A stretch of 60,575 bases of DNA from Neisseria sp. (GTDB lineage Bacteria; Pseudomonadota; Gammaproteobacteria; Burkholderiales; Neisseriaceae): positions 1 to 60,575 of the forward strand of contig JAUMYW010000011.1 of NCBI GenBank assembly GCA_030528455.1. The letters are read 5' to 3'. Under the pieces are notes generated by a model, which did not search any database, was not told the DNA's origin, and saw only the letters and a program-made list of their open reading frames with translations. Position numbers and translations under genes: made by a program. Below are positions 1 to 60,575 of this stretch, one piece after another (position 1 is the first letter of the stretch; each line of letters opens with the position of its first letter).

Positions 1-259
1 GCGCACCCTCTTGGCCGTCTGCACCTTTCGGACCTTGCGGACCCTGAGGACCGGTATCGCCTTTATCTCCCTTCGGACCTTGCGCACCCGGAATGCCTTG
101 CGGTCCTTGCACACCGTCTTGGCCGTCTGCACCTTTCGGGCCTTGCGGACCCTGAGGACCGGTGTCGCCTTTATCTCCTTTCGGACCTTGCGCGCCCGGA
201 ATGCCTTGCGGTCCTTGCGCACCCTCTTGGCCGTCTGCACCTTTCGGACCGGTGTCGCC
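1..259 (-). repeat. 108-bp tandem repeats encoding collagen-like Gly-X-Y triplets, each carrying a DUS
   Basis: The 10-mer block ggccgtctgc recurs at 13, 121 and 229, exactly 108 bp apart, with nearly identical sequence between. In the adhesin frame each unit encodes 12 Gly-X-Y triplets: GDT GPQ GPQ GPK GAD GQE (or GQD) GAQ (or GVQ) GPQ GIP GAQ GPK GDK. The triplet pair GAD-G is encoded by the reverse complement of the uptake word GCCGTCTGCA, so every unit carries one DUS. Copies differ at a few bases. The array continues beyond position 1, so copy number is unknown. Confidence 0.95.
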
Positions 260-2932
260 GTCTCTTACGGTAAAGCTTTTCAAACCTTCTTTATCGGTAA
301 TCATAACGGTTCTGGACTTGCCGTCTGCAGCTTCCACTATTTCAACGGTCGGACTGAAACCGTCTGCACCCGGTGCGCCATCTTCACCTTTCGGACCCGG
401 CGGCAGGGATTCCTCATCGATTTCAAAAGTAAATTCATTGCCGTTTTGGTTGACTTTTATGCCGTTGCCGCCTTTCAGCGTCAGCAGGGTGCCGACGGTG
501 ATACTGGCCGGTTCCGTACCAGCCACTTCTCCGTTGCCCGCGCGGGTAATCCTCCAGAATGCTCCATTAATGGCTTGGGCAACCGCATCGGCGGTAGCGA
601 AATAATTGCCCGTATTCGTTGCAGACACCGTGCCCGTGCCGCCGACAGTCAGCGGTGAAGTATTGATGCTGAAAGCAACTTTCTGACCGTTCGTTATAGA
701 AGCAGTAGTTCCCGTTCCGTTGGCAAAATCAACAGTATCGCCCGCTCTGATTTTGATTTTGGAAATCGGATCGCCGTTCAAGGTCATATTCCAACCTCTG
801 TTGGCTACCGACCTCAGTTGGGCGACATTGACCGCATCGGAATCCAGCGAACCGGCAGCAACATGAGTAATCTGGCGCGTGCCATACCTGCCACCGACCG
901 ATACTTCGCCCAAATAGCCTCTGACGGTTTTGACAACTGCTGACGCATCGCCCTCCGATGTTCCGTGCATCGCGTACACTTGTGCCGCGCCGTCTGCTCC
1001 GCCTGACAGTGCTCCGGCATCATCGATCAGCTGCCTGCCGGTGGTTACAACCCTCTGATTGCCGTTCTTCGGCATCAGCGGACCGCGCGAAGCGACAGAG
1101 TGGGACCCCAGGGCTGCCGCATTATTTTTTGTAAAATGAGAAAAATGCCCCAAAGCCACACCGCCCACAAGATTGGATACTTCATACTTGTCTTCCCGGG
1201 TGCTCGGAGTACCCGCCGCACTGTATGTTTCAATTGGCAAAAATTTGAGCAAAGTAGGATAAGGCCTTCCGGTACCGATAATGACGTTATTGCTGGAATT
1301 GCTCAAATCCCGTCGGCCGCCCAAAACAATATTGTTGTCGCTATTGTCTTTTACCTTATTGTAATCGCCGATAAGGGTATTTCGCTCTGAGTTATGCACG
1401 GTATTTTTGTAGCCGATTACCGTTGCATAAACCGACTCTCTAACATCGTTATACACACCCTGCACATAGCCGTTTCTCACATATTGCGCAACATTGCCGA
1501 AACCGCTAATCGTATTCCAGCGGGTAGAATAACCGTCGGCGTGGCCTGTCAATTCGTTTTTCGTACCGATAACGGTTGATATTCTGGCGGCATCGACTTT
1601 ATTTCGGTTGCCGAATACGCCGACCGAACCAAGCGGCCGATTGCGCCAGAAATACGTATCGCCGCTCCTCAGCAGATCATCATTACTTATTGGCAATATT
1701 AAGGAATTGCTGACCGTATTACCCGTACCGACAACGGCTGCACCGTTACTGTCTGTAATCAGGTTGCCTACACCGTAAATACCGTTTGCCACCCCGTTCA
1801 GCGGCGAATGAATACCGTTTTGCGTGTAACCGATGTGCCCCTCGTTTGTTTTATTTGTAACAACGGTGCTGTTGTATACGCCGACAATGGTCGAACCGAG
1901 ACCTTGCGCATAAAAATTGTTGCCGTGGGAGCTGCTGGGGCGCACCGCCGCCCCTGCATTACGCATCGCTGCCGGAGCACGACGCCATCCCGGTTCGACT
2001 AACGGGCTGGATGCTTCTTCTTCGGTATAGAAATCCGTATCCTCATATTCTCTGGCACCGGACAAAAGCAAAATATCCCTGAATTTATTACCGTGCCGAT
2101 CAGCTTCGATTGTAATACTGTTGCCCGTACCGTAAATACTGCCGAATACGGCATCACTGTAAGACTCGCTGCCGACTACGGTGGAACCTTCGCGGACGAT
2201 ATGCCGATTTCGGCCGGCCTCCGTCCGCTGACCGATGTCGATGCTGTTTGCTGCCGCCTGCGCATAAGAACCGATGGCAATACCGGCATGCATATCCGCC
2301 ACGTTCAAATCACGCACACTGCCGCCGAAGCCCGCCCGTGCATAGCGGCCGATAGCTATGCCTGCCGAATATTCGGCTTTGGCGGCATCTCCGATAACAA
2401 CCGATAAAGAAGCATTTTCCGCTGCCTTGGCATCCGAACCGATAACCACTGCTTTTCCGGCACTTGACCCAACTTTCGCATTTTTGCCGATTGCCAGTGC
2501 AGCCGCAGCTCTCTCCTTGACTTCCGCATCCTGTCCGGCGGCCAGGGCTCCTGCGGCATCGGCGTGTACGGTTGCATTCGCACCGACAGCCAGCGCGCCC
2601 TCGGAATTTTCTTTCACCCATGCTTTTTCGCCCACGGCGACAGACAGTGCGGAATCGGCAGTGGCGTTTACGCCGCCCAAGGCAATGGCCGATGCAACCG
2701 CAGACGATTCCGGTGCATGTCCCTGACCGATGGCGACACCGCCTCTTTGGGTTCCTATCCCGATTCCTTCTGCTTCGGCATCTGCAGACGGCACAGAGCC
2801 AATCAGTGCTGCGGCAGCTGCCGCGCCCAGGCAGACGGAGGATTTGCCTTTTCCTTTTGTTTTGCCCAGCTCGGACACACTCGCCCAAGCCTGCTTGGCA
2901 TTGTTCCAAACAGTTTTGTAAATACGGTTCAT
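1..2932 (-). CDS. Trimeric autotransporter adhesin (YadA/Hia class) with collagen-like repeats, 3' end outside window
   Basis: A continuous minus-strand frame of 977 codons starts at ATG 2932 (GAGGAAAG about 8 nt upstream) and has no stop before the window edge; I checked each line for stops. Residues 1-24 (MNRIYKTVWNNAKQAW...) are an extended signal peptide region, followed by a hydrophobic signal sequence ending near PSADA. Residues of about 50-240 carry repeated AIG-x-x-A motifs of a YadA-like head, and further head-like sequence follows. A neck motif (VAAGSLDSDAVNVAQLR) lies near residues 690-710, then a beta-rich segment, then about 29 uninterrupted Gly-X-Y triplets to the edge. The stalk and C-terminal membrane anchor must lie to the left. 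By family this is a surface adhesin exported by the type V route; its ligand cannot be told from sequence. Confidence 0.93.
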   Translation of the reverse strand, partial: MNRIYKTVWNNAKQAWASVSELGKTKGKGKSSVCLGAAAAAALIGSVPSADAEAEGIGIGTQRGGVAIGQGHAPESSAVASAIALGGVNATADSALSVAVGEKAWVKENSEGALAVGANATVHADAAGALAAGQDAEVKERAAAALAIGKNAKVGSSAGKAVVIGSDAKAAENASLSVVIGDAAKAEYSAGIAIGRYARAGFGGSVRDLNVADMHAGIAIGSYAQAAANSIDIGQRTEAGRNRHIVREGSTVVGSESYSDAVFGSIYGTGNSITIEADRHGNKFRDILLLSGAREYEDTDFYTEEEASSPLVEPGWRRAPAAMRNAGAAVRPSSSHGNNFYAQGLGSTIVGVYNSTVVTNKTNEGHIGYTQNGIHSPLNGVANGIYGVGNLITDSNGAAVVGTGNTVSNSLILPISNDDLLRSGDTYFWRNRPLGSVGVFGNRNKVDAARISTVIGTKNELTGHADGYSTRWNTISGFGNVAQYVRNGYVQGVYNDVRESVYATVIGYKNTVHNSERNTLIGDYNKVKDNSDNNIVLGGRRDLSNSSNNVIIGTGRPYPTLLKFLPIETYSAAGTPSTREDKYEVSNLVGGVALGHFSHFTKNNAAALGSHSVASRGPLMPKNGNQRVVTTGRQLIDDAGALSGGADGAAQVYAMHGTSEGDASAVVKTVRGYLGEVSVGGRYGTRQITHVAAGSLDSDAVNVAQLRSVANRGWNMTLNGDPISKIKIRAGDTVDFANGTGTTASITNGQKVAFSINTSPLTVGGTGTVSATNTGNYFATADAVAQAINGAFWRITRAGNGEVAGTEPASITVGTLLTLKGGNGIKVNQNGNEFTFEIDEESLPPGPKGEDGAPGADGFSPTVEIVEAADGKSRTVMITDKEGLKSFTVRDGDTGPKGADGQEGAQGPQGIPGAQGPKGDKGDTGPQGPQGPKGADGQDGVQGPQGIPGAQGPKGDKGDTGPQGPQGPKGADGQEGA

Positions 2933-3269
2933 TTTGTATCTTTCCTCTTTCCTTCCACGCACCAGAAACGTCTGCTGCTAAAACGGTATTGCCCGAATAA
3001 AATTCCAAACCCTAATGGTTATTTTACACAAAATTACAATCTCCAATCAGTCTGCAAAAAAAAAAAACGCATTTTTTTATTAAAAATTAATTATTTGCAA
3101 AAATAATATTTTAAAATGTTTTGAAATATTAATATTTAATGTATTGGTTTGATTGGCGATAAGATCTGCCCGCCTGCCGCTGTCATTCCGTACCGCTGTG
3201 TCCGACCGGTGCCGTTTTTCTGCTGCGGCAGTCTGATGCGCTCGGGTGAAAAAGGAAAAGAAAAAGCGT
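2933..3269. promoter_or_regulatory. Intergenic promoter region of the adhesin gene with an A12/T12 tract
   Basis: This 337-bp stretch has no convincing gene. It is very AT-rich from about 3020 to 3150. A run of 12 A (3056-3067; T12 on the transcribed-sense minus strand) lies about 125 nt upstream of the adhesin start. A possible -10 (TAAAAT, minus strand) lies between the tract and the gene, but no -35 at good spacing can be fixed. The Shine-Dalgarno sequence of the adhesin is at the left end. Confidence 0.5.
3056..3067. repeat. Homopolymer A12 (T12 on the minus strand)
   Basis: Twelve uninterrupted A on the plus strand. Homopolymers of this length slip readily during replication, and in Neisseria such tracts near promoters of surface proteins are known to change expression. 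Here it lies upstream of the adhesin start. A regulatory role is inferred from position only. Confidence 0.9.
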
Positions 3270-3752
3270 TCAAACGGCCGCACTCACCGCTTCGGCTTGC
3301 AGGGCTGCCAAAGCGGTTTGCGGGGAAACGGCCACCAGAAAGCCGCGTTTTCCGCCGTTGATATAGATTTCGTCCAAATCCCAAATAGATGCTTCGGCAT
3401 AAACGGGCAACGGGGTTTTCAAGCCGAACGGACTGGTACCTCCAACCAGAAAACCCGTCCATTTGCCTGCCTGCACGGGGTCGGCCGGTTCGATATGTTT
3501 CATGCCCAGATGCCGTGCAAGATTGCGGGTGGAAATCTGTTTGTCGCCGTGCATCAGAACAATCAGACCCTGTTTGGCTTCGTTTTGCAAAACAATGGTT
3601 TTGACAACATGATGTTCGGGAACGCCCAAACAGGCTGCGGAATGTGCCGTGCCGCCGCGCTCCCGGTAGGGATAAAGCATGGGACGGAAATCAATTTTGT
3701 GCGCCCGCAGAAAGCGGACGGCTGCGGTAACCGGATAATCGTTTTTCGCCAC
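3270..3752 (-). CDS. ybaK: YbaK/EbsC-family aminoacyl-tRNA deacylase (Cys-tRNA(Pro) deacylase-like)
   Basis: 160 residues. The protein matches the YbaK/EbsC editing-domain family, which hydrolyses Cys misloaded on tRNA-Pro in the cytoplasm. Family features seen: an N-terminal helix (VTAAVRFLRAHKIDF), the segment EHHVVKTIVLQNEA, the lysine- and aspartate-containing strand LIVLMHGDKQIS, and the conserved glycine-rich loop VGGTSPFG before the C-terminal strands. The frame is open far upstream (to 4310), but that part is antisense to the RidA gene. GTG at 3752 has AAGGAG about 7 nt upstream and gives the family's usual length of about 160. It diverges from the RidA-like gene. Confidence 0.85.
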   Translation of the reverse strand: MAKNDYPVTAAVRFLRAHKIDFRPMLYPYRERGGTAHSAACLGVPEHHVVKTIVLQNEAKQGLIVLMHGDKQISTRNLARHLGMKHIEPADPVQAGKWTGFLVGGTSPFGLKTPLPVYAEASIWDLDEIYINGGKRGFLVAVSPQTALAALQAEAVSAAV

Positions 3753-3842
3753 AACAAACTCCTTTGCAAAGCCTACTATGTTAACATAGCCGCATCGGGC
3801 GGCAGCCCGGACAGACGAAACAACTGGAATAAAGGAATAATG

Positions 3843-4193
3843 ATGAGTATCGAGTATTTCGGCAGAACGCCGCGCCTTTCGGAAGCCGTCTGCAGCGGCA
3901 ATCTGGTTTTTCTCTCGGGCATGGTGCCGGAAAACGGAAGCTGTGCGGAGGAACAGACGCGCGATGTGCTGCGCCAAATCGATTATTGGCTGGAACAGTG
4001 CGGTTCGGATAAAAACCATATTTTGGAAGCCACGATTTTTCTGCCCGACTTGGCCGATTACGATGCGATGAACCGTGCCTGGGACGCCTGGGTCAATCCG
4101 GAACGCGCTCCTGCCCGCGCCTGTGTGGAAGCGAAACTGGCTAAGGCGGAATGGAAGGTGGAAATCAAAGTTTCTGCGGTGAAAAATAAATAA
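3843..4193 (+). CDS. RidA/YjgF-family protein, YoaB-like subgroup
   Basis: 116 residues. The C-terminal half (ATIFLPDLADYDAMNRAWDA, then APARACVEAKL and WKVEIKVSAV) matches Escherichia coli YoaB closely, placing it in the Rid family of small cytoplasmic trimers. RidA itself deaminates reactive enamine/imine intermediates; the substrate of the YoaB branch is not established. The arginine in PARACV corresponds to the conserved Rid arginine. Two ATGs lie in tandem at 3840 and 3843. The AAAGGA site is 3 nt from the first and 6 nt from the second, so 3843 is preferred. A perfect hairpin at 4336-4357 follows. Confidence 0.85.
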   Translation: MSIEYFGRTPRLSEAVCSGNLVFLSGMVPENGSCAEEQTRDVLRQIDYWLEQCGSDKNHILEATIFLPDLADYDAMNRAWDAWVNPERAPARACVEAKLAKAEWKVEIKVSAVKNK

Positions 4194-4335
4194 GGCTGCG
4201 GTTTGAACGGCCGTTAAATGGATTATCTGAAAACCCGTGCTCTTTTCTGGAAACGTGAACGCACCGACCAAGGCGAACGCTGGATTGAAGGGCGAGAGAG
4301 CGATCAGCAAGCAGCAGCGAAGTGGCAGATATCAG

Positions 4336-4358
4336 AAATGGGACAACAGTCCCATTTT
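4336..4358. terminator. Hairpin between convergent genes
   Basis: AAATGGGAC-AACA-GTCCCATTT is a perfect 9-bp stem with a 4-nt loop and a short T run on each strand. It sits between the converging RidA-like gene (end 4193) and the 2TM-protein gene (end 4369), so it may terminate both. The T tract is short, which lowers confidence. Confidence 0.6.
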
Positions 4359-4368
4359 CATCAAGTTT

Positions 4369-4659
4369 CTACAACTTCCGTCCCAATCTTTTTTCCACAA
4401 TATGTTTTTCCCATTCTCCAGAAAATAGCCGTTCTTTGACAAATAATTCAAAGGCGAGAATGGCTAAATAAATGGCAAAACCCAATCCGACCCAAATGAC
4501 CCACCAGTAACTGCTAGTCATTGCATTGATCACGATTAACACCGTCAAAATAATCAGAAAGGAAATCGCTTTCGCATAAAATTCACGCAAGCGTTTTGCA
4601 TACATGAGCGCTTCTCGCTCTTGTTTTTCAGACACGGCCATTGTTTGCGGTTCATTCAT
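4369..4659 (-). CDS. Small inner-membrane protein with two transmembrane segments (2TM domain)
   Basis: 96 residues. A polar N-terminus and an amphipathic helix (EREALMYAKRLREFYAKA) are followed by two hydrophobic segments (about residues 31-48 and 52-73) joined by the short turn SSYWW, then a charged tail with ERLFSGEWEKHIVEKR. This layout matches the 2TM-domain proteins, which have no known reaction. The frame is open to 4698, but ATG 4659 has AGGAG 7 nt upstream and is preferred. It reads out between gyrA and the hairpin at 4336. Confidence 0.75.
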   Translation of the reverse strand: MNEPQTMAVSEKQEREALMYAKRLREFYAKAISFLIILTVLIVINAMTSSYWWVIWVGLGFAIYLAILAFELFVKERLFSGEWEKHIVEKRLGRKL

Positions 4660-4755
4660 TGTTTGCTCCTGTTGCAATTGCGATAGTTCAATCTCCAACT
4701 CGCCTGCGAAAACAGCGACAATTTACCCACCGAAAGCCAATTTCAGCAAAAGAAA

Positions 4756-4780
4756 CCGTCTGCAGACAAACTGCAGACGG
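4756..4780 (-). terminator. gyrA terminator made of an inverted DUS pair
   Basis: CCGTCTGCAG-ACAAA-CTGCAGACGG is a perfect 10-bp stem with a 5-nt loop. On the minus strand it is followed by TTTCTTTT. It lies 19 nt beyond the gyrA stop. One arm is a full GCCGTCTGCA word, and the other has A in place of the first G. Confidence 0.8.
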
Positions 4781-4798
4781 CTTGATGTTTAAAGCGGC

Positions 4799-7564
4799 CT
4801 ATGCCCGACTGCTGCCTTCTTCCTGTGCTTCTGCGGCATCCGGAACATCTGCCTCCTCTCCTGGGGTTTCGTCTTCCGGTTCCGCAATACGTTCGAGGCT
4901 GACCAGTGTCTCGCCTTCGTCCAGATTAATCAGTTTTACACCCGCCGCTGCCCGGCCGGTTTCGCGTACCTGCTCCACTTTGGTACGGATTAACACGCCG
5001 CCGCTGGTAATCAGCATCAGATCATCGCTTGCATTGACCAAAGTCGCCGCCACCAAATCGCCGTTACGCTCGCCGGTATCGATGGCGATAATGCCCTGGC
5101 CGCCCTTGCTTTTGCGGGAATAGTCGGCAAGCGGCGTTCGTTTGCCGTAACCGTTTGCCGTAGCGGTCAAAACCTGCTGCGTTTCGTTATCCGGTTCAGA
5201 GACCAGCAGACTGACGATGCGTCCGCCTTCGGGCAGGCGCATGCCGCGCAAACCTCCGCTGCCGCGCCCTGACGGACGTACGCCGTTGCCTTTCAACACG
5301 GGTGCATCGCTGCCTTCATCGCCATGTTCTGCTTCGACGCCGTCTGCATCTTCCTGTTCGTCTGCATCTCCCGCATCGCCGCTGCCCGCATAATATTCGT
5401 TGAAACGGATGGCTTTGCCCAAATTGGAAAACAGCATAATGTCGTTGGTGCCGCTGGTTTTGGCCGCGCCGACCAGATAATCGTCTTCTTTCAGTGCAAT
5501 CGCTTTGATACCCAAGGCACGTACGTTTTTAAACGCCGACAGCCGAACCTTCTTCACCATGCCCTGTGCGGTGGCAAAAAATACGAATTCGTCATCCGGG
5601 AAGTCGCGTACCGCCAAAACCGCACTGACTTTCTCGCCGTCTTCCAATTGGATAACGTTGTTAATCGGACGACCGCGGCTGTTCCGCCCACCTTCCGGCA
5701 GTTTGTACACCTTAATCCAATGGCAGCGGCCTAGATTGGTGAAGCACATCAGATAATCGTGCGTATTGGCGACAAACAGAGTGTCGATAAAATCTTCGTC
5801 TTTGGTGGCCGCCGCCTGCTTGCCCCGTCCGCCGCGCCGCTGCGCCTGATAATCGGTTGTCGGCTGGGTTTTTATATAGCCGCCGTGGGTCAGCGTTACC
5901 ACCATTTCGCGCTGCGGAATCAGATCTTCATCGGCAATATCGCCACCGAACGGATTGATTTCGCTGCGTCGCTCGTCGCCAAATTCTTCGCGGATTTCTT
6001 CCAGCTCTTCGCGGATAATGGCGGTAATGCGCTCGGGATTGGCCAGAATATCAAGAAAATCAATGATATTACCCATCAGATTTTTATAATCTTTAACGAT
6101 TTCGTCCTGATCCAAACCGGTCAGATTGCGCAGACTCATTCGCAAAATCGCATCGGCCTGCATTTCGCTCAGATAATAACCGTCTGCTTTCAGACCGGTG
6201 TGTTCCGGCAGGCCGGACGGACGCGCCATCCCCAAATCCAAACCGCTGCGGCTCAGCAACTCTTCCACCAAGGCGGAACGCCATGCGCGTAGCAGCAGCT
6301 GTTCCCGCGCCTGCTGAACATCGGGCGAAGCTTTAATCAGAGCAATCATTTCATCGATGTTCGACAGGGCAACAGCCTTGCCTTCGGCAATATGACCTTC
6401 GTGCCGCGCTTTTTTCAGACGGCACAAAGTTCGGCGGGTAACGACTTCCCTGCGGTGGCGCAGAAATTCCGCCAGCATCTGCTTCAAATTCAACAGGCGT
6501 GGCTGACCGTCCACCAAAGCCACCATATTGATGCCGAAGCTGTCTTGCAGCTGGGTCATTTTGTAGAGCTGGTTCAAAACGACTTCTGCGTTTTCGTTGC
6601 GTTTCAGCTTGACGGCGATACACATACCGTCCTGACCGGACAGGTCGCTGACATCGGCAACGCCTTCCAACACTTTGTCGCGCACCAAGTCGCCGATTTT
6701 CTCGACCAGTTTGGCTTTATTGACCTGATAAGGGATTTCTTCGATAAGAATCACTTCGCGGCCGCTGCTGTCTTTTTCGATTTCGCTCAAAGGCGCAATC
6801 CGTGCTTTGGCACGCATAATCACGCGGCCCCTGCCGGTTTTGTAGCCTTCGCGCACGCCCGACAAACCGTAAATCATGCCGCCGGTCGGGAAATCCGGCG
6901 CTTTGATAATCGAAATCAGTTCATCGATGTCGGCTTCGGGATTGTCCAGAAGATGCAGGGAAGCATTGATGCTGTCGGTCAGGTTGTGCGGCGGGATATT
7001 GGTTGCCATACCGACTGCGATACCCGCCGAACCGTTTACCAGCAAGGTTGGGAAGCGGGTCGGCAGAACCAGAGGCTCATGCTCGCTGCCGTCATAGTTC
7101 GGACCGAAATTAACGGTTTCTTCTTCGATATCTGCCAGCATTCTATGGGCAATTTTGGCCATACGGATTTCGGTATAACGCATGGCCGCCGCTCCGTCGC
7201 CGTCCACCGAACCGAAGTTGCCCTGCCCGTCTACCAGCATATAGCGCATGGAAAAGTCCTGCGCCATGCGCACAATGGTGTCGTACACCGCCGTATCGCC
7301 GTGGGGGTGATATTTACCGATAACGTCACCGACGATACGCGCGGATTTTTTATGCGCGCTGTTCCAGTTGTTTTTCAATTCGTGCATCGCATACAGTACG
7401 CGGCGGTGCACCGGTTTCAGGCCGTCCCGCACATCGGGCAGCGCACGCCCGACAATCACGCTCATGGCGTAGTCGAGATAGCTTTTGCGCATTTCCTCTT
7501 CGAGGCTGACAGGAATGGTTTCGAGAGCAAACTGATGGTCGTTGCGGACGGTTGCGTCGGTCAT
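4799..7564 (-). CDS. gyrA: DNA gyrase subunit A
   Basis: 921 residues. This is the breakage-reunion subunit of the GyrA2GyrB2 type II topoisomerase that introduces negative supercoils. The catalytic tyrosine is Tyr130 in [11 protein letters not shown]. The quinolone-determining region reads [17 protein letters not shown] with Thr91 and Asp95, the unmutated neisserial residues, so no classic gyrA resistance change is present. The GyrA box QRRGGRGK lies between the cleavage core and the C-terminal beta-pinwheel. An acidic insert ([10 protein letters not shown] and flanks) and an acidic tail lie in the C-terminal domain. The length is close to other neisserial GyrA. It ends in a DUS terminator, and its upstream region holds DnaA boxes. 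Confidence 0.98.
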
Positions 7565-7649
7565 AATTTTTCTGCTTTTTCAATGGAAAAAATCTTGCCG
7601 ATTCTAGCATATTTTCCTCTTTCAAGCGCATTTTTCTTGCCTGCACTAT

Positions 7650-7665
7650 GCCGTCTGCAGACGGC
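7650..7665. repeat. Perfect palindrome of two overlapping uptake sequences
   Basis: GCCGTCTGCAGACGGC reads the same on both strands. It consists of two GCCGTCTGCA words sharing their last four bases (TGCA). Only a dialect ending in CA allows this overlap. It lies upstream of gyrA, not at a gene end, so a terminator role is unlikely. Confidence 0.9.
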
Positions 7666-7728
7666 TTGCGCCAAAAAATCCTTTGTCTTCACAGGTTTTC
7701 CGACCCAGTGCAAATTCCCCACAAAAAT

Positions 7729-7737
7729 TGTGGATAA
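7729..7737 (-). promoter_or_regulatory. DnaA box (perfect consensus)
   Basis: The minus strand reads TTATCCACA, the high-affinity DnaA consensus. The plus-strand context TGTGGATAACTCTG matches the flank of a strong box of the E. coli origin. It lies in the gyrA upstream region. Confidence 0.75.
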
Positions 7738-7918
7738 CTCTGTTGACAAGATACAAAAGCAAGGACGTTTTCTTGTAAAATAAACCTCTTTACTCAAATT
7801 GCCTAGAATTTAATCATTTAATTAATTCTCTTAAAAATCAATTAGTTGTCAAAATAAATGGCAATTTTATTATAGAAAACAAGGCTTTTGATGCCGTTTG
7901 CAGACAGCACGCCCGTTT

Positions 7919-7927
7919 TGTGGATAA
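7919..7927 (-). promoter_or_regulatory. DnaA box (perfect consensus)
   Basis: A second TTATCCACA on the minus strand, 190 bp from the first and in the same orientation. The AT-rich stretch of the gyrA/earP intergenic region lies between the two. Confidence 0.75.
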
Positions 7928-8040
7928 TCGGTGTATTTTTTGCCCGAAAGCCTTGACAAAACGAAAAATCAGACAAAGCCTTTCATTCGCTTGTATTTTT
8001 CCCGAAAGGCTTCTGCCTGTTCTCCGACATCAGGATTGTT

Positions 8041-9240
8041 ATGATGAGTACTTTGTTTTTTCCCGATACTGCCGAACGGCCGCTTGCCGGCAAAGTATGC
8101 TGGCTGTTTTGTACCGTTATCGATAATTTCGGCGACATAGGCGTGTGTTGGCGCTTGGCGCAAATGCTGCGGACCGAACAAGATTGCCGCGTGTATTTGT
8201 GGCTGGACGATGCCGCCAGTCTGGCTGCCCTCAGTCCGGGGCTGCCGACTTTGCCCTGTTCCCATCAGGGCATCGAAATCCGTTTGTGGGAGGAAGGGAA
8301 AACGGCAGATTTGGACGGTGCACCGCCGCCCGATCTGCTGCTGGAAACCTTTGCCTGCACCCTTCCCGACAGTGTCTTGACGCTCGTCCGGCACCGCAGG
8401 CCGCTGTGGATCAATTGGGAATACCTGAGTGCGGAAAATTGGGCGGAGGCCATGCACGGCAAGCCTTCCCTGCAAGCAGACGGTTGTGAAAAATACTTTT
8501 GGCTGATGGGTTTTTCCGAACACAGCGGCGGCCTGCTGCGCGAACGGGATTTTGCAAACCGCCTGACACACGCCGAGGCGTTCGGGAAGCGGCTTCTGCG
8601 GGATATGCCGTCTGCAACTGCGTCGGAAACCGTGCAAAGCTGGCTGCTGTTCGGCTATGAGAGCGGCATTTGGGCAGACTGGCTTTCCATGTGGCAGGCG
8701 GCCGGTCGTCCGATACGTCTGCTGCTGGCGGGCGGCAAAATCATCGGCAGTCTGAAAAAATCGGGCGTTCTGCCTCACGAAGCTCTTCTTGCAGACGGCT
8801 GCGTCTGGAAGTGCGGCTGCGTGGAACTGCTGCGGCTGCCCTTTGTCGCCCAAGACGACTTCGACCGCCTGCTTGCCTGTGCAGACGGTCTGATTGTGCG
8901 CGGCGAAGACAGTTTTGTAAGGGCACAGTTTTCCGGCAAACCGTTTTTGTGGCACATTTATCCGCAAGAAGAATCGGTTCATTTGGAAAAGCTCGCGGCG
9001 TTTTGGCAGAAAACCGAAACCTGCTTTCCGAAAGAAATCTTTACCGCGCAGCAGGCTTTGTCGGACGAACTCAACGGCCGCACCAAGCTGATGCCGTCTG
9101 CACGTCTGGCCGCATGGCAGACGCTGCAAAACCGTTTCACCGACTGGCAGGAGGCCGCACAAAAATGGCGGCAGTATCTGTCGCTCCAAGAAAGTGCCGT
9201 GGAAAAACTAGCCAAATTCTGTATTGGTAAGCTAAAATAA
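8041..9240 (+). CDS. earP: EF-P arginine rhamnosyltransferase EarP
   Basis: 399 residues. EarP transfers rhamnose from dTDP-rhamnose to a conserved arginine of elongation factor P, which is needed to rescue ribosomes stalled at polyproline. The N-terminal nucleotide-sugar fold begins [20 protein letters not shown], and VCWRLAQML follows, as in the EarP (formerly DUF2331) family; family length is about 380. Its partner efp follows 43 nt downstream, and that EF-P carries arginine at position 32, the modified residue. ATG 8041 has AGGA 5 nt upstream; ATG 8044 is an alternative. A DUS lies within the gene at about 8590. Confidence 0.93.
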
Positions 9241-9283
9241 CGCGTTTGTTTTTCCCAAAACCCGAAATATAGAGAGTATTTTC

Positions 9284-9844
9284 ATGAAAACCGCACAAGA
9301 ACTGCGCGCCGGCAACGTGTTTATGGTCGGCAACGATCCTATGGTGGTTCAAAAAACCGAATACATCAAAGGCGGCCGCTCGTCTGCCAAAGTCAGTATG
9401 AAACTGAAAAACCTGCTGACCGGAGCGGCTTCCGAAACCATCGTTAAAGCCGACGACAAATTCGACGTTGTCGTATTGAGCCGCAAAAACTGTACTTACA
9501 GCTATTTTGCCGACCCTATGTATGTCTTCATGGACGAAGAATTCAACCAATACGAAATCGAAGCCGAAAATATCGGCGACGCGTTGAAATTCATCGTGGA
9601 CGGCATGGAAGACGTATGCGAAGTAACTTTCTACGAAGGCAACCCGATCTCCGTAGAGCTGCCCACCATCATCGTACGCGAAGTGGAATATACCGAACCG
9701 GCCGTTAAAGGCGACACTTCCGGCAAAGTAATGAAAACCGCCCGTTTGGTCGGCGGCACAGAAATCCAAGTGATGTCTTACATCGAAAACGGCGACAAAG
9801 TGGAAATCGATACCCGTACCGGCGAGTTCCGCAAACGCGCTTGA
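9284..9844 (+). CDS. efp: Translation elongation factor P
   Basis: 186 residues with the usual three beta-barrel domains. EF-P binds between the P and E sites and speeds peptide-bond formation at proline runs. The loop tip reads KGGRSSAK with Arg32. This is the rhamnosylated type, consistent with earP directly upstream; a lysine would be expected for the EpmA type. The C-terminus [10 protein letters not shown] is typical. It forms an operon with earP and ends at a strong intrinsic terminator. Confidence 0.98.
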
Positions 9845-9863
9845 TTTGTACAACGGCAGAAAT

Positions 9864-9900
9864 CGTCTGAAACATTTTGTGTTTCGGACGTTTTCTTTTT
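9864..9900 (+). terminator. earP-efp intrinsic terminator
   Basis: CGTCTGAAAC-ATTTTGT-GTTTCGGACG forms a 10-bp stem with one G-U pair, followed directly by TTTTCTTTTT. It begins 20 nt after the efp stop. Confidence 0.9.
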
Positions 9901-9931
9901 CCTTGTGCCCCTGACGCTTCCCTTATCCTTC

Positions 9932-9972
9932 TTGATTTACATCAAGAACACTGCCCCGCAAATCCCTATAAT
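9932..9972 (+). promoter_or_regulatory. FNR-dependent (class II) promoter
   Basis: TTGATTTACATCAA at 9932-9945 is a perfect FNR site (TTGAT-N4-ATCAA). A consensus -10, TATAAT, lies at 9967-9972. With a start near 9979 the FNR site centres about 41 nt upstream, the standard position for an FNR-activated class II promoter. There is no good -35, as expected for an activator-dependent promoter. The downstream transcript is a non-coding candidate. Confidence 0.88.
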
Positions 9973-9978
9973 GGGAAC

Positions 9979-10113
9979 AGTCGGAACAGTTGTGTTCCAT
10001 TAGAATTTTCGGACGGCATCATGCTGTCGGAATCTTTCCTATTGAAATGTTTGTTTTATTTTCCTCTTGATGTGTGTGTGTTTTGGCGTGGTTACCGACC
10101 ACGCCCTCTTTTT
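9979..10113 (+). ncRNA. Candidate FNR-activated small RNA (AniS-like)
   Basis: About 135 nt lie between the FNR promoter and an intrinsic terminator at 10085-10113. The segment holds no convincing reading frame with a ribosome site. Two small hairpins can form near the 5' end: GGAACA/TGTTCC, and GACGGC/GCTGTC with one G-U pair. Two pyrimidine-rich stretches (around CTTTCCTATT and TTTTCCTCTT) could pair with Shine-Dalgarno sequences, as in FnrS-type RNAs. Neisseria meningitidis has an FNR-dependent small RNA, AniS; whether this is its orthologue needs comparison. Start and end are inferred. Confidence 0.72.
10085..10113 (+). terminator. Intrinsic terminator of the small RNA candidate
   Basis: GGCGTGGT-TACCG-ACCACGCC is a perfect 8-bp GC-rich stem with a 5-nt loop, followed by CTCTTTTT. 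It lies 40 nt before the end of ape1, which reads the other way. Confidence 0.9.
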
Positions 10114-10153
10114 GCACCGCTTTCAGGATAAGGCTGCTACAAACGGTAAAACC

Positions 10154-11323
10154 TTACCAAAACCAAGATTTGTCACCCATCATTTCCATCAGCGCATCGG
10201 CCAGCTTCCCCCCGGCCAGACGGTAGCCCGTGGCACTGAAATGCACTCCGTCTTTTGCCCCCAAACCTTGAAGCACCCAGTTTTTCATACTGCATTCTCC
10301 ACCCATGGCATCCTGCCAAGACCAATACAGCAAATGTTCTTCTCTGGCAATCTGCTGCTGCATGGCTTGAATCTCGCCCAGCTTGGCAGGTCTTTGTCCG
10401 CATTCTCCGTTTTTAGTCGTCAGCGATTCCGGTGCTCCAACAAGCAGAATACCTGCCGAAGGCAGCATTTTTTTAATATTCCTGACCGTCTGCCGCCATA
10501 TTTCCCGGGTTTCCTCCACATCTATCGTACGGTTAAACGCTTCGTTCGTACCGTAAGCCAATACGACCAAATCTGCCTGAGCCGTCTGCAAATCCTGCCA
10601 AAAGTCCGGACGCCATCGACTCCAGTGGGATAACTGCGAACCGTTGATACCCAGAGCGGAAACAATGACACCCGGCCGCTCGTTTTCAATGTTAATCGGA
10701 CCGATTTCCCAAATATCGTCATCACCGCCCGTTTCAAAACTGAACGGCAGCTTGGCCGAAACCGTATGCCGACGCCAGCCGAAGCCCTCGCCCCGGTCGA
10801 CAGGCAGACGCATACCGTTCTCACTGTCTGCCAGTAGTAAGGGCTGGGAAACGAATACTGGGCGCAGATTGAACGTTATTTCTTGTGCGCCGTTGTCCTC
10901 TGTATTCGGAATAATACTCATCGAAGCATATCCCTGTGAACGCATCAGTACGCCGCCCAAAGGGAAATCGGCTTCGTCTTTTCGGCTGCTCAAAACTTGC
11001 CAGCCGCTGCCTTTTTGTTTGACTTCCGCCGTCCGCTGCCCTCTCACTGCCGCAGGCGATACCCAGCCGATACCGCCGTTTCCCCATCGGGTTTGCAGAC
11101 GGCTTCTCAATTCCTGAGTGAAATAATCACCCCCGGTATGCGAATCCCCAAGTTGCAGAATGCGGAATTTCACCTCGCCGCCGCTTCTCAAACGGTCCAG
11201 CTTGTCCTGCCAAGCAGCCCTACCGTCCTGAAAATCTTCAATCGGTACGGCCGACACCTGCGAGCAGGCCAGCAAACCGAACAGGATCGGCAAGCTGAAA
11301 ACTTTTTTCAATAATATATTCAT
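10154..11323 (-). CDS. ape1: Peptidoglycan O-acetylesterase, SGNH hydrolase (Ape1-like)
   Basis: 389 residues. The family removes O-acetyl groups from muramic acid, which lets lytic transglycosylases cut the wall. The N-terminus (MNILLKKVFSLPILFGLLAC) is an export signal. LLAC could be a lipobox, or cleavage may follow VSA; sequence does not decide. SGNH blocks are present: LQLGDSHTGG (nucleophile Ser), ALGINGSQ, AYGTNEAF and DGVHFSATG (Asp-x-x-His). The frame is open to 11401, but ATG 11323 begins the signal peptide. It follows patB by 49 nt in the order patA-patB-ape1, the neisserial cluster that adds and removes wall acetyl groups. Confidence 0.87.
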   Translation of the reverse strand: MNILLKKVFSLPILFGLLACSQVSAVPIEDFQDGRAAWQDKLDRLRSGGEVKFRILQLGDSHTGGDYFTQELRSRLQTRWGNGGIGWVSPAAVRGQRTAEVKQKGSGWQVLSSRKDEADFPLGGVLMRSQGYASMSIIPNTEDNGAQEITFNLRPVFVSQPLLLADSENGMRLPVDRGEGFGWRRHTVSAKLPFSFETGGDDDIWEIGPINIENERPGVIVSALGINGSQLSHWSRWRPDFWQDLQTAQADLVVLAYGTNEAFNRTIDVEETREIWRQTVRNIKKMLPSAGILLVGAPESLTTKNGECGQRPAKLGEIQAMQQQIAREEHLLYWSWQDAMGGECSMKNWVLQGLGAKDGVHFSATGYRLAGGKLADALMEMMGDKSWFW

Positions 11324-11372
11324 ATTTTTCCGGATATCAAAAAAGCCGCCCTGCATCAGGCGGCCGGGAAAA

Positions 11373-12449
11373 TCAAGGCTCGAACCGGATATGTTCCGCA
11401 ATATGTTCTGCCAGATATTTCTGCCCTTTCGGGGTAAAGTGGATACCGTCTTTACTGCGCATCCGCTCGTTTTTACCCTGATACGGCGCAGTGTCTCGAT
11501 ACGATTCCGCGCTGCCGCCCAACATATCGGCTGTCGGCAACCAAAGGACTTTGCCCTGCAATTCGTCTTCCAAAACGCCGTTGAGATAAAGCATCTGTTT
11601 ATTCAGCTTACGGCCTTTCATATAGGGAATGCCCAGCCAGATAATCTTCGCTCCTGCATTTTGCGCACTTTGCACAATCCTTTGCACGCGGGAACGGTAC
11701 ACCTCTTCCCACTCGGGCGTTGCAAATTTCAGGATCCTGCCTTTGTTTGCCGGATCTGCAAAATCCCAAGGGTCGTTCGGTCCCAAGAATACCACCAGAA
11801 GTTTGATGGCTGAATCTTCTTTTAAATTCTTTTCAATCGTTGCCGGCCAATCGAAAAATCCCGGATAGGACAAGCCCGTACTTTGTTTGCTCAAATTCAG
11901 TGAAGCTATGCCGTAGCTGCTGCTCAAATATTTCTGAGCAAAGGGGGCTACGCCCTGCATTAAGGAATCACCGGCAAAAAACACTTTGTCGCCGCTGCGC
12001 AATACCACTTCGTCTGCCTGTTCCGCAACTTGAACTTCGGCTGAGAACGCTTCCTGCCGCACTTCCTTCTCCGAACCGTGCGATGCCGTCTGCAATGCAC
12101 CGTTTGCAGGAGATTCGGCAGTTATGCCCCCGGCTGCAGACGGCTGTACGGTTTCCTCCTGCCTGCCTCCAGCCTCAAACTGTTCGGCATACCGGATCCA
12201 AGCCGAACTTTGTTCGGCAAAACGGTCAAGGGCGTTCTGATATGTTCCGTTCAACCATTCCTGCGCCGCCGCACCGCTGCGCCACCATTCAAACTGGTCA
12301 AGCGGCTCCAAAATCCCTGTCTGATGGTAAGTCTGCTGCCAATAGGCATTGATGGATTTTTGCGAAAACCATGTCAGAACTGCCGCCGTACCCAATAAAG
12401 CCGCATACAGCAGGATAAAATTTTTGCTGTGAAATTCAGAAGTTTGCAT
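11373..12449 (-). CDS. patB: Peptidoglycan O-acetyltransferase PatB (periplasmic SGNH transferase)
   Basis: 358 residues. PatB moves acetyl from the membrane partner PatA to the C6 hydroxyl of N-acetylmuramic acid. An N-terminal membrane anchor (about residues 11-28) precedes a low-complexity, Ala/Glu-rich linker (about 90-145). The SGNH domain follows, with FAGDSLMQG (catalytic Ser), LGPNDPWDF and SKDGIHFTPKG (Asp and His). It overlaps the end of patA by 14 nt, which suggests translational coupling. The linker contains a DUS-encoded segment. Confidence 0.88.
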   Translation of the reverse strand: MQTSEFHSKNFILLYAALLGTAAVLTWFSQKSINAYWQQTYHQTGILEPLDQFEWWRSGAAAQEWLNGTYQNALDRFAEQSSAWIRYAEQFEAGGRQEETVQPSAAGGITAESPANGALQTASHGSEKEVRQEAFSAEVQVAEQADEVVLRSGDKVFFAGDSLMQGVAPFAQKYLSSSYGIASLNLSKQSTGLSYPGFFDWPATIEKNLKEDSAIKLLVVFLGPNDPWDFADPANKGRILKFATPEWEEVYRSRVQRIVQSAQNAGAKIIWLGIPYMKGRKLNKQMLYLNGVLEDELQGKVLWLPTADMLGGSAESYRDTAPYQGKNERMRSKDGIHFTPKGQKYLAEHIAEHIRFEP

Positions 12450-13872
12450 AAATAAATCCCGGAATGCCCGACGGTGCCAGCACCATCAGCAAAATCATGA
12501 CAACCGAAACCGGCAATATCCACAGCCATACGGGCATTTTTTCCAGCATGGCAACAAATCCGCCGAAGCCTTTAACCAATACGCCGTAAAACACCAGCGA
12601 CAACACCATTGCCGCCAATACGGCCAATACATCCAACGCCGGTACGGCAAACGGATTCGGATTGAACAGCAGTGCCTGAAACATCAGTGCGGCATCGTCC
12701 AAACTGGTGGTGCGAAATACGACGAAGGCTGCGCAAACAAAGTGTACCGTTACCAAAACACCGGCAAATCTGCCGATAGGCGTAGCAGCCAGTGCTTCTC
12801 TCCGACCGGTAATCTTATCGCCGATATTCAGCAGCACCAAAGCCGATCCGTGCAACAGTCCCCATAAAAGGAAGTTCCAGCCCGAACCATGCCAAATTCC
12901 CGATAAAACCATGGCAATCAAGAGATTAATCTGCGTGCGCACAAAACCTCCCCTGCTACCGCCCAAAGGAATATAAATATAGTCGCGAATCCAAGTAGAC
13001 AAAGTAATATGCCAGCGGTCCCAGAAATCACGGATATTGAATGCCCGCAAAGGCATATTGAAGTTTTGCGGAAGCCGGAATCCCAACAGCATCGCCAAGC
13101 CGATAACCAAATCGGAATATCCGGAGAAATCAAGGAACAACTGTGCGGTATAGCCGTACATTGCGGTCAGAACCGCAACAATGTCATACTGCATCGGGTT
13201 TTCAAAAACCGGATCTACCCAGCCGTCTGCAAGTGTGCCGGCCAGCCACCATTTCTTACCGATACCCAATAAAATGAAACCGACAGCAAGTGCCGGACGG
13301 ATGATATTGCGTTTCCCAACGGCCTGAATCTGCTCGCTGATACCTTGTTGCGGACCTGCCGCGCTTTTAAAGCCGGACGCACGGATAATCGGACCTGAGG
13401 TAATAGTGGGAAAAAAGCTCAAATGCAGCAGTAAATCATGCCAACGCAGACGAACATCTTCCCTACGGTATAAAGATACCAAGTAGGCAATCGCTTGAAA
13501 GGTATAATATGAAACGCCCAAAGGCATCAGAATATCCGCAGCTTCTCCACCGAGATGCTGCTGCAAAGCGGGTCTGAAAAAGTCGTAATATTTGAAGAAT
13601 GACAAATTCAGCAAAGCCGCAGCAATGCCTGCAAACAACCAGCTTTTGCGCACACCCGTATTTTGCGAATGACTCAAACCAACCGCAATACACGAGTTGA
13701 ACAGTGAAAATACAATAACCGCCAGCATGGCTGGAACCGAAACATAGGCCAACAAACCCAATCCGGCAAACAGCAACAGGCCGTTTTGCACAACCGGTTT
13801 TGCACGGCAAAGCCAATAAAGCAAAAAGAAAATTAAAAATGCAAATGCAAATTCAATAGACAGAAACGGCAC
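12436..13872 (-). CDS. patA: Peptidoglycan O-acetyltransferase PatA (MBOAT membrane protein)
   Basis: 478 residues and about 11-12 hydrophobic segments. MBOAT proteins of this type carry acetyl groups across the inner membrane. Diagnostic motifs are FWDRWHITLSTWIRDYIYIP and the invariant histidine in LSGIWHGSGWNF. GTG at 13872 is preceded by AGGAGG at 7 nt and begins directly with the first membrane helix; the frame is open to 13920 without a better start. It is the first gene of patA-patB-ape1. Confidence 0.9.
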   Translation of the reverse strand: MPFLSIEFAFAFLIFFLLYWLCRAKPVVQNGLLLFAGLGLLAYVSVPAMLAVIVFSLFNSCIAVGLSHSQNTGVRKSWLFAGIAAALLNLSFFKYYDFFRPALQQHLGGEAADILMPLGVSYYTFQAIAYLVSLYRREDVRLRWHDLLLHLSFFPTITSGPIIRASGFKSAAGPQQGISEQIQAVGKRNIIRPALAVGFILLGIGKKWWLAGTLADGWVDPVFENPMQYDIVAVLTAMYGYTAQLFLDFSGYSDLVIGLAMLLGFRLPQNFNMPLRAFNIRDFWDRWHITLSTWIRDYIYIPLGGSRGGFVRTQINLLIAMVLSGIWHGSGWNFLLWGLLHGSALVLLNIGDKITGRREALAATPIGRFAGVLVTVHFVCAAFVVFRTTSLDDAALMFQALLFNPNPFAVPALDVLAVLAAMVLSLVFYGVLVKGFGGFVAMLEKMPVWLWILPVSVVMILLMVLAPSGIPGFIYANF

Positions 13873-14256
13873 AATCCGCCTCCTGATGATAATGGAACAC
13901 GCTTCCCCTGTCCTCGACAAGGAAAATCTGAAACACAGCTATCCGAAAACCGCATTATTTTCAGACGGCCTTACTACCGGTTTTATTGACAAACCGAAAC
14001 GGTCTGCCATTTTCCTCAATACATCTTCAACCGCCCAGTTCCCCGAATACGTTCGAGCAGATGCTTTTTTGCCGTCAGTCTGCCCCAACTGCGCCAGCAT
14101 TTCGCAAATAGACCGCTCTTCGTTCAAACATCTGCAGTCAGACGACCCGGAAAAGCCGCTTTCACGCCAGCCAAACCGTTTTACAGCAAATGCACTGCTT
14201 TGTTATCCATATTCCGTTCCTGCAATATTTCATCAAAGCAGATTTCTACGCTGCCT
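13873..14256. other. Intergenic region upstream of patA, no gene recognised
   Basis: 384 bp. Frames are open on both strands (for example 14127 to 13939 minus from TTG), but none has a good ribosome site or a recognisable product. A canonical-type uptake word GCCGTCTGAA (reverse orientation) lies near 13959. No clear promoter is identified. Confidence 0.5.
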
Positions 14257-14697
14257 TTACTCTTTCAAATCCGACACACACTGCCTGTCGCGCTCTTCAA
14301 AGGCTGCCGCGCCGCCGAGCAAGTCAAGCTGCTCCTGCGCACTCATGCTACCGAATGCCTCAATCTGCTTAGGATTGAGTTTATCCAGAGGCTTTTCCCA
14401 CATACATAAGCAGTAATCCGCAACCAACCTGCCGGAAGAATCGGATAATCCTCGTGCCTTCAAATCGCTCTGCCATTTATCCGTTAACGGAACGTTTTTG
14501 ATGCATGACTCCACTACTTTGGCCTTGAACTGGGGCTTGGTCATTGCGCAAGTGGAAAGAAAGAAAAAACCGGCAAACAATAAGGCTGTTACCCACAACC
14601 AGATTCTGATTGTACGGATTTTGGCTTTAGAACGGCATTTCAATTCGTCAGTGCCGTCTGCAGAAGGCACTTCGTGTTTCTCCGGAAATTCAGCCAT
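14257..14697 (-). CDS. Conserved-looking inner-membrane protein of unknown function
   Basis: 146 residues, not recognised as a characterised family. A charged N-terminal cytoplasmic tail is followed by one transmembrane helix (about residues 30-48: RIWLWVTALLFAGFFFL). The remaining 95 residues would be periplasmic, with cysteines in VESCIKN, DYCLCMW and DRQCVSD that could form disulfides. Its ATG at 14697 overlaps the hom stop (14690) by 8 nt, so it is likely co-translated with hom. No functional link with homoserine synthesis is evident. Confidence 0.7.
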   Translation of the reverse strand: MAEFPEKHEVPSADGTDELKCRSKAKIRTIRIWLWVTALLFAGFFFLSTCAMTKPQFKAKVVESCIKNVPLTDKWQSDLKARGLSDSSGRLVADYCLCMWEKPLDKLNPKQIEAFGSMSAQEQLDLLGGAAAFEERDRQCVSDLKE

Positions 14698-15997
14698 GCA
14701 GACTCTCCATTCGAATCATGACCACACCGCCCTGAACGGCCGACATGGCTTCAATCTCTCCGATTGCCGCCTTAATCTGCTTTTCAACCGTACTGTGCGT
14801 CAAAATCACGATTTCCGCATGATTGCCGTCCAACACGCCTTTTTGAATCAACGCTTCTATCGAAACCGCCTGTTCTGCCAGCAGATTGGCAATCTGCCCC
14901 AATACGCCGGGTTTGTCTTCTGCCCTGACGCGCAGATAATAACTGCTGGTAATTTCATCCATAGGCAGAATGGTCAGTTCTTTGACCTGACCGGCCTGGA
15001 AAGCCAGATAAGGCACCCGGCTTTCAGCCTCCGCTCCCATCAGACGGCAGATATCGACAATATCCGCCACTACCGCGCTGGCAGTCGGCAAAGAACCTGC
15101 GCCCGGGCCGTAATACAGCGTTTCGCCGACCATATCGGCCTGTACGCGCACGGCATTCATCACACCGTTGACATTGGCAATCAGGCGACACTCCGGAATC
15201 AAAGTCGGATGCACGCGCAACTCAATCCCTTTTTCCGTTTTACGCGTAATCCCCAACAGTTTGATGCGATAACCCAACTCTTCCGCATATTTGATGTCGC
15301 GGCTGTCGAGTTTGCTGATACCTTCCAAATAACACGCCCGGAAATTCACCGGCGTGCCGAAAGCCAAAGATGACATAATCGTAATTTTATGACCGGCATC
15401 ATGACCTTCTATATCGAAAGTCGGATCGGCCTCAGCATAACCCAGTTCCTGCGCCTGTTTCAGAACTTCCGCAAACGGGCTGCCCTTTTCGCGCATCTCG
15501 CTCAAAATAAAATTACTGGTACCGTTGATGATGCCGGCAATCGAACGGATATTGTTTGCAGCCAAACCTTCGCGCAGTGCTTTGATAATCGGAATACCGC
15601 CGGCAACAGCCGCTTCAAAGTTCACCATCACATTTTTGCGTTCGGCCAGCGCGAAGACTTCGTTACCGTATTCCGCCAGCAGTTTCTTATTGGCAGTTAC
15701 AACATGTTTGCCGTTTTCCAAGGCCTGCAGCACAATATCTTTGGCAATATCCGTACCGCCGAACAGTTCCACCACGATATCTACATCTTCACGGCCGACC
15801 AAATCAAAAGGATTTGTGACAAAAACGGCATCGGGCGCGATTTCGCGCGCTTTTTCCTCACTACGGCTGCACACAACCGAAACGCGAACCGCACGCCCCA
15901 AACGGCGGCTGATTTCCGCCGCATTGTCCCGCAAAACGCGCGCCGTACCGCTTCCGACCGTCCCCAAACCCACAATACCGACATTTACCGCTTTCAT
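14690..15997 (-). CDS. hom: Homoserine dehydrogenase
   Basis: 435 residues. It reduces aspartate semialdehyde to homoserine with NAD(P)H, the branch point for threonine and methionine. Rossmann motif GLGTVG at residues 10-15. The catalytic domain includes TANKKLLAEYG, IINGTSNFILSEM and GHDAGHKITIMSSLAFG, with the substrate-binding Asp/Glu/Lys region. The C-terminal ACT domain (about 350-430, SYYLRVRAEDKPGVLGQIA) indicates allosteric control, in this family usually by threonine. This is the monofunctional form without an aspartokinase domain. Confidence 0.97.
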   Translation of the reverse strand: MKAVNVGIVGLGTVGSGTARVLRDNAAEISRRLGRAVRVSVVCSRSEEKAREIAPDAVFVTNPFDLVGREDVDIVVELFGGTDIAKDIVLQALENGKHVVTANKKLLAEYGNEVFALAERKNVMVNFEAAVAGGIPIIKALREGLAANNIRSIAGIINGTSNFILSEMREKGSPFAEVLKQAQELGYAEADPTFDIEGHDAGHKITIMSSLAFGTPVNFRACYLEGISKLDSRDIKYAEELGYRIKLLGITRKTEKGIELRVHPTLIPECRLIANVNGVMNAVRVQADMVGETLYYGPGAGSLPTASAVVADIVDICRLMGAEAESRVPYLAFQAGQVKELTILPMDEITSSYYLRVRAEDKPGVLGQIANLLAEQAVSIEALIQKGVLDGNHAEIVILTHSTVEKQIKAAIGEIEAMSAVQGGVVMIRMESLHG

Positions 15998-16114
15998 GGT
16001 TTTCCTTATATCCTTGTCCCTTACGTGCAGATTCGTTAAACTGCCCGAACTGAAAAATATATCATCCTACCCGAATTTACTTATTTTTGCACGTTTCATA
16101 GCCCGAGTTTTGCC

Positions 16115-16486
16115 ATGCAGTTCACCGAACATCTCCACGCCCCGCTTTCCGCCACCCACGCCTACGCACCTGGCAGCATCACGGTCGGCGGACAAACTCA
16201 TACCGAAGCGGTCTTACTCTTTGCAGACGGCTTGCGCGTCATGCCGTCTGCAAGTTGGGAGCAGCTGGACGAAATGTTTTTCACTCCTCTGTTGGACGAA
16301 CTAGGCCATCCGGAGCTTCTGCTGCTCGGCAGCGGCCCAAAACAGCGTTTCCTCCACCCGAAAACGGCCGCCTTCCTGGCATCACGGGGTGTCGGCTGCG
16401 AAAGTATGAGCACCGCCGCTGCCTGCCGTACACTTGCAGTCCTGCAAAGCGAAAAACGCAATATATGGGCTTTGCTGCTGCCCTAA
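16115..16486 (+). CDS. Mth938-like domain protein (DUF498/NDUFAF3 family)
   Basis: 123 residues. The compact alpha/beta fold of the Mth938 family is seen in PGSITVGGQTHTEAVLLFA, LLLLGSGPKQRF and the C-terminal STAAACRTLAVL. Bacterial members have no established reaction; the mitochondrial relative NDUFAF3 helps assemble complex I. The gene carries an inverted pair of DUS words inside its coding sequence (16221-16253), which spells FADGLRVMPSA. It is monocistronic, divergent from hom. Confidence 0.82.
   Translation: MQFTEHLHAPLSATHAYAPGSITVGGQTHTEAVLLFADGLRVMPSASWEQLDEMFFTPLLDELGHPELLLLGSGPKQRFLHPKTAAFLASRGVGCESMSTAAACRTLAVLQSEKRNIWALLLP
16221..16253. repeat. Inverted DUS pair inside a coding sequence
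   Basis: TTGCAGACGGC (16221-16231) and GCCGTCTGCAA (16243-16253) are perfect inverted repeats separated by 11 nt. Both lie within the Mth938-like gene. The arrangement resembles the terminator-type DUS pairs seen elsewhere in the window but has no T tract. Confidence 0.9.
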
Positions 16487-16691
16487 TATTGCCCGAACCG
16501 CCGTCTATTACGGTTCATATATATATGATATATGGTTTGCAGCATATTCGTTACTATAACCGCCAACAGCAAAATCAAAACTTACAAACGTTCAGCCAGG
16601 TAAAAAACCTTGCTTCTCCGCAAATTGCCGTCATACTGAATACCCTGCTTCTCACGGCAGTTCCTACCAACAAGAAAAAGGAGAACGCTTA

Positions 16692-16781
16692 ATGCAACAC
16701 CGTAGAAGGCAGCAGATTTTCCAAGCTGCCAAACGTTCGTTTACCGTACCCGCCGCCCAAGCACCCGTCAAAACCGCCTGA
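16692..16781 (+). CDS. Possible small basic protein, 29 residues
   Basis: ATG at 16692 has AAGGAG about 8-9 nt upstream, one of the better ribosome sites in the window. The product begins MQHRRRQQIFQAAK and ends APVKTA. It is rich in arginine and glutamine, with no signal peptide or membrane segment. A perfect palindromic terminator follows 41 nt after the stop. The 200-nt leader (16487-16691) holds no other gene. I do not recognise the product. It could be a real small protein, a leader peptide or the coding part of a regulatory RNA. Confidence 0.4.
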   Translation: MQHRRRQQIFQAAKRSFTVPAAQAPVKTA

Positions 16782-16822
16782 TATATTAAAGGCTGAAAAC
16801 AGTTTTGATGCCCCAAAAAACC

Positions 16823-16850
16823 AAGCACAATCATATGATTGTGCTTTTTT
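16823..16850. terminator. Bidirectional terminator
   Basis: AAGCACAATCAT-ATGATTGTGCTT is a perfect 24-nt palindrome followed by TTTT on the plus strand. On the minus strand GG-TTTTTT follows. It would end the small-ORF transcript (plus) and rpe (minus). Confidence 0.85.
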
Positions 16851-16917
16851 AATATTCCGAGTGCCTTCAAAGCCGTCTGCAACCCTCCGGCATACCTGTT
16901 ACTCGAGCGGAACGGAT

Positions 16918-17601
16918 TTACAAACCGTTCAGTGCCAAGCGCATTTTATCGATAACGGCCCGATAGTCCGGCTGTCCGAAAATCGCCGAACCGGCAACAA
17001 AAGTATCCGCACCGGCCGCAGCCACTTCTGCAATATTGTCTGTTTTAATACCCCCGTCAACCTCCAAGGAAATAAACCGTCCCGTTTTTTCCCGATAATC
17101 ATCCAATAAAGCACGCGTCTGACGGATTTTTTCCAAGGTGTGGGGAATAAAGCCCTGCCCGCCGAAGCCCGGATTTACCGACATCAGCAAAACCATATCC
17201 AAACGATCCAGCACATGCTGCAAAACTGCCGGCGGTGTTGCCGGATTCAATACCAAACCCGCCTGACAGCCCTTGTCTTTAATCAGGGCCAAACTGCGGT
17301 CGACATGACGGCTGGCCTCCGGGTGGAATGTAATGATGTCCGCTCCGGCCGCCGCAAACGACTGAATCAAATCGTCCACAGGCTCCACCATAAGATGCAC
17401 ATCAACCGGCACCGAAGCATACGGCTTCACCGCCGCACAGACCATCGGCCCGAAAGTCAGATTGGGCACATAATGGTTGTCCATCACATCGAAATGAATC
17501 AAATCCGCCCCCGCATCAATCACTCGCCTAACCTCTTCACCCAAACAGGCAAAGTCCGCCGACAAAATACTGGGCGCAATTCTGAATATCCGTTCCTTCA
17601 T
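16918..17601 (-). CDS. rpe: Ribulose-phosphate 3-epimerase
   Basis: 227 residues, a full-length TIM barrel of the pentose phosphate pathway that interconverts ribulose 5-phosphate and xylulose 5-phosphate. Family signatures: [13 protein letters not shown] at the start, the metal-site region [37 protein letters not shown] and the C-terminal LEVDGGI with GSAIFG phosphate-binding glycines. It reads toward the terminator at 16823. Confidence 0.97.
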
Positions 17602-17728
17602 TTTTGAGTCCGTTTCCGATCAATTAAATTCCAAGCGGCATTTTAACGCAATTTTTCAGCTTTTATGCTGCATTACTCTCAATAAAACGGTATATTCCGA
17701 ACTTCCCCAAACGAATCCGAAAATCAGA

Positions 17729-18136
17729 ATGCGCTACCGTCTGCACACCATTACCGGGCTGCTGCTCTGCAACCTGTCGTTTTCCGCATCGGCGCAGCCG
17801 TTCGGCACTCAAGACTTTCTGCCCAATTGCGACATCCGTCTGCTCGACTTGAACAGCAGACAATTGGAGCAAATCAAAGAACTGCGTACCGAATACAAGC
17901 AAGCCCTCGACAAAGCCGTGGCAAAAGAAAACCGTTCGGAACGCTCCCGCCGCATGCATATCCAACGTCTGCTTGCCGCTCCTCATTTCGACGAACAGCA
18001 GGCCATCCGCTACATACAAAGCCGTTACAGTGAAAACCAGCAATTCGCTCTGAACGAATTGGCCATCCAATACAAATTTCACAACATACTCAATACCCGC
18101 CAACGAAAAATCTGGCTGGGCAACTGCGTACGCTGA
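17729..18136 (+). CDS. Periplasmic Spy/CpxP-like protein
   Basis: 135 residues. Residues 1-23 form a Sec signal peptide ending SASAQ. The mature part is almost all helical. It has two LTxxQ-like elements, LNSRQLEQIKELR near the start and LNTRQRKIWL near the end, the pattern of the Spy/CpxP family of periplasmic stress chaperones and two-component inhibitors. No cpx-type two-component genes are nearby, so the role is inferred from the motif alone. An inverted DUS pair follows (18160-18209). Confidence 0.65.
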   Translation: MRYRLHTITGLLLCNLSFSASAQPFGTQDFLPNCDIRLLDLNSRQLEQIKELRTEYKQALDKAVAKENRSERSRRMHIQRLLAAPHFDEQQAIRYIQSRYSENQQFALNELAIQYKFHNILNTRQRKIWLGNCVR

Positions 18137-18159
18137 ATCCGGCTTCCCATCACGGAAAA

Positions 18160-18209
18160 GCCGTCTGCAAACATACTTCTGCAAGGCGCGGCAAGCATTT
18201 GCAGACGGC
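18160..18209. terminator. Inverted DUS pair, possible terminator
   Basis: GCCGTCTGCAAA (18160-18171) and TTTGCAGACGGC (18198-18209) form a perfect 12-bp stem with a 26-nt loop, 23 nt after the Spy-like gene. It lacks a T tract and the loop is long, so termination is uncertain. Confidence 0.5.
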
Positions 18210-18242
18210 CTTCGGTTGCAGCGTCGGACTGGTTTGCGCTAA

Positions 18243-19910
<1,668 letters not shown>

Positions 19911-19917
19911 CCGCCGA

Positions 19918-19943
19918 CTGCCTCCCACAAAGGGAGGCAGTTT
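19918..19943 (+). terminator. First pyrG terminator hairpin
   Basis: CTGCCTCCC-ACAAA-GGGAGGCAG followed by TTT. Perfect 9-bp GC-rich stem with a 5-nt loop, 8 nt after the stop codon. Confidence 0.8.
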
Positions 19944-19984
19944 GCCATGCCGTCTGCAACTTTATGTGCAGACGGCATGGCAAA
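19941..19984. terminator. Second pyrG hairpin, long inverted DUS pair
   Basis: TTTGCCATGCCGTCTGCA (19941-19958) and its exact reverse complement (19967-19984) form an 18-bp stem with an 8-nt loop, the longest DUS-based hairpin found here. It abuts the first pyrG hairpin. Confidence 0.8.
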
Positions 19985-20067
19985 GTAAAAAAACATCAAA
20001 AAATATCAAACCGCTTGCCCTATTCCCGCAAGCATTTTAATGTGCCACTTTTATCTTCCAAGCGAAT

Positions 20068-20694
20068 ATGAAAAACATCGTCATCTTGATTTCCGGTCGC
20101 GGCAGCAATATGAAAGCCATCGTTGAAGCCACTATTCCCAATGCGTGTATCGCCGCTGTAATCAGCAATCAGGAAACCGCCGCCGGACTGGCCTGGGCTG
20201 CCGAACGCGGCATACCGACCGCAGCCTTAAACCACAAACACTTTCCTGACCGAGCTGCTTTTGACGCAGCTATGATGGAACTGATTGACCGCTATCGACC
20301 CGATTTGGTAGTTTTGGCCGGATTCATGCGCATTCTCACCCCCGAATTCTGCCGCCACTACGAAAACCGCTTAATCAATATCCACCCCTCCATTTTGCCC
20401 GCCTTCACCGGCCTACACACGCACGCACGAGCCCTTGAAAACGGCTGCCGGGTTGCAGGCTGCACCATACATTTCGTCACCGCCGAATTAGATTGCGGAC
20501 CGATTATTTCCCAAGGCATTGTACCGATTTTGGAAAACGATACAGCCGATGACATTGCCTCACGGGTTTTAGCAGTCGAACATCAACTGTTTCCTCAGGC
20601 AGTTGCCGATTTTGTCGCAGGCCGTCTGCACATCGAAGGCAACCGTGTAACAGGTAACAACAGATCCGTCTCAACCAGCACCCTACTGGCATAA
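20068..20694 (+). CDS. purN: Phosphoribosylglycinamide formyltransferase
   Basis: 208 residues. It transfers formyl from 10-formyltetrahydrofolate to GAR in purine synthesis. Phosphate-binding loop ISGRGSNMKA near the start. Catalytic Asn-His pair in INIHPSILPAF and the Asp in VTAELDCGPII match the family triad. It is followed 15 nt later by a DUF3108 gene, likely as one operon. Confidence 0.97.
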   Translation: MKNIVILISGRGSNMKAIVEATIPNACIAAVISNQETAAGLAWAAERGIPTAALNHKHFPDRAAFDAAMMELIDRYRPDLVVLAGFMRILTPEFCRHYENRLINIHPSILPAFTGLHTHARALENGCRVAGCTIHFVTAELDCGPIISQGIVPILENDTADDIASRVLAVEHQLFPQAVADFVAGRLHIEGNRVTGNNRSVSTSTLLA

Positions 20695-20709
20695 TATACA
20701 GGGAATGCC

Positions 20710-21378
20710 ATGAAAACCACACATATTCTCGCTCTCGCTTCTGCCGTCTCCTTACCCTTAACCGCCAAAGCCGCAGAATTGCCGGAACATGCCTCCCTGC
20801 AATATTCCGGCTCATACGGCATTCCCGCCACCATGACCTTTACCCGTAGCGGAAACAACTACAAAATCGTTTCACAAATTAATCTCCCCCTATACAAAAT
20901 CCGTTTCGAAAGTGCCGGCCGCATCATCGGCAATCATTTGAAACCCGCTTACTACCGCGATATCCGTAACGGAAAAATTTATGCGGAAGCCAAATTCAAC
21001 GGTCAACAAATCCGTTACGGCAAAACGGGCAAACAAAAAACCGAACAAACCAGCGGTGCCGTATTAGATTTGTTTTCCCTCTCCTGGCAGCTTGCCGCCA
21101 ATGACGGCAAACTACCGGCCGACTTGAAAATTACCAACGGCAAAAATCTTTATCCTGTTAGCGGTTTGCATAAAACCGGAAGCGGAGAATACCGTTTCAA
21201 CGGAGGCACAACCACTATTAACCACTACCGCGTACTCCGTGGCGGAGATAGTGTCAATTATTCCTTTGCTCCCTATTTAGGCAATATTCCCGCCCAAATT
21301 ATCTATACCGACGACGGTAAGGTATATCATCTGAAACTCAAAAGTCTGTCCATCAACGGCAAACCTGTTTCTCCCTAA
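20710..21378 (+). CDS. DUF3108-family exported protein
   Basis: 222 residues. Residues 1-20 are a Sec signal peptide (ending LTAKA). The mature protein is beta-rich, with family motifs such as GIPATMTFTRSGNNYKI, GNHLKPAYYRD, VLDLFSLSWQLA and a C-terminal YHLKLKSLS. DUF3108 proteins are periplasmic or envelope-associated and have no defined reaction. The 15-nt gap after purN suggests co-transcription. Confidence 0.8.
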   Translation: MKTTHILALASAVSLPLTAKAAELPEHASLQYSGSYGIPATMTFTRSGNNYKIVSQINLPLYKIRFESAGRIIGNHLKPAYYRDIRNGKIYAEAKFNGQQIRYGKTGKQKTEQTSGAVLDLFSLSWQLAANDGKLPADLKITNGKNLYPVSGLHKTGSGEYRFNGGTTTINHYRVLRGGDSVNYSFAPYLGNIPAQIIYTDDGKVYHLKLKSLSINGKPVSP

Positions 21379-21441
21379 CTCTCGATTCGCCCAGCTGTCG
21401 GCAGACAGCAGCAAAAGTTGCAGCCATAGAGCTTGACGCAC

Positions 21442-21479
21442 ATAAAAAAAGACCTCTCAAACCAAACGGTTTAAGAGGT
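21442..21479 (-). terminator. hup terminator
   Basis: On the minus strand ACCTCTTAAACC-GTTT-GGTTTGAGAGGT forms a 12-bp stem with one U-G pair, followed by CTTTTTTT. It could also end the DUF3108 transcript weakly, since the plus strand has one A/C mismatch. Confidence 0.88.
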
Positions 21480-21513
21480 TGGTGCTTCTTTCTCATCCGA
21501 TAAAACGGCAAAA

Positions 21514-21783
21514 TTACAATGCATCTTTCAAAGATTTTCCTGCACGGAATTTAGGAGATTTGGCTGCAGGAATCGTCAATTCTTCACCGGTTTTCGGATT
21601 ACGGCCTTTACGTTCCGCACGCTCACCCACATAGAAAGTACCGAAACCAACCAGCGTAACAGTATCACCTGCTTTCAACGCTTTGGTTACCGCATCGACA
21701 AAACCGTCCAAGGCTTTACCCGCAGCGGCTTTTGAAATTTCAGCTTCTTGAGCGATTGCATCAATCAATTCAGACTTGTTCAT
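21514..21783 (-). CDS. hup: DNA-binding protein HU
   Basis: 89 residues. A small dimeric histone-like protein that bends [17 protein letters not shown] at the start, [21 protein letters not shown] in the beta-arm region and [13 protein letters not shown] at the end match HU-beta. It lies 177 nt downstream of lon in the same orientation, the arrangement common in proteobacteria (lon-hupB). The 177 nt between hold no gene. Confidence 0.97.
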
Positions 21784-21960
21784 CGAAGTCCCTTTCTGTC
21801 AAATGAAAAGTTATTTATCAAATACGAGTCTACAGTTTTTGACTGTAAAAAGAAATTTTCGCATTTATAGCAAGCAGGCAAAAGAGAGTCAAGCAAAAGG
21901 CATGCCTTATCGGCCATTTCCAATAAAACGTACCTTTTGCGACACGCTTAGAGTAAAAAC

Positions 21961-24402
<2,442 letters not shown>

Positions 24403-24446
24403 AATTTTCTGCTTTCTTAATTTCAAAATAATCAAATTGTAGCGTT

Positions 24447-24475
24447 AAATTGGGATATATGCCGCGCTTTTCAAG
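24447..24475 (-). promoter_or_regulatory. Candidate sigma-32 heat-shock promoter of lon
   Basis: On the minus strand CTTGAAA (24469-24475), a 14-nt spacer, then CCCAATTT (24447-24454). This is close to the RNA polymerase RpoH consensus (CTTGAAA, N13-17, CCCCATNT). Lon is a classic heat-shock gene in proteobacteria. Confidence 0.6.
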
Positions 24476-24586
24476 TTTAACATCGAATATCCCGACAGCT
24501 TTGTTTCGGCTAGAATAGCACTCTTGCAATCTGCAGACGGCATCCCCATTTCAGCGACCGTCTCCAACTTTTACGGGAAAACAATT

Positions 24587-24874
24587 ATGTCCGAATCCAA
24601 CAACTTCCAAGAACCTCGGGAAACCTTGGTCGAATTTCCCTGTATTTTCCCCTTAAAAGTGATGGGAAGGAACGTGCCTGAATTCGAACAGAGCATACTG
24701 GAAACCGTCCGCAGCCGAATTCCTGCCGCCCATGAATGCGGTATTCAAATACGTCCGAGCAGCCGGGGCAATTATTTAGGGGCAACGGTCAAAGTGTATG
24801 TTACCGACAAACCCCAACTCGACAATATCTACCGTGCGCTGACCTCACACCCGCTGGTCAAAGTGGTGCTGTAA
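24587..24874 (+). CDS. ybeD: YbeD/DUF493 family protein
   Basis: 95 residues. A small ferredoxin-like fold protein with ACT-domain topology; family motifs are [14 protein letters not shown] near the start, [17 protein letters not shown] in the middle and [15 protein letters not shown]-like residues at the end. It sits directly before lipB, as in E. coli and many proteobacteria, but its function is not established. Its stop TAA (24872-24874) overlaps the lipB ATG, so they are translationally coupled. Confidence 0.9.
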
Positions 24875-25506
24875 TGAAAATCGTCAAACTCGGTCTGGCC
24901 GACTACGTACCCGTATTTGAAGCGATGAAGCGGTTTAATGCCTGCCGAAACGAGAATACGGAAGACGAGCTGTGGATTGTCGAGCATCCGCCCGTGTTTA
25001 CTCAGGGCTTGGCCGGCAAGGCCGAACATCTGCTGTCGGATGGCAGAATTCCCGTTGTGCAAATTGACCGCGGCGGCCAGATTACCTACCACGGTCCCGG
25101 CCAACTGGTGATTTACACGCTTATCGATTTCAAACGCCGCAAACAAAGCATACGGCACATTGTCTCGGCATTGGAAAACAGCATTATCGCAATACTGGCC
25201 GACTACGGTATTGCCGCCGAAGCCGATCCGCAACGTCCGGGCGTATATGTCGGCGGCAAAAAAATCGCCTCGCTCGGTTTACGGATTAAAAACGGCTCGG
25301 TCTATCACGGCTTAGCCTTAAATATCGATATGGATTTGTCGCCCTTCAAACAAATCAACCCCTGCGGCTACGCAGGCTTGGAGATGACTCAAATCGCCGA
25401 TTTCGTCAACCCGCCACCCGCTTTTGACGAAGTGGCCGACAAACTAATCCATAATTTAACCAAACAACTTGCTTTTAAAGAAATATCAAAAAATAAATAT
25501 GAATAA
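24874..25506 (+). CDS. lipB: Octanoyltransferase LipB
   Basis: 210 residues. It transfers octanoyl from acyl carrier protein to lipoyl domains. Signatures: [16 protein letters not shown], the catalytic region [36 protein letters not shown] with the conserved Lys, and the Cys of [16 protein letters not shown] 24874 overlaps the ybeD stop. The last 10-12 codons ([10 protein letters not shown]) are AT-rich, unlike the rest, and overlap the next gene, a DNA methyltransferase, by 8 nt. The original 3' end was probably replaced when the restriction-modification pair entered. Confidence 0.96.
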
Positions 25507-27004
25507 ATTCAAATTATTGGGACAAGTTTACACTCCTACCTGGATAGTCCGTATTATTTTAGATGAAGCAAACTATTCTGGTCACCATATTTTAGGAAAA
25601 ACAGTTTTAGAACCTGCTTGTGGGGATGGTGCATTCTTAACCGAAATAGTACGCCGTTATATTCAAGCAGCCAAACAAGAAAATCTTCCAACCTATAAAA
25701 TTATTTCCGATTTAGAAACATATATTTACGGTATAGAAAAAGATCCTACCGCTTATCAACAGTGCCTAACCAATCTTAATAAATTAATTCAAAAAGAATT
25801 AACCTCATGCACCTTAAATTGGAAAATTTTTTGTGATGATACTTTAATAAAGTATCAAGATTATTTGAAAAGTTTTGATTTTATTTTTGGCAATCCGCCA
25901 TACATTCGCATCCATAATCTTGATAGACAAACACGTATCCTAATCAAAGAAAAAATGCAATTTACTAACGGGATGCTTGATATTTATATTAGTTTTTTTG
26001 AAATGGCATTACAAATGCTAAAAACAAATGGTGTTCTCGGATTTATTACCCCAAACACTTTCCTGCATAACACATCTTATCAAAACTTTCGCAAGTTCCT
26101 ACAAAAAAAACAAAATATCAAGATGATATGTGATTTCCAATCGAATAAGATATTTGATGGTTTTTCTACTTATACCGCAATTACTATTATTGACCAATCC
26201 CAACAACAACAAAACTTCACTTACAAAGAAAAATCAAAACAAAAACAAAAAATTAATTCAGTAAACCAAATTAATTTTACAGACTTAAATAGTCAAAAAT
26301 GGACATTATCCAATCATGAAAATAGTAACTTTCTAAATACACTTTTTTCCACTTCTAATACCCAAATGAAAGAATTATTTAACATTCAATATGGGTTTGC
26401 AACACTACGAGATAAAATTTTCATAGCAAGTGCAACAAATAAAACCGATACGCATATCCAGCTTAATGGGCACTGGTTAGAACGTAAAATTTTACGTAAA
26501 ATTATAAAAGGCTCTTGCTATAAAGGGGATAAAAATCAAATTGAGTATATCATTTTTCCTTATCACAAAAAAAATGGCAAATACCACGCCTATACTGAGA
26601 ATGAATTAATGAAAGATTTTCCATTAACATATTTATATTTATTGGAAAACAAAGATGAATTATTAAAACGGGATCTAGATAAAAACACCTTATGGTATGA
26701 ATTTGGACGAAGTCAGGGTATACAAACTTCACACACACCAAAAATTGTTATCAGCACAATGATTAATGACTCTATTAATTTTTTTAGGCTACCCAAAGAA
26801 ATATTGGTTTATTCAGGAATTTTTTTATCTGCCAAGTACGATGAGCATGATTTATCACTAGCAGAACAAATACTGAAATCACCAGAGTTTTTCCGATATA
26901 CAAGACTAACAGGGAAAGATTTTTCAGGTGGTTATAAATCTTTATCTACTAAGCAAATTAAAGAATATCCTATCTCTATCCCCAAACCTCATAGCTTATT
27001 TTGA
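25499..27004 (+). CDS. Type II adenine-specific DNA methyltransferase (gamma-type)
   Basis: 501 residues. The SAM-binding motif I is [10 protein letters not shown] (about residues 37-46), and catalytic motif IV is GNPPY (in [16 protein letters not shown]), the order of gamma/TaqI-like N6-adenine methyltransferases. The C-terminal half would be the target-recognition domain; the recognition sequence cannot be predicted. Composition is about one third GC, with many Lys/Asn/Ile codons, against about 55% in neighbours. ATG 25499 lies inside the end of lipB. The endonuclease gene follows 7 nt later. No C (controller) gene is seen. Confidence 0.88.
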
Positions 27005-27011
27005 AAGAAAA

Positions 27012-27740
27012 ATGAATAACCAACAATTTTTGACAACCATTAAAAAATCTTTCTTAACCTTTCTGAGGGGCTTTGAAGAAGGTAAAAATGGCTCCCGAAG
27101 CACAGAAAAATTGAAAATCCTACATGGGGCAATTGCTAATGATTTAGCAACCCAGCTAGGAACTGAGTACAGCATACAATCAATCGGCTTTGAGGACGAT
27201 AAAGAGGCCTCAATCCAAGGTAGATATATTGATAAAAAAGTGGACATTACCATATTGCAAAACAACCAACCAATTGCAGGTATTGGTATAAAATTTGTCA
27301 TGCAAAATTATGCTCAAAACTCCAATAATTACTTTGAAAATATGCTTGGTGAAACAGCAAATATTCAATGCTGCAATATCCCCTATTTTCAAATACTCGT
27401 GCTACCTGAAAAAATACCTTATTTTTCTAGCGGTAGAATTTTCAAAAAATGGGAAATTTTAACAGCTGAAAAAATCAAAAAATATCTGATCTTATCCAAT
27501 GATCCACAAGAGCAGTATCTGCATACGCCAGCTAAAACCCTATTATATATCATATCGTTATATGACACATCTGAACAAAATTCAGAAAACTTAGCAAAAA
27601 ACAGTGATTTTTTTAATTATTACAAAAAAAACCATATTAAATTAAGCAACAACTTCAACTATCCTTTCGGAAAGAATGTAATATTCAATAATTATGAGGA
27701 ATTTATTAAAAAAATCACACACAGAATCCAATCCATTTAG
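27012..27740 (+). CDS. Probable type II restriction endonuclease, partner of the upstream methyltransferase
   Basis: 242 residues, AT-rich like its partner. The segment from residue about 70 (YIDKKVDITIL, then IAGIGIKFVMQNY) resembles a PD-(D/E)XK core, with Asp in VDIT and Lys in GIKFV. The stretch NSNNYFENMLGETANI is distinctive but I cannot assign it to a named enzyme family. Position 7 nt after a methyltransferase and the same odd composition support its being the nuclease. I chose ATG 27012, the first methionine after the methyltransferase stop. Confidence 0.72.
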   Translation: MNNQQFLTTIKKSFLTFLRGFEEGKNGSRSTEKLKILHGAIANDLATQLGTEYSIQSIGFEDDKEASIQGRYIDKKVDITILQNNQPIAGIGIKFVMQNYAQNSNNYFENMLGETANIQCCNIPYFQILVLPEKIPYFSSGRIFKKWEILTAEKIKKYLILSNDPQEQYLHTPAKTLLYIISLYDTSEQNSENLAKNSDFFNYYKKNHIKLSNNFNYPFGKNVIFNNYEEFIKKITHRIQSI

Positions 27741-27785
27741 AAATCTTGATAATTTAACTTTTCAAAATTAGAAAGACTTCATCTT

Positions 27786-28511
27786 ATGCATTCGAACGGA
27801 CACACCGTTTTAATTACCGGCGGCGCAACCGGTATAGGATTTGCGCTGGCCAAACAGTTCCACACCGCCGGCAACCGCATCATTCTGATCGGCCGCCGCG
27901 CCGATGTGTTGCAGACGGCATCGGAACAGCTGCCCGGCAGCCGATTTGCCGTAGCCGATGTGTCGCTTGCCGCCGACCGCGAACGTTTGGCACGCGAATT
28001 TTCCGATGCGAATATTTTAATCAACAACGCCGCCGTTCAGTTTACCAAACCGTTTGCAGCACAAAGCAGCGAAGAAATCGCACAGGAAATCGACATCAAC
28101 CTGACCGCACCGATTCTGCTGACCCAGGCATTTCTGCCCAAGCTGCTGGACAAAACCGAAGCCGCCGTCATCAATGTTTCCTCAGGTTTGGCCATCGTGC
28201 CGAAAGAAACCTGTGCGCTTTACTGCACAAGCAAAGCCGGTCTGCACAGCTTCTCGCAGGTATTGCGCTGGCAGCTCGAAAACACGCCCGTGCGCGTATT
28301 CGAACTGCTGCCGCCGATGGTCGCCACACCGATGTCGCAAGGCAAAGGTCATGCCAAACTGAAAATCAGCCCCGACGAATTGGCCGCAGAATTCTGGCGC
28401 AACTTCATCACCGACCGCTACGAAATCCTCGGCGGAAAAACCAAACTGCTGTATTGGATTAACCGCCTGTCCGCACGTCTGGCGCAAAGAATTATGCGCA
28501 AAGGCCTTTAA
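27786..28511 (+). CDS. Short-chain dehydrogenase/reductase
   Basis: 241 residues. Classical SDR: cofactor motif TGGATGIG at residues 11-18, NNAAVQF after the fourth strand, catalytic Ser in INVSSGLA and YCTSKAG (Tyr-x-x-x-Lys). An Arg pair in IGRRAD after the second strand favours NADP. The substrate is unknown. Normal GC content returns here, so this gene is native and marks the right edge of the restriction-modification insert. It lies 62 nt before lipA, separated from it by a DUS hairpin. Confidence 0.87.
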
Positions 28512-28517
28512 ACACCG

Positions 28518-28542
28518 GCCGTCTGCAAAAGGTGCAGACGGC
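28518..28542. terminator. Inverted DUS pair after the SDR gene
   Basis: GCCGTCTGCA-AAAGG-TGCAGACGGC is a perfect 10-bp stem with a 5-nt loop, 6 nt after the SDR stop. It has no T tract. Confidence 0.6.
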
Positions 28543-28573
28543 ATCGAAAACATATCCCAAACGGAAAGAAACC

Positions 28574-29545
28574 ATGTCTGCCGATACTCAAAACAAACCA
28601 AGCAACGCACAAGGCGTAAAACACAAAGGCGCGGCCAAAACCGCACGCATTCCGATTAAAATCGTTCCGCTGGAAGAAAAACTGCGCAAGCCGTCTTGGA
28701 TTCGCGCCAAAATTCCGACCGGAAACAAATTCTTTGAAATCAAAAACATTCTGCGCGAACAGAAAATGCACACCGTTTGCGAGGAAGCCTCCTGCCCGAA
28801 TATCGGCGAATGTTTCAGCAAAGGCACGGCCACCTTTATGATTATGGGCGACATCTGCACGCGCCGCTGCCCGTTCTGCGATGTCGGACACGGCCGTCCG
28901 AACCCGCTCGATCCGGACGAACCGAAAAATCTGGCCGAAAGCGTGGCGGCGATGAAGCTGCGTTATGTTGTGATTACTTCAGTGGACCGCGATGATTTGC
29001 GCGACGGCGGTGCCCAACACTTCGCCGACTGCATCAATGCCATCCGCGAACGCAGTCCGCAAACCAAAATCGAAATCCTCGTTCCCGATTTCCGAGGCCG
29101 CTTGGATATTGCCTTAGACATTCTGGCCAAAAATCCGCCCGATGTGATGAACCACAATCTGGAAACACACCCGCGCCTGTACAAACAGGCCCGCCCCGGT
29201 TCGGATTACCAACACTCGCTCAACCTGCTCAAACGCTACAAAGAAATGATGCCCCACATTCCGACCAAATCCGGCATCATGGTCGGTTTGGGCGAAACCG
29301 ATGAAGAAGTGCGAGAAATCATGCGCGATATGCGTGCGCACGATATCGAAATGATTACCGTCGGCCAATATCTCCAGCCATCCGACGGCCATTTGCCTGT
29401 ATTGCGCTATGTAACGCCGGAAATGTTCAAACAATTTGAAAAAGAAGCCTACGGCATGGGATTTACCAATGCTGCCATCGGCGCAATGGTACGCAGTAGT
29501 TACCATGCGGACGAACAAGCAGGATATGAATTAAAATTGTTGTAA
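28574..29545 (+). CDS. lipA: Lipoyl synthase
   Basis: 323 residues. A radical SAM enzyme that inserts two sulfurs into the octanoyl chain delivered by LipB. The N-terminal auxiliary cluster motif is [12 protein letters not shown]. The radical SAM cluster motif is CTRRCPFC. The C-terminal RSSYHADEQ supplies the serine ligand of the auxiliary cluster. The frame opens at 28532, but ATG 28574 has GGAAAG about 8 nt upstream and fits the family. In many neisserial and enteric genomes lipB and lipA are close; here they are separated by about 3 kb. Confidence 0.97.
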
Positions 29546-29595
29546 TTTCCAACGATATTTTCGACTGAACATCACTACTTGCGACTGGGACAAAT

Positions 29596-29830
29596 ATGAA
29601 TCAGCAAACGGTTATTGAAATCGCCGAATTCGCACACGACCATAATTTATGGCGAATTGATGGCTTAGGAACAATCTTTCAAACCGGCAAACAGCAAGAA
29701 TCTGTTTATTGATGTCTATTCGCGCCCGGCTACCCCTAACAGCAACTCTGTATGCAACTTTGCCAAGTTTGACGACTCCGGCACAGAGGTTCCCGAATAC
29801 CGCCAAGTGAAAAAGATTCCTGTCAATATA
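29596..29830 (+). pseudogene. Probable frameshifted remnant of an unrecognised small gene
   Basis: ATG 29596 opens a 38-codon frame (MNQQTVIEIAEFAHDHNLW...) that stops at 29712. Just before the stop another frame continues with protein-like sequence (KNLFIDVYSRPATPNS..., then GTEVPEYRQVKKIPVNIG) to about 29830. Both parts look coding, and one indel near 29690-29700 would join them. I do not recognise the product. The rest of the 29546-29906 gap holds nothing obvious. Confidence 0.35.
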
Positions 29831-29906
29831 GGCTTACTGCCGGACATTCGTTCATTCTCGCGCAAATGTTTTTATCCTACTATGCGGTTTTTCTCACGGA
29901 AATACT

Positions 29907-30734
29907 ATGACTCATTATGCAATCGGTGATTTGCAGGGCTGTTACAACGAACTGACCGCCCTGCTCTCACTCATCGACTTCCAACACGGTCGAGACACAC
30001 TCTGGCTGACCGGCGACATCGTCAACCGCGGGCCGAAATCTTTGGAATGTCTCGAATTTTGTATGAAACACGAAAACAGCGTGCAAATTGTTTTGGGTAA
30101 TCACGACCTGCATCTGCTTGCTTTGTTTTACGGTTTCGGCAAACAGAAACGCGGCGATACTTTGGAACACATTCTCAATCACCCCGATGCAGCCCGAATG
30201 CGCGATTGGCTGCGTATCCAGCCTCTGATGCGTCAAAACGGCAACAAAGTGCTGATTCACGCCGGCCTGTTGCCGCAATGGAGTGTAGAATCGGCTGCTT
30301 CACTCGCTGCCGAAGTAGAAAACTCGCTGCAAACTGAACCTCAGCGGTATTTTGCCGGCATGTACGGCAACAAGCCGTCTGCATGGTCGGATCTGTTAAG
30401 AGGAGAAGAACGGCTGAGGATGATTACAAATGTGTTTACGCGGATGCGCGCTTTGGATTTCGACAATTGCCTGGATTACAATTTCAAAAGCACGCTTGGC
30501 GATATGCCTTCCGACCGCAGGGCTTGGTTTCGTGCATCCGACCGTCAGCATAGCGGCCATATCCTGGTTTTCGGCCATTGGTCTGCACTGGGTTATTATA
30601 ACGGCGACGGCGTTATCGGTTTGGATACCGGCGCACTATGGGGCGGCAAACTGACTGCTATCGATCTGACCTCGTACAAAATCACTCAAATGCCTTCTTT
30701 AAAGGGTTTGGATTGGAACAAGCTGACCAAATAA
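29907..30734 (+). CDS. apaH: Symmetrical bis(5'-nucleosyl)-tetraphosphatase
   Basis: 275 residues. It hydrolyses Ap4A to two ADP. The metallophosphatase signature is intact: GDLQGC (residues 7-12), GDIVNRGP, GNHD, HAGLLPQW and FGHWSALG. In E. coli Np4A-capped RNA decapping is also attributed to ApaH. It is monocistronic and faces the MFS gene across a DUS hairpin. Confidence 0.97.
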   Translation: MTHYAIGDLQGCYNELTALLSLIDFQHGRDTLWLTGDIVNRGPKSLECLEFCMKHENSVQIVLGNHDLHLLALFYGFGKQKRGDTLEHILNHPDAARMRDWLRIQPLMRQNGNKVLIHAGLLPQWSVESAASLAAEVENSLQTEPQRYFAGMYGNKPSAWSDLLRGEERLRMITNVFTRMRALDFDNCLDYNFKSTLGDMPSDRRAWFRASDRQHSGHILVFGHWSALGYYNGDGVIGLDTGALWGGKLTAIDLTSYKITQMPSLKGLDWNKLTK

Positions 30735-30761
30735 CCCCCTTTCCGCAGTCTCCCGAACCCC

Positions 30762-30787
30762 GCCGTCTGCACCTCAATGCAGACGGC
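30762..30787. terminator. Inverted DUS pair between convergent apaH and MFS genes
   Basis: GCCGTCTGCA-CCTCAA-TGCAGACGGC is a perfect 10-bp stem with a 6-nt loop, followed by TTTG on the plus strand. It sits 28 nt after apaH and 13 nt before the end of the MFS gene, so it may serve both. Confidence 0.7.
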
Positions 30788-30799
30788 TTTGTTGCACAA

Positions 30800-32017
30800 T
30801 CAAGCTGCCCTGCTCCACATAGTGCGCGAACAAGCATACAGCAAAGCCGTGCCGGTCAACGTAGCGCACAACATCAGCGAGGGCATCACATAAGCCGTAC
30901 CGTTGTGCAAAACGGTAGCCGTCCAACTTGCCGTTGCCGCAATCAGCGAGCTGCCCGACATCAGAACCGCATTCGCCGTACCGCCGGCTTCGCGGAAAAA
31001 ACTCATAAAACAGGCCTGAGTATTGGCTGTTATCAAACCCATCGTACCGACCGACAACATGGCACACGCCACCACCAAAGCAAACGGCGGCAGGCTGTCT
31101 GAAAACCAGACCGCAGCGGCCAGTACAGTATTGGCAGCCAACTGCACGCCCAATCCCCAAAGCAGAATATCCTCTGCATTACTGCCTCGCTTCAAACGCC
31201 AGGCCGTAATTCGGTTAAACGTTGCCATCGTCAGAATATTGCAGGCAAACGCCGCCGCATACGCGCTTGGCGCCAAACCGTAAAGCTTCATATAGACAAA
31301 AGGAGATTCGGTAATAAAAACCAGCAGGGAGCTGAACGAAAATGCCTGGAAAAACAAAAATCCCAAAGCCGTTTTACAACGGAAAACCTCAATATAACGT
31401 TTCGATACTCCGCTGAAAAAGCCTCGCCGCAAGCCGTCTGCAACTATCGCGCCGGCGGGTAGAAAGCACCAAAGCAGCGAAAAAACCGCTGCCGCATACA
31501 CCATCAGAAAAACAAAAATCAGCCGCCAGCCGCCCAGTCCCAAGAGTACCGACCCCAACATCGGAGCAGCCAAAGGCGCGGCCATCATCACCACACCGAT
31601 TAAAGCAAACATCTGTGCCGCCTGCCGTCCTTCATACAGATCACGCACGACCGCACCCGACATCACCGCCGCCATACCGCCGCCGACCGCCTGAAACACA
31701 CGCAACACCAGCAAACCGTCCGCACTGTTTACCATAGCAATCGCCAACGATGCCGCAATATAAAGAGCCAAACCGCCCAAAGCCACTTTGCGCCGCCCCA
31801 CAATATCCGACAAAGCTCCTCCTGTCAGCTGTCCCAAAGCCACACCGAACATAAAGCTGCTCAAACTTTTTTCGATATGGTGGATATCTGCCCCCAAATC
31901 GTACGACAGCAAAGGAATGGCAGGCAGATAAGTATCGACCGACAAAGGCATGACCGCCGTCATCGTTGCCAGCAGCACCGCCATTTGTTTGTCGCCCAAC
32001 CCAACCCGTACAGACAT
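30800..32017 (-). CDS. MFS drug-resistance transporter, Bcr/CflA family
   Basis: 405 residues and 12 predicted membrane helices. Family traits: AVMPLSVDTYLPAIPLL in helix 1, the loop GGALSDIVGRRKVALGG between helices 2 and 3, and LRVFQAVGGGMAAVMSGAVV followed by RDLY. Bcr/CflA proteins are proton-driven exporters of drugs or sulfur compounds; the substrate is not predictable here. TTG at 32035 is in frame, but ATG 32017 has GGGGA 8 nt upstream and is preferred. Confidence 0.88.
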   Translation of the reverse strand: MSVRVGLGDKQMAVLLATMTAVMPLSVDTYLPAIPLLSYDLGADIHHIEKSLSSFMFGVALGQLTGGALSDIVGRRKVALGGLALYIAASLAIAMVNSADGLLVLRVFQAVGGGMAAVMSGAVVRDLYEGRQAAQMFALIGVVMMAAPLAAPMLGSVLLGLGGWRLIFVFLMVYAAAVFSLLWCFLPAGAIVADGLRRGFFSGVSKRYIEVFRCKTALGFLFFQAFSFSSLLVFITESPFVYMKLYGLAPSAYAAAFACNILTMATFNRITAWRLKRGSNAEDILLWGLGVQLAANTVLAAAVWFSDSLPPFALVVACAMLSVGTMGLITANTQACFMSFFREAGGTANAVLMSGSSLIAATASWTATVLHNGTAYVMPSLMLCATLTGTALLYACSRTMWSRAA

Positions 32018-32466
32018 TGTATTTTCCCCAACCAATTGATTGCCCTACATCCGAAACATACTGGAAACCAGCGCATCACTGCAAACCCTGATGCCGTCTG
32101 CAACTCACTCCGGCAGCAGGCATAAGGTTTTCCGCACAGAGTCCTCCTGTCCGAAGAAATCCCTTGCCGCCGGACACACAAACCGTCCGAGATTACCCTG
32201 TTTGTGCCATCTTACGCCAATCTGCTGCTGCCGTTTCGGTAAAAATTGCCCGGCCGAGCACAAAATTTACATTAAAGGCGATTTGTTAACAAAAATTGAC
32301 AGGAAAACACCACCGGAGTATAAAGCCCGGTTATGGTAACTCCGCCTGTTTCCGATTTGCAGGCGGCCTTATCAGAATTTCAGTTCGAGCACCCGCCCCT
32401 TCCGCGGGGATACGCAGGAAACCGGCGCACTATTTCCCATCTGCGCCAACGTCTACAGGAATGATT
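32018..32466. other. Intergenic region between the MFS gene and putP
   Basis: 449 bp. It has a DUS near 32093 and a consensus promoter at 32296-32324. Open frames upstream of putP run through it, but none shows a recognisable product. Nothing else is evident. Confidence 0.6.
32296..32324 (+). promoter_or_regulatory. Sigma-70 promoter of putP
   Basis: TTGACA at 32296-32301 (perfect -35), 17-nt spacer, TATAAA at 32319-32324 (5 of 6 for -10). Transcription would begin near 32331, giving a leader of about 135 nt to putP. It is the best-matching housekeeping promoter in the window. Confidence 0.8.
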
Positions 32467-33996
32467 ATGAATCCGATGTACATTACTTTCGGGATATATC
32501 TGGCAGCCGTGCTGCTGATTGGCCTGATTGCCTATTTTTCCACCCGCAGTTTCGACGACTACATTCTCGGCGGCCGCAGCATCGGTCCGTTTGTAACCGC
32601 CATGTCTGCCGGTGCATCCGACATGTCCGGCTGGCTGTTGATGGGCCTGCCCGGTGCGGTTTACCTCAGCGGCCTGAGCGAAGGCTGGATTGCCATCGGT
32701 CTGGTTGTCGGCGCATGGCTGAACTGGCTGATTGTAGCCGGCCGTCTGCGCGTACACACAGAGTACAACCATAACGCACTTACCCTGCCCGATTACTTCT
32801 CTAACCGCTTCCATTCCGACAGCAGCGTAATGAATGTGGTACTGAAAGTCGTACCGTCCGTCATCATTCTGCTGTTCTTCACCATTTACTGCGCCTCGGG
32901 CATCGTTGCCGGAGCAACCCTGTTCCAAAGCCTGTTCCCCGAATTGAGCTATACCCAAGCCATGTGGCTGGGCGCGGGTGCAACCATCGCCTACACCTTT
33001 ATCGGCGGCTTTTTGGCTGTCAGCTGGACAGATACCGTTCAAGCCTCTCTGATGATTTTCGCCCTGATTCTGACCCCGATTATGGTCTACTTGGGCTTGG
33101 GCGGCGCAGAACAAATGAGCGCGGCCATCGCTTCCGCCGCCGAAACCGCAGGCAAGGAATACGGCAGCCTGCTGACCGGCACCACCTTCATCGGCATTAT
33201 TTCCACCGCCGCATGGGGCTTGGGCTACTTCGGCCAACCGCACATTCTCGCCCGCTTTATGGCTGCTGAAAACGTACCTTCTCTGGTCAGCGCGCGCCGC
33301 ATCGGCATGACTTGGATGATTTTGTGTTTAGGCGGCGCAGTTGCCGTAGGCTACTTCGGTATCGCCTACTTTACCGCCAATCCCGAACAAGTTACCCTGA
33401 TGAACGGCAACCACGAACGTATCTTCATCACCTTGGCAACCGTATTGTTCAATCCTTGGATTGCCGGTGTGATTCTGTCTGCCATTCTGGCTGCCGTAAT
33501 GTCCACCCTGTCCTGCCAGCTGCTGGTATGTTCGAGTGCAATCACCGAAGACTTCTACAAAGGCTTTCTGCGTAAAGGCGCATCGCAAACCGAACTGGTA
33601 TGGATAGGCCGCCTGATGGTATTGGCGATTGCCGTAGTTGCCATTCTGCTGGCCTCCGACAAAGACAGCAAAGTTTTGGGCTTGGTATCTTACGCATGGG
33701 CAGGCTTCGGTGCCGCATTCGGTCCTGTTGTGATTCTGTCCGTATTGTGGAAACGCATGACCGCCGCAGGCGCATTGTTCGGCATGATTGCCGGTGCGGT
33801 CATGGTTGTCGTCTGGGCAAAAGCAGTTAATCCCGCCTTGGCTGCTGCAGATTTGCCGACCATGTACGAAATCGTACCGGGCTTCATTCTCTGCGGTGCG
33901 GTAGCCGTTATCGTTTCGCTGCTGGGCAAAGAACCTTCGCAAGAAGTTCAAGCACGCTTCGAACAAGCCGATGCAGCCTATAGATCTGCCAAATAA
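32467..33996 (+). CDS. putP: Sodium/proline symporter
   Basis: 509 residues. A solute:sodium symporter with 13 predicted helices. The first half is near-identical to E. coli PutP in its motifs: FDDYILGGRSIGPFVTAMSA, GASDMSGWLLMGLPGAVYLS, HTEYNHNALTLPDYFSNRF and YTFIGGFLAVSWTDTVQA. It imports proline for the PutA pathway encoded next. ATG 32461 touches the AGGA site; ATG 32467, 6 nt from it, is the better start. A strong terminator separates it from putA. Confidence 0.96.
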   Translation: MNPMYITFGIYLAAVLLIGLIAYFSTRSFDDYILGGRSIGPFVTAMSAGASDMSGWLLMGLPGAVYLSGLSEGWIAIGLVVGAWLNWLIVAGRLRVHTEYNHNALTLPDYFSNRFHSDSSVMNVVLKVVPSVIILLFFTIYCASGIVAGATLFQSLFPELSYTQAMWLGAGATIAYTFIGGFLAVSWTDTVQASLMIFALILTPIMVYLGLGGAEQMSAAIASAAETAGKEYGSLLTGTTFIGIISTAAWGLGYFGQPHILARFMAAENVPSLVSARRIGMTWMILCLGGAVAVGYFGIAYFTANPEQVTLMNGNHERIFITLATVLFNPWIAGVILSAILAAVMSTLSCQLLVCSSAITEDFYKGFLRKGASQTELVWIGRLMVLAIAVVAILLASDKDSKVLGLVSYAWAGFGAAFGPVVILSVLWKRMTAAGALFGMIAGAVMVVVWAKAVNPALAAADLPTMYEIVPGFILCGAVAVIVSLLGKEPSQEVQARFEQADAAYRSAK

Positions 33997-34019
33997 GTTT
34001 CAGACTCTCTGAAACGCCG

Positions 34020-34055
34020 AGGCTGCCCCGAACCTATGTTCCGGCAGCCTTTTTT
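34020..34055 (+). terminator. putP terminator
   Basis: AGGCTGCC (34020-34027) and GGCAGCCT (34043-34050) pair, with an inner GAAC/GTTC helix, followed by TTTTT. A smaller hairpin, GTTTCAG-ACTCT-CTGAAAC, lies just upstream. Confidence 0.9.
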
Positions 34056-34154
34056 CAGCCTCCGTTCCCAAAGCTGCAGACGGCTTTTACCAGCCGAAAA
34101 CCATAACTTGCTGCTTATCAAAGCCGTCTGCACCCGAAAGTGAGATAATATTTT

Positions 34155-34184
34155 TTGTATACCTGCCGTCTGATTCGATATAAA
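34155..34184 (+). promoter_or_regulatory. Candidate promoter of putA
   Basis: TTGTAT (34155-34160), 18-nt spacer, TATAAA (34179-34184), giving a leader of about 45 nt. The -35 is a partial match. No PutA operator can be recognised, and this PutA lacks the DNA-binding domain used for autoregulation in enterics. Confidence 0.5.
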
Positions 34185-34237
34185 AACAATATCTGTTTTG
34201 ACGGTTGTATTTCCCTATATTTTCTGAAGGAAAAACC

Positions 34238-37200
34238 ATGTTCCGATTCGCCCACCCCGAACAATCCGCCCTGCGCGAAGCCGTTACCAGTGCCTACCGC
34301 CGAGACGAAACCGAAGCGGTGCAGGATATGCTGCAACAAGCTCAGATGTCGGCAACCGAACAAACCGCCGCTTCCCTGCTTGCCCGCAATCTGGTAACCA
34401 AAGTCCGCGAAAACCGCAAAAAGGCCAGTGGCGTAGATGCTCTGATGCACGAATTTTCTCTGTCGAGCGAAGAAGGCGTTGCCCTGATGTGTCTGGCCGA
34501 AGCCTTGCTGCGCATTCCCGACAACGATACGCGCAACAAACTGATTGCCGACAAACTGTCCGGCGGCGATTGGAAAAGCCATCTGAACAACAGTCCCTCT
34601 TTGTTCGTCAATGCCGCCGCATGGGGTCTGCTGATTACCGGCAAACTGACCACGCCTACCAACGAAGGCAGCCTGTCTGCCGCTTTAACACGCATGGTCG
34701 GCAAAGGCGGCGAACCTTTAATCCGCAAAGGCGTGGATTACGCAATGCGCATGTTGGGCAGACAGTTCGTTACCGGACAAACCATTGCAGAAGCCCTGCA
34801 AAACGGCAAAGAGCGCGAAAAACTCGGTTACCGTTTTTCTTTCGATATGCTCGGCGAAGCGGCCATGACTCAGGCCGATGCCGAACGGTATTATCAGGAT
34901 TACGTGAACGCCATTCACGCTATCGGCAAAGATGCCCAACACGCAGGCGTATATGAAGGCAACGGCATTTCCGTGAAATTGTCGGCCATTCATCCGCGTT
35001 ACGTCCGCGCCCAGCACGAACGTGTGATGAACGAGCTGCTGCCGAAACTGAAACAACTGTTTTTATTGGCAAAATCCTACAACATCGGTTTGAACATCGA
35101 TGCTGAAGAAGCCAACCGCCTGGAACTGTCGCTCGACCTGATGGAAGCCTTGGTTTCCGACCCCGATTTGGCCGGTTTCAACGGTATCGGCTTCGTGGTT
35201 CAGGCTTATCAGAAACGCTGCCCGTTTGTGATTGATTATTTGGTGGATTTGGCCCGCCGCAGCAATCAGAAGCTGATGATTCGTTTGGTTAAAGGCGCGT
35301 ATTGGGACAGCGAAATCAAATGGGCCCAGGTAGACGGTATGGACGGCTACCCTGTATACACCCGCAAAGTTCATACCGATATTTCCTATCTGGCCTGCGC
35401 ACGCAAGCTTTTGGCCGCTCAAGATGCCGTATTTCCCCAATTTGCCACGCACAATGCCTACACGCTGGCTGCCATTTACCAAATGGGCGAAGGCAAGGAT
35501 TTCGAGTTCCAATGTCTGCACGGCATGGGCGAAACGCTGTACGACCAAGTGGTCGGCCCCAACCACCTGAAACGCCGGGTACGCATCTATGCACCCGTAG
35601 GCACGCATGAAACCCTGTTGGCCTATCTGGTACGCCGCCTGCTGGAAAACGGGGCCAACTCCTCGTTTGTCAACCAAATTGTCGACGAGAAAATCAGTAT
35701 CGACGAACTCATCCGCAGCCCCTTCGATACTGTTGCGGAACAAGGCATCCGCCGCCACAACGCGCTTTCGCTGCCCCGCGAACTCTACGGTGCGGCCCGT
35801 ATTAATTCCGCCGGCATCGATTTGAGCAACGAAAACGTACTGCAAACACTCGAAAACAATATGAACCGTGCGGCAGAACAGCCGTACCGTGCCGCCTCGA
35901 TTATCAACGGCCTAACCGCCGAAGTGCAGACGGCATCAGACATATGCAATCCTGCCGACCACAACGATATTGTCGGCACAGTCTCTTTTGCCGATGCACA
36001 AACCGCCGAAAACGCCGTTACCGCCGCCATTGCAGGTCAAGCCGTATGGTCTGCCGTATCTGCTGCCGAACGCGCTGCCGTATTGCGCCGTTTCGCCGAC
36101 CTGTTAGAACAGCATACGCCCGCTCTGATGATGCTGGCCGTACGCGAAGCGGGCAAAACGCTGAACAATGCGATTGCCGAAGTTCGCGAAGCGGTCGATT
36201 TCTGCCGCTACTACGCCGATGAAGCGGAAAATACTTTGCCTCAAGATGCCGCACCGTTGGGTACGATAGTTGCCATCAGCCCGTGGAACTTCCCTCTGGC
36301 GATTTTCACCGGCGAAGTCATCGCCGCTTTGGGCGCGGGCAACACCGTTGTCGCCAAACCTGCCGAACAAACCTCTCTTATTGCCCATTATGCGGTGCAA
36401 CTGATGCACGAAGCAGGCGTGCCGTCTGCAGCTCTACAATTGGTGTTGGGTGCGGGCGATGTCGGCGCGGCACTCACTCGGGACGAACGCATCAACGGCA
36501 TCATCTTCACAGGCTCGACCGAAGTCGCCCGCCTGATTAACCAAACCCTCGCCAAACGCAGCGATACGCCGGTACTGATTGCCGAAACCGGCGGTCAGAA
36601 CGCCATGATTGCAGACAGTACCGCACTGGCCGAACAAGTATGCGCCGATGTACTGAATTCCGCTTTCGACAGCGCGGGCCAACGTTGTTCCGCCCTGCGT
36701 ATTTTGTGCGTTCAGGAAGACGTTGCCGACCATATGGTTCAAATGATTAAAGGCGCGATGAACGAACTGCACGTAGCCAATCCGAGAGCTCTGAATACCG
36801 ACATCGGCCCGGTCATCGATGCAGAAGCACAAGCCAACCTGTTGGTACACATAGAAAAAATGAAAGGCGTTGCAAAATCCTTCCACCAGATTATGCCGTC
36901 TGAAAACAACGGCACCTTCGTTCCGCCCACCCTGTTTGAGCTGAACAATCTGGACGAATTGCAACGCGAAGTATTCGGTCCCGTACTGCACGTCATCCGC
37001 TACCGCAGCAGCGAACTGGACAAACTGATCGACCAAATCAACAGCAAAGGCTACGCGCTGACCCACGGCATCCACAGCCGTATCGACAGCACCGTTGACC
37101 ACATCCGCAGCCGCATCGAAGCCGGCAACGTATATGTGAACCGCAACATTGTCGGCGCAGTTGTCGGCGTACAGCCTTTCGGCGGACACGGACTTTCCGG

Positions 37201-37837
37201 CACCGGCCCGAAAGCCGGCGGCCCCTTCTACCTGCAACGCCTTACCCGTGCCGCAGAATGGAAAATCCCGCAATTGAGCCGCATCGGTCATGCAGACGAA
37301 ACCGCCTTGAAACAAGTGGAAAAAGTACTGCACGGCCTGCCGCTGGACGACAAAGCCAAAATGTCGCTGGCCGCCGTACTCGGTCAAGCCCGTATCCGCA
37401 CGCTGCGCGGCGCAGAAGTCGTCCTGAACGGTCCGACCGGCGAACGCAACGCATTAAGCTGGCATACACCGAAACAGGTTTGGATATACGGCGGAGATTT
37501 GCAGTCAGCCTTTGCCGCACTGATCAAACTGGCAGCCAACGGCATCCGTTGCGAAGTCGAAAGCGGTCATCCGCTCGCCGACCACGCCGATGCACTGGGC
37601 AGCCTGCTGAAAGTCCACAGCCGTCCGGAAAACAGCGGCATCACCCACGTTGCAGCACTCTCTCCGCTGCCGACCGAATACAAACAGTCTCTCGCCGCCC
37701 AAGACGGTGCGCTGATTAAAGTCCTGCCGTCCGAAAACGGCTTGGACATCTTCCAAGTATTCGAAGAAATCGCGTGCAGCACCAACACCACAGCCGCCGG
37801 CGGCAATGCCGGTCTGATGGCCATGACCGACGCATAA
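34238..37837 (+). CDS. putA: Bifunctional proline dehydrogenase / L-glutamate gamma-semialdehyde dehydrogenase
   Basis: 1199 residues. PutA oxidises proline to glutamate, channelling the intermediate between two active sites. The FAD-dependent proline dehydrogenase barrel spans about residues 200-500 (YEGNGISVKLSAIHPRY, RLVKGAYWDSEIKWAQ, ATHNAYTL). The aldehyde dehydrogenase domain spans about 560-1030, with catalytic Glu783 in AETGGQN and Cys817 in GQRCSAL. A C-terminal extension of about 170 residues follows, as in long (type B) PutA. There is no N-terminal ribbon-helix-helix domain, so it should not repress its own promoter. ATG 34238 has AAGGA 8 nt upstream. Confidence 0.96.
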   Translation: MFRFAHPEQSALREAVTSAYRRDETEAVQDMLQQAQMSATEQTAASLLARNLVTKVRENRKKASGVDALMHEFSLSSEEGVALMCLAEALLRIPDNDTRNKLIADKLSGGDWKSHLNNSPSLFVNAAAWGLLITGKLTTPTNEGSLSAALTRMVGKGGEPLIRKGVDYAMRMLGRQFVTGQTIAEALQNGKEREKLGYRFSFDMLGEAAMTQADAERYYQDYVNAIHAIGKDAQHAGVYEGNGISVKLSAIHPRYVRAQHERVMNELLPKLKQLFLLAKSYNIGLNIDAEEANRLELSLDLMEALVSDPDLAGFNGIGFVVQAYQKRCPFVIDYLVDLARRSNQKLMIRLVKGAYWDSEIKWAQVDGMDGYPVYTRKVHTDISYLACARKLLAAQDAVFPQFATHNAYTLAAIYQMGEGKDFEFQCLHGMGETLYDQVVGPNHLKRRVRIYAPVGTHETLLAYLVRRLLENGANSSFVNQIVDEKISIDELIRSPFDTVAEQGIRRHNALSLPRELYGAARINSAGIDLSNENVLQTLENNMNRAAEQPYRAASIINGLTAEVQTASDICNPADHNDIVGTVSFADAQTAENAVTAAIAGQAVWSAVSAAERAAVLRRFADLLEQHTPALMMLAVREAGKTLNNAIAEVREAVDFCRYYADEAENTLPQDAAPLGTIVAISPWNFPLAIFTGEVIAALGAGNTVVAKPAEQTSLIAHYAVQLMHEAGVPSAALQLVLGAGDVGAALTRDERINGIIFTGSTEVARLINQTLAKRSDTPVLIAETGGQNAMIADSTALAEQVCADVLNSAFDSAGQRCSALRILCVQEDVADHMVQMIKGAMNELHVANPRALNTDIGPVIDAEAQANLLVHIEKMKGVAKSFHQIMPSENNGTFVPPTLFELNNLDELQREVFGPVLHVIRYRSSELDKLIDQINSKGYALTHGIHSRIDSTVDHIRSRIEAGNVYVNRNIVGAVVGVQPFGGHGLSGTGPKAGGPFYLQRLTRAAEWKIPQLSRIGHADETALKQVEKVLHGLPLDDKAKMSLAAVLGQARIRTLRGAEVVLNGPTGERNALSWHTPKQVWIYGGDLQSAFAALIKLAANGIRCEVESGHPLADHADALGSLLKVHSRPENSGITHVAALSPLPTEYKQSLAAQDGALIKVLPSENGLDIFQVFEEIACSTNTTAAGGNAGLMAMTDA

Positions 37838-37843
37838 TGCCTG

Positions 37844-37881
37844 CCGCAAGCCGTCTGCACACGACTGCAGACGGCTTGCGG
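37844..37881 (+). terminator. putA terminator, extended inverted DUS pair
   Basis: CCGCAAGCCGTCTGCA (37844-37859) and its exact complement (37866-37881) form a 16-bp stem with a 6-nt loop. It begins 7 nt after the putA stop. No long T tract follows. Confidence 0.75.
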
Positions 37882-37915
37882 TCATGCTTTTATTCCGAGT
37901 CAACAGCTGCTGATA

Positions 37916-37955
37916 TAAAAAAATGCCGTCTGCACCTTCAAGCTGCAGACGGCAT
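37916..37955 (-). terminator. ppiB terminator, inverted DUS pair with T tract
   Basis: ATGCCGTCTGCA (37923-37934) and its complement (37944-37955) form a 12-bp stem with a 9-nt loop. On the minus strand seven T follow (37916-37922), making a good intrinsic terminator for ppiB. Confidence 0.88.
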
Positions 37956-37978
37956 ATCCATCACCATACGGCAAATAT

Positions 37979-38470
37979 TTACACGATTTCCGCTTTCTCA
38001 ATCACAACCGGATCAACCGGCACATCATCATGCATGCCGTGGCGTTTGGTTGCGACCTGCTCGATTGCGTCTACCACATCGAAGCCGTCCGTTACCTTGC
38101 CGAACACCGCATAACCCCAGCCGTGCATACTGGGGGAAGTATGGTTCAGAAAGTCATTGTCTTTGGTATTGATGAAAAACTGTGCGGAAGCACTGTGCGG
38201 TGCCATCGTGCGTGCCATCGCAATAGTGTATTTGTCGTTTTTCAAACCGTTTTGCGCTTCGTTCTGAATCGGTTCGCGCGTCGCCTTCTCGCTCATATCC
38301 GGCAACATACCGCCGCCTTGAATCATAAAGTTCGGAATCACACGGTGAAAAATCACCCCGTCGTAGAAACCGTCTTTTACATACTGCTCGAAGTTCGCTG
38401 CGGTTACAGGCGCGGCTTCGTGGTTCAGTTCCAACGTAATCACGCCTTTGTTGGTAGTCAGTTTAATCAT
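37979..38470 (-). CDS. ppiB: Peptidyl-prolyl cis-trans isomerase, cyclophilin type (cytoplasmic)
   Basis: 163 residues. Cyclophilin fold with the active-site segments [14 protein letters not shown] and [17 protein letters not shown], and the C-terminal [18 protein letters not shown]. There is no signal peptide, so it is cytoplasmic PpiB, not periplasmic PpiA. ATG 38470 has AGGAAG about 7 nt upstream; the longer frame to 38653 is not supported. Confidence 0.95.
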
Positions 38471-38594
38471 AAATCTTCCTAAAATAATAATGAGTTGAAG
38501 AAAACAGCTCCACCGTCTGCCGGGCTTTTGCCAAACTGTCTGCCGGCTTAGTTGAATAAAACGGCACCTCAGGCTGCAGACGGCATCAGAACAT

Positions 38595-40200
<1,606 letters not shown>

Positions 40201-40379
40201 ATTTTGCTCTTTCGTATTGGTGTATTCAGGTCTGAAACCTTGTACATATAACAGCAAGGATAAGGCTTTTCAAGCAGTTTGGACGTAAAAAGCGCATTTT
40301 ACAGTAAAGCCGCCTGGCAGCCCCTTCATATCAAACGGGCTTGCAGACGGCTTAAAAGTCTTTAACTGACCGTATGCGA

Positions 40380-42191
40380 TTAATCTTTCTTCGAGAAATG
40401 ACGGCGACGCTCAATCTCGCTAAGGAAGCGTTTACGCAAACGAATCGACTGCGGCGTGATTTCCACCAGTTCGTCGTCATCGATAAATTCTACCGCACTT
40501 TCCAAAGTCAGCTTGATCGGCGTGGTCAGTCTCACAGCTTCATCGGTGCCGCTGGCACGCACATTGGTGAGTTTTTTGCCTTTCAGCGGGTTCACCACCA
40601 AATCGTTGTCGCGGCTGTGGATACCGATAATCATACCTTCGTAGAGCTTGTCGCCGGGCGATACGAACATACGGCCGCGGTCTTCCAGGTTCCACAAGGC
40701 ATACGCCACCGCTTCGCCCTGTTCCTGCGATACCAGCACGCCGTTATGACGGCCGGGCATATCGGGCTTCACCGGTGCGTAATCGTCAAAAACATGGCTC
40801 ATCAGGCCGACACCGCGGGTCAAGGTCATAAATTCGCCTTGGAAACCGATCAGACCTCTTGCGGGAATATGGTATTCCAAGCGGGTACGACCGTTACCGT
40901 CGCTTTCCATATTGGTCAGTTCGCCGCGTCTGCGCCCCAACTCCTCCATGACCGCACCTTGGTTGTCGTCAGGCACGTCAACAGTCAGGTTTTCATACGG
41001 CTCGCATTTTTGACCGTCGATTTCCCGATATACCACGCGCGGTTTTCCGACAGCCAATTCGTAACCTTCGCGGCGCATATTTTCCAGCAAAATCGTCAAA
41101 TGCAGCTCGCCGCGGCCGGACACGCGGAACACATCGGCATCAGCCGTATCTTCCACACGCAAGGCAACATTGGTAAGCAATTCTTTTTGCAGACGGTCGC
41201 GGATTTGGCGCGAGGTAACGAATTTGCCTTCCGTACCGGCCAGCGGCGAAGTGTTGACCATAAAATCCATAGTTAAGGTCGGCTCATCCACGCTCAACAT
41301 CGGCAGACCTTTGGGGTTGTCTTTATCGGTGATGGTAACGCCGATGCCGATGTCTTCAATGCCGGAAATAATCACAATGTCGCCCGCTTCCGCTTCTTCC
41401 AAAGGCACGCGTTCCAAGCCTTTGAAGCCCAATAATTGGTTAATGCGGCCTTGTGCCACCTGTTGTTCGTGATTCATCACTGCCACCACCTGACCGGGCT
41501 TGATACGGCCGTTCAAGATGCGGCCGATACCCAAACGGCCGGTGTAGTTATCATAGTCGAGTTGGGAGATTTGCAGCTGCAGGGTTTCGTCCGCGCTGCC
41601 GCTCGGCGGCGGCGTGTGTTTCAAAATAGTGTCGAACAGCGGACGCATATCGCAGCTCTCGCCTTCTTCGTCAAGCTTTGCAAAACCGCTCAAACCCGAA
41701 GCATAAACAATTGGAAAATCCAATTGTTCGTCCGTAGCACCGAGACTGTCGAACAGCTCGAAAGTCTGATCGATTACCCAACTCGGACGTGCAGACGGCT
41801 TGTCGATTTTATTAATCACGACAATAGGACGCAACCCCAAAGCCAAAGCTTTCTTGGTTACAAAACGGGTTTGCGGCATTGGGCCTTCCTGCGCATCCAC
41901 CAACAGCACCACGCAATCGACCATGCCCAATACGCGCTCCACTTCGCCGCCGAAGTCGGCATGTCCGGGCGTATCGACGATATTAATATGGAAACCTTCA
42001 TATTCGATGGCGGTGTTTTTCGCCAAAATGGTAATGCCGCGCTCTTTTTCCAAATCGTTGCTGTCCATCACGCGCTCGTCAACCTGCTGGTTGGCGCGGA
42101 AGGTGCCGGATTGGCGCAAAAGTTGGTCGACCAGAGTGGTTTTGCCATGGTCGACGTGGGCGATAATCGCAATATTGCGGATGGCTTTCAT
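40380..42191 (-). CDS. typA: Ribosome-associated GTPase TypA/BipA
   Basis: 603 residues. A translational GTPase of the EF-G/LepA type acting in 50S assembly and stress. G1 [10 protein letters not shown] (residues 11-20), switch I region with [15 protein letters not shown]3 [13 protein letters not shown] and G4 [12 protein letters not shown]. The characteristic C-terminal domain contains GTDEAVRL and [13 protein letters not shown]. Length and motifs are normal. Confidence 0.97.
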
Positions 42192-42592
42192 AAGAAAATA
42201 ATGCCTTTAAAATGTGAAAATAAAATATATCGAAATATTCGTAAAATCCAAAATTATAACATGATTTGCAATTTTCTTAAAAGAAGAAGCCGACGACTCC
42301 CCACACTCCCTCTCACACCCCAATCCTCTCCGGCTGTTTAGTTAAACTATGTAAAATATAAATGCAATTGAAATCAACTATCAAAATCGTAATTTTCAAA
42401 ACTTTTTAAAAAACAATTTGTTAACATTTTCCAAGAATTTTTCCAAGCTCTCTTTATTTTTGATAATTATTTGTATTTAAAATACAAAATTGCACTTATT
42501 TTTTTTGATGTTAGAATGCGCGTCATCTGAAACGGACAACTCTCCGCAACTCAATCCGAGTACGGAATAGCTGCATTGGAAAGGAAAAAATT
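42192..42592. promoter_or_regulatory. Divergent typA/bfrA intergenic region with bfr promoter and possible Fur site
   Basis: 401 bp, strongly AT-rich from about 42340. A promoter for the bfr genes is TTGCAC (42490-42495), 16-nt spacer, TAGAAT (42512-42517). A sequence resembling a Fur box begins GATAATTATT at 42462-42480 (about 11 of 19 matches by hand), just upstream of the -35. Iron control of bacterioferritin would make sense, but the match is weak. Confidence 0.5.
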
Positions 42593-43081
42593 ATGCAAGG
42601 CGATAAAGAAATCATTGCTTATATGAACGAACTCTTGGCCGGGGAACTGGCTGCTCGCGACCAATATTTCATCCACTCCCGTATGTATTCGGAGTGGGGC
42701 TATACCCGACTGTTCGAGCGTATCGGTCACGAAGTCGAAGACGAAACCCTGCATGCGGAAGCGTTTATCCGCCGCATTCTGATGCTGGGCGGTACTCCGA
42801 ACATGGTTCCCTCCAAGCTGAATATCGGCAGCAATGTCGTCGAAATGCTGGAAGCGGATTTGAACACCGAACTGGAAGTTCAGGCTGCTTTGAAAAAAGG
42901 CATCAAATTGTGCGAAGAAAAACAGGATTATGTTTCCCGCGATCTGATGGTCGCCCAACTGAAAGACACCGAAGAAGACCATGCCCACTGGCTGGAACAG
43001 CAACTGCGTCTGATTAAGCTGATCGGCGAACAAAACTATCTGCAAAGCCAATTGAACGGCGGTGCGCCTGTCGGCCACTAA
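42593..43081 (+). CDS. bfrA: Bacterioferritin subunit BfrA (ferroxidase type)
   Basis: 162 residues, four-helix ferritin subunit. Aligned by hand to E. coli Bfr, the ferroxidase ligands are kept: Glu18, Glu51, His54, a Glu near 93, and Glu/His in [10 protein letters not shown]. The heme ligand Met52 is Thr (EDETLHAE). This subunit should therefore oxidise iron but not ligate heme. Its partner BfrB, 14 nt downstream, shows the opposite pattern. Gonococcal BfrA/BfrB are known to build a mixed 24-mer. Confidence 0.95.
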
Positions 43082-43095
43082 ACGGAGGTGCAAAT

Positions 43096-43569
43096 ATGAA
43101 AGGCGATCGTCTGGTTATCCGCGAGCTGAACAAAAACCTCGGCCTGCTGCTGGTAACAATTAACCAATACTTTCTGCATGCTCGCATTTTGAAAAACTGG
43201 GGGTTTGAAGAATTGGGTGGGCATTTCTACAAACAGTCCATTATTGAAATGAAATCTGCCGATGCGATTATCGAGCGCATTCTTCTGTTGGAAGGTTTGC
43301 CGAACCTGCAGGAATTGGGCAAACTGCTGATCGGCGAAGAAGTAGCAGAAATCATCAAATGCGATCTGACCAAGGAGCAAGACAAGCACGCCGCACTGGC
43401 AGAAGCCATCAAAGTGTGCGAAGAGCAGCAGGATTACGTTTCCCGCCAACTGCTCGAAGGCCAGAAAAACATCAACGAAGAGCAAATCGATTGGCTGGTA
43501 AACCAGCAGGAGCTTATGGCTACTCTCGGTTTGGCAAACTATCTGCAAACAGCGGCGCAAGAGGATTGA
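43096..43569 (+). CDS. bfrB: Bacterioferritin subunit BfrB (heme-binding type)
   Basis: 157 residues. Heme ligand Met52 is present (IIEMKSAD), but ferroxidase residues are lost: Leu at 18, Ser at 54, and Gln in NEEQIDWL where His130 is expected. It should bind heme and mediate electron transfer during iron release while BfrA oxidises iron. A GGAGGT ribosome site precedes the ATG. The two genes form an operon ending at the terminator 43605. Confidence 0.95.
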
Positions 43570-43604
43570 TAACAAACCACTACCGAAAACAATCCCTCAC
43601 CAGA

Positions 43605-43635
43605 AACAGCCCGTCTCCAAGACGGGCTGTTTTTT
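43605..43635 (+). terminator. bfrAB terminator
   Basis: AACAGCCCGTCT-CCA-AGACGGGCTGTT is a perfect 12-bp stem with a 3-nt loop, and the stem continues directly into TTTT. It begins 36 nt after the bfrB stop. Confidence 0.93.
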
Positions 43636-43718
43636 CTTACCGTCTGCAGCAAACTGGCACGGACGGCAGAAAAGATATATCCTTACAGACGGCATATTGT
43701 GTTCGTGATTCCTTATCT

Positions 43719-44735
43719 ATGATCCCTTCTTCCCGTATTTGGCAGCGTTTCCGCCACCACCGGCGCGGCTTTTACAGCCTACTGCTGTTACTTATTCTGT
43801 TTGCTGCGGCCCTGCTCTCACCCGTTTGGAGCAACGACAAACCCTTGTGGATCCATTATCAGGGGCAGCACTATTTTCCCCTGTTTGCCGAATACCACGA
43901 CCGCGAATTCGGCGGCCACTTCGACACGCCCGCCGACTACTTCGACCCGCTTATCCGCCGCAATCTCGCTGCAGACGGCAACTTCGCCCTGTTTCCGCCC
44001 AATCCTTATGCCGCCGGCACACTCAACGAATTCGACACCGTACCCGACCCCGCACCGCCTTCCTCCAACCATCTGCTCGGCACCGACGACCGAGGCCGCG
44101 ATATTCTGGCGCGTTTGTCATACGGCTTCCGAGATTCGCTCTTGTTCGCTCTCGCGCTCACCGCCCTAACCACCGCCATAGGCATCTTTTTTGGCGCAAT
44201 ACAGGGCTATTTCGGCGGCAAAACCGACTTGTGGATACAGCGTTTTCTCGAAATTTGGAGTGGCATGCCCGAGCTTTACCTGCTGATTATCCTGTCGTCC
44301 TTTTTCAGCCCGAGCCTTCTGGTACTGCTGATTCTGCTGTCGCTGTTCGGCTGGATGGGCTTGTCGGACTACGTCCGCGCCGAATTTCTGAAAAACCGAC
44401 AGGCCGATTACGTTGCCGCCGCCAAAAGCATGGGGGTAGGCAACCGCCGCATCATTTGGCGGCATATTCTGCCCAACAGCATGACCCCCGTACTCGCTTT
44501 CCTGCCCTTCCGTATTTCCGGCGCGGTACTCGCCCTGACCAGCCTCGACTTTCTCGGCTTGGGCGTACCCGCCTCGCAAGCCAGTTTGGGCGAGCTGCTC
44601 TCGCAGGGCAAAGACAATCTCGATGCGTGGTGGATAGGTCTTTCCGCCTTCGGCACGCTGACTGTTATGCTGCTACTTCTGGTCATGGTCGGCGAAGGGC
44701 TGCGCCAAGCATTTGATGTACGGGCGAAAAATTAA
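43719..44735 (+). CDS. yejE: ABC transporter permease, YejE/DppC type
   Basis: 338 residues. An N-terminal helix (about 17-34), a periplasmic segment with aromatic/proline-rich sequence (HYQGQHYFPLFAEYHDREFG), then HLLGTDDRGRDILARLSYG, the signature of peptide-importer permeases. Five further helices surround the cytoplasmic EAA-like loop YVAAAKSMGVGNRRIIWRHI. Yej systems import peptides, including microcin C in enterics. The matching ATPase is yejF, but a foreign-looking gene lies between. No yejA or yejB is present in this window. Confidence 0.88.
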   Translation: MIPSSRIWQRFRHHRRGFYSLLLLLILFAAALLSPVWSNDKPLWIHYQGQHYFPLFAEYHDREFGGHFDTPADYFDPLIRRNLAADGNFALFPPNPYAAGTLNEFDTVPDPAPPSSNHLLGTDDRGRDILARLSYGFRDSLLFALALTALTTAIGIFFGAIQGYFGGKTDLWIQRFLEIWSGMPELYLLIILSSFFSPSLLVLLILLSLFGWMGLSDYVRAEFLKNRQADYVAAAKSMGVGNRRIIWRHILPNSMTPVLAFLPFRISGAVLALTSLDFLGLGVPASQASLGELLSQGKDNLDAWWIGLSAFGTLTVMLLLLVMVGEGLRQAFDVRAKN

Positions 44736-44763
44736 CCGACCTATATAGAACAAGGATTAGACT

Positions 44764-45276
44764 ATGAATAGTCAAGAAAAAAATTGCCCTTCTCAACAAT
44801 CAAATAAAAATTTTTCGTCATTTATTATTGAGGAATTACTGGCCTTTCTTATCCAATTTATAATTCTTTTCTGTGTCATTGTGCTTTTATCAAACTGCTT
44901 ATCAAATGAAGACGTTTTGGTTAAGTTTGCCGAAAGCAAGCTGGATTCCACACATGAACTTTTTCTCACCTTTCTTGCTACTATTTTTGCATTAGGGCTT
45001 CTGACTACAATACAAAAACTATTGGGAGATAAGTATACCTTTTGGAATAAGATTATCGACAATACTTTATTAGAATTTCCTCGCACAATTTATTTATTCG
45101 GCAGCAGCTTAACATCGGTAACTGCATCTGTTGGCCTCTATATTAAATTACACCCTAACAATAAAGATAACCCTACTTTCTTTTTTACTTATGCAATATT
45201 CTTTGCAATAGTATTTTTTATATACGGCTGTGGCATGAAATATTTATTGATTAGAAATACATTAAAAAATAAATAA
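44764..45276 (+). CDS. AT-rich membrane protein of unknown function
   Basis: 170 residues, unrecognised. A polar Asn/Gln/Ser-rich N-terminus is followed by about four hydrophobic segments (roughly 27-47, 67-86, 104-125, 139-158). The gene is far more AT-rich than the flanking yejE and yejF (about one third GC against well over half) and contains no DUS. It fits between the two transporter genes with gaps of 28 and 16 nt, so it likely sits in their transcript. The position suggests a later insertion. Superinfection exclusion or immunity is possible but unproven. Confidence 0.72.
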   Translation: MNSQEKNCPSQQSNKNFSSFIIEELLAFLIQFIILFCVIVLLSNCLSNEDVLVKFAESKLDSTHELFLTFLATIFALGLLTTIQKLLGDKYTFWNKIIDNTLLEFPRTIYLFGSSLTSVTASVGLYIKLHPNNKDNPTFFFTYAIFFAIVFFIYGCGMKYLLIRNTLKNK

Positions 45277-45292
45277 ACATTCTTAAAAACAG

Positions 45293-46840
45293 ATGAATAC
45301 TCTTGAAATCCGCAATTTAAACGCCTTTTTCGACAAACATCAGGTTCTTCACGACATCTGCCTGCACATTCCGCGTGGCAAAAAAACCGCCATTGTCGGC
45401 GAAAGCGGCAGCGGCAAAACCATATTGGCGCAAAGCCTGATGCGTTTGAATCCCGATGTACGGCTGGAAGGCGGCATTTTTCTGGACGGCGAAAACCTGC
45501 TCTCCTGCTCCGAAAGCCGTCTGCAGCAGCTGCGCGGCGGCACGGTCGGCATGGTCTTTCAAGAACCGATGAGCGCGCTCAATCCGATTATGCGCGTCGG
45601 TCGGCAAATCGGCGAAGCTGCGGAACAGCATCTCGGTCTGAACCGCCGCGAAGCCTGGCAGAGAGCAGTCGGCGTACTGAGGGAAACCGGCATCGGAGAT
45701 GCAGACGGCAAAGCCGCCGCCTATCCTTTCCAATTATCGGGAGGGCAACGCCAACGCGCCATGATTGCCTCTGCCATCGCCGCCGAACCCGCTCTGCTGA
45801 TTGCAGACGAACCGACCACCGCACTCGATGCCGCTGTACAAATGCAGATTCTGGAACTGCTCGACACTTTGCAGCAGAAACACGGCATGACCCTGCTCTA
45901 CATCAGCCACGATTTGAACCTGGTGCGCCGTTTTGCCGACGAAGTCGTTGTGATGCAGAACGGACGGATAGTCGAACAAGGCAGTGCCGAAGCCGTTTTC
46001 AGACAGCCCGAACACGACTACACCAAAATGCTGCTCGACAGCCTGCCCGAACGCCGTGCCGCCGTTCTGCCGTCTGAAAACGGCTCGCCTGTTCTGCGTG
46101 CAGACGGCTTGAGCTGCAGCATCCGCGAAAAAAACAACGGCTGGTTTCGAACACGGGAAAGAACCCTGCTGCACCCGCTGTCTTTCAATCTGCATTCAAG
46201 CGAAACGCTGGGCATCATCGGCGAAAGCGGCAGCGGCAAAACCACGTTGGCCAAATCACTGCTCGGCCTGAGCGACAGCAGCGGCAGCGTACTGCTGGAC
46301 GGCCGTCCGCTCGACCGCACGGCGCGGCGCAATATCCAAATGGTATTCCAAGACCCGTTCGGCGCATTTAATCCGCGCATGAACATTCTCGACATCGTTG
46401 CCGAAGCTCTGGACGTTCACGAAAAAAACATTGGTGAAGGCGAAAGAATGCGGCGCGTACAGGAAGTTTTGCAGACAGTCGGCCTGCCCGACAACATTCT
46501 TGACCGCTATCCGCACGAATTTTCCGGCGGCCAACGGCAGCGGCTGGCCATCGCACGCGCCCTAATCGTCCGCCCGAAGATTTTGGTTTTGGACGAACCG
46601 ACCAGCGCGTTGGACGCTCAAAACCGCCGCCAAATCCTGAACCTGCTCGCCGATTTGCAGACGCAGTTCGGCCTGTCACTGATTTTGATCAGCCACGATT
46701 TGGCGGTTATCCGCGCCCTGTCGCACCGCGTGATGGTGCTGCGGCACGGCAGAGTTTTGGAAAGCGGCAGCTGCGAAGAAGTATTCGCCCGCCCCAATCA
46801 CAAATATACTCAGAAACTATTGCAGTATGCCGGTGCTTGA
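45293..46840 (+). CDS. yejF: Peptide ABC transporter ATPase with two nucleotide-binding domains, YejF type
   Basis: 515 residues, two fused ABC domains. Domain 1: Walker A GESGSGKT (about 37-44), signature [10 protein letters not shown], Walker [13 protein letters not shown]. Domain 2: Walker A GESGSGKT (about 311-318), signature [10 protein letters not shown], Walker [13 protein letters not shown]. It energises the YejE-type importer. Fused DppD/DppF-like ATPases are characteristic of YejF and GsiA. DUS words lie within the coding sequence. Confidence 0.93.
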
Positions 46841-46925
46841 AATTTGGCCGATAAAGCCCTATTCTGCACACTTAGCACAAAAGGATGCCCCTTTTGTCGG
46901 AACGATAAATCGAAAGGTTAAAATA

Positions 46926-47258
46926 ATGAGCAGCGAATTGATTGTAAACGCTACCGATGCGAGCTTTGAAGAGGATGTTTTGAAATCCGAACTGCCTGTT
47001 TTGCTGGACTTTTGGGCACCTTGGTGCGGTCCTTGCAAAATGATTGCTCCTGTTTTGGACGAAATTGCCTCCGAATTCGACGGCCGTCTGAAAGTGGTAA
47101 AAGTAAACGTGGACGAAAACCAGCAGGTACCCGCACAATTCGGCGTACGCGGTATTCCCACACTGATGGTGTTCAAAAACGGCGAAAACGTGGCGACCAA
47201 AGTCGGTGCTTTGGCCAAAAACCAGCTGGTTGCTTTCATTCAGGCTTCCATCTCCTAA
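46926..47258 (+). CDS. trxA: Thioredoxin
   Basis: 110 residues. Classic thioredoxin with [14 protein letters not shown] (redox pair WCGPC), cis-proline region [13 protein letters not shown] and the usual length. It has no signal peptide, so it is cytoplasmic. The frame is open from 46827, but ATG 46926 (MSSELIVNA) has AAAGG upstream and fits the family. A strong terminator follows. Confidence 0.95.
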
Positions 47259-47272
47259 GCACAGTTCCCGAC

Positions 47273-47308
47273 AAAAACGGTATGCCGCAAACCGCGCATA
47301 CCGTTTTT
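47273..47308. terminator. Bidirectional terminator after trxA
   Basis: AAAAACGGTATGC (47273-47285) and GCATACCGTTTTT (47296-47308) form a perfect 13-bp stem with a 10-nt loop and T/A tracts on both sides. It separates trxA from the convergent ubiC. Confidence 0.93.
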
Positions 47309-47356
47309 CTCACGTCTTCTCCTCTGTCTGAAACCGCAGTTTCCGCACCGTTCAAA

Positions 47357-47914
47357 TCAAGGCAGATAAGATTTCAATGCGGGCAGAAAACACTCCGCCA
47401 AACCGAGCAAATCGCCGTTCGGTGCGGCAAACAGCGAGCGGCGGGCAGCAAAGGCCGTCTGAAAACTGCCGTTTTCCCCGTTCCCGACCGCAGGCCAGCA
47501 AGCCGGCGGCAGCGGCGAAACATATTCCAAAGGCGAGCGGCTGATATTCAAACTGCCGTCAAACAAACGTTCGCCCAAAGGCTGCGTACCGCAATCGAGC
47601 AGGCTGCGCCAAAATACGCTGTCGGCCGCACACGCGCTCTGCGCCCAAACAACCGCTTCTCCGTCCAAACACAGATGCACTTCGCGCACAAACAGACGCT
47701 CCTGTGCGGCAAACGCCGGCCAAAATCCGCCCGCGCATCCTTCGCCCAAATGCCTCAGGGTAACGGAAAAACGGCCGCCCAAGCTGCGTAAGGCCTGTGT
47801 CAGCGATTGGGTTTGCAGCAAAGCGGCGGCACGTTCGGAAACTTCCGCCTGCTGCGGCCAGCAGATCTGCCATGATGCCGCCTGCTCGGTTTGTCGTGCG
47901 TTTTCGGTTTTCAC
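47357..47914 (-). CDS. ubiC: Chorismate lyase UbiC
   Basis: 185 residues. It converts chorismate to 4-hydroxybenzoate, the first ubiquinone-specific step. Similarity to E. coli UbiC is clear in SLTQALRSLGGRFSVTLRH, REVHLCLDGEAVVWAQSA, the core LLDCGTQPLGERLF and the C-terminal GLAECFLPA with the catalytic glutamate. GTG 47914 is preceded by AAGGA 8 nt upstream. The protein has about 20 more residues than the E. coli enzyme at the N-terminus. The usual partner ubiA is not adjacent. Confidence 0.83.
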   Translation of the reverse strand: MKTENARQTEQAASWQICWPQQAEVSERAAALLQTQSLTQALRSLGGRFSVTLRHLGEGCAGGFWPAFAAQERLFVREVHLCLDGEAVVWAQSACAADSVFWRSLLDCGTQPLGERLFDGSLNISRSPLEYVSPLPPACWPAVGNGENGSFQTAFAARRSLFAAPNGDLLGLAECFLPALKSYLP

Positions 47915-48068
47915 GGTTTTTCCTTTGTTCAAACAATTCTGCGGGAGAAAATGTTTTGCCCGATGCAAAAAGCGGATGTTCCGGCAGACAAACCGCCTTT
48001 CGTTTCTGATTTGCAAACAAAGTCTTCTTTCGTCTCGGTTCCGCAGCAACCGCACTTTTCAGACGGCA

Positions 48069-49994
48069 TCAGAACATATCGGCAAATTCCGCCGCCACCG
48101 CCGCATCAATTTGCTCCAATTCTTCTTCGGCGGCCAGCCAGATTTCTTCCCAATGCGCGAGCTGTTTTCGGGCTTCGGCCGATTGCGCCAATGTTTCCTG
48201 CAAACGGGCTTTATTGTCGTCGGCATAGGCGTTTTCGTCGGCCAAAAACGTTTCGCAGGCCGTCTGAATATCCTGCCATTGCGCCATTTCTTTTTCGGCT
48301 TTGGCAATCTGCTGCTGCACGGGCTTGCTGCGGCGCGATTTCTCCTGCCGCATCTGCGCTTCAACGCGCTTGGCATCTTTGCGGTTTTGCGTTTGAGCCG
48401 AAGCGGCGGGCGCGGCGGCGGCGTTTTCCTGTGCCAGCCGCCATTGGCGGTAGTCTTCCAAATCGCCGTCGAAGTTTTTCAGACAGCCTTGGTGGATGAG
48501 CAGGAAGCTGTCTGTCGTGGCTTCCAACAGGCTGCGGTCGTGCGATACGGCAATCAATGCACCCTGGAAGCTTTGCAAAGCCAGCGTCAGCGCATGGCGC
48601 ATATCCAAATCGAGATGGTTGGTCGGTTCGTCCAAGAGCAGCAGATTGGGTTTCTGCCACACCAGCAGAGCCAAAGCCAAACGCGCTTTTTCGCCACCGG
48701 AGAACGGCGCAATCGGCTGCACCGCCATATCGCCCGCAAAATTGAAACCGCCGAGGAAATTGCGGATTTCCTGTTCGCGCACATCGGGCGAAAGCTGCCG
48801 GATATGCCAGACGGGGCTTTGGTCGTCGCGCAGAATATCGAGCTGGTGCTGCGCGAAATAGCCGATTTTGAGTTTGTCTGAACGGACAATCCTGCCGGAA
48901 AGCAAGGTTGTTTCGCCCGCCAATGCTTTGATAAACGTCGATTTTCCGCTGCCGTTCACACCGAGCAGGCCGTAACGCGCCCCGCTTTCCAAAGACAGCG
49001 AAACCTGGTTCAGTACGGTTGCGCTGCCGTAACCCAAATCGGCCTGCTCCAATTTCAACAGGGGATTGGGCAGATGTTCGGGGGTATCGAAGGAGAAGGC
49101 AAATTCGCTGTCCAAATGGGCGGGCGCGATGCGTTCTAGTTTTTCCAATGCCTTCATGCGGCTTTGCGCCTGAGTCGCTTTGGTGGCTTTGGCTTTGAAA
49201 CGGTCGACAAAGGATTGCAGATGTTTGATTTGTGCCTGCTGTTTGACATAGGCGGCCTGCTGCTGTGCCAAACGGTTGGCACGTTCGGTTTGGTAAAAAT
49301 CGTAATTGCCGCCGTAGAGCGTCAGCCTGCGGTCGGCCAGTTCGACCGTCTGGTTGCAGACGGCATTGAGAAAGTCGCGGTCGTGCGAAATCACGATTTG
49401 CGTACAGGACAAACCGGCCAGATGCTGTTCCAGCCACAAAACAGTTTCCAAATCCAAATGGTTGGTCGGTTCGTCCAACAGCAGCAAATCGGCGCGGCAC
49501 ATCAGTGCCTGCGCCAGATTCAGACGCATCCGCCAGCCGCCGGAAAACGATTTGACGGGTCTGCCGTGTTCTTCTTGGGAAAAACCCAATCCGCTCAAAA
49601 GTTTGGCTGCCCGCGCGGGCGCGGTATAGGCATCGATTTCTTCCAACTTGGCATGGTATTCGGCAATTTTCAAACCATCGTTCAAAGCTTCCGCCCGGGT
49701 CAAAGCCGTCTGCAGCACTTGCAATTCGGCATCGCCCTGCAACACATAATCAGCTGCGGAAATGTCCAGCGCGGGCGTTTCCTGCGCTACGGCTGCGGTT
49801 TTCCAATGCTTCGGAATCAGCACATCGCCCGCGTCTTGCGGAATTTCGCCTTTGAGCAGGGCAAACAGGCTGGATTTGCCGCTGCCGTTTTTACCGATCA
49901 GGCCGACCCGCCTGCCGGGTTTGACATTTAACGAAGCCTGTTGCAGCAAGACTTTCAGGCCGCGTTGGAGGGTGAGGTTTTTCAGTTCAATCAT
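48069..49994 (-). CDS. ABC-F family ATPase, YheS/Uup-like
   Basis: 641 residues. Two ABC domains without membrane parts: Walker A GKNGSGKS and GVNGSGKS, signatures SFSGGWRMR and FSGGEKAR, Walker B LLLLDEPTNHLD in both. The inter-domain linker is helical (ANRLAQQQAAYVKQQAQIKH). A C-terminal charged coiled coil (about 530-640) follows. The length matches E. coli YheS (637). ABC-F proteins bind the ribosomal E site and relieve stalling. TTG 50006 is in frame; ATG 49994 (MIELKNLTLQRG) fits the family. Confidence 0.92.
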   Translation of the reverse strand: MIELKNLTLQRGLKVLLQQASLNVKPGRRVGLIGKNGSGKSSLFALLKGEIPQDAGDVLIPKHWKTAAVAQETPALDISAADYVLQGDAELQVLQTALTRAEALNDGLKIAEYHAKLEEIDAYTAPARAAKLLSGLGFSQEEHGRPVKSFSGGWRMRLNLAQALMCRADLLLLDEPTNHLDLETVLWLEQHLAGLSCTQIVISHDRDFLNAVCNQTVELADRRLTLYGGNYDFYQTERANRLAQQQAAYVKQQAQIKHLQSFVDRFKAKATKATQAQSRMKALEKLERIAPAHLDSEFAFSFDTPEHLPNPLLKLEQADLGYGSATVLNQVSLSLESGARYGLLGVNGSGKSTFIKALAGETTLLSGRIVRSDKLKIGYFAQHQLDILRDDQSPVWHIRQLSPDVREQEIRNFLGGFNFAGDMAVQPIAPFSGGEKARLALALLVWQKPNLLLLDEPTNHLDLDMRHALTLALQSFQGALIAVSHDRSLLEATTDSFLLIHQGCLKNFDGDLEDYRQWRLAQENAAAAPAASAQTQNRKDAKRVEAQMRQEKSRRSKPVQQQIAKAEKEMAQWQDIQTACETFLADENAYADDNKARLQETLAQSAEARKQLAHWEEIWLAAEEELEQIDAAVAAEFADMF

Positions 49995-50047
49995 GATGTC
50001 CGACAATCGCTGTGCAGCAGAGGGAAAAAGCGGAAAAATACGCGAAA

Positions 50048-50074
50048 GGCCGTCTGTAAAACGTTCAGACGGCC
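50048..50074. terminator. panD terminator, inverted uptake-word pair
   Basis: GGCCGTCTG and CAGACGGCC pair over 9 bp with a 9-nt loop. The right arm is the canonical AA-type word (GCCGTCTGAA on the minus strand). It lies 6 nt beyond the panD stop and upstream of the ABC-F gene. Confidence 0.65.
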
Positions 50075-50080
50075 CAATGT

Positions 50081-50464
50081 TTACAAAACGGTATGCGGCG
50101 GCTCATAACGGATAATGTCGCGGACAGCGTTGTTTTCGTCCACCAGCACCACTTTCGGCTCGTGCGCGGCGATTTCCAGCTCCGAAAGCATCACATACGA
50201 CATGATAATCACAATGTCGCCCTTCTGCACCAAACGCGCCGCCGCGCCGTTCAGACAGACTACGCCGCTGCCTCGTTCGCCGGGAATGGCGTAGGTTTCA
50301 AAACGTTCGCCGTTGTTGTTGTTCACAATCTGCACTTTTTCATTGACGCAGATGCCGGCTGCATCGAGCAGGTCCAAATCGACTGTGATGCTGCCGACAT
50401 AGTTCAAATCGGCTTCGGTAACGGCGGCGCGGTGGATTTTGCCGCCGAGCATGGTACGGAACAT
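50081..50464 (-). CDS. panD: Aspartate 1-decarboxylase proenzyme
   Basis: 127 residues. It makes beta-alanine for pantothenate. The self-processing site is Gly24-Ser25 in YVGSITVD; cleavage turns Ser25 into the pyruvoyl cofactor. Other conserved parts: [25 protein letters not shown] and [21 protein letters not shown] 50464 has AAAGGA 6 nt upstream; the extra 18 codons to 50518 are not supported. It is the last gene of panB-panC-panD. Confidence 0.97.
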
Positions 50465-50568
50465 GTTTATCCTTTTATCGGCCTGCGTGCGGACAGCTTT
50501 GATGCCGTCTGAAAACACGCCCGCAGGAATTCAATCGAAAAACCCGCAATTATAACGGCTGCGGCCGA

Positions 50569-51402
50569 TTATAAAAACACTTCGATATTGTCAATCAGCC
50601 GCGTGCCGCCCAAACGTGCCGCCGCCAGCACGACCGGCCGTTTTTCACCCGAACGGGCAACCGCCAGCGTATCGGCCTGACGGATTTCCAAATAATCGAC
50701 CGTCCAACCGTTGGCACGCAGATTGTCCGCCGCCGCTTGCTCCAAATCGGCATAGGCGGTACTGCCGTTTTCCAGCGCACGGGCAACGGTCTGCAACTGC
50801 GCATACAAACGCGGGGCTTCGGCGCGTTCGGCTTCGCTCAGGTACTGGTTGCGGCTCGACAATGCCAAGCCGTCTGCAGCCCTCCCCGTATCCACCGGCA
50901 CGATTTCGATATCCATATCCAAATCGCGCACCATGCCTTTGATGACGGCAAGCTGCTGGTAGTCTTTCTTGCCGAAACAGGCAACATCGGGCTTGACGAT
51001 ATTGAACAGTTTGGCAACCACTGTGGCCACTCCCCGGAAATGGCCCGGGCGGAACGCGCCGCACAATTCGTTTTGCAGGTTCGGCGGCTCGACATTGTAT
51101 TGCTGGGCAACATTCGGATAAAGTTCGGCCTCGTCCGGTGCGAACACGACCGCCACGCCTTCGTTTTGCAGTTTTGCCGCGTCATCGCCCAAGGTGCGCG
51201 GATATTTGTCGAAATCCTCGCCCTGACCGAATTGCAGGCGATTCACAAAAATGCTGACAACGGTATGTTCGGCACGTTTCGCCGCTTCGCGCACCAGCGC
51301 GAGATGGCCTTCGTGCAGATTGCCCATGGTCGGCACAAAGGCGACCGTTCCTGCGGTTTTGCGCCATTCGCGCAATTCTTTGACGGTATGGATGATTTTC
51401 AA
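50569..51402 (-). CDS. panC: Pantothenate synthetase
   Basis: 277 residues. It joins pantoate and beta-alanine using ATP. Nucleotide-binding motif [17 protein letters not shown], then [36 protein letters not shown] and the KMSKS-like ALSSRNQYL. The start is TTG 51402 (reads [10 protein letters not shown], with Met in meningococcal PanC), with AAGGA 8 nt upstream; no ATG fits the alignment. A weak start could lower its expression relative to panB, but this is an inference. Confidence 0.95.
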
Positions 51403-51491
51403 ATGCTGTTCCTTTTTCAAACGGCCTTTGCACCTGTTTGGCGCATGACCTGCAACCGGATGCCGTCTGCAATCGGGACGGCACGACGTTT

Positions 51492-52283
51492 TTAAAAGAA
51501 TGTATGTTCTTCGGCGGGGAAACTGCCGTTTTTTACGGCTTCTGCATAGGCAGCGAAAGCGGCTTGAATACCGCTGCTGCCTGCCAAAAAGTTTTTCACG
51601 AATTTGGCGGTTTTTTCCGGCGGGAAAACACCCAGCATATCGTGCATTACCAAAACCTGTCCGCCGCAATTCAAGCCCGCACCGATCCCGATGGTCGGCG
51701 CATTTACCGAAGCGGTTACTTCCGCCGCCAATGCCGCCGGCACGCACTCCATCAAAATCAGCGATGCACCCGCCTCATCGTGCGCCTTGGCATCGTCGAG
51801 CAGGATTTTGCCTGCTTCGCCGCGGCCTTGTACCCTGTAACCGCCGAAAGTATTGACCGATTGCGGGGTAAGACCGATATGGGCGCAGACGGGAATGCCG
51901 CGCTGTTGCAGAAATGCAGTGGTTTCCGCCATAAACGCGCCGCCTTCGAGTTTGACCATGTGCGCGCCCGCCGCCATCAGTTCGGAGGAAGCGGCGAAGG
52001 CCTGCTCTTTGCTCTGCTGGTATGCGCCGAACGGCAAATCGGCCAGCACCATGGCGTTTTCCGCACCGTTGGCAACGGCGGCGGTGTGGTAGCACATATC
52101 AGCCAGCGTAACCGGCAGCGTTGTTTTTTTCCCCTGAACGACCATGCCCAGCGAATCGCCGACCAGCAGGACATCGATGCCGGCCCGGTCTGCCAGTGCT
52201 GCAAAAGCGGCATCGTAACAGGCCAGCATGGCAATCTTATTGCCTTCGGCCTTCATTTTTTTCAGGGTGTTTACAGTAATCAT
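51492..52283 (-). CDS. panB: 3-methyl-2-oxobutanoate hydroxymethyltransferase
   Basis: 263 residues. It makes ketopantoate from ketoisovalerate and methylene-tetrahydrofolate. TIM barrel with metal ligands in [24 protein letters not shown], the base-containing [26 protein letters not shown] and HDMLGVFP. Two in-frame ATGs compete. The AAGGA site lies 1 nt from the first (52292) and 8 nt from the second (52283), so the second is chosen; it also matches meningococcal PanB (MITVNTL). Confidence 0.97.
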
Positions 52284-52361
52284 GTGTTGCATTTCCTTGA
52301 TGGAGGACGAGTCGTCCGAACAGTGTGTAAATGACGGCTATGCTGCCGCCTGCAATCAGTT

Positions 52362-53006
52362 TTAGCCCGAATTGAGATGATACCGGCTGCCCTGCATATG
52401 GCTGATGGCGCGGAGCAGTATTTCAAAATGGTCGTCGTTACCGGCAAAATCCATATCATCGGCATCAGCGATCAGAAGCGGCGAATTCTGATAAAGATGG
52501 AAAAAGCGGCGGTATTCTTCATTGATTTGTTCCAGATAGCCTTTTGGGAAAAGGCAGAAGCTGCTGTCCTGTTTGGCCTGCAGACGGCGGACGGCACACG
52601 CGTCCGATGTTTGCAGATAAACCACCAAATCGGGAACGGGTATTTCGGGCATCACTTTGTGCTTAATCTGCCAAAACAACGCCTGTTCGTTGGCAGGTTC
52701 GTTACCGTGCAGCAGAACAGGAGCGAAAATCCGATCTTTTTCCAACAGGAAATCAGCCACTACCCGCCCTTCGGGCCGATTTTCTTCAAAGTTGATAATA
52801 TTGACAGCTTCGGCACGACGCATCAGAAAATACAGTTCGGCCGCCAGCCCATGTGCCGCCGGATTGAGATAGAGTTTTTCCAGAAACGGGTTGCGCTCCG
52901 GGCTTTCGGTTAAATACAGCGCGTTGAAATATTCGGCCAAACGGCGTGCCAGCTCGCTTTTGCCGCTGCCGATGGCACCTTCCACTACAATATATCTGTA
53001 ATCCAT
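52362..53006 (-). CDS. Deoxynucleoside kinase family protein
   Basis: 214 residues. P-loop VVEGAIGSGKSELARRL near the N-terminus, ESPERNPFLEKLY after it, a helical middle, the LID-like segment VYLQTSDACAVRRLQAK, and the C-terminal FHLYQNSPLLIADADDMDF typical of bacterial dGK/dAK-type kinases. They phosphorylate deoxynucleosides for salvage; the specificity is not visible. Gaps of 24 nt to folK and 78 nt to panB suggest one transcript with the pan genes. Confidence 0.87.
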   Translation of the reverse strand: MDYRYIVVEGAIGSGKSELARRLAEYFNALYLTESPERNPFLEKLYLNPAAHGLAAELYFLMRRAEAVNIINFEENRPEGRVVADFLLEKDRIFAPVLLHGNEPANEQALFWQIKHKVMPEIPVPDLVVYLQTSDACAVRRLQAKQDSSFCLFPKGYLEQINEEYRRFFHLYQNSPLLIADADDMDFAGNDDHFEILLRAISHMQGSRYHLNSG

Positions 53007-53030
53007 AATCTTCCCTGTCTGCACCGTTTT

Positions 53031-53519
53031 TCAGACGGCCTCGAAAATGCGGATACCGTCCTCCCCCAAAGCCGCTGCCGACTCGGCCGCCGTGCCGTGC
53101 CTGCCGATCGCGTAATGCGGAGCGATTTCGGCCAAAGGCAAGAGAACAAAACTGCGTTCGTGCGCGCGGGGGTGCGGCAGCACGAGCCTCTCGTCTTCAT
53201 ACGTTTCGCCGGAGAAGTCGACGATGTCCAAATCCAGCGTACGCGGCGCGTTGCGGAAACTGCGTTTGCGGCCGAATGCGTTTTCCACTTCCTGCAAACG
53301 GTTCAGCAATTCCAACGCTGGCAATTGCGTTTCCACCATGCAGACGGCATTGATAAAGTCCGGTTGGTCGGTATAGCCGACCGGCTCACTCAAATACAGC
53401 GAGGAAACCGCTGTCAGCTCTGTTTGCGGCAGCCTGTCGATTGCCGCCAAAGCCGCCCGCACCTGCTCGGCGGGGTTTTCCAAATTGCTGCCCAAAGCAA
53501 TAATCGCGGTTTTGCTCAT
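53031..53519 (-). CDS. folK: 2-amino-4-hydroxy-6-hydroxymethyldihydropteridine pyrophosphokinase
   Basis: 162 residues. It activates the pterin for folate synthesis. Signatures: IALGSNLENPAEQVRAAL at the start, SEPVGYTDQPDFINAVC and FRNAPRTLDLDIVDF with the two metal-binding aspartates, then LPHPRAHERSFVLLPLAE. It lies between pcnB and the deoxynucleoside kinase gene, an order common in proteobacteria. The folate link suits panB, which uses a folate cofactor. Confidence 0.97.
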   Translation of the reverse strand: MSKTAIIALGSNLENPAEQVRAALAAIDRLPQTELTAVSSLYLSEPVGYTDQPDFINAVCMVETQLPALELLNRLQEVENAFGRKRSFRNAPRTLDLDIVDFSGETYEDERLVLPHPRAHERSFVLLPLAEIAPHYAIGRHGTAAESAAALGEDGIRIFEAV

Positions 53520-53559
53520 AAAAACTTCCTAACCATCTTTCCCTATGCCGTATGCCTAC

Positions 53560-54912
53560 TTATTCTGAGGCTGCTTTCGTTTTTTTCCTGCGCGGTTTGC
53601 GGCGGCGTTTGCGTCTGCCTCCTTCTTCTTCCCCTGCAGACGGCATCTGCATTTGTTTGGCAGTCATTTCCGCACGTACATCATCATCGGCGTGCTGGAA
53701 CTGTGTCCACCAGTCGGCCAGTTCCTGAGGGATTTCGCCCAACTGCGCGCGCAAAACCAAGAAATCGTATGCGGCACGGAAACGCGGCTGCGCCAGCAGT
53801 CGATAAGGCCGTGCGCCGCGCCGGTTGGCAAACTGCGGCTGTAACACCCAGATTTCGCGCATAGTTGCGGCAAATTTCTGCGGCACACCCCAGCCCTGCT
53901 CCATTTCGTCGCGCATTCTGCCGATGGCTTCGTTCAGCGCGGGGGCGGCTTTCATGCCCTTGCCCAAAGCCCGCTGCCAACGTGCTTCCAACTCCGGCCA
54001 CAGCACCGCCGCCAGAACAAATCCGACCGACACCGATTTGTCCTGCCGCAAACGTTCGTCCGTATTTTTCAATGCGAAGGCGGCCATATTTCTGCCGCCG
54101 CCGTGCGAAGCCGCCTGCAAAGCATCGAGCAGCGGATGGATGCGCGTATCAATGCCCAGTTCGGCGAATTTGTCCAGACAGCGGCGGGCGTAGCCGGAAA
54201 ACACCAGCTTCATGATTTCGTCAAACAAACGCGCCACCGGCTCGCTTTTCAGGCGGCCTGCGTGTTCTGCCACCGGCCCGGCAGTGCGCGCTTCCACGGT
54301 AAAACCGAGTTTGCCCGACAAACGCACGGCACGCAGAATCCGCACTGGATCTTCCTGATAGCGTTCTGCCGCATCGCCGATCATCATCAGCTCGCGCCGT
54401 TTCACTGCTTCCGCTCCGCCATGGAAATCTATGATTTCCCTGCGTATCGGGTCGAAATACAACGCATTGCAGGTAAAATCGCGGCGCTGCGCGTCTTCTT
54501 CCATCGTGCCGTAAGTATTGTCGGACATAATCCGTCCGTCCTCATTCTGCCGCACAGAGCCGCCAGCTCCCCGAAAAGTCGTTACCTCGATTAGCTCGGG
54601 GCCGACCATCACATGAACAATTTTGAAACGGCGGCCGATAATGCGGCTGCGGCGGAACAGGCCGCGCACTTCCTCGGGCGTGGCATCGGTAGCCACGTCA
54701 AAATCTTTCGGTTCGATGCCCAAAAGCAAATCGCGCACCGCTCCGCCGACCACATAAGCCTGGTAGCCGGCCTTCTGCAAACGCGCCACCACCTGTTCCG
54801 CCGCATAACTGACGGAAGACTCGTCCAAACCGTGCTCCTCATAAGGCAAGACGGTTTTGACCGCCGCCGTTTTCTTACGGGCGGACACTTTCTGCCATAA
54901 TTTTTTCAGCAT
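53560..54912 (-). CDS. pcnB: Poly(A) polymerase I
   Basis: 450 residues. It adds 3' poly(A) tails that promote RNA decay. Class II nucleotidyltransferase head YVVGGAVRDLLLG and DFDVATDATPEEV (catalytic Asp pair), RRDFTCNALYFDP with the third Asp, and the RNA-binding helical domain with EDPVRILRAVRLSGKLGF. A highly basic tail (KRRRKPRRKKTKA) marks it as PcnB and not a CCA-adding enzyme. It is the first gene of the pcnB-folK-dNK-pan block. Confidence 0.93.
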   Translation of the reverse strand: MLKKLWQKVSARKKTAAVKTVLPYEEHGLDESSVSYAAEQVVARLQKAGYQAYVVGGAVRDLLLGIEPKDFDVATDATPEEVRGLFRRSRIIGRRFKIVHVMVGPELIEVTTFRGAGGSVRQNEDGRIMSDNTYGTMEEDAQRRDFTCNALYFDPIRREIIDFHGGAEAVKRRELMMIGDAAERYQEDPVRILRAVRLSGKLGFTVEARTAGPVAEHAGRLKSEPVARLFDEIMKLVFSGYARRCLDKFAELGIDTRIHPLLDALQAASHGGGRNMAAFALKNTDERLRQDKSVSVGFVLAAVLWPELEARWQRALGKGMKAAPALNEAIGRMRDEMEQGWGVPQKFAATMREIWVLQPQFANRRGARPYRLLAQPRFRAAYDFLVLRAQLGEIPQELADWWTQFQHADDDVRAEMTAKQMQMPSAGEEEGGRRKRRRKPRRKKTKAASE

Positions 54913-55208
54913 AACTTCCTAAAAAACATACGGCGGCAAGCCGCCCGAAACAGACGATTTGAAACCTTTGCGCGGCCAACTGCACGAAGCTGTTTGCCCT
55001 GCAAAGGTTTCAGACGGACTGCCGCCGTTTGTCAAAATAAAAACACGCTATTATAAGGCAAATGCTCCTCCCGGACAAAAAACCGGCCTGATGCCGTCTG
55101 CAAGTACGATACCGCCGATTTTTTGCAAAAGATACAATCGTTTTCCCCGACAGTTTGGGCTATAATTGCAAAGTTTGCACAGAATCTCTGTTTAACAAAG
55201 GAAAAAAT

Positions 55209-55394
55209 ATGTACCACTACCAATCGGAAGCCACTCAATTTTTAAACGATTATCTGGAACAACACCCGCAAGAAGCCGAACAACGCTTAAAAAACCGCGA
55301 TTTGCTGTGGCAGGCAAAAGTCAGTGCTGCCGAACAAAAGGCCTACGATGCCGCCAAACTGCCGAAAAAACCGTATGCCTACCAACCCGATTAA
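55209..55394 (+). CDS. DUF3460 family small protein
   Basis: 61 residues, acidic/basic helical: MYHYQSEATQFLNDYLEQHP opens it and PKKPYAYQPD closes it, which match the betaproteobacterial DUF3460 family of unknown role. AAAGGA lies upstream of ATG 55209; the frame to 55155 is not needed. A TATAAT at 55161-55166 may be its -10, but the -35 is poor. Confidence 0.82.
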   Translation: MYHYQSEATQFLNDYLEQHPQEAEQRLKNRDLLWQAKVSAAEQKAYDAAKLPKKPYAYQPD

Positions 55395-55542
55395 TGTGCA
55401 GCAGCAATCCTGCGGCTCGATTCCATAAGCTGCCGCGCAAAACTGACTGCCTATCTGCAGACGGCATGCCCTTACGGCATTTCCTGTTTGACCGATTCAA
55501 GCGCGCGGCCGATTTGCCGCGCCCTTTCCGTTTTCCGAAAAT

Positions 55543-56211
55543 ATGAGCCTGAACGCCACCGCCGTTACACCCGAACTGACCGACTATCTGCGCAGCATCA
55601 GCGAACCCGAACATCCCGTTCTCGCCGCCATCCGCACCCGTTCGCAATCACACCGAAAAGCAAAAATGGCAATTGCCCCCGAACAGGCTGCCCTGCTGAC
55701 CTGGCTGGCCCGTCTGACAAACGCGGAACACTATTTGGAAATCGGCGTCTTCACAGGCTACAGCAGCACCGCTATGGCACTCGCCCTGCCGGAACACGGC
55801 AAAATCACTGCCTGCGACATCAACGCCAGTTTTACGGAACAGGCACGGCTGGCATGGCAGGAAGCAGGTGTCGCACACAAAATCACCCTGCACCTGCAAC
55901 CGGCTCTCTTTACCCTGGACGAACTGCTTGCAGACGGCATGGCAGGCAGTTACGACATCGCCTTTATCGATGCCGACAAACCGCCTACTCCCGAATATTA
56001 CGAACGCTGCCTGCAATTGGTGCGCCCGGGCGGCATCATCGCCATAGACAACGTCCTGCTCGGCGGCCGCGTCATGCGGCAGCAGGCGGAAGACTCCCCG
56101 CCCAGCCTGCATATCCTGCAACAATTCAACGCCGCCCTGCCGCACGACGACAGAATTGTTCCGATTACCCTGCCTGTCGGCGACGGCCTGACGCTATTGC
56201 TCAAAAAGTAA
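55543..56211 (+). CDS. SAM-dependent O-methyltransferase (COMT-like)
   Basis: 222 residues. Catechol O-methyltransferase-like family: SAM motif YLEIGVFTGYSSTAMALAL, ITACDINASF for the ribose-binding acid, the metal-site region YDIAFIDADKPPTPEYYE and IAIDNVLLGGRV. In bacteria these methylate small phenolics or other hydroxyls; the substrate is unknown here. It stands before purE, with a 120-nt gap. Confidence 0.88.
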   Translation: MSLNATAVTPELTDYLRSISEPEHPVLAAIRTRSQSHRKAKMAIAPEQAALLTWLARLTNAEHYLEIGVFTGYSSTAMALALPEHGKITACDINASFTEQARLAWQEAGVAHKITLHLQPALFTLDELLADGMAGSYDIAFIDADKPPTPEYYERCLQLVRPGGIIAIDNVLLGGRVMRQQAEDSPPSLHILQQFNAALPHDDRIVPITLPVGDGLTLLLKK

Positions 56212-56331
56212 CCGGCAATCCGGCAGAGCCGCAAACCGCCTGCAACACACCGTTTTAAACCGGCCGGAAAAATCCGCACCTTGCAGTAAAACACTCCGGC
56301 ATTCCCACCGACCCCCGAAAAGGATAAACAC

Positions 56332-56820
56332 ATGGCCAAAATCGGCATCATCATGGGCAGCAACAGCGACTGGCCCGTTATGCAACACGCAGCAGAATTT
56401 CTGCAACAATTCGGCATCGAATACGAAGCACGCGTCGTTTCCGCCCACCGTACTCCCGATTTGATGTTCCAATACGCCGAAACCGCACGCGAACGCGGCA
56501 TTCAAGCCATCATCGCGGGTGCCGGCGGCGCGGCGCATCTTCCCGGCATGGTTGCCGCCAAAACCACCGTTCCCGTATTAGGCGTTCCCGTGCCGAGCAA
56601 ATACCTGCGTGGCGAAGACTCCCTGCTTTCCATCGTACAAATGCCCAAAGGCATACCGGTTGCCACTTTCGCCATCGGAGAAGCCGGAGCAGCCAACGCC
56701 GCCCTATTCGCCGTTTCCCTGCTCGCCAACCATGACGACGGACTGGCACAAAAACTGGCCGACTTCCGCCGCAAACAAGAACAGACCGTACTGGCAATGG
56801 AACTGCCCGCCCCTGAATAA
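56332..56820 (+). CDS. purE: N5-carboxyaminoimidazole ribonucleotide mutase
   Basis: 162 residues, class I PurE. Motifs: [30 protein letters not shown] (catalytic His), [19 protein letters not shown] and the C-terminal [19 protein letters not shown]. It shifts the carboxylate in purine synthesis and normally works with PurK, which is not in the window. AAGGA precedes ATG 56332. Confidence 0.97.
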
Positions 56821-56831
56821 AACCTGAAATC

Positions 56832-56885
56832 ATGCCGTCTGCAGCCCGTACCGAACCGAAAGGCCCGGCTGCAGACGGCATTTTG
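56832..56885 (+). terminator. purE terminator, extended inverted DUS pair
   Basis: ATGCCGTCTGCAGCC (56832-56846) and its complement (56867-56881) pair over 15 bp with a 20-nt loop, followed by TTTT. It begins 11 nt after the purE stop. Confidence 0.78.
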
Positions 56886-56969
56886 CTATTCCAATCCGCC
56901 CGATAGCTTGCCGCACACAGCAAGCTGCCGCACAATACGCACCGATACCGTCATATCTAAGGAAAAGCC

Positions 56970-57749
56970 ATGCTCTTCGTACTTTCTCCCGCCAAAAACC
57001 TCAACGAAACAGACCCCTCACCGGTTTCCGAATACAGCCAGCCCGAACTGCTCGACCAAGCCGAAATCCTGATGCAGGAAGTCCGCCGTCTCGCACCGCA
57101 CGAAATCGCCGAACTGATGCACGTTTCCGACAAAATCGCCCTGCTCAACGCCGAACGCAACGCCGCCTGGCACACCCCCTTCACCCCCGACAACGCCAAA
57201 CAGGCCGTCTTCATGTTCAACGGCGACGTATACGGAGGCCTCGATGCCGCCAATCTTTCAGACGGTCAAATCCAATGGCTGAACCATCACGTCCGCCTGC
57301 TCTCAGGTCTTTACGGCCTGCTCAAACCGCTTGATCTGATGCAGCCCTACCGCCTAGAAATGGGCACACCCTTCGCCAACACGCGCGGCAAAAATCTCTA
57401 CGAATTCTGGGGAAGCCGCATCACCGATCTCCTTAACACAACCCTCCAAACCCGAAACAGCCGCACACTCATCAACCTCGCCTCACAGGAATACTTCAAA
57501 TCGGTACAGACGGCCAAACTCCATGCCGACATCATTACCCCCGTCTTCAAAGATGCCAAAAACGGGCAATACAAAATCATCAGTTTCTACGCCAAACGCG
57601 CCCGAGGGCTGATGGTCCGCTATGCCGCCGAACACAACATCACAGAAGCCGGACAGCTCAAATCTTTCGACTACGAAGGCTACCGTTACAATGAAGCCGC
57701 CTCCAACGCAAACGAATGGGTATTTTTGCGCGAAGAACAAACAAAATAA
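56970..57749 (+). CDS. yaaA: Peroxide stress protein YaaA
   Basis: 259 residues. Starts [17 protein letters not shown] as in the DUF328/YaaA family; further motifs are [20 protein letters not shown]-like residues near 65-85, [20 protein letters not shown] and [17 protein letters not shown]. In E. coli YaaA limits intracellular free iron during peroxide stress; the proteins have a DNA-binding fold. AAGGA lies 7 nt upstream of ATG 56970. Confidence 0.95.
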
Positions 57750-57783
57750 AAACAAATACTAAACAAAAACAATTCCAAAACAC

Positions 57784-57813
57784 TTGGCAAAATCCCTATT
57801 TTTGCTTTATGAT
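57784..57813 (+). promoter_or_regulatory. Promoter of the tRNA-Ser pair
   Basis: TTGGCA (57784-57789), 18-nt spacer, TATGAT (57808-57813). Transcription would start near 57820, about 11 nt before the first tRNA. Confidence 0.65.
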
Positions 57814-57830
57814 ACGCTCTTTCAAGAAAC

Positions 57831-57921
<91 letters not shown>

Positions 57922-57942
57922 ATCTTGAAACACAATAAAACC

Positions 57943-58033
<91 letters not shown>

Positions 58034-58129
58034 GTTATGCTTTGCAATGTTTTTCAAAACAAAAAAATGAAATGACAATGGTTTAGGGATTTTTAATATT
58101 TTTCAAGCCGTTTCAACGTGTTTCATTTT

Positions 58130-58169
58130 TTTACGGTATGTTATTTGGTATCTCATCTAATACCGTAAA
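58130..58169. repeat. Inverted repeat upstream of the integrase remnant
   Basis: TTTACGGTA (58130-58138) and TACCGTAAA (58161-58169) are perfect 9-nt inverted repeats, just before the integrase start at 58174. Such a repeat could be an integrase or excisionase binding site, or an operator. Confidence 0.55.
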
Positions 58170-58173
58170 CACC

Positions 58174-58264
58174 ATGCCCAAAATCGTCAACCCTTACCGC
58201 TACACAAATCAAATCCGCCAAGCCCGCCGATAAATTATACAAACTGCCCGACGGCGATTGCTGA
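58174..58264 (+). pseudogene. int: 5' fragment of a phage tyrosine integrase, frameshifted and truncated
   Basis: ATG 58174 reads MPKIVNP, then a two-base loss or equivalent shift leads into LTATQIKSAKPADKLYKL in another frame, then PDGD and a stop at 58264. This is the typical N-terminus of P4-type tRNA-targeted integrases (MPKxVxPLTxTQIKxAKPxDKxYKLxDG). The rest of the gene is gone; it runs into an oppositely oriented capsid fragment. It begins 140 nt after the second tRNA-Ser, the usual place for such an integrase. Confidence 0.78.
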
Positions 58265-58688
58265 CCATTTCCGCCACCGTAAACACACCTTTCAGAGAAG
58301 AAAGCAGGATGCGCTGCATCTCGCGGTTCCAATATTCGGAAGTCAGGTCGGTAACGGCGTTCAAAGGGTCGTCGCCCGACAAGGCCTGCGCCAGGTCGTT
58401 CGCCCCCCACGCCTTGCCGCGCGCGTGCAGCACGGCAATATCGGAGGCCGCCCGGATATTGTTCACCGTCAGGCTTTTCGAATCGCTCAAAACCTCGCTT
58501 GTGCCGGTCAGATCTTTCCAAAACGGCATATTGATCAAAGTGCCGCCGCGCTGCGCCAAAAGCTGCGCCTCGGGCAGTTCCGAAATAATCCCGCTGGAAA
58601 ACAGCGCGGATTTCTCTTTCGTGCGGCTGATGCTGTATCGGGTAAACACCTCCGGCACGATAATGTCGGCAATTTTGGTTGATGCCAT
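58209..58688 (-). pseudogene. Truncated phage major capsid protein
   Basis: The frame encodes 159 residues starting MASTKIADIIVPEVFTRY, with GAGTAA-type spacing after AAGGAG. The sequence (SALFSSGIISELPEAQLLAQ, INMPFWKDLTGTSEVLSDSK, WGANDLAQALSGDDP) fits phage coat proteins that normally exceed 300 residues. After about residue 143 (SSLKGVFTVAEMVSN) the sequence turns into RRRAVCIIYRRAWRI, which is just the antisense of the integrase fragment. The gene is therefore cut at about 58255. Confidence 0.78.
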
Positions 58689-58702
58689 AATTTACTCCTT
58701 TC

Positions 58703-59506
58703 CTAATCGATTCCGATACCCGCCTGCGCCGCCAGAGAGCGTGCCAGTGCGGGGTTTTCGCGGTACATGCGGCCCTGCTCGGTCATATTCCACGTTTCCT
58801 TGCTCCACGGGTTTTTGACCCCGTTCTGACGGACGACACCCGTTGCACCCGCCCCTTGGGGCGCGGGGAACCAGTGCGGCACCGCCTCTTTCATGCCCTC
58901 GAACCACTCTTTGAGCGTCAAAGGGCTGCCGTCTTTGCCGAACACGCCGTCTTTGGCCGCCGCTTCGCCGTCGTCCGACAGCACGAATGCCGTCTGCGCC
59001 CGTGCCAACGCGTCCTCAAACGCCGTCTTGTGGATACCGGCCTCCACGCCCGCCGCACGAACCGCATCGCCCAACACGCGGGCGGTAAACCTGTCGGCAC
59101 GCGCCTCGGCCGCCGCCGCCGCTTCCTGCAGCCTGGCGATTTCCTTGTCGTGCGCCGCCTTCATACGCTCCGTGCGCTTGGCCAGCACCTCGTCCACCTT
59201 GCCCTCGGCAATCAGTTTGGCTTCTTCGTTGTCGGCAAAATTCTTCAAAATCGCGCGAACCGCTTCGGGGTCGATACCGTCGAACTGCGCCAACTGCTCC
59301 TTGAGCTTTTTGTTGTCGCCGATAACTTCGCCGTTTTTGGCTTTCAGGCCGGCCACTTGTTCGTCGACGGCCTTTCTGACCGCCACGTCCAACTCCGCCT
59401 GCGAATAGGTTTTAGGCGCGTTGCCCGCCCCTTCGTCGCCTCCCTCGCCCGCCGCATTGCGGTAAAGCCGTCCGAACGCGTTTTTGCCGAATCCTTGTGC
59501 AAACAT
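58703..59506 (-). CDS. Phage scaffolding protein
   Basis: 267 residues. A Gly/Asn-rich N-terminus is followed by a long charged coiled coil (about 35-155: AELDVAVRKAVDEQVAGLKA onward). The C-terminal region contains WFPAPQGAGATGV and PWSKETWNMTEQGRMYREN. Position directly before the capsid gene (14 nt) and this architecture match capsid scaffolds. ATG 59506 has AGGAG upstream; the frame to 59572 runs through a terminator and is not supported. It appears intact. Confidence 0.8.
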   Translation of the reverse strand: MFAQGFGKNAFGRLYRNAAGEGGDEGAGNAPKTYSQAELDVAVRKAVDEQVAGLKAKNGEVIGDNKKLKEQLAQFDGIDPEAVRAILKNFADNEEAKLIAEGKVDEVLAKRTERMKAAHDKEIARLQEAAAAAEARADRFTARVLGDAVRAAGVEAGIHKTAFEDALARAQTAFVLSDDGEAAAKDGVFGKDGSPLTLKEWFEGMKEAVPHWFPAPQGAGATGVVRQNGVKNPWSKETWNMTEQGRMYRENPALARSLAAQAGIGID

Positions 59507-59531
59507 CTGTCTGTCTCCTGGAAACAAAAAA

Positions 59532-59608
59532 TAAAAAAAACGGGCTTTGCCCGCTGTAAAAAAAGCCCGCAAAATGCGGGCGTGAAAAAACCGCCTGCTT
59601 GGCAGACG
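59532..59608 (-). terminator. Stack of three terminator hairpins
   Basis: On the minus strand, in order of transcription: CCGTCTGC/GCAGGCGG (59591-59608, one U-G pair) then TTTTTT; GCCCGCATTTTGCGGGC (59565-59581) then TTTTTTT; CGGGCAAAGCCCG (59541-59553) then TTTTTTTT. They lie just after the immunity gene and before the scaffold gene. The outermost hairpin contains a one-mismatch uptake word. Confidence 0.88.
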
Positions 59609-59610
59609 GC

Positions 59611-59922
59611 CTACCGAATAATACCAAGCCTTTCCAGCTCGTCATACGCCTCTCCCGGTTCGGAAGCGACTAAGAAAAGTTTAACGGCCTGCAAAAGCCG
59701 GTGCTCGTCATATTCATAATCTTTCCTGATATGTCTCTGAGCAGTCGGGCAGTACAAGTCGGCCTGAATAAACAGGCTGGACGGTATTCTTGCCGATTTG
59801 AAACCTTCATGGGCAACACCCTTTAATTGATCATACAGATTGATATATTCATCCGCGAATTGGTCGGCAGAAATACTGCCCGCAACAAACTCATCAACCT
59901 TTTGCCTTAATGTCCTGCTCAT
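59611..59922 (-). CDS. Colicin D-type self-protective immunity protein
   Basis: 103 residues. The N-terminal helix pattern (RQKVDEFVAGSISADQFADEY) and the later SLFIQADLYCP and EYDEHRLLQAVKLFL resemble the colicin D immunity protein family (bacterial self-protective colicin-like immunity). It should bind and block the tRNase domain encoded just upstream. Its ATG (59922-59920) overlaps the stop of the toxin's restored frame (59921-59919) as ATGA. The gene itself is intact even though the toxin frame is broken. Confidence 0.75.
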   Translation of the reverse strand: MSRTLRQKVDEFVAGSISADQFADEYINLYDQLKGVAHEGFKSARIPSSLFIQADLYCPTAQRHIRKDYEYDEHRLLQAVKLFLVASEPGEAYDELERLGIIR

Positions 59923-60575
59923 AACAGAAAACCGCTTTCCAAATAATTTTTCAACTGTTCGCCCTCAGGAGAAAAAGCCGTTACAAATACATTTTCTTCG
60001 CTGAAAACAATGGCGATATTATCCTTGCCATTATAAAACACTTTGGATTTTTTTCGGGTTTCTGTATATACCGAACTGCTTAGTCGCAGAGTGGTTCAAA
60101 TGGCCGACCAGCGCATCGCGGTATGCCTGCCAATTTTCAAAGTTTGTCTGTCGGGTATTCAGCCCGAACACCGCCGCGTGTTTGAATTTATTTCTTAACT
60201 GACTTAATTCAAACATGGCTTCCGGCAAAGCCTTAGTTACAATTTTTACCGGCGGCATCGCATCAATGAAATCAGTCAGCGTACGCTGTTTGAACTGTCT
60301 GTCCAGCCGCAAATCGGCAAACTGTTTCGCACTTAAACCGCCTTCTCTGAACAACTGCCCCCACGATTTGCCAAGCACCTCATCTTGAAAGGCTTTATCC
60401 TGCATTGCCAGCCATTCGTAATAAGTGAGGCCTTCTGAAACCGTACCGTCTTTTGAAGCGCGTTTTCCTGCCGTTTCTTTACCTCGGTACGGTGCTTTTA
60501 AGACAACGGTAAACGATGTGCGGCAGTTGATGTGCACGGGCGGCACTTTGAACGCGAAATCGTGGCCGACAGGTT
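59919..60575 (-). pseudogene. MuF phage head protein with C-terminal colicin D-like tRNase domain; frameshifted, 5' end outside window
   Basis: The visible part starts inside a MuF/gp7-like head morphogenesis domain (GHDFAFKVPPVHINCRTSF). A linker of about 80 residues follows, then a domain resembling the colicin D nuclease: NKFKHAAVFGL (Lys and His like the catalytic pair), FENWQAYRDALVGHL, and KQFGIYRNP. The annotated-looking frame stops at 60031. In the next frame the domain continues (SKVFYNGKDNIAIVFSEENV, then PEGEQLKNYLESGFLL) to 59919. The switch coincides with an A7 run at 60048-60054; one A fewer restores the frame. Colicin D cleaves tRNA-Arg anticodon loops. The target here is inferred. 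Confidence 0.75.

What the first reader, a model, noticed from the sequence alone, without database searches (positions are those of the whole stretch)
59611..60575. Phage-borne MuF fusion toxin of the colicin D tRNase type with its own immunity gene
The right edge encodes the C-terminus of a MuF-type head protein fused to a domain that, by motif order, resembles the colicin D tRNA nuclease (KFKHAAVFG, then YRNP and KVFYNGKDNIAIVF). An ATGA-coupled small gene resembling the colicin D immunity protein follows. MuF polymorphic toxins carried by temperate phages are a described concept. A colicin D/ImmD pair placed between MuF and the scaffold in a neisserial prophage is specific and, to my knowledge, not characterised. 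The toxin could ride in the virion or serve in lysogen competition.
Basis: partly seen in the sequence, partly recalled or inferred. Interest (0 to 1): 0.85.

Follow-up and report, generated by a model that had tools for sequence, protein, structure and literature searches.

The report
Decayed phage head toxin with immunity
At the edge of this contig sits the remnant of a phage in which a head protein carries a colicin D-like tRNA-cutting toxin domain, followed by its matching immunity gene; the toxin gene is interrupted here, and the kind of system is already catalogued.

Summary
The observation mostly holds. On the minus strand at the contig end lie a MuF-lineage head protein C-terminus fused to the first half of a colicin D tRNase domain (60034-60573), the second half in another frame (59922-60095), and an ATGA-overlapping immunity gene (59611-59922). 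The immunity call is strongest: PF09204 34.6 bits (cut-off 22), predicted fold like solved ImmD. Same-genus genome G018 has the junction, toxin and immunity uninterrupted, though its MuF lacks the N-terminus; G003 has the head operon without the cassette. So a toxin-immunity cassette sat between MuF and scaffold.

Corrections: the toxin frame is broken in this assembly and two listed essential positions are atypical; the prophage is a remnant; and Zhang et al. 2012 already list colicin D with MuF and ImmD. New member of a known kind.

New detail: three tandem terminator-like hairpins separate immunity gene and scaffold in both toxin-bearing loci, one follows MuF in toxin-free G003, and none of 59 other MuF relatives examined has three. 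In the samples searched, MuF-colicin D was seen only here and in G018. No complete copy was seen.

The parts
60034..60573 (-). C-terminal part of a MuF-lineage phage head protein (5' end beyond the contig), fused in frame to the N-terminal half of a colicin D-type tRNase domain (from about residue 116 of this piece)
   Evidence: phrog_241 head morphogenesis E 6.4e-30; local MuF profile 120 bits, residues 10-102; PDB colicin D E 6.9e-6, residues 116-174; PF11429 21.5 bits, below cut-off 25
59919..60095 (-). Open frame holding the C-terminal half of the colicin D-type domain, in a different reading frame from the first half (gene interrupted in this assembly)
   Evidence: 30.5 bits to a profile of 25 colicin D domains; tblastn with G018's domain, 40% identity, E 0.0093 at 59925-60053; no Pfam hit for 59922-60062
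59611..59922 (-). ImmD-type immunity protein, 103 aa, uninterrupted, start overlapping the stop of the toxin's second frame (ATGA)
   Evidence: PF09204 34.6 bits, cut-off 22; 49.9 bits to profile of 25 relatives, shuffles at most 5.0; AlphaFold2 model pLDDT 82, best PDB folds 1tfk_B and 1v74_B, TM 0.81 and 0.78 by target length
59531..59611 (-). three tandem terminator-like hairpins with T runs between immunity gene and scaffold gene
   Evidence: (z -4.8, 0 of 200 shuffles as stable); three also in G018, one in toxin-free G003
58703..59506 (-). phage head scaffolding protein
   Evidence: phrog_206 E 1.5e-48; 67% identical over 255 residues to the scaffold of G003's prophage
58209..58688 (-). 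truncated major head protein (about the first 146 residues only)
   Evidence: phrog_247 positions 3-144 of 351; 67% identical to residues 1-144 of 318 in G003
57831..58033 (+). two tandem tRNA-Ser(TGA) genes next to the prophage remnant, possible integration site (inferred)

Best explanation
This is a decayed member of the MuF class of phage-borne polymorphic toxins, colicin D type. In the ancestral phage a tRNase domain was carried as a C-terminal extension of the minor head protein made next to portal and scaffold; the protein would be built into the head in a few copies and enter the next cell with the DNA, where the domain cuts tRNA and stops translation. The ImmD-like protein from the overlapping downstream gene would bind the active site and protect cells that carry or produce the phage. 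In this genome the prophage is a remnant and the toxin is interrupted, so most likely only the immunity gene could still act. Shown by sequence: fusion, domain identities, immunity fold, gene order, interruption. Inferred from relatives and known families: tRNA cleavage, inhibition, head packaging and delivery. The confidence given is for the identity and decay; for delivery in the virion I would say about 0.5.
For: Domain hits and separate-piece profile scores. Same-genus relative G018: one frame (254 aa from ATG) with the end of MuF (PF04233 31.9 bits, cut-off 29.6, profile positions 62-111 of 112) and a full-length colicin D domain (PDB 1v74_A E 1.1e-10, residues 155-253), followed through a GTGA overlap by a gene scoring 24.6 bits to the ImmD-type profile. 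Toxin-free gene order terminase-portal-MuF-scaffold-head protein in G003, whose MuF ends where the extension starts. Immunity fold like ImmD. Start/stop overlap of toxin and small downstream gene in 23 of 26 other colicin D loci. The same slot varies: 7 of 80 IMG/VR MuF relatives have a long extension, three of them over the ADP-ribosyltransferase cut-off, and so does phage VPv64; two MuF-like genes of one same-genus genome agree up to a junction and then carry different domains.
Against: No complete MuF-colicin D gene was seen: the window is cut by the contig end and interrupted, and G018's MuF lacks its N-terminal part. Delivery in virions is not testable here. Of the five positions that Zhang et al. 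list as essential, the window differs at the 607 and 614 equivalents and has Thr for Ser at 677 (Thr is common in relatives); G018 differs at 607 and has Glu for Asp at 614. No promoter-like match lies upstream of the immunity gene in the scanned stretch; the only one on its strand near it is inside its 3' end. PF11429 is below cut-off in window and G018, and G018's immunity protein is below the PF09204 cut-off (14.6 against 22). PF04233 is absent from the own assembly.
Confidence: 0.82

Rival explanations
1. The interruption is a sequencing or assembly error and the toxin frame is whole in the real organism.
For: The two halves are collinear and adjoin against G018's domain, and both keep clear similarity; the source is a fragmentary assembly with the gene at a contig end; the immunity gene is uninterrupted.
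Against: The prophage shows independent decay (truncated head protein), and two listed essential positions are atypical (window letters; relatives).
Confidence: 0.3
2. Toxin and immunity serve as an addiction or lysogen-competition module retained by the host, not as a virion weapon.
For: In both toxin-bearing loci the cassette survives inside prophage scraps: in G018 I recognise only about 2 kb of phage genes among host genes, in the window a truncated head protein and the scaffold.
Against: Only two cases; in the window the toxin itself is interrupted; no promoter-like match upstream of the immunity gene.
Confidence: 0.25
3. The colicin D-like domain on MuF has become a structural or RNA-binding tail, as proposed for the inactive BECR domain of Mu gpF.
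For: Positions listed as essential are changed in window and G018; an inactive BECR domain in Mu gpF is proposed in PMC5512222 (passages).
Against: An ImmD-type gene stays attached in both loci, which would be pointless for an inactive domain.
Confidence: 0.12
4. A colicin D/CdiA fragment and phage genes came to lie side by side by chance or misassembly.
For: The same domain is found in CdiA-like, Rhs, pyocin and other contexts.
Against: In-frame fusion in the window and in the separately assembled G018, 48% identical over 160 residues across the junction.
Confidence: 0.03

Closest known systems
Tox-Colicin D on MuF with ImmD, as tabulated by Zhang et al. 2012 (PMC3482391; table passage)
   Same: Same toxin clade, same carrier, same immunity type
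   Different: The passage I saw is a table line naming no such prophage; the example here is a remnant with an interrupted toxin and a hairpin array
MuF polymorphic toxins (Jamet et al. 2017, PMC5576092; passages)
   Same: C-terminal toxin on MuF, small gene downstream, prophage
   Different: In the main text 'colicin' occurs once, as a general mention, and 'tRNase' not at all; supplements not seen. The link to Neisseria there is a shared module with a MafB toxin
Colicin D / ImmD (PDB 1v74, 1tfk, 1tfo)
   Same: Domain collinear from end to end in G018; immunity fold alike
   Different: Carrier is a phage head protein; two listed essential positions differ
CdiA-CT and Rhs toxins of the Colicin_D family
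   Same: Same cassette with a small gene overlapping the toxin stop
   Different: Other carriers; PMC9990079 (passages) reports acceptor-stem cleavage for some, so the tRNA site here cannot be predicted from the family alone
Apk2 and Bxa MuF toxins (PMC12226406, PMC11699363; passages)
   Same: MuF carrier, adjacent immunity genes, head region
   Different: Different enzymes; these have been tested in the laboratory

Membership tests
MuF phage head protein (PF04233 / phrog_241) | MuF domain in the protein | tested here: inconclusive
   Contig ends inside the gene; PF04233 absent from own assembly, but phrog_241 E 6.4e-30 and local MuF profile 120 bits; G018 PF04233 31.9 bits, over cut-off, N-terminal part missing
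MuF phage head protein (PF04233 / phrog_241) | Location between portal and scaffold | tested here: inconclusive
   Scaffold and head protein follow in the window; the portal side is seen only in relative G003
Colicin_D (PF11429) | Score over the curated cut-off | tested here: not met
   21.5 bits for the half domain, 21.0 for G018's whole domain, cut-off 25; yet PDB colicin D E 6.9e-6 and 1.1e-10
Colicin_D (PF11429) | Catalytic His 611 with Lys 608 and Ser/Thr 677 (equivalents) | tested here: met
   KFKH in piece 1, Thr at the 677 place in piece 2; of 27 relatives 9 have Ser and 18 Thr
Colicin_D (PF11429) | K607 and D614 equivalents | tested here: not met
   Neither letter is kept in the window; K in 26 and D in 25 of 27 relatives
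Colicin_D (PF11429) | Single open frame over the domain | tested here: not met
   Two frames
Colicin_D (PF11429) | tRNA cleavage | not testable with these tools
   needs an enzyme assay
ImmD (PF09204) | Score over the curated cut-off | tested here: met
   34.6 bits, cut-off 22
ImmD (PF09204) | Helical ImmD fold | tested here: met
   Foldseek ranks 1tfk_B and 1v74_B first, TM 0.81/0.78 by target length; the model was made with 25 relatives as alignment, which may favour that fold
ImmD (PF09204) | Binds and neutralises the cognate toxin | not testable with these tools
   needs a bench test

The most novel reading that the evidence does not exclude
The triple hairpin array behind the immunity gene is a transcription valve: it lets the cassette (or the immunity gene alone) be expressed in a lysogen without switching on scaffold and capsid genes, while late, antiterminated transcription reads through; this would explain how a head-borne toxin's immunity can be present in a dormant lysogen and why cassettes outlive the prophage.
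Probability: 0.15. Interest if true: 0.55.

Novelty: new member of a known kind. Interest (0 to 1): 0.3.

Why it matters
It gives a concrete, apparently neisserial example, with an uninterrupted toxin-immunity relative and a toxin-free phage for comparison, of a colicin-type tRNase cassette placed on a phage head protein. PMC11699363 (passages) calls the biological role of MuF toxins unknown; a tRNase with a solved toxin-immunity complex in the same family is a convenient test case.

Tried and rejected
Relatives of the immunity protein by back-translated patterns: none confirmed in genome contigs (48 candidate stretches) or viral contigs (3 stretches); tblastn found none in the phage and plasmid collections. 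Colicin D domain of G018: none confirmed in viral contigs (11 stretches), one in phages, which is a CdiA-like gene in a record labelled Pseudomonas phage. Two phage records whose tblastn match ran past the MuF end turned out to be an ADP-ribosyltransferase extension (VPv64) and a match crossing a stop (AXL_3). A tree of the N-terminal halves of 28 colicin D domains left window and G018 on very long branches, so it cannot say whether the two MuF fusions share one origin. An integrase-like scrap at 58169-58261 was suspected from memory; Pfam gave no hit, so I do not claim it. A whole-assembly portal search gave nothing, uninformative in an incomplete assembly. The toxin domain was not modelled: the window's copy is interrupted, and G018's came from the genome search, which is not on the structure tool's list of accepted sources, so I did not submit it.

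Full report
What is there. The window is a contig of an incomplete assembly (G000:C13, 1-60575; 1.22 Mb in 25 contigs, 68.7% complete), and the finding lies at its end. On the minus strand the contig opens inside a gene whose first piece (60034-60573, 180 aa) matches phage head morphogenesis family phrog_241 (E 6.4e-30) and a MuF profile built here from 80 IMG/VR relatives (120 bits, residues 10-102). From about residue 116 the same frame continues into the N-terminal half of a colicin D domain (PDB 1v74_A, E 6.9e-6, residues 116-174; PF11429 21.5 bits, below its cut-off of 25). The C-terminal half lies in another frame (within 59919-60095; 30.5 bits against a profile of 25 colicin D domains; no Pfam hit for 59922-60062). 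tblastn with G018's domain matches the halves end to end, 60049-60228 and 59925-60053. A 103-aa gene follows with an ATGA overlap (59611-59922): PF09204 34.6 bits against a cut-off of 22, 49.9 bits against a profile of 25 relatives, with a best score of 5.0 among 200 shuffles (100 of this protein, 100 of G018's).

Immunity fold. An AlphaFold2 model of the window protein, with 25 relatives from genome-contig loci as alignment, has mean pLDDT 82. Foldseek against the PDB ranks the two solved colicin D immunity chains first, 1tfk_B (E 8.6e-4, TM 0.81 by target length) and 1v74_B (E 2.2e-3, TM 0.78); the next match has E 1.8. The single sequence had no phmmer match in the PDB up to E 1, but the profile of the 26 proteins hits ImmD with E 3e-19.

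Surroundings. Downstream come three hairpins, then the scaffolding protein (phrog_206, E 1.5e-48) and a major head protein cut after about 146 residues (phrog_247 positions 3-144 of 351), then two tandem tRNA-Ser genes. In same-genus genome G003 the corresponding prophage region reads terminase, portal, MuF, scaffold, head protein (its scaffold by 67% identity to the window's, and a below-cut-off Pfam scaffold match). The head proteins are 67% identical over 144 residues. G003's MuF ends in AFNKAGL shortly after the shared core, where the window's extension begins.

An uninterrupted relative. Same-genus genome G018 has one frame, 254 aa from its ATG, with the end of MuF (PF04233 31.9 bits, cut-off 29.6, positions 62-111 of 112; local MuF profile positions 211-349 of 363) and a full colicin D domain (1v74_A, E 1.1e-10; PF11429 21.0 bits), followed through a GTGA overlap by a 132-aa gene (PF09204 14.6 bits, below cut-off; 24.6 bits against the relatives' profile). 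Its MuF therefore lacks the N-terminal part, and the locus is itself a scrap of about 2 kb among host genes: no complete MuF-colicin D gene was seen. Of 46 same-genus genomes, 4 matched the window's first piece: own, G018 (through the toxin), G003 (MuF only) and G033 (31 residues); 1 of 46, the own genome, has PF09204 at E 0.01 or better.

How common. Colicin D at E 0.01 or better: 3 of 83 genomes of the family (own, G018, G067); at E 0.001 or better: 4 of 399 sampled genomes of the order (own and three others). A pattern scan of genome contigs gave 26 loci; in 23 of 26 a small downstream frame overlaps the toxin stop (offset -1), two have one at +2 and +19, and one contig ends. A six-frame search with the MuF profile over 32 loci (those 26, the three order-level loci, 15 kb around G067's copy, the Pseudomonas record, and G018's locus) rang only in G018's; it sees only the DNA held, for the order-level loci 3.3 kb each. 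Six of the 26 were scanned with Pfam: carriers were S-pyocin, haemagglutinin repeats, VENN pre-toxin and RHS, and two had no other domain. Conversely, of 80 IMG/VR relatives of the MuF part (best 80 of 136), 7 have 166-525 residues beyond the match; three of them pass the ADP-ribosyltransferase cut-off, one is just below it, two have weak other hits and one has none; none shows Colicin_D. In G033, two MuF-like genes (PF04233 about 20 bits, below cut-off) agree up to a junction and then differ, one toward an ADP-ribosyltransferase and one weakly toward PBECR3.

Is the toxin active? The window keeps KFKH and has Thr at the 677 place; of 27 aligned relatives (25 of the 26 genome-contig loci, L122 left out, plus G018 and G067) 9 have Ser and 18 Thr. 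At the 607 and 614 equivalents, two of five residues that Zhang et al. list as essential, the window has other letters, while 26 and 25 of 27 relatives keep K and D; the exceptions are G018 at both and L098 at 614. With the interruption and the cut head gene I read this copy as decaying, although an assembly error at the interruption is not excluded.

Hairpins. Three tandem terminator-like hairpins lie within 75 bases after the immunity stop (folding z -4.8, 0 of 200 shuffles as stable). G018 has three in the same place and toxin-free G003 one after MuF. With a home-made finder on up to 700 bases after the MuF stop, 62 of the 80 IMG/VR loci were kept (18 dropped because their first 150 bases repeated another's) and 3 of the 62 were too short; of the other 59 none has three and one has two. 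Six of the 59 carry a long extension and none of these six has a hairpin there, which speaks against hairpins as a general mark of MuF toxins. The two loci with three are few and related.

Mechanism. Shown: fusion, immunity fold, gene order, interruption. Known for the families: colicin D cuts the tRNA-Arg anticodon loop with a His as general base, whereas some CdiA-CT of the same Pfam family cut the acceptor stem (PMC9990079, passages); MuF proteins are thought to be present in 2-3 copies in the head (PMC12226406, passages). Inferred: tRNA cleavage here, at an unpredicted site; head packaging; delivery with DNA; protection by the immunity protein.

Known or new. Zhang et al. 2012 (PMC3482391) give MuF among the trafficking modes of Tox-Colicin D, with ImmD as major immunity protein (table passage). 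Searches for MuF with colicin D (6 papers), colicin D with prophage, Neisseria and immunity protein (5 papers), MuF with phage, toxin, immunity and Neisseria from 2017 (21 papers, 15 listed) and Tox-ColD with MuF (1 paper) showed no listing whose title or printed abstract start reports a tested MuF-colicin D toxin; the library holds only open-licence papers, and of these I read passages of a few. Verdict: a new, decayed member of a known kind, with one unexplained regulatory detail.

Noticed in passing
whole window; G000, G001, G032: A DNA-uptake-like 12-mer, AWGCCGTCTGCA, occurs 875 times in the 1.22 Mb own assembly, 827 in G001 and 1241 in G032, but at most 19 times in each of the other 43 of 46 same-genus genomes; the classical DUS and AG-DUS occur 3 and 4 times in the window. 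It may be an uptake-sequence dialect of its own; the 10-mer is not in the main text of Frye et al. 2013 (find), and the N. leonii paper mentions seven candidate dialects without letters in the passages I saw. A library search for the 10-mer gave 37 papers, 10 listed, none of the listed titles on Neisseria.
   Followed up: partly
59531-59611: Three tandem terminator-like hairpins between immunity and scaffold genes; also three in G018 and one in G003.
   Followed up: partly
57831-58033: Two tRNA-Ser(TGA) genes in tandem, directly beside the prophage remnant.
   Followed up: no
L096 63-3673: A record labelled Pseudomonas phage (MT121968) carries a CdiA-like gene ending in colicin D with an overlapping ImmD-like gene, not annotated there; it may be bacterial sequence.
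   Followed up: no
L005 763-2241 and L006 862-2400 (G033): Two Mu-like head genes in one genome that agree up to a junction, then one with a weak PBECR3 and one with an ADP-ribosyltransferase extension.
   Followed up: partly
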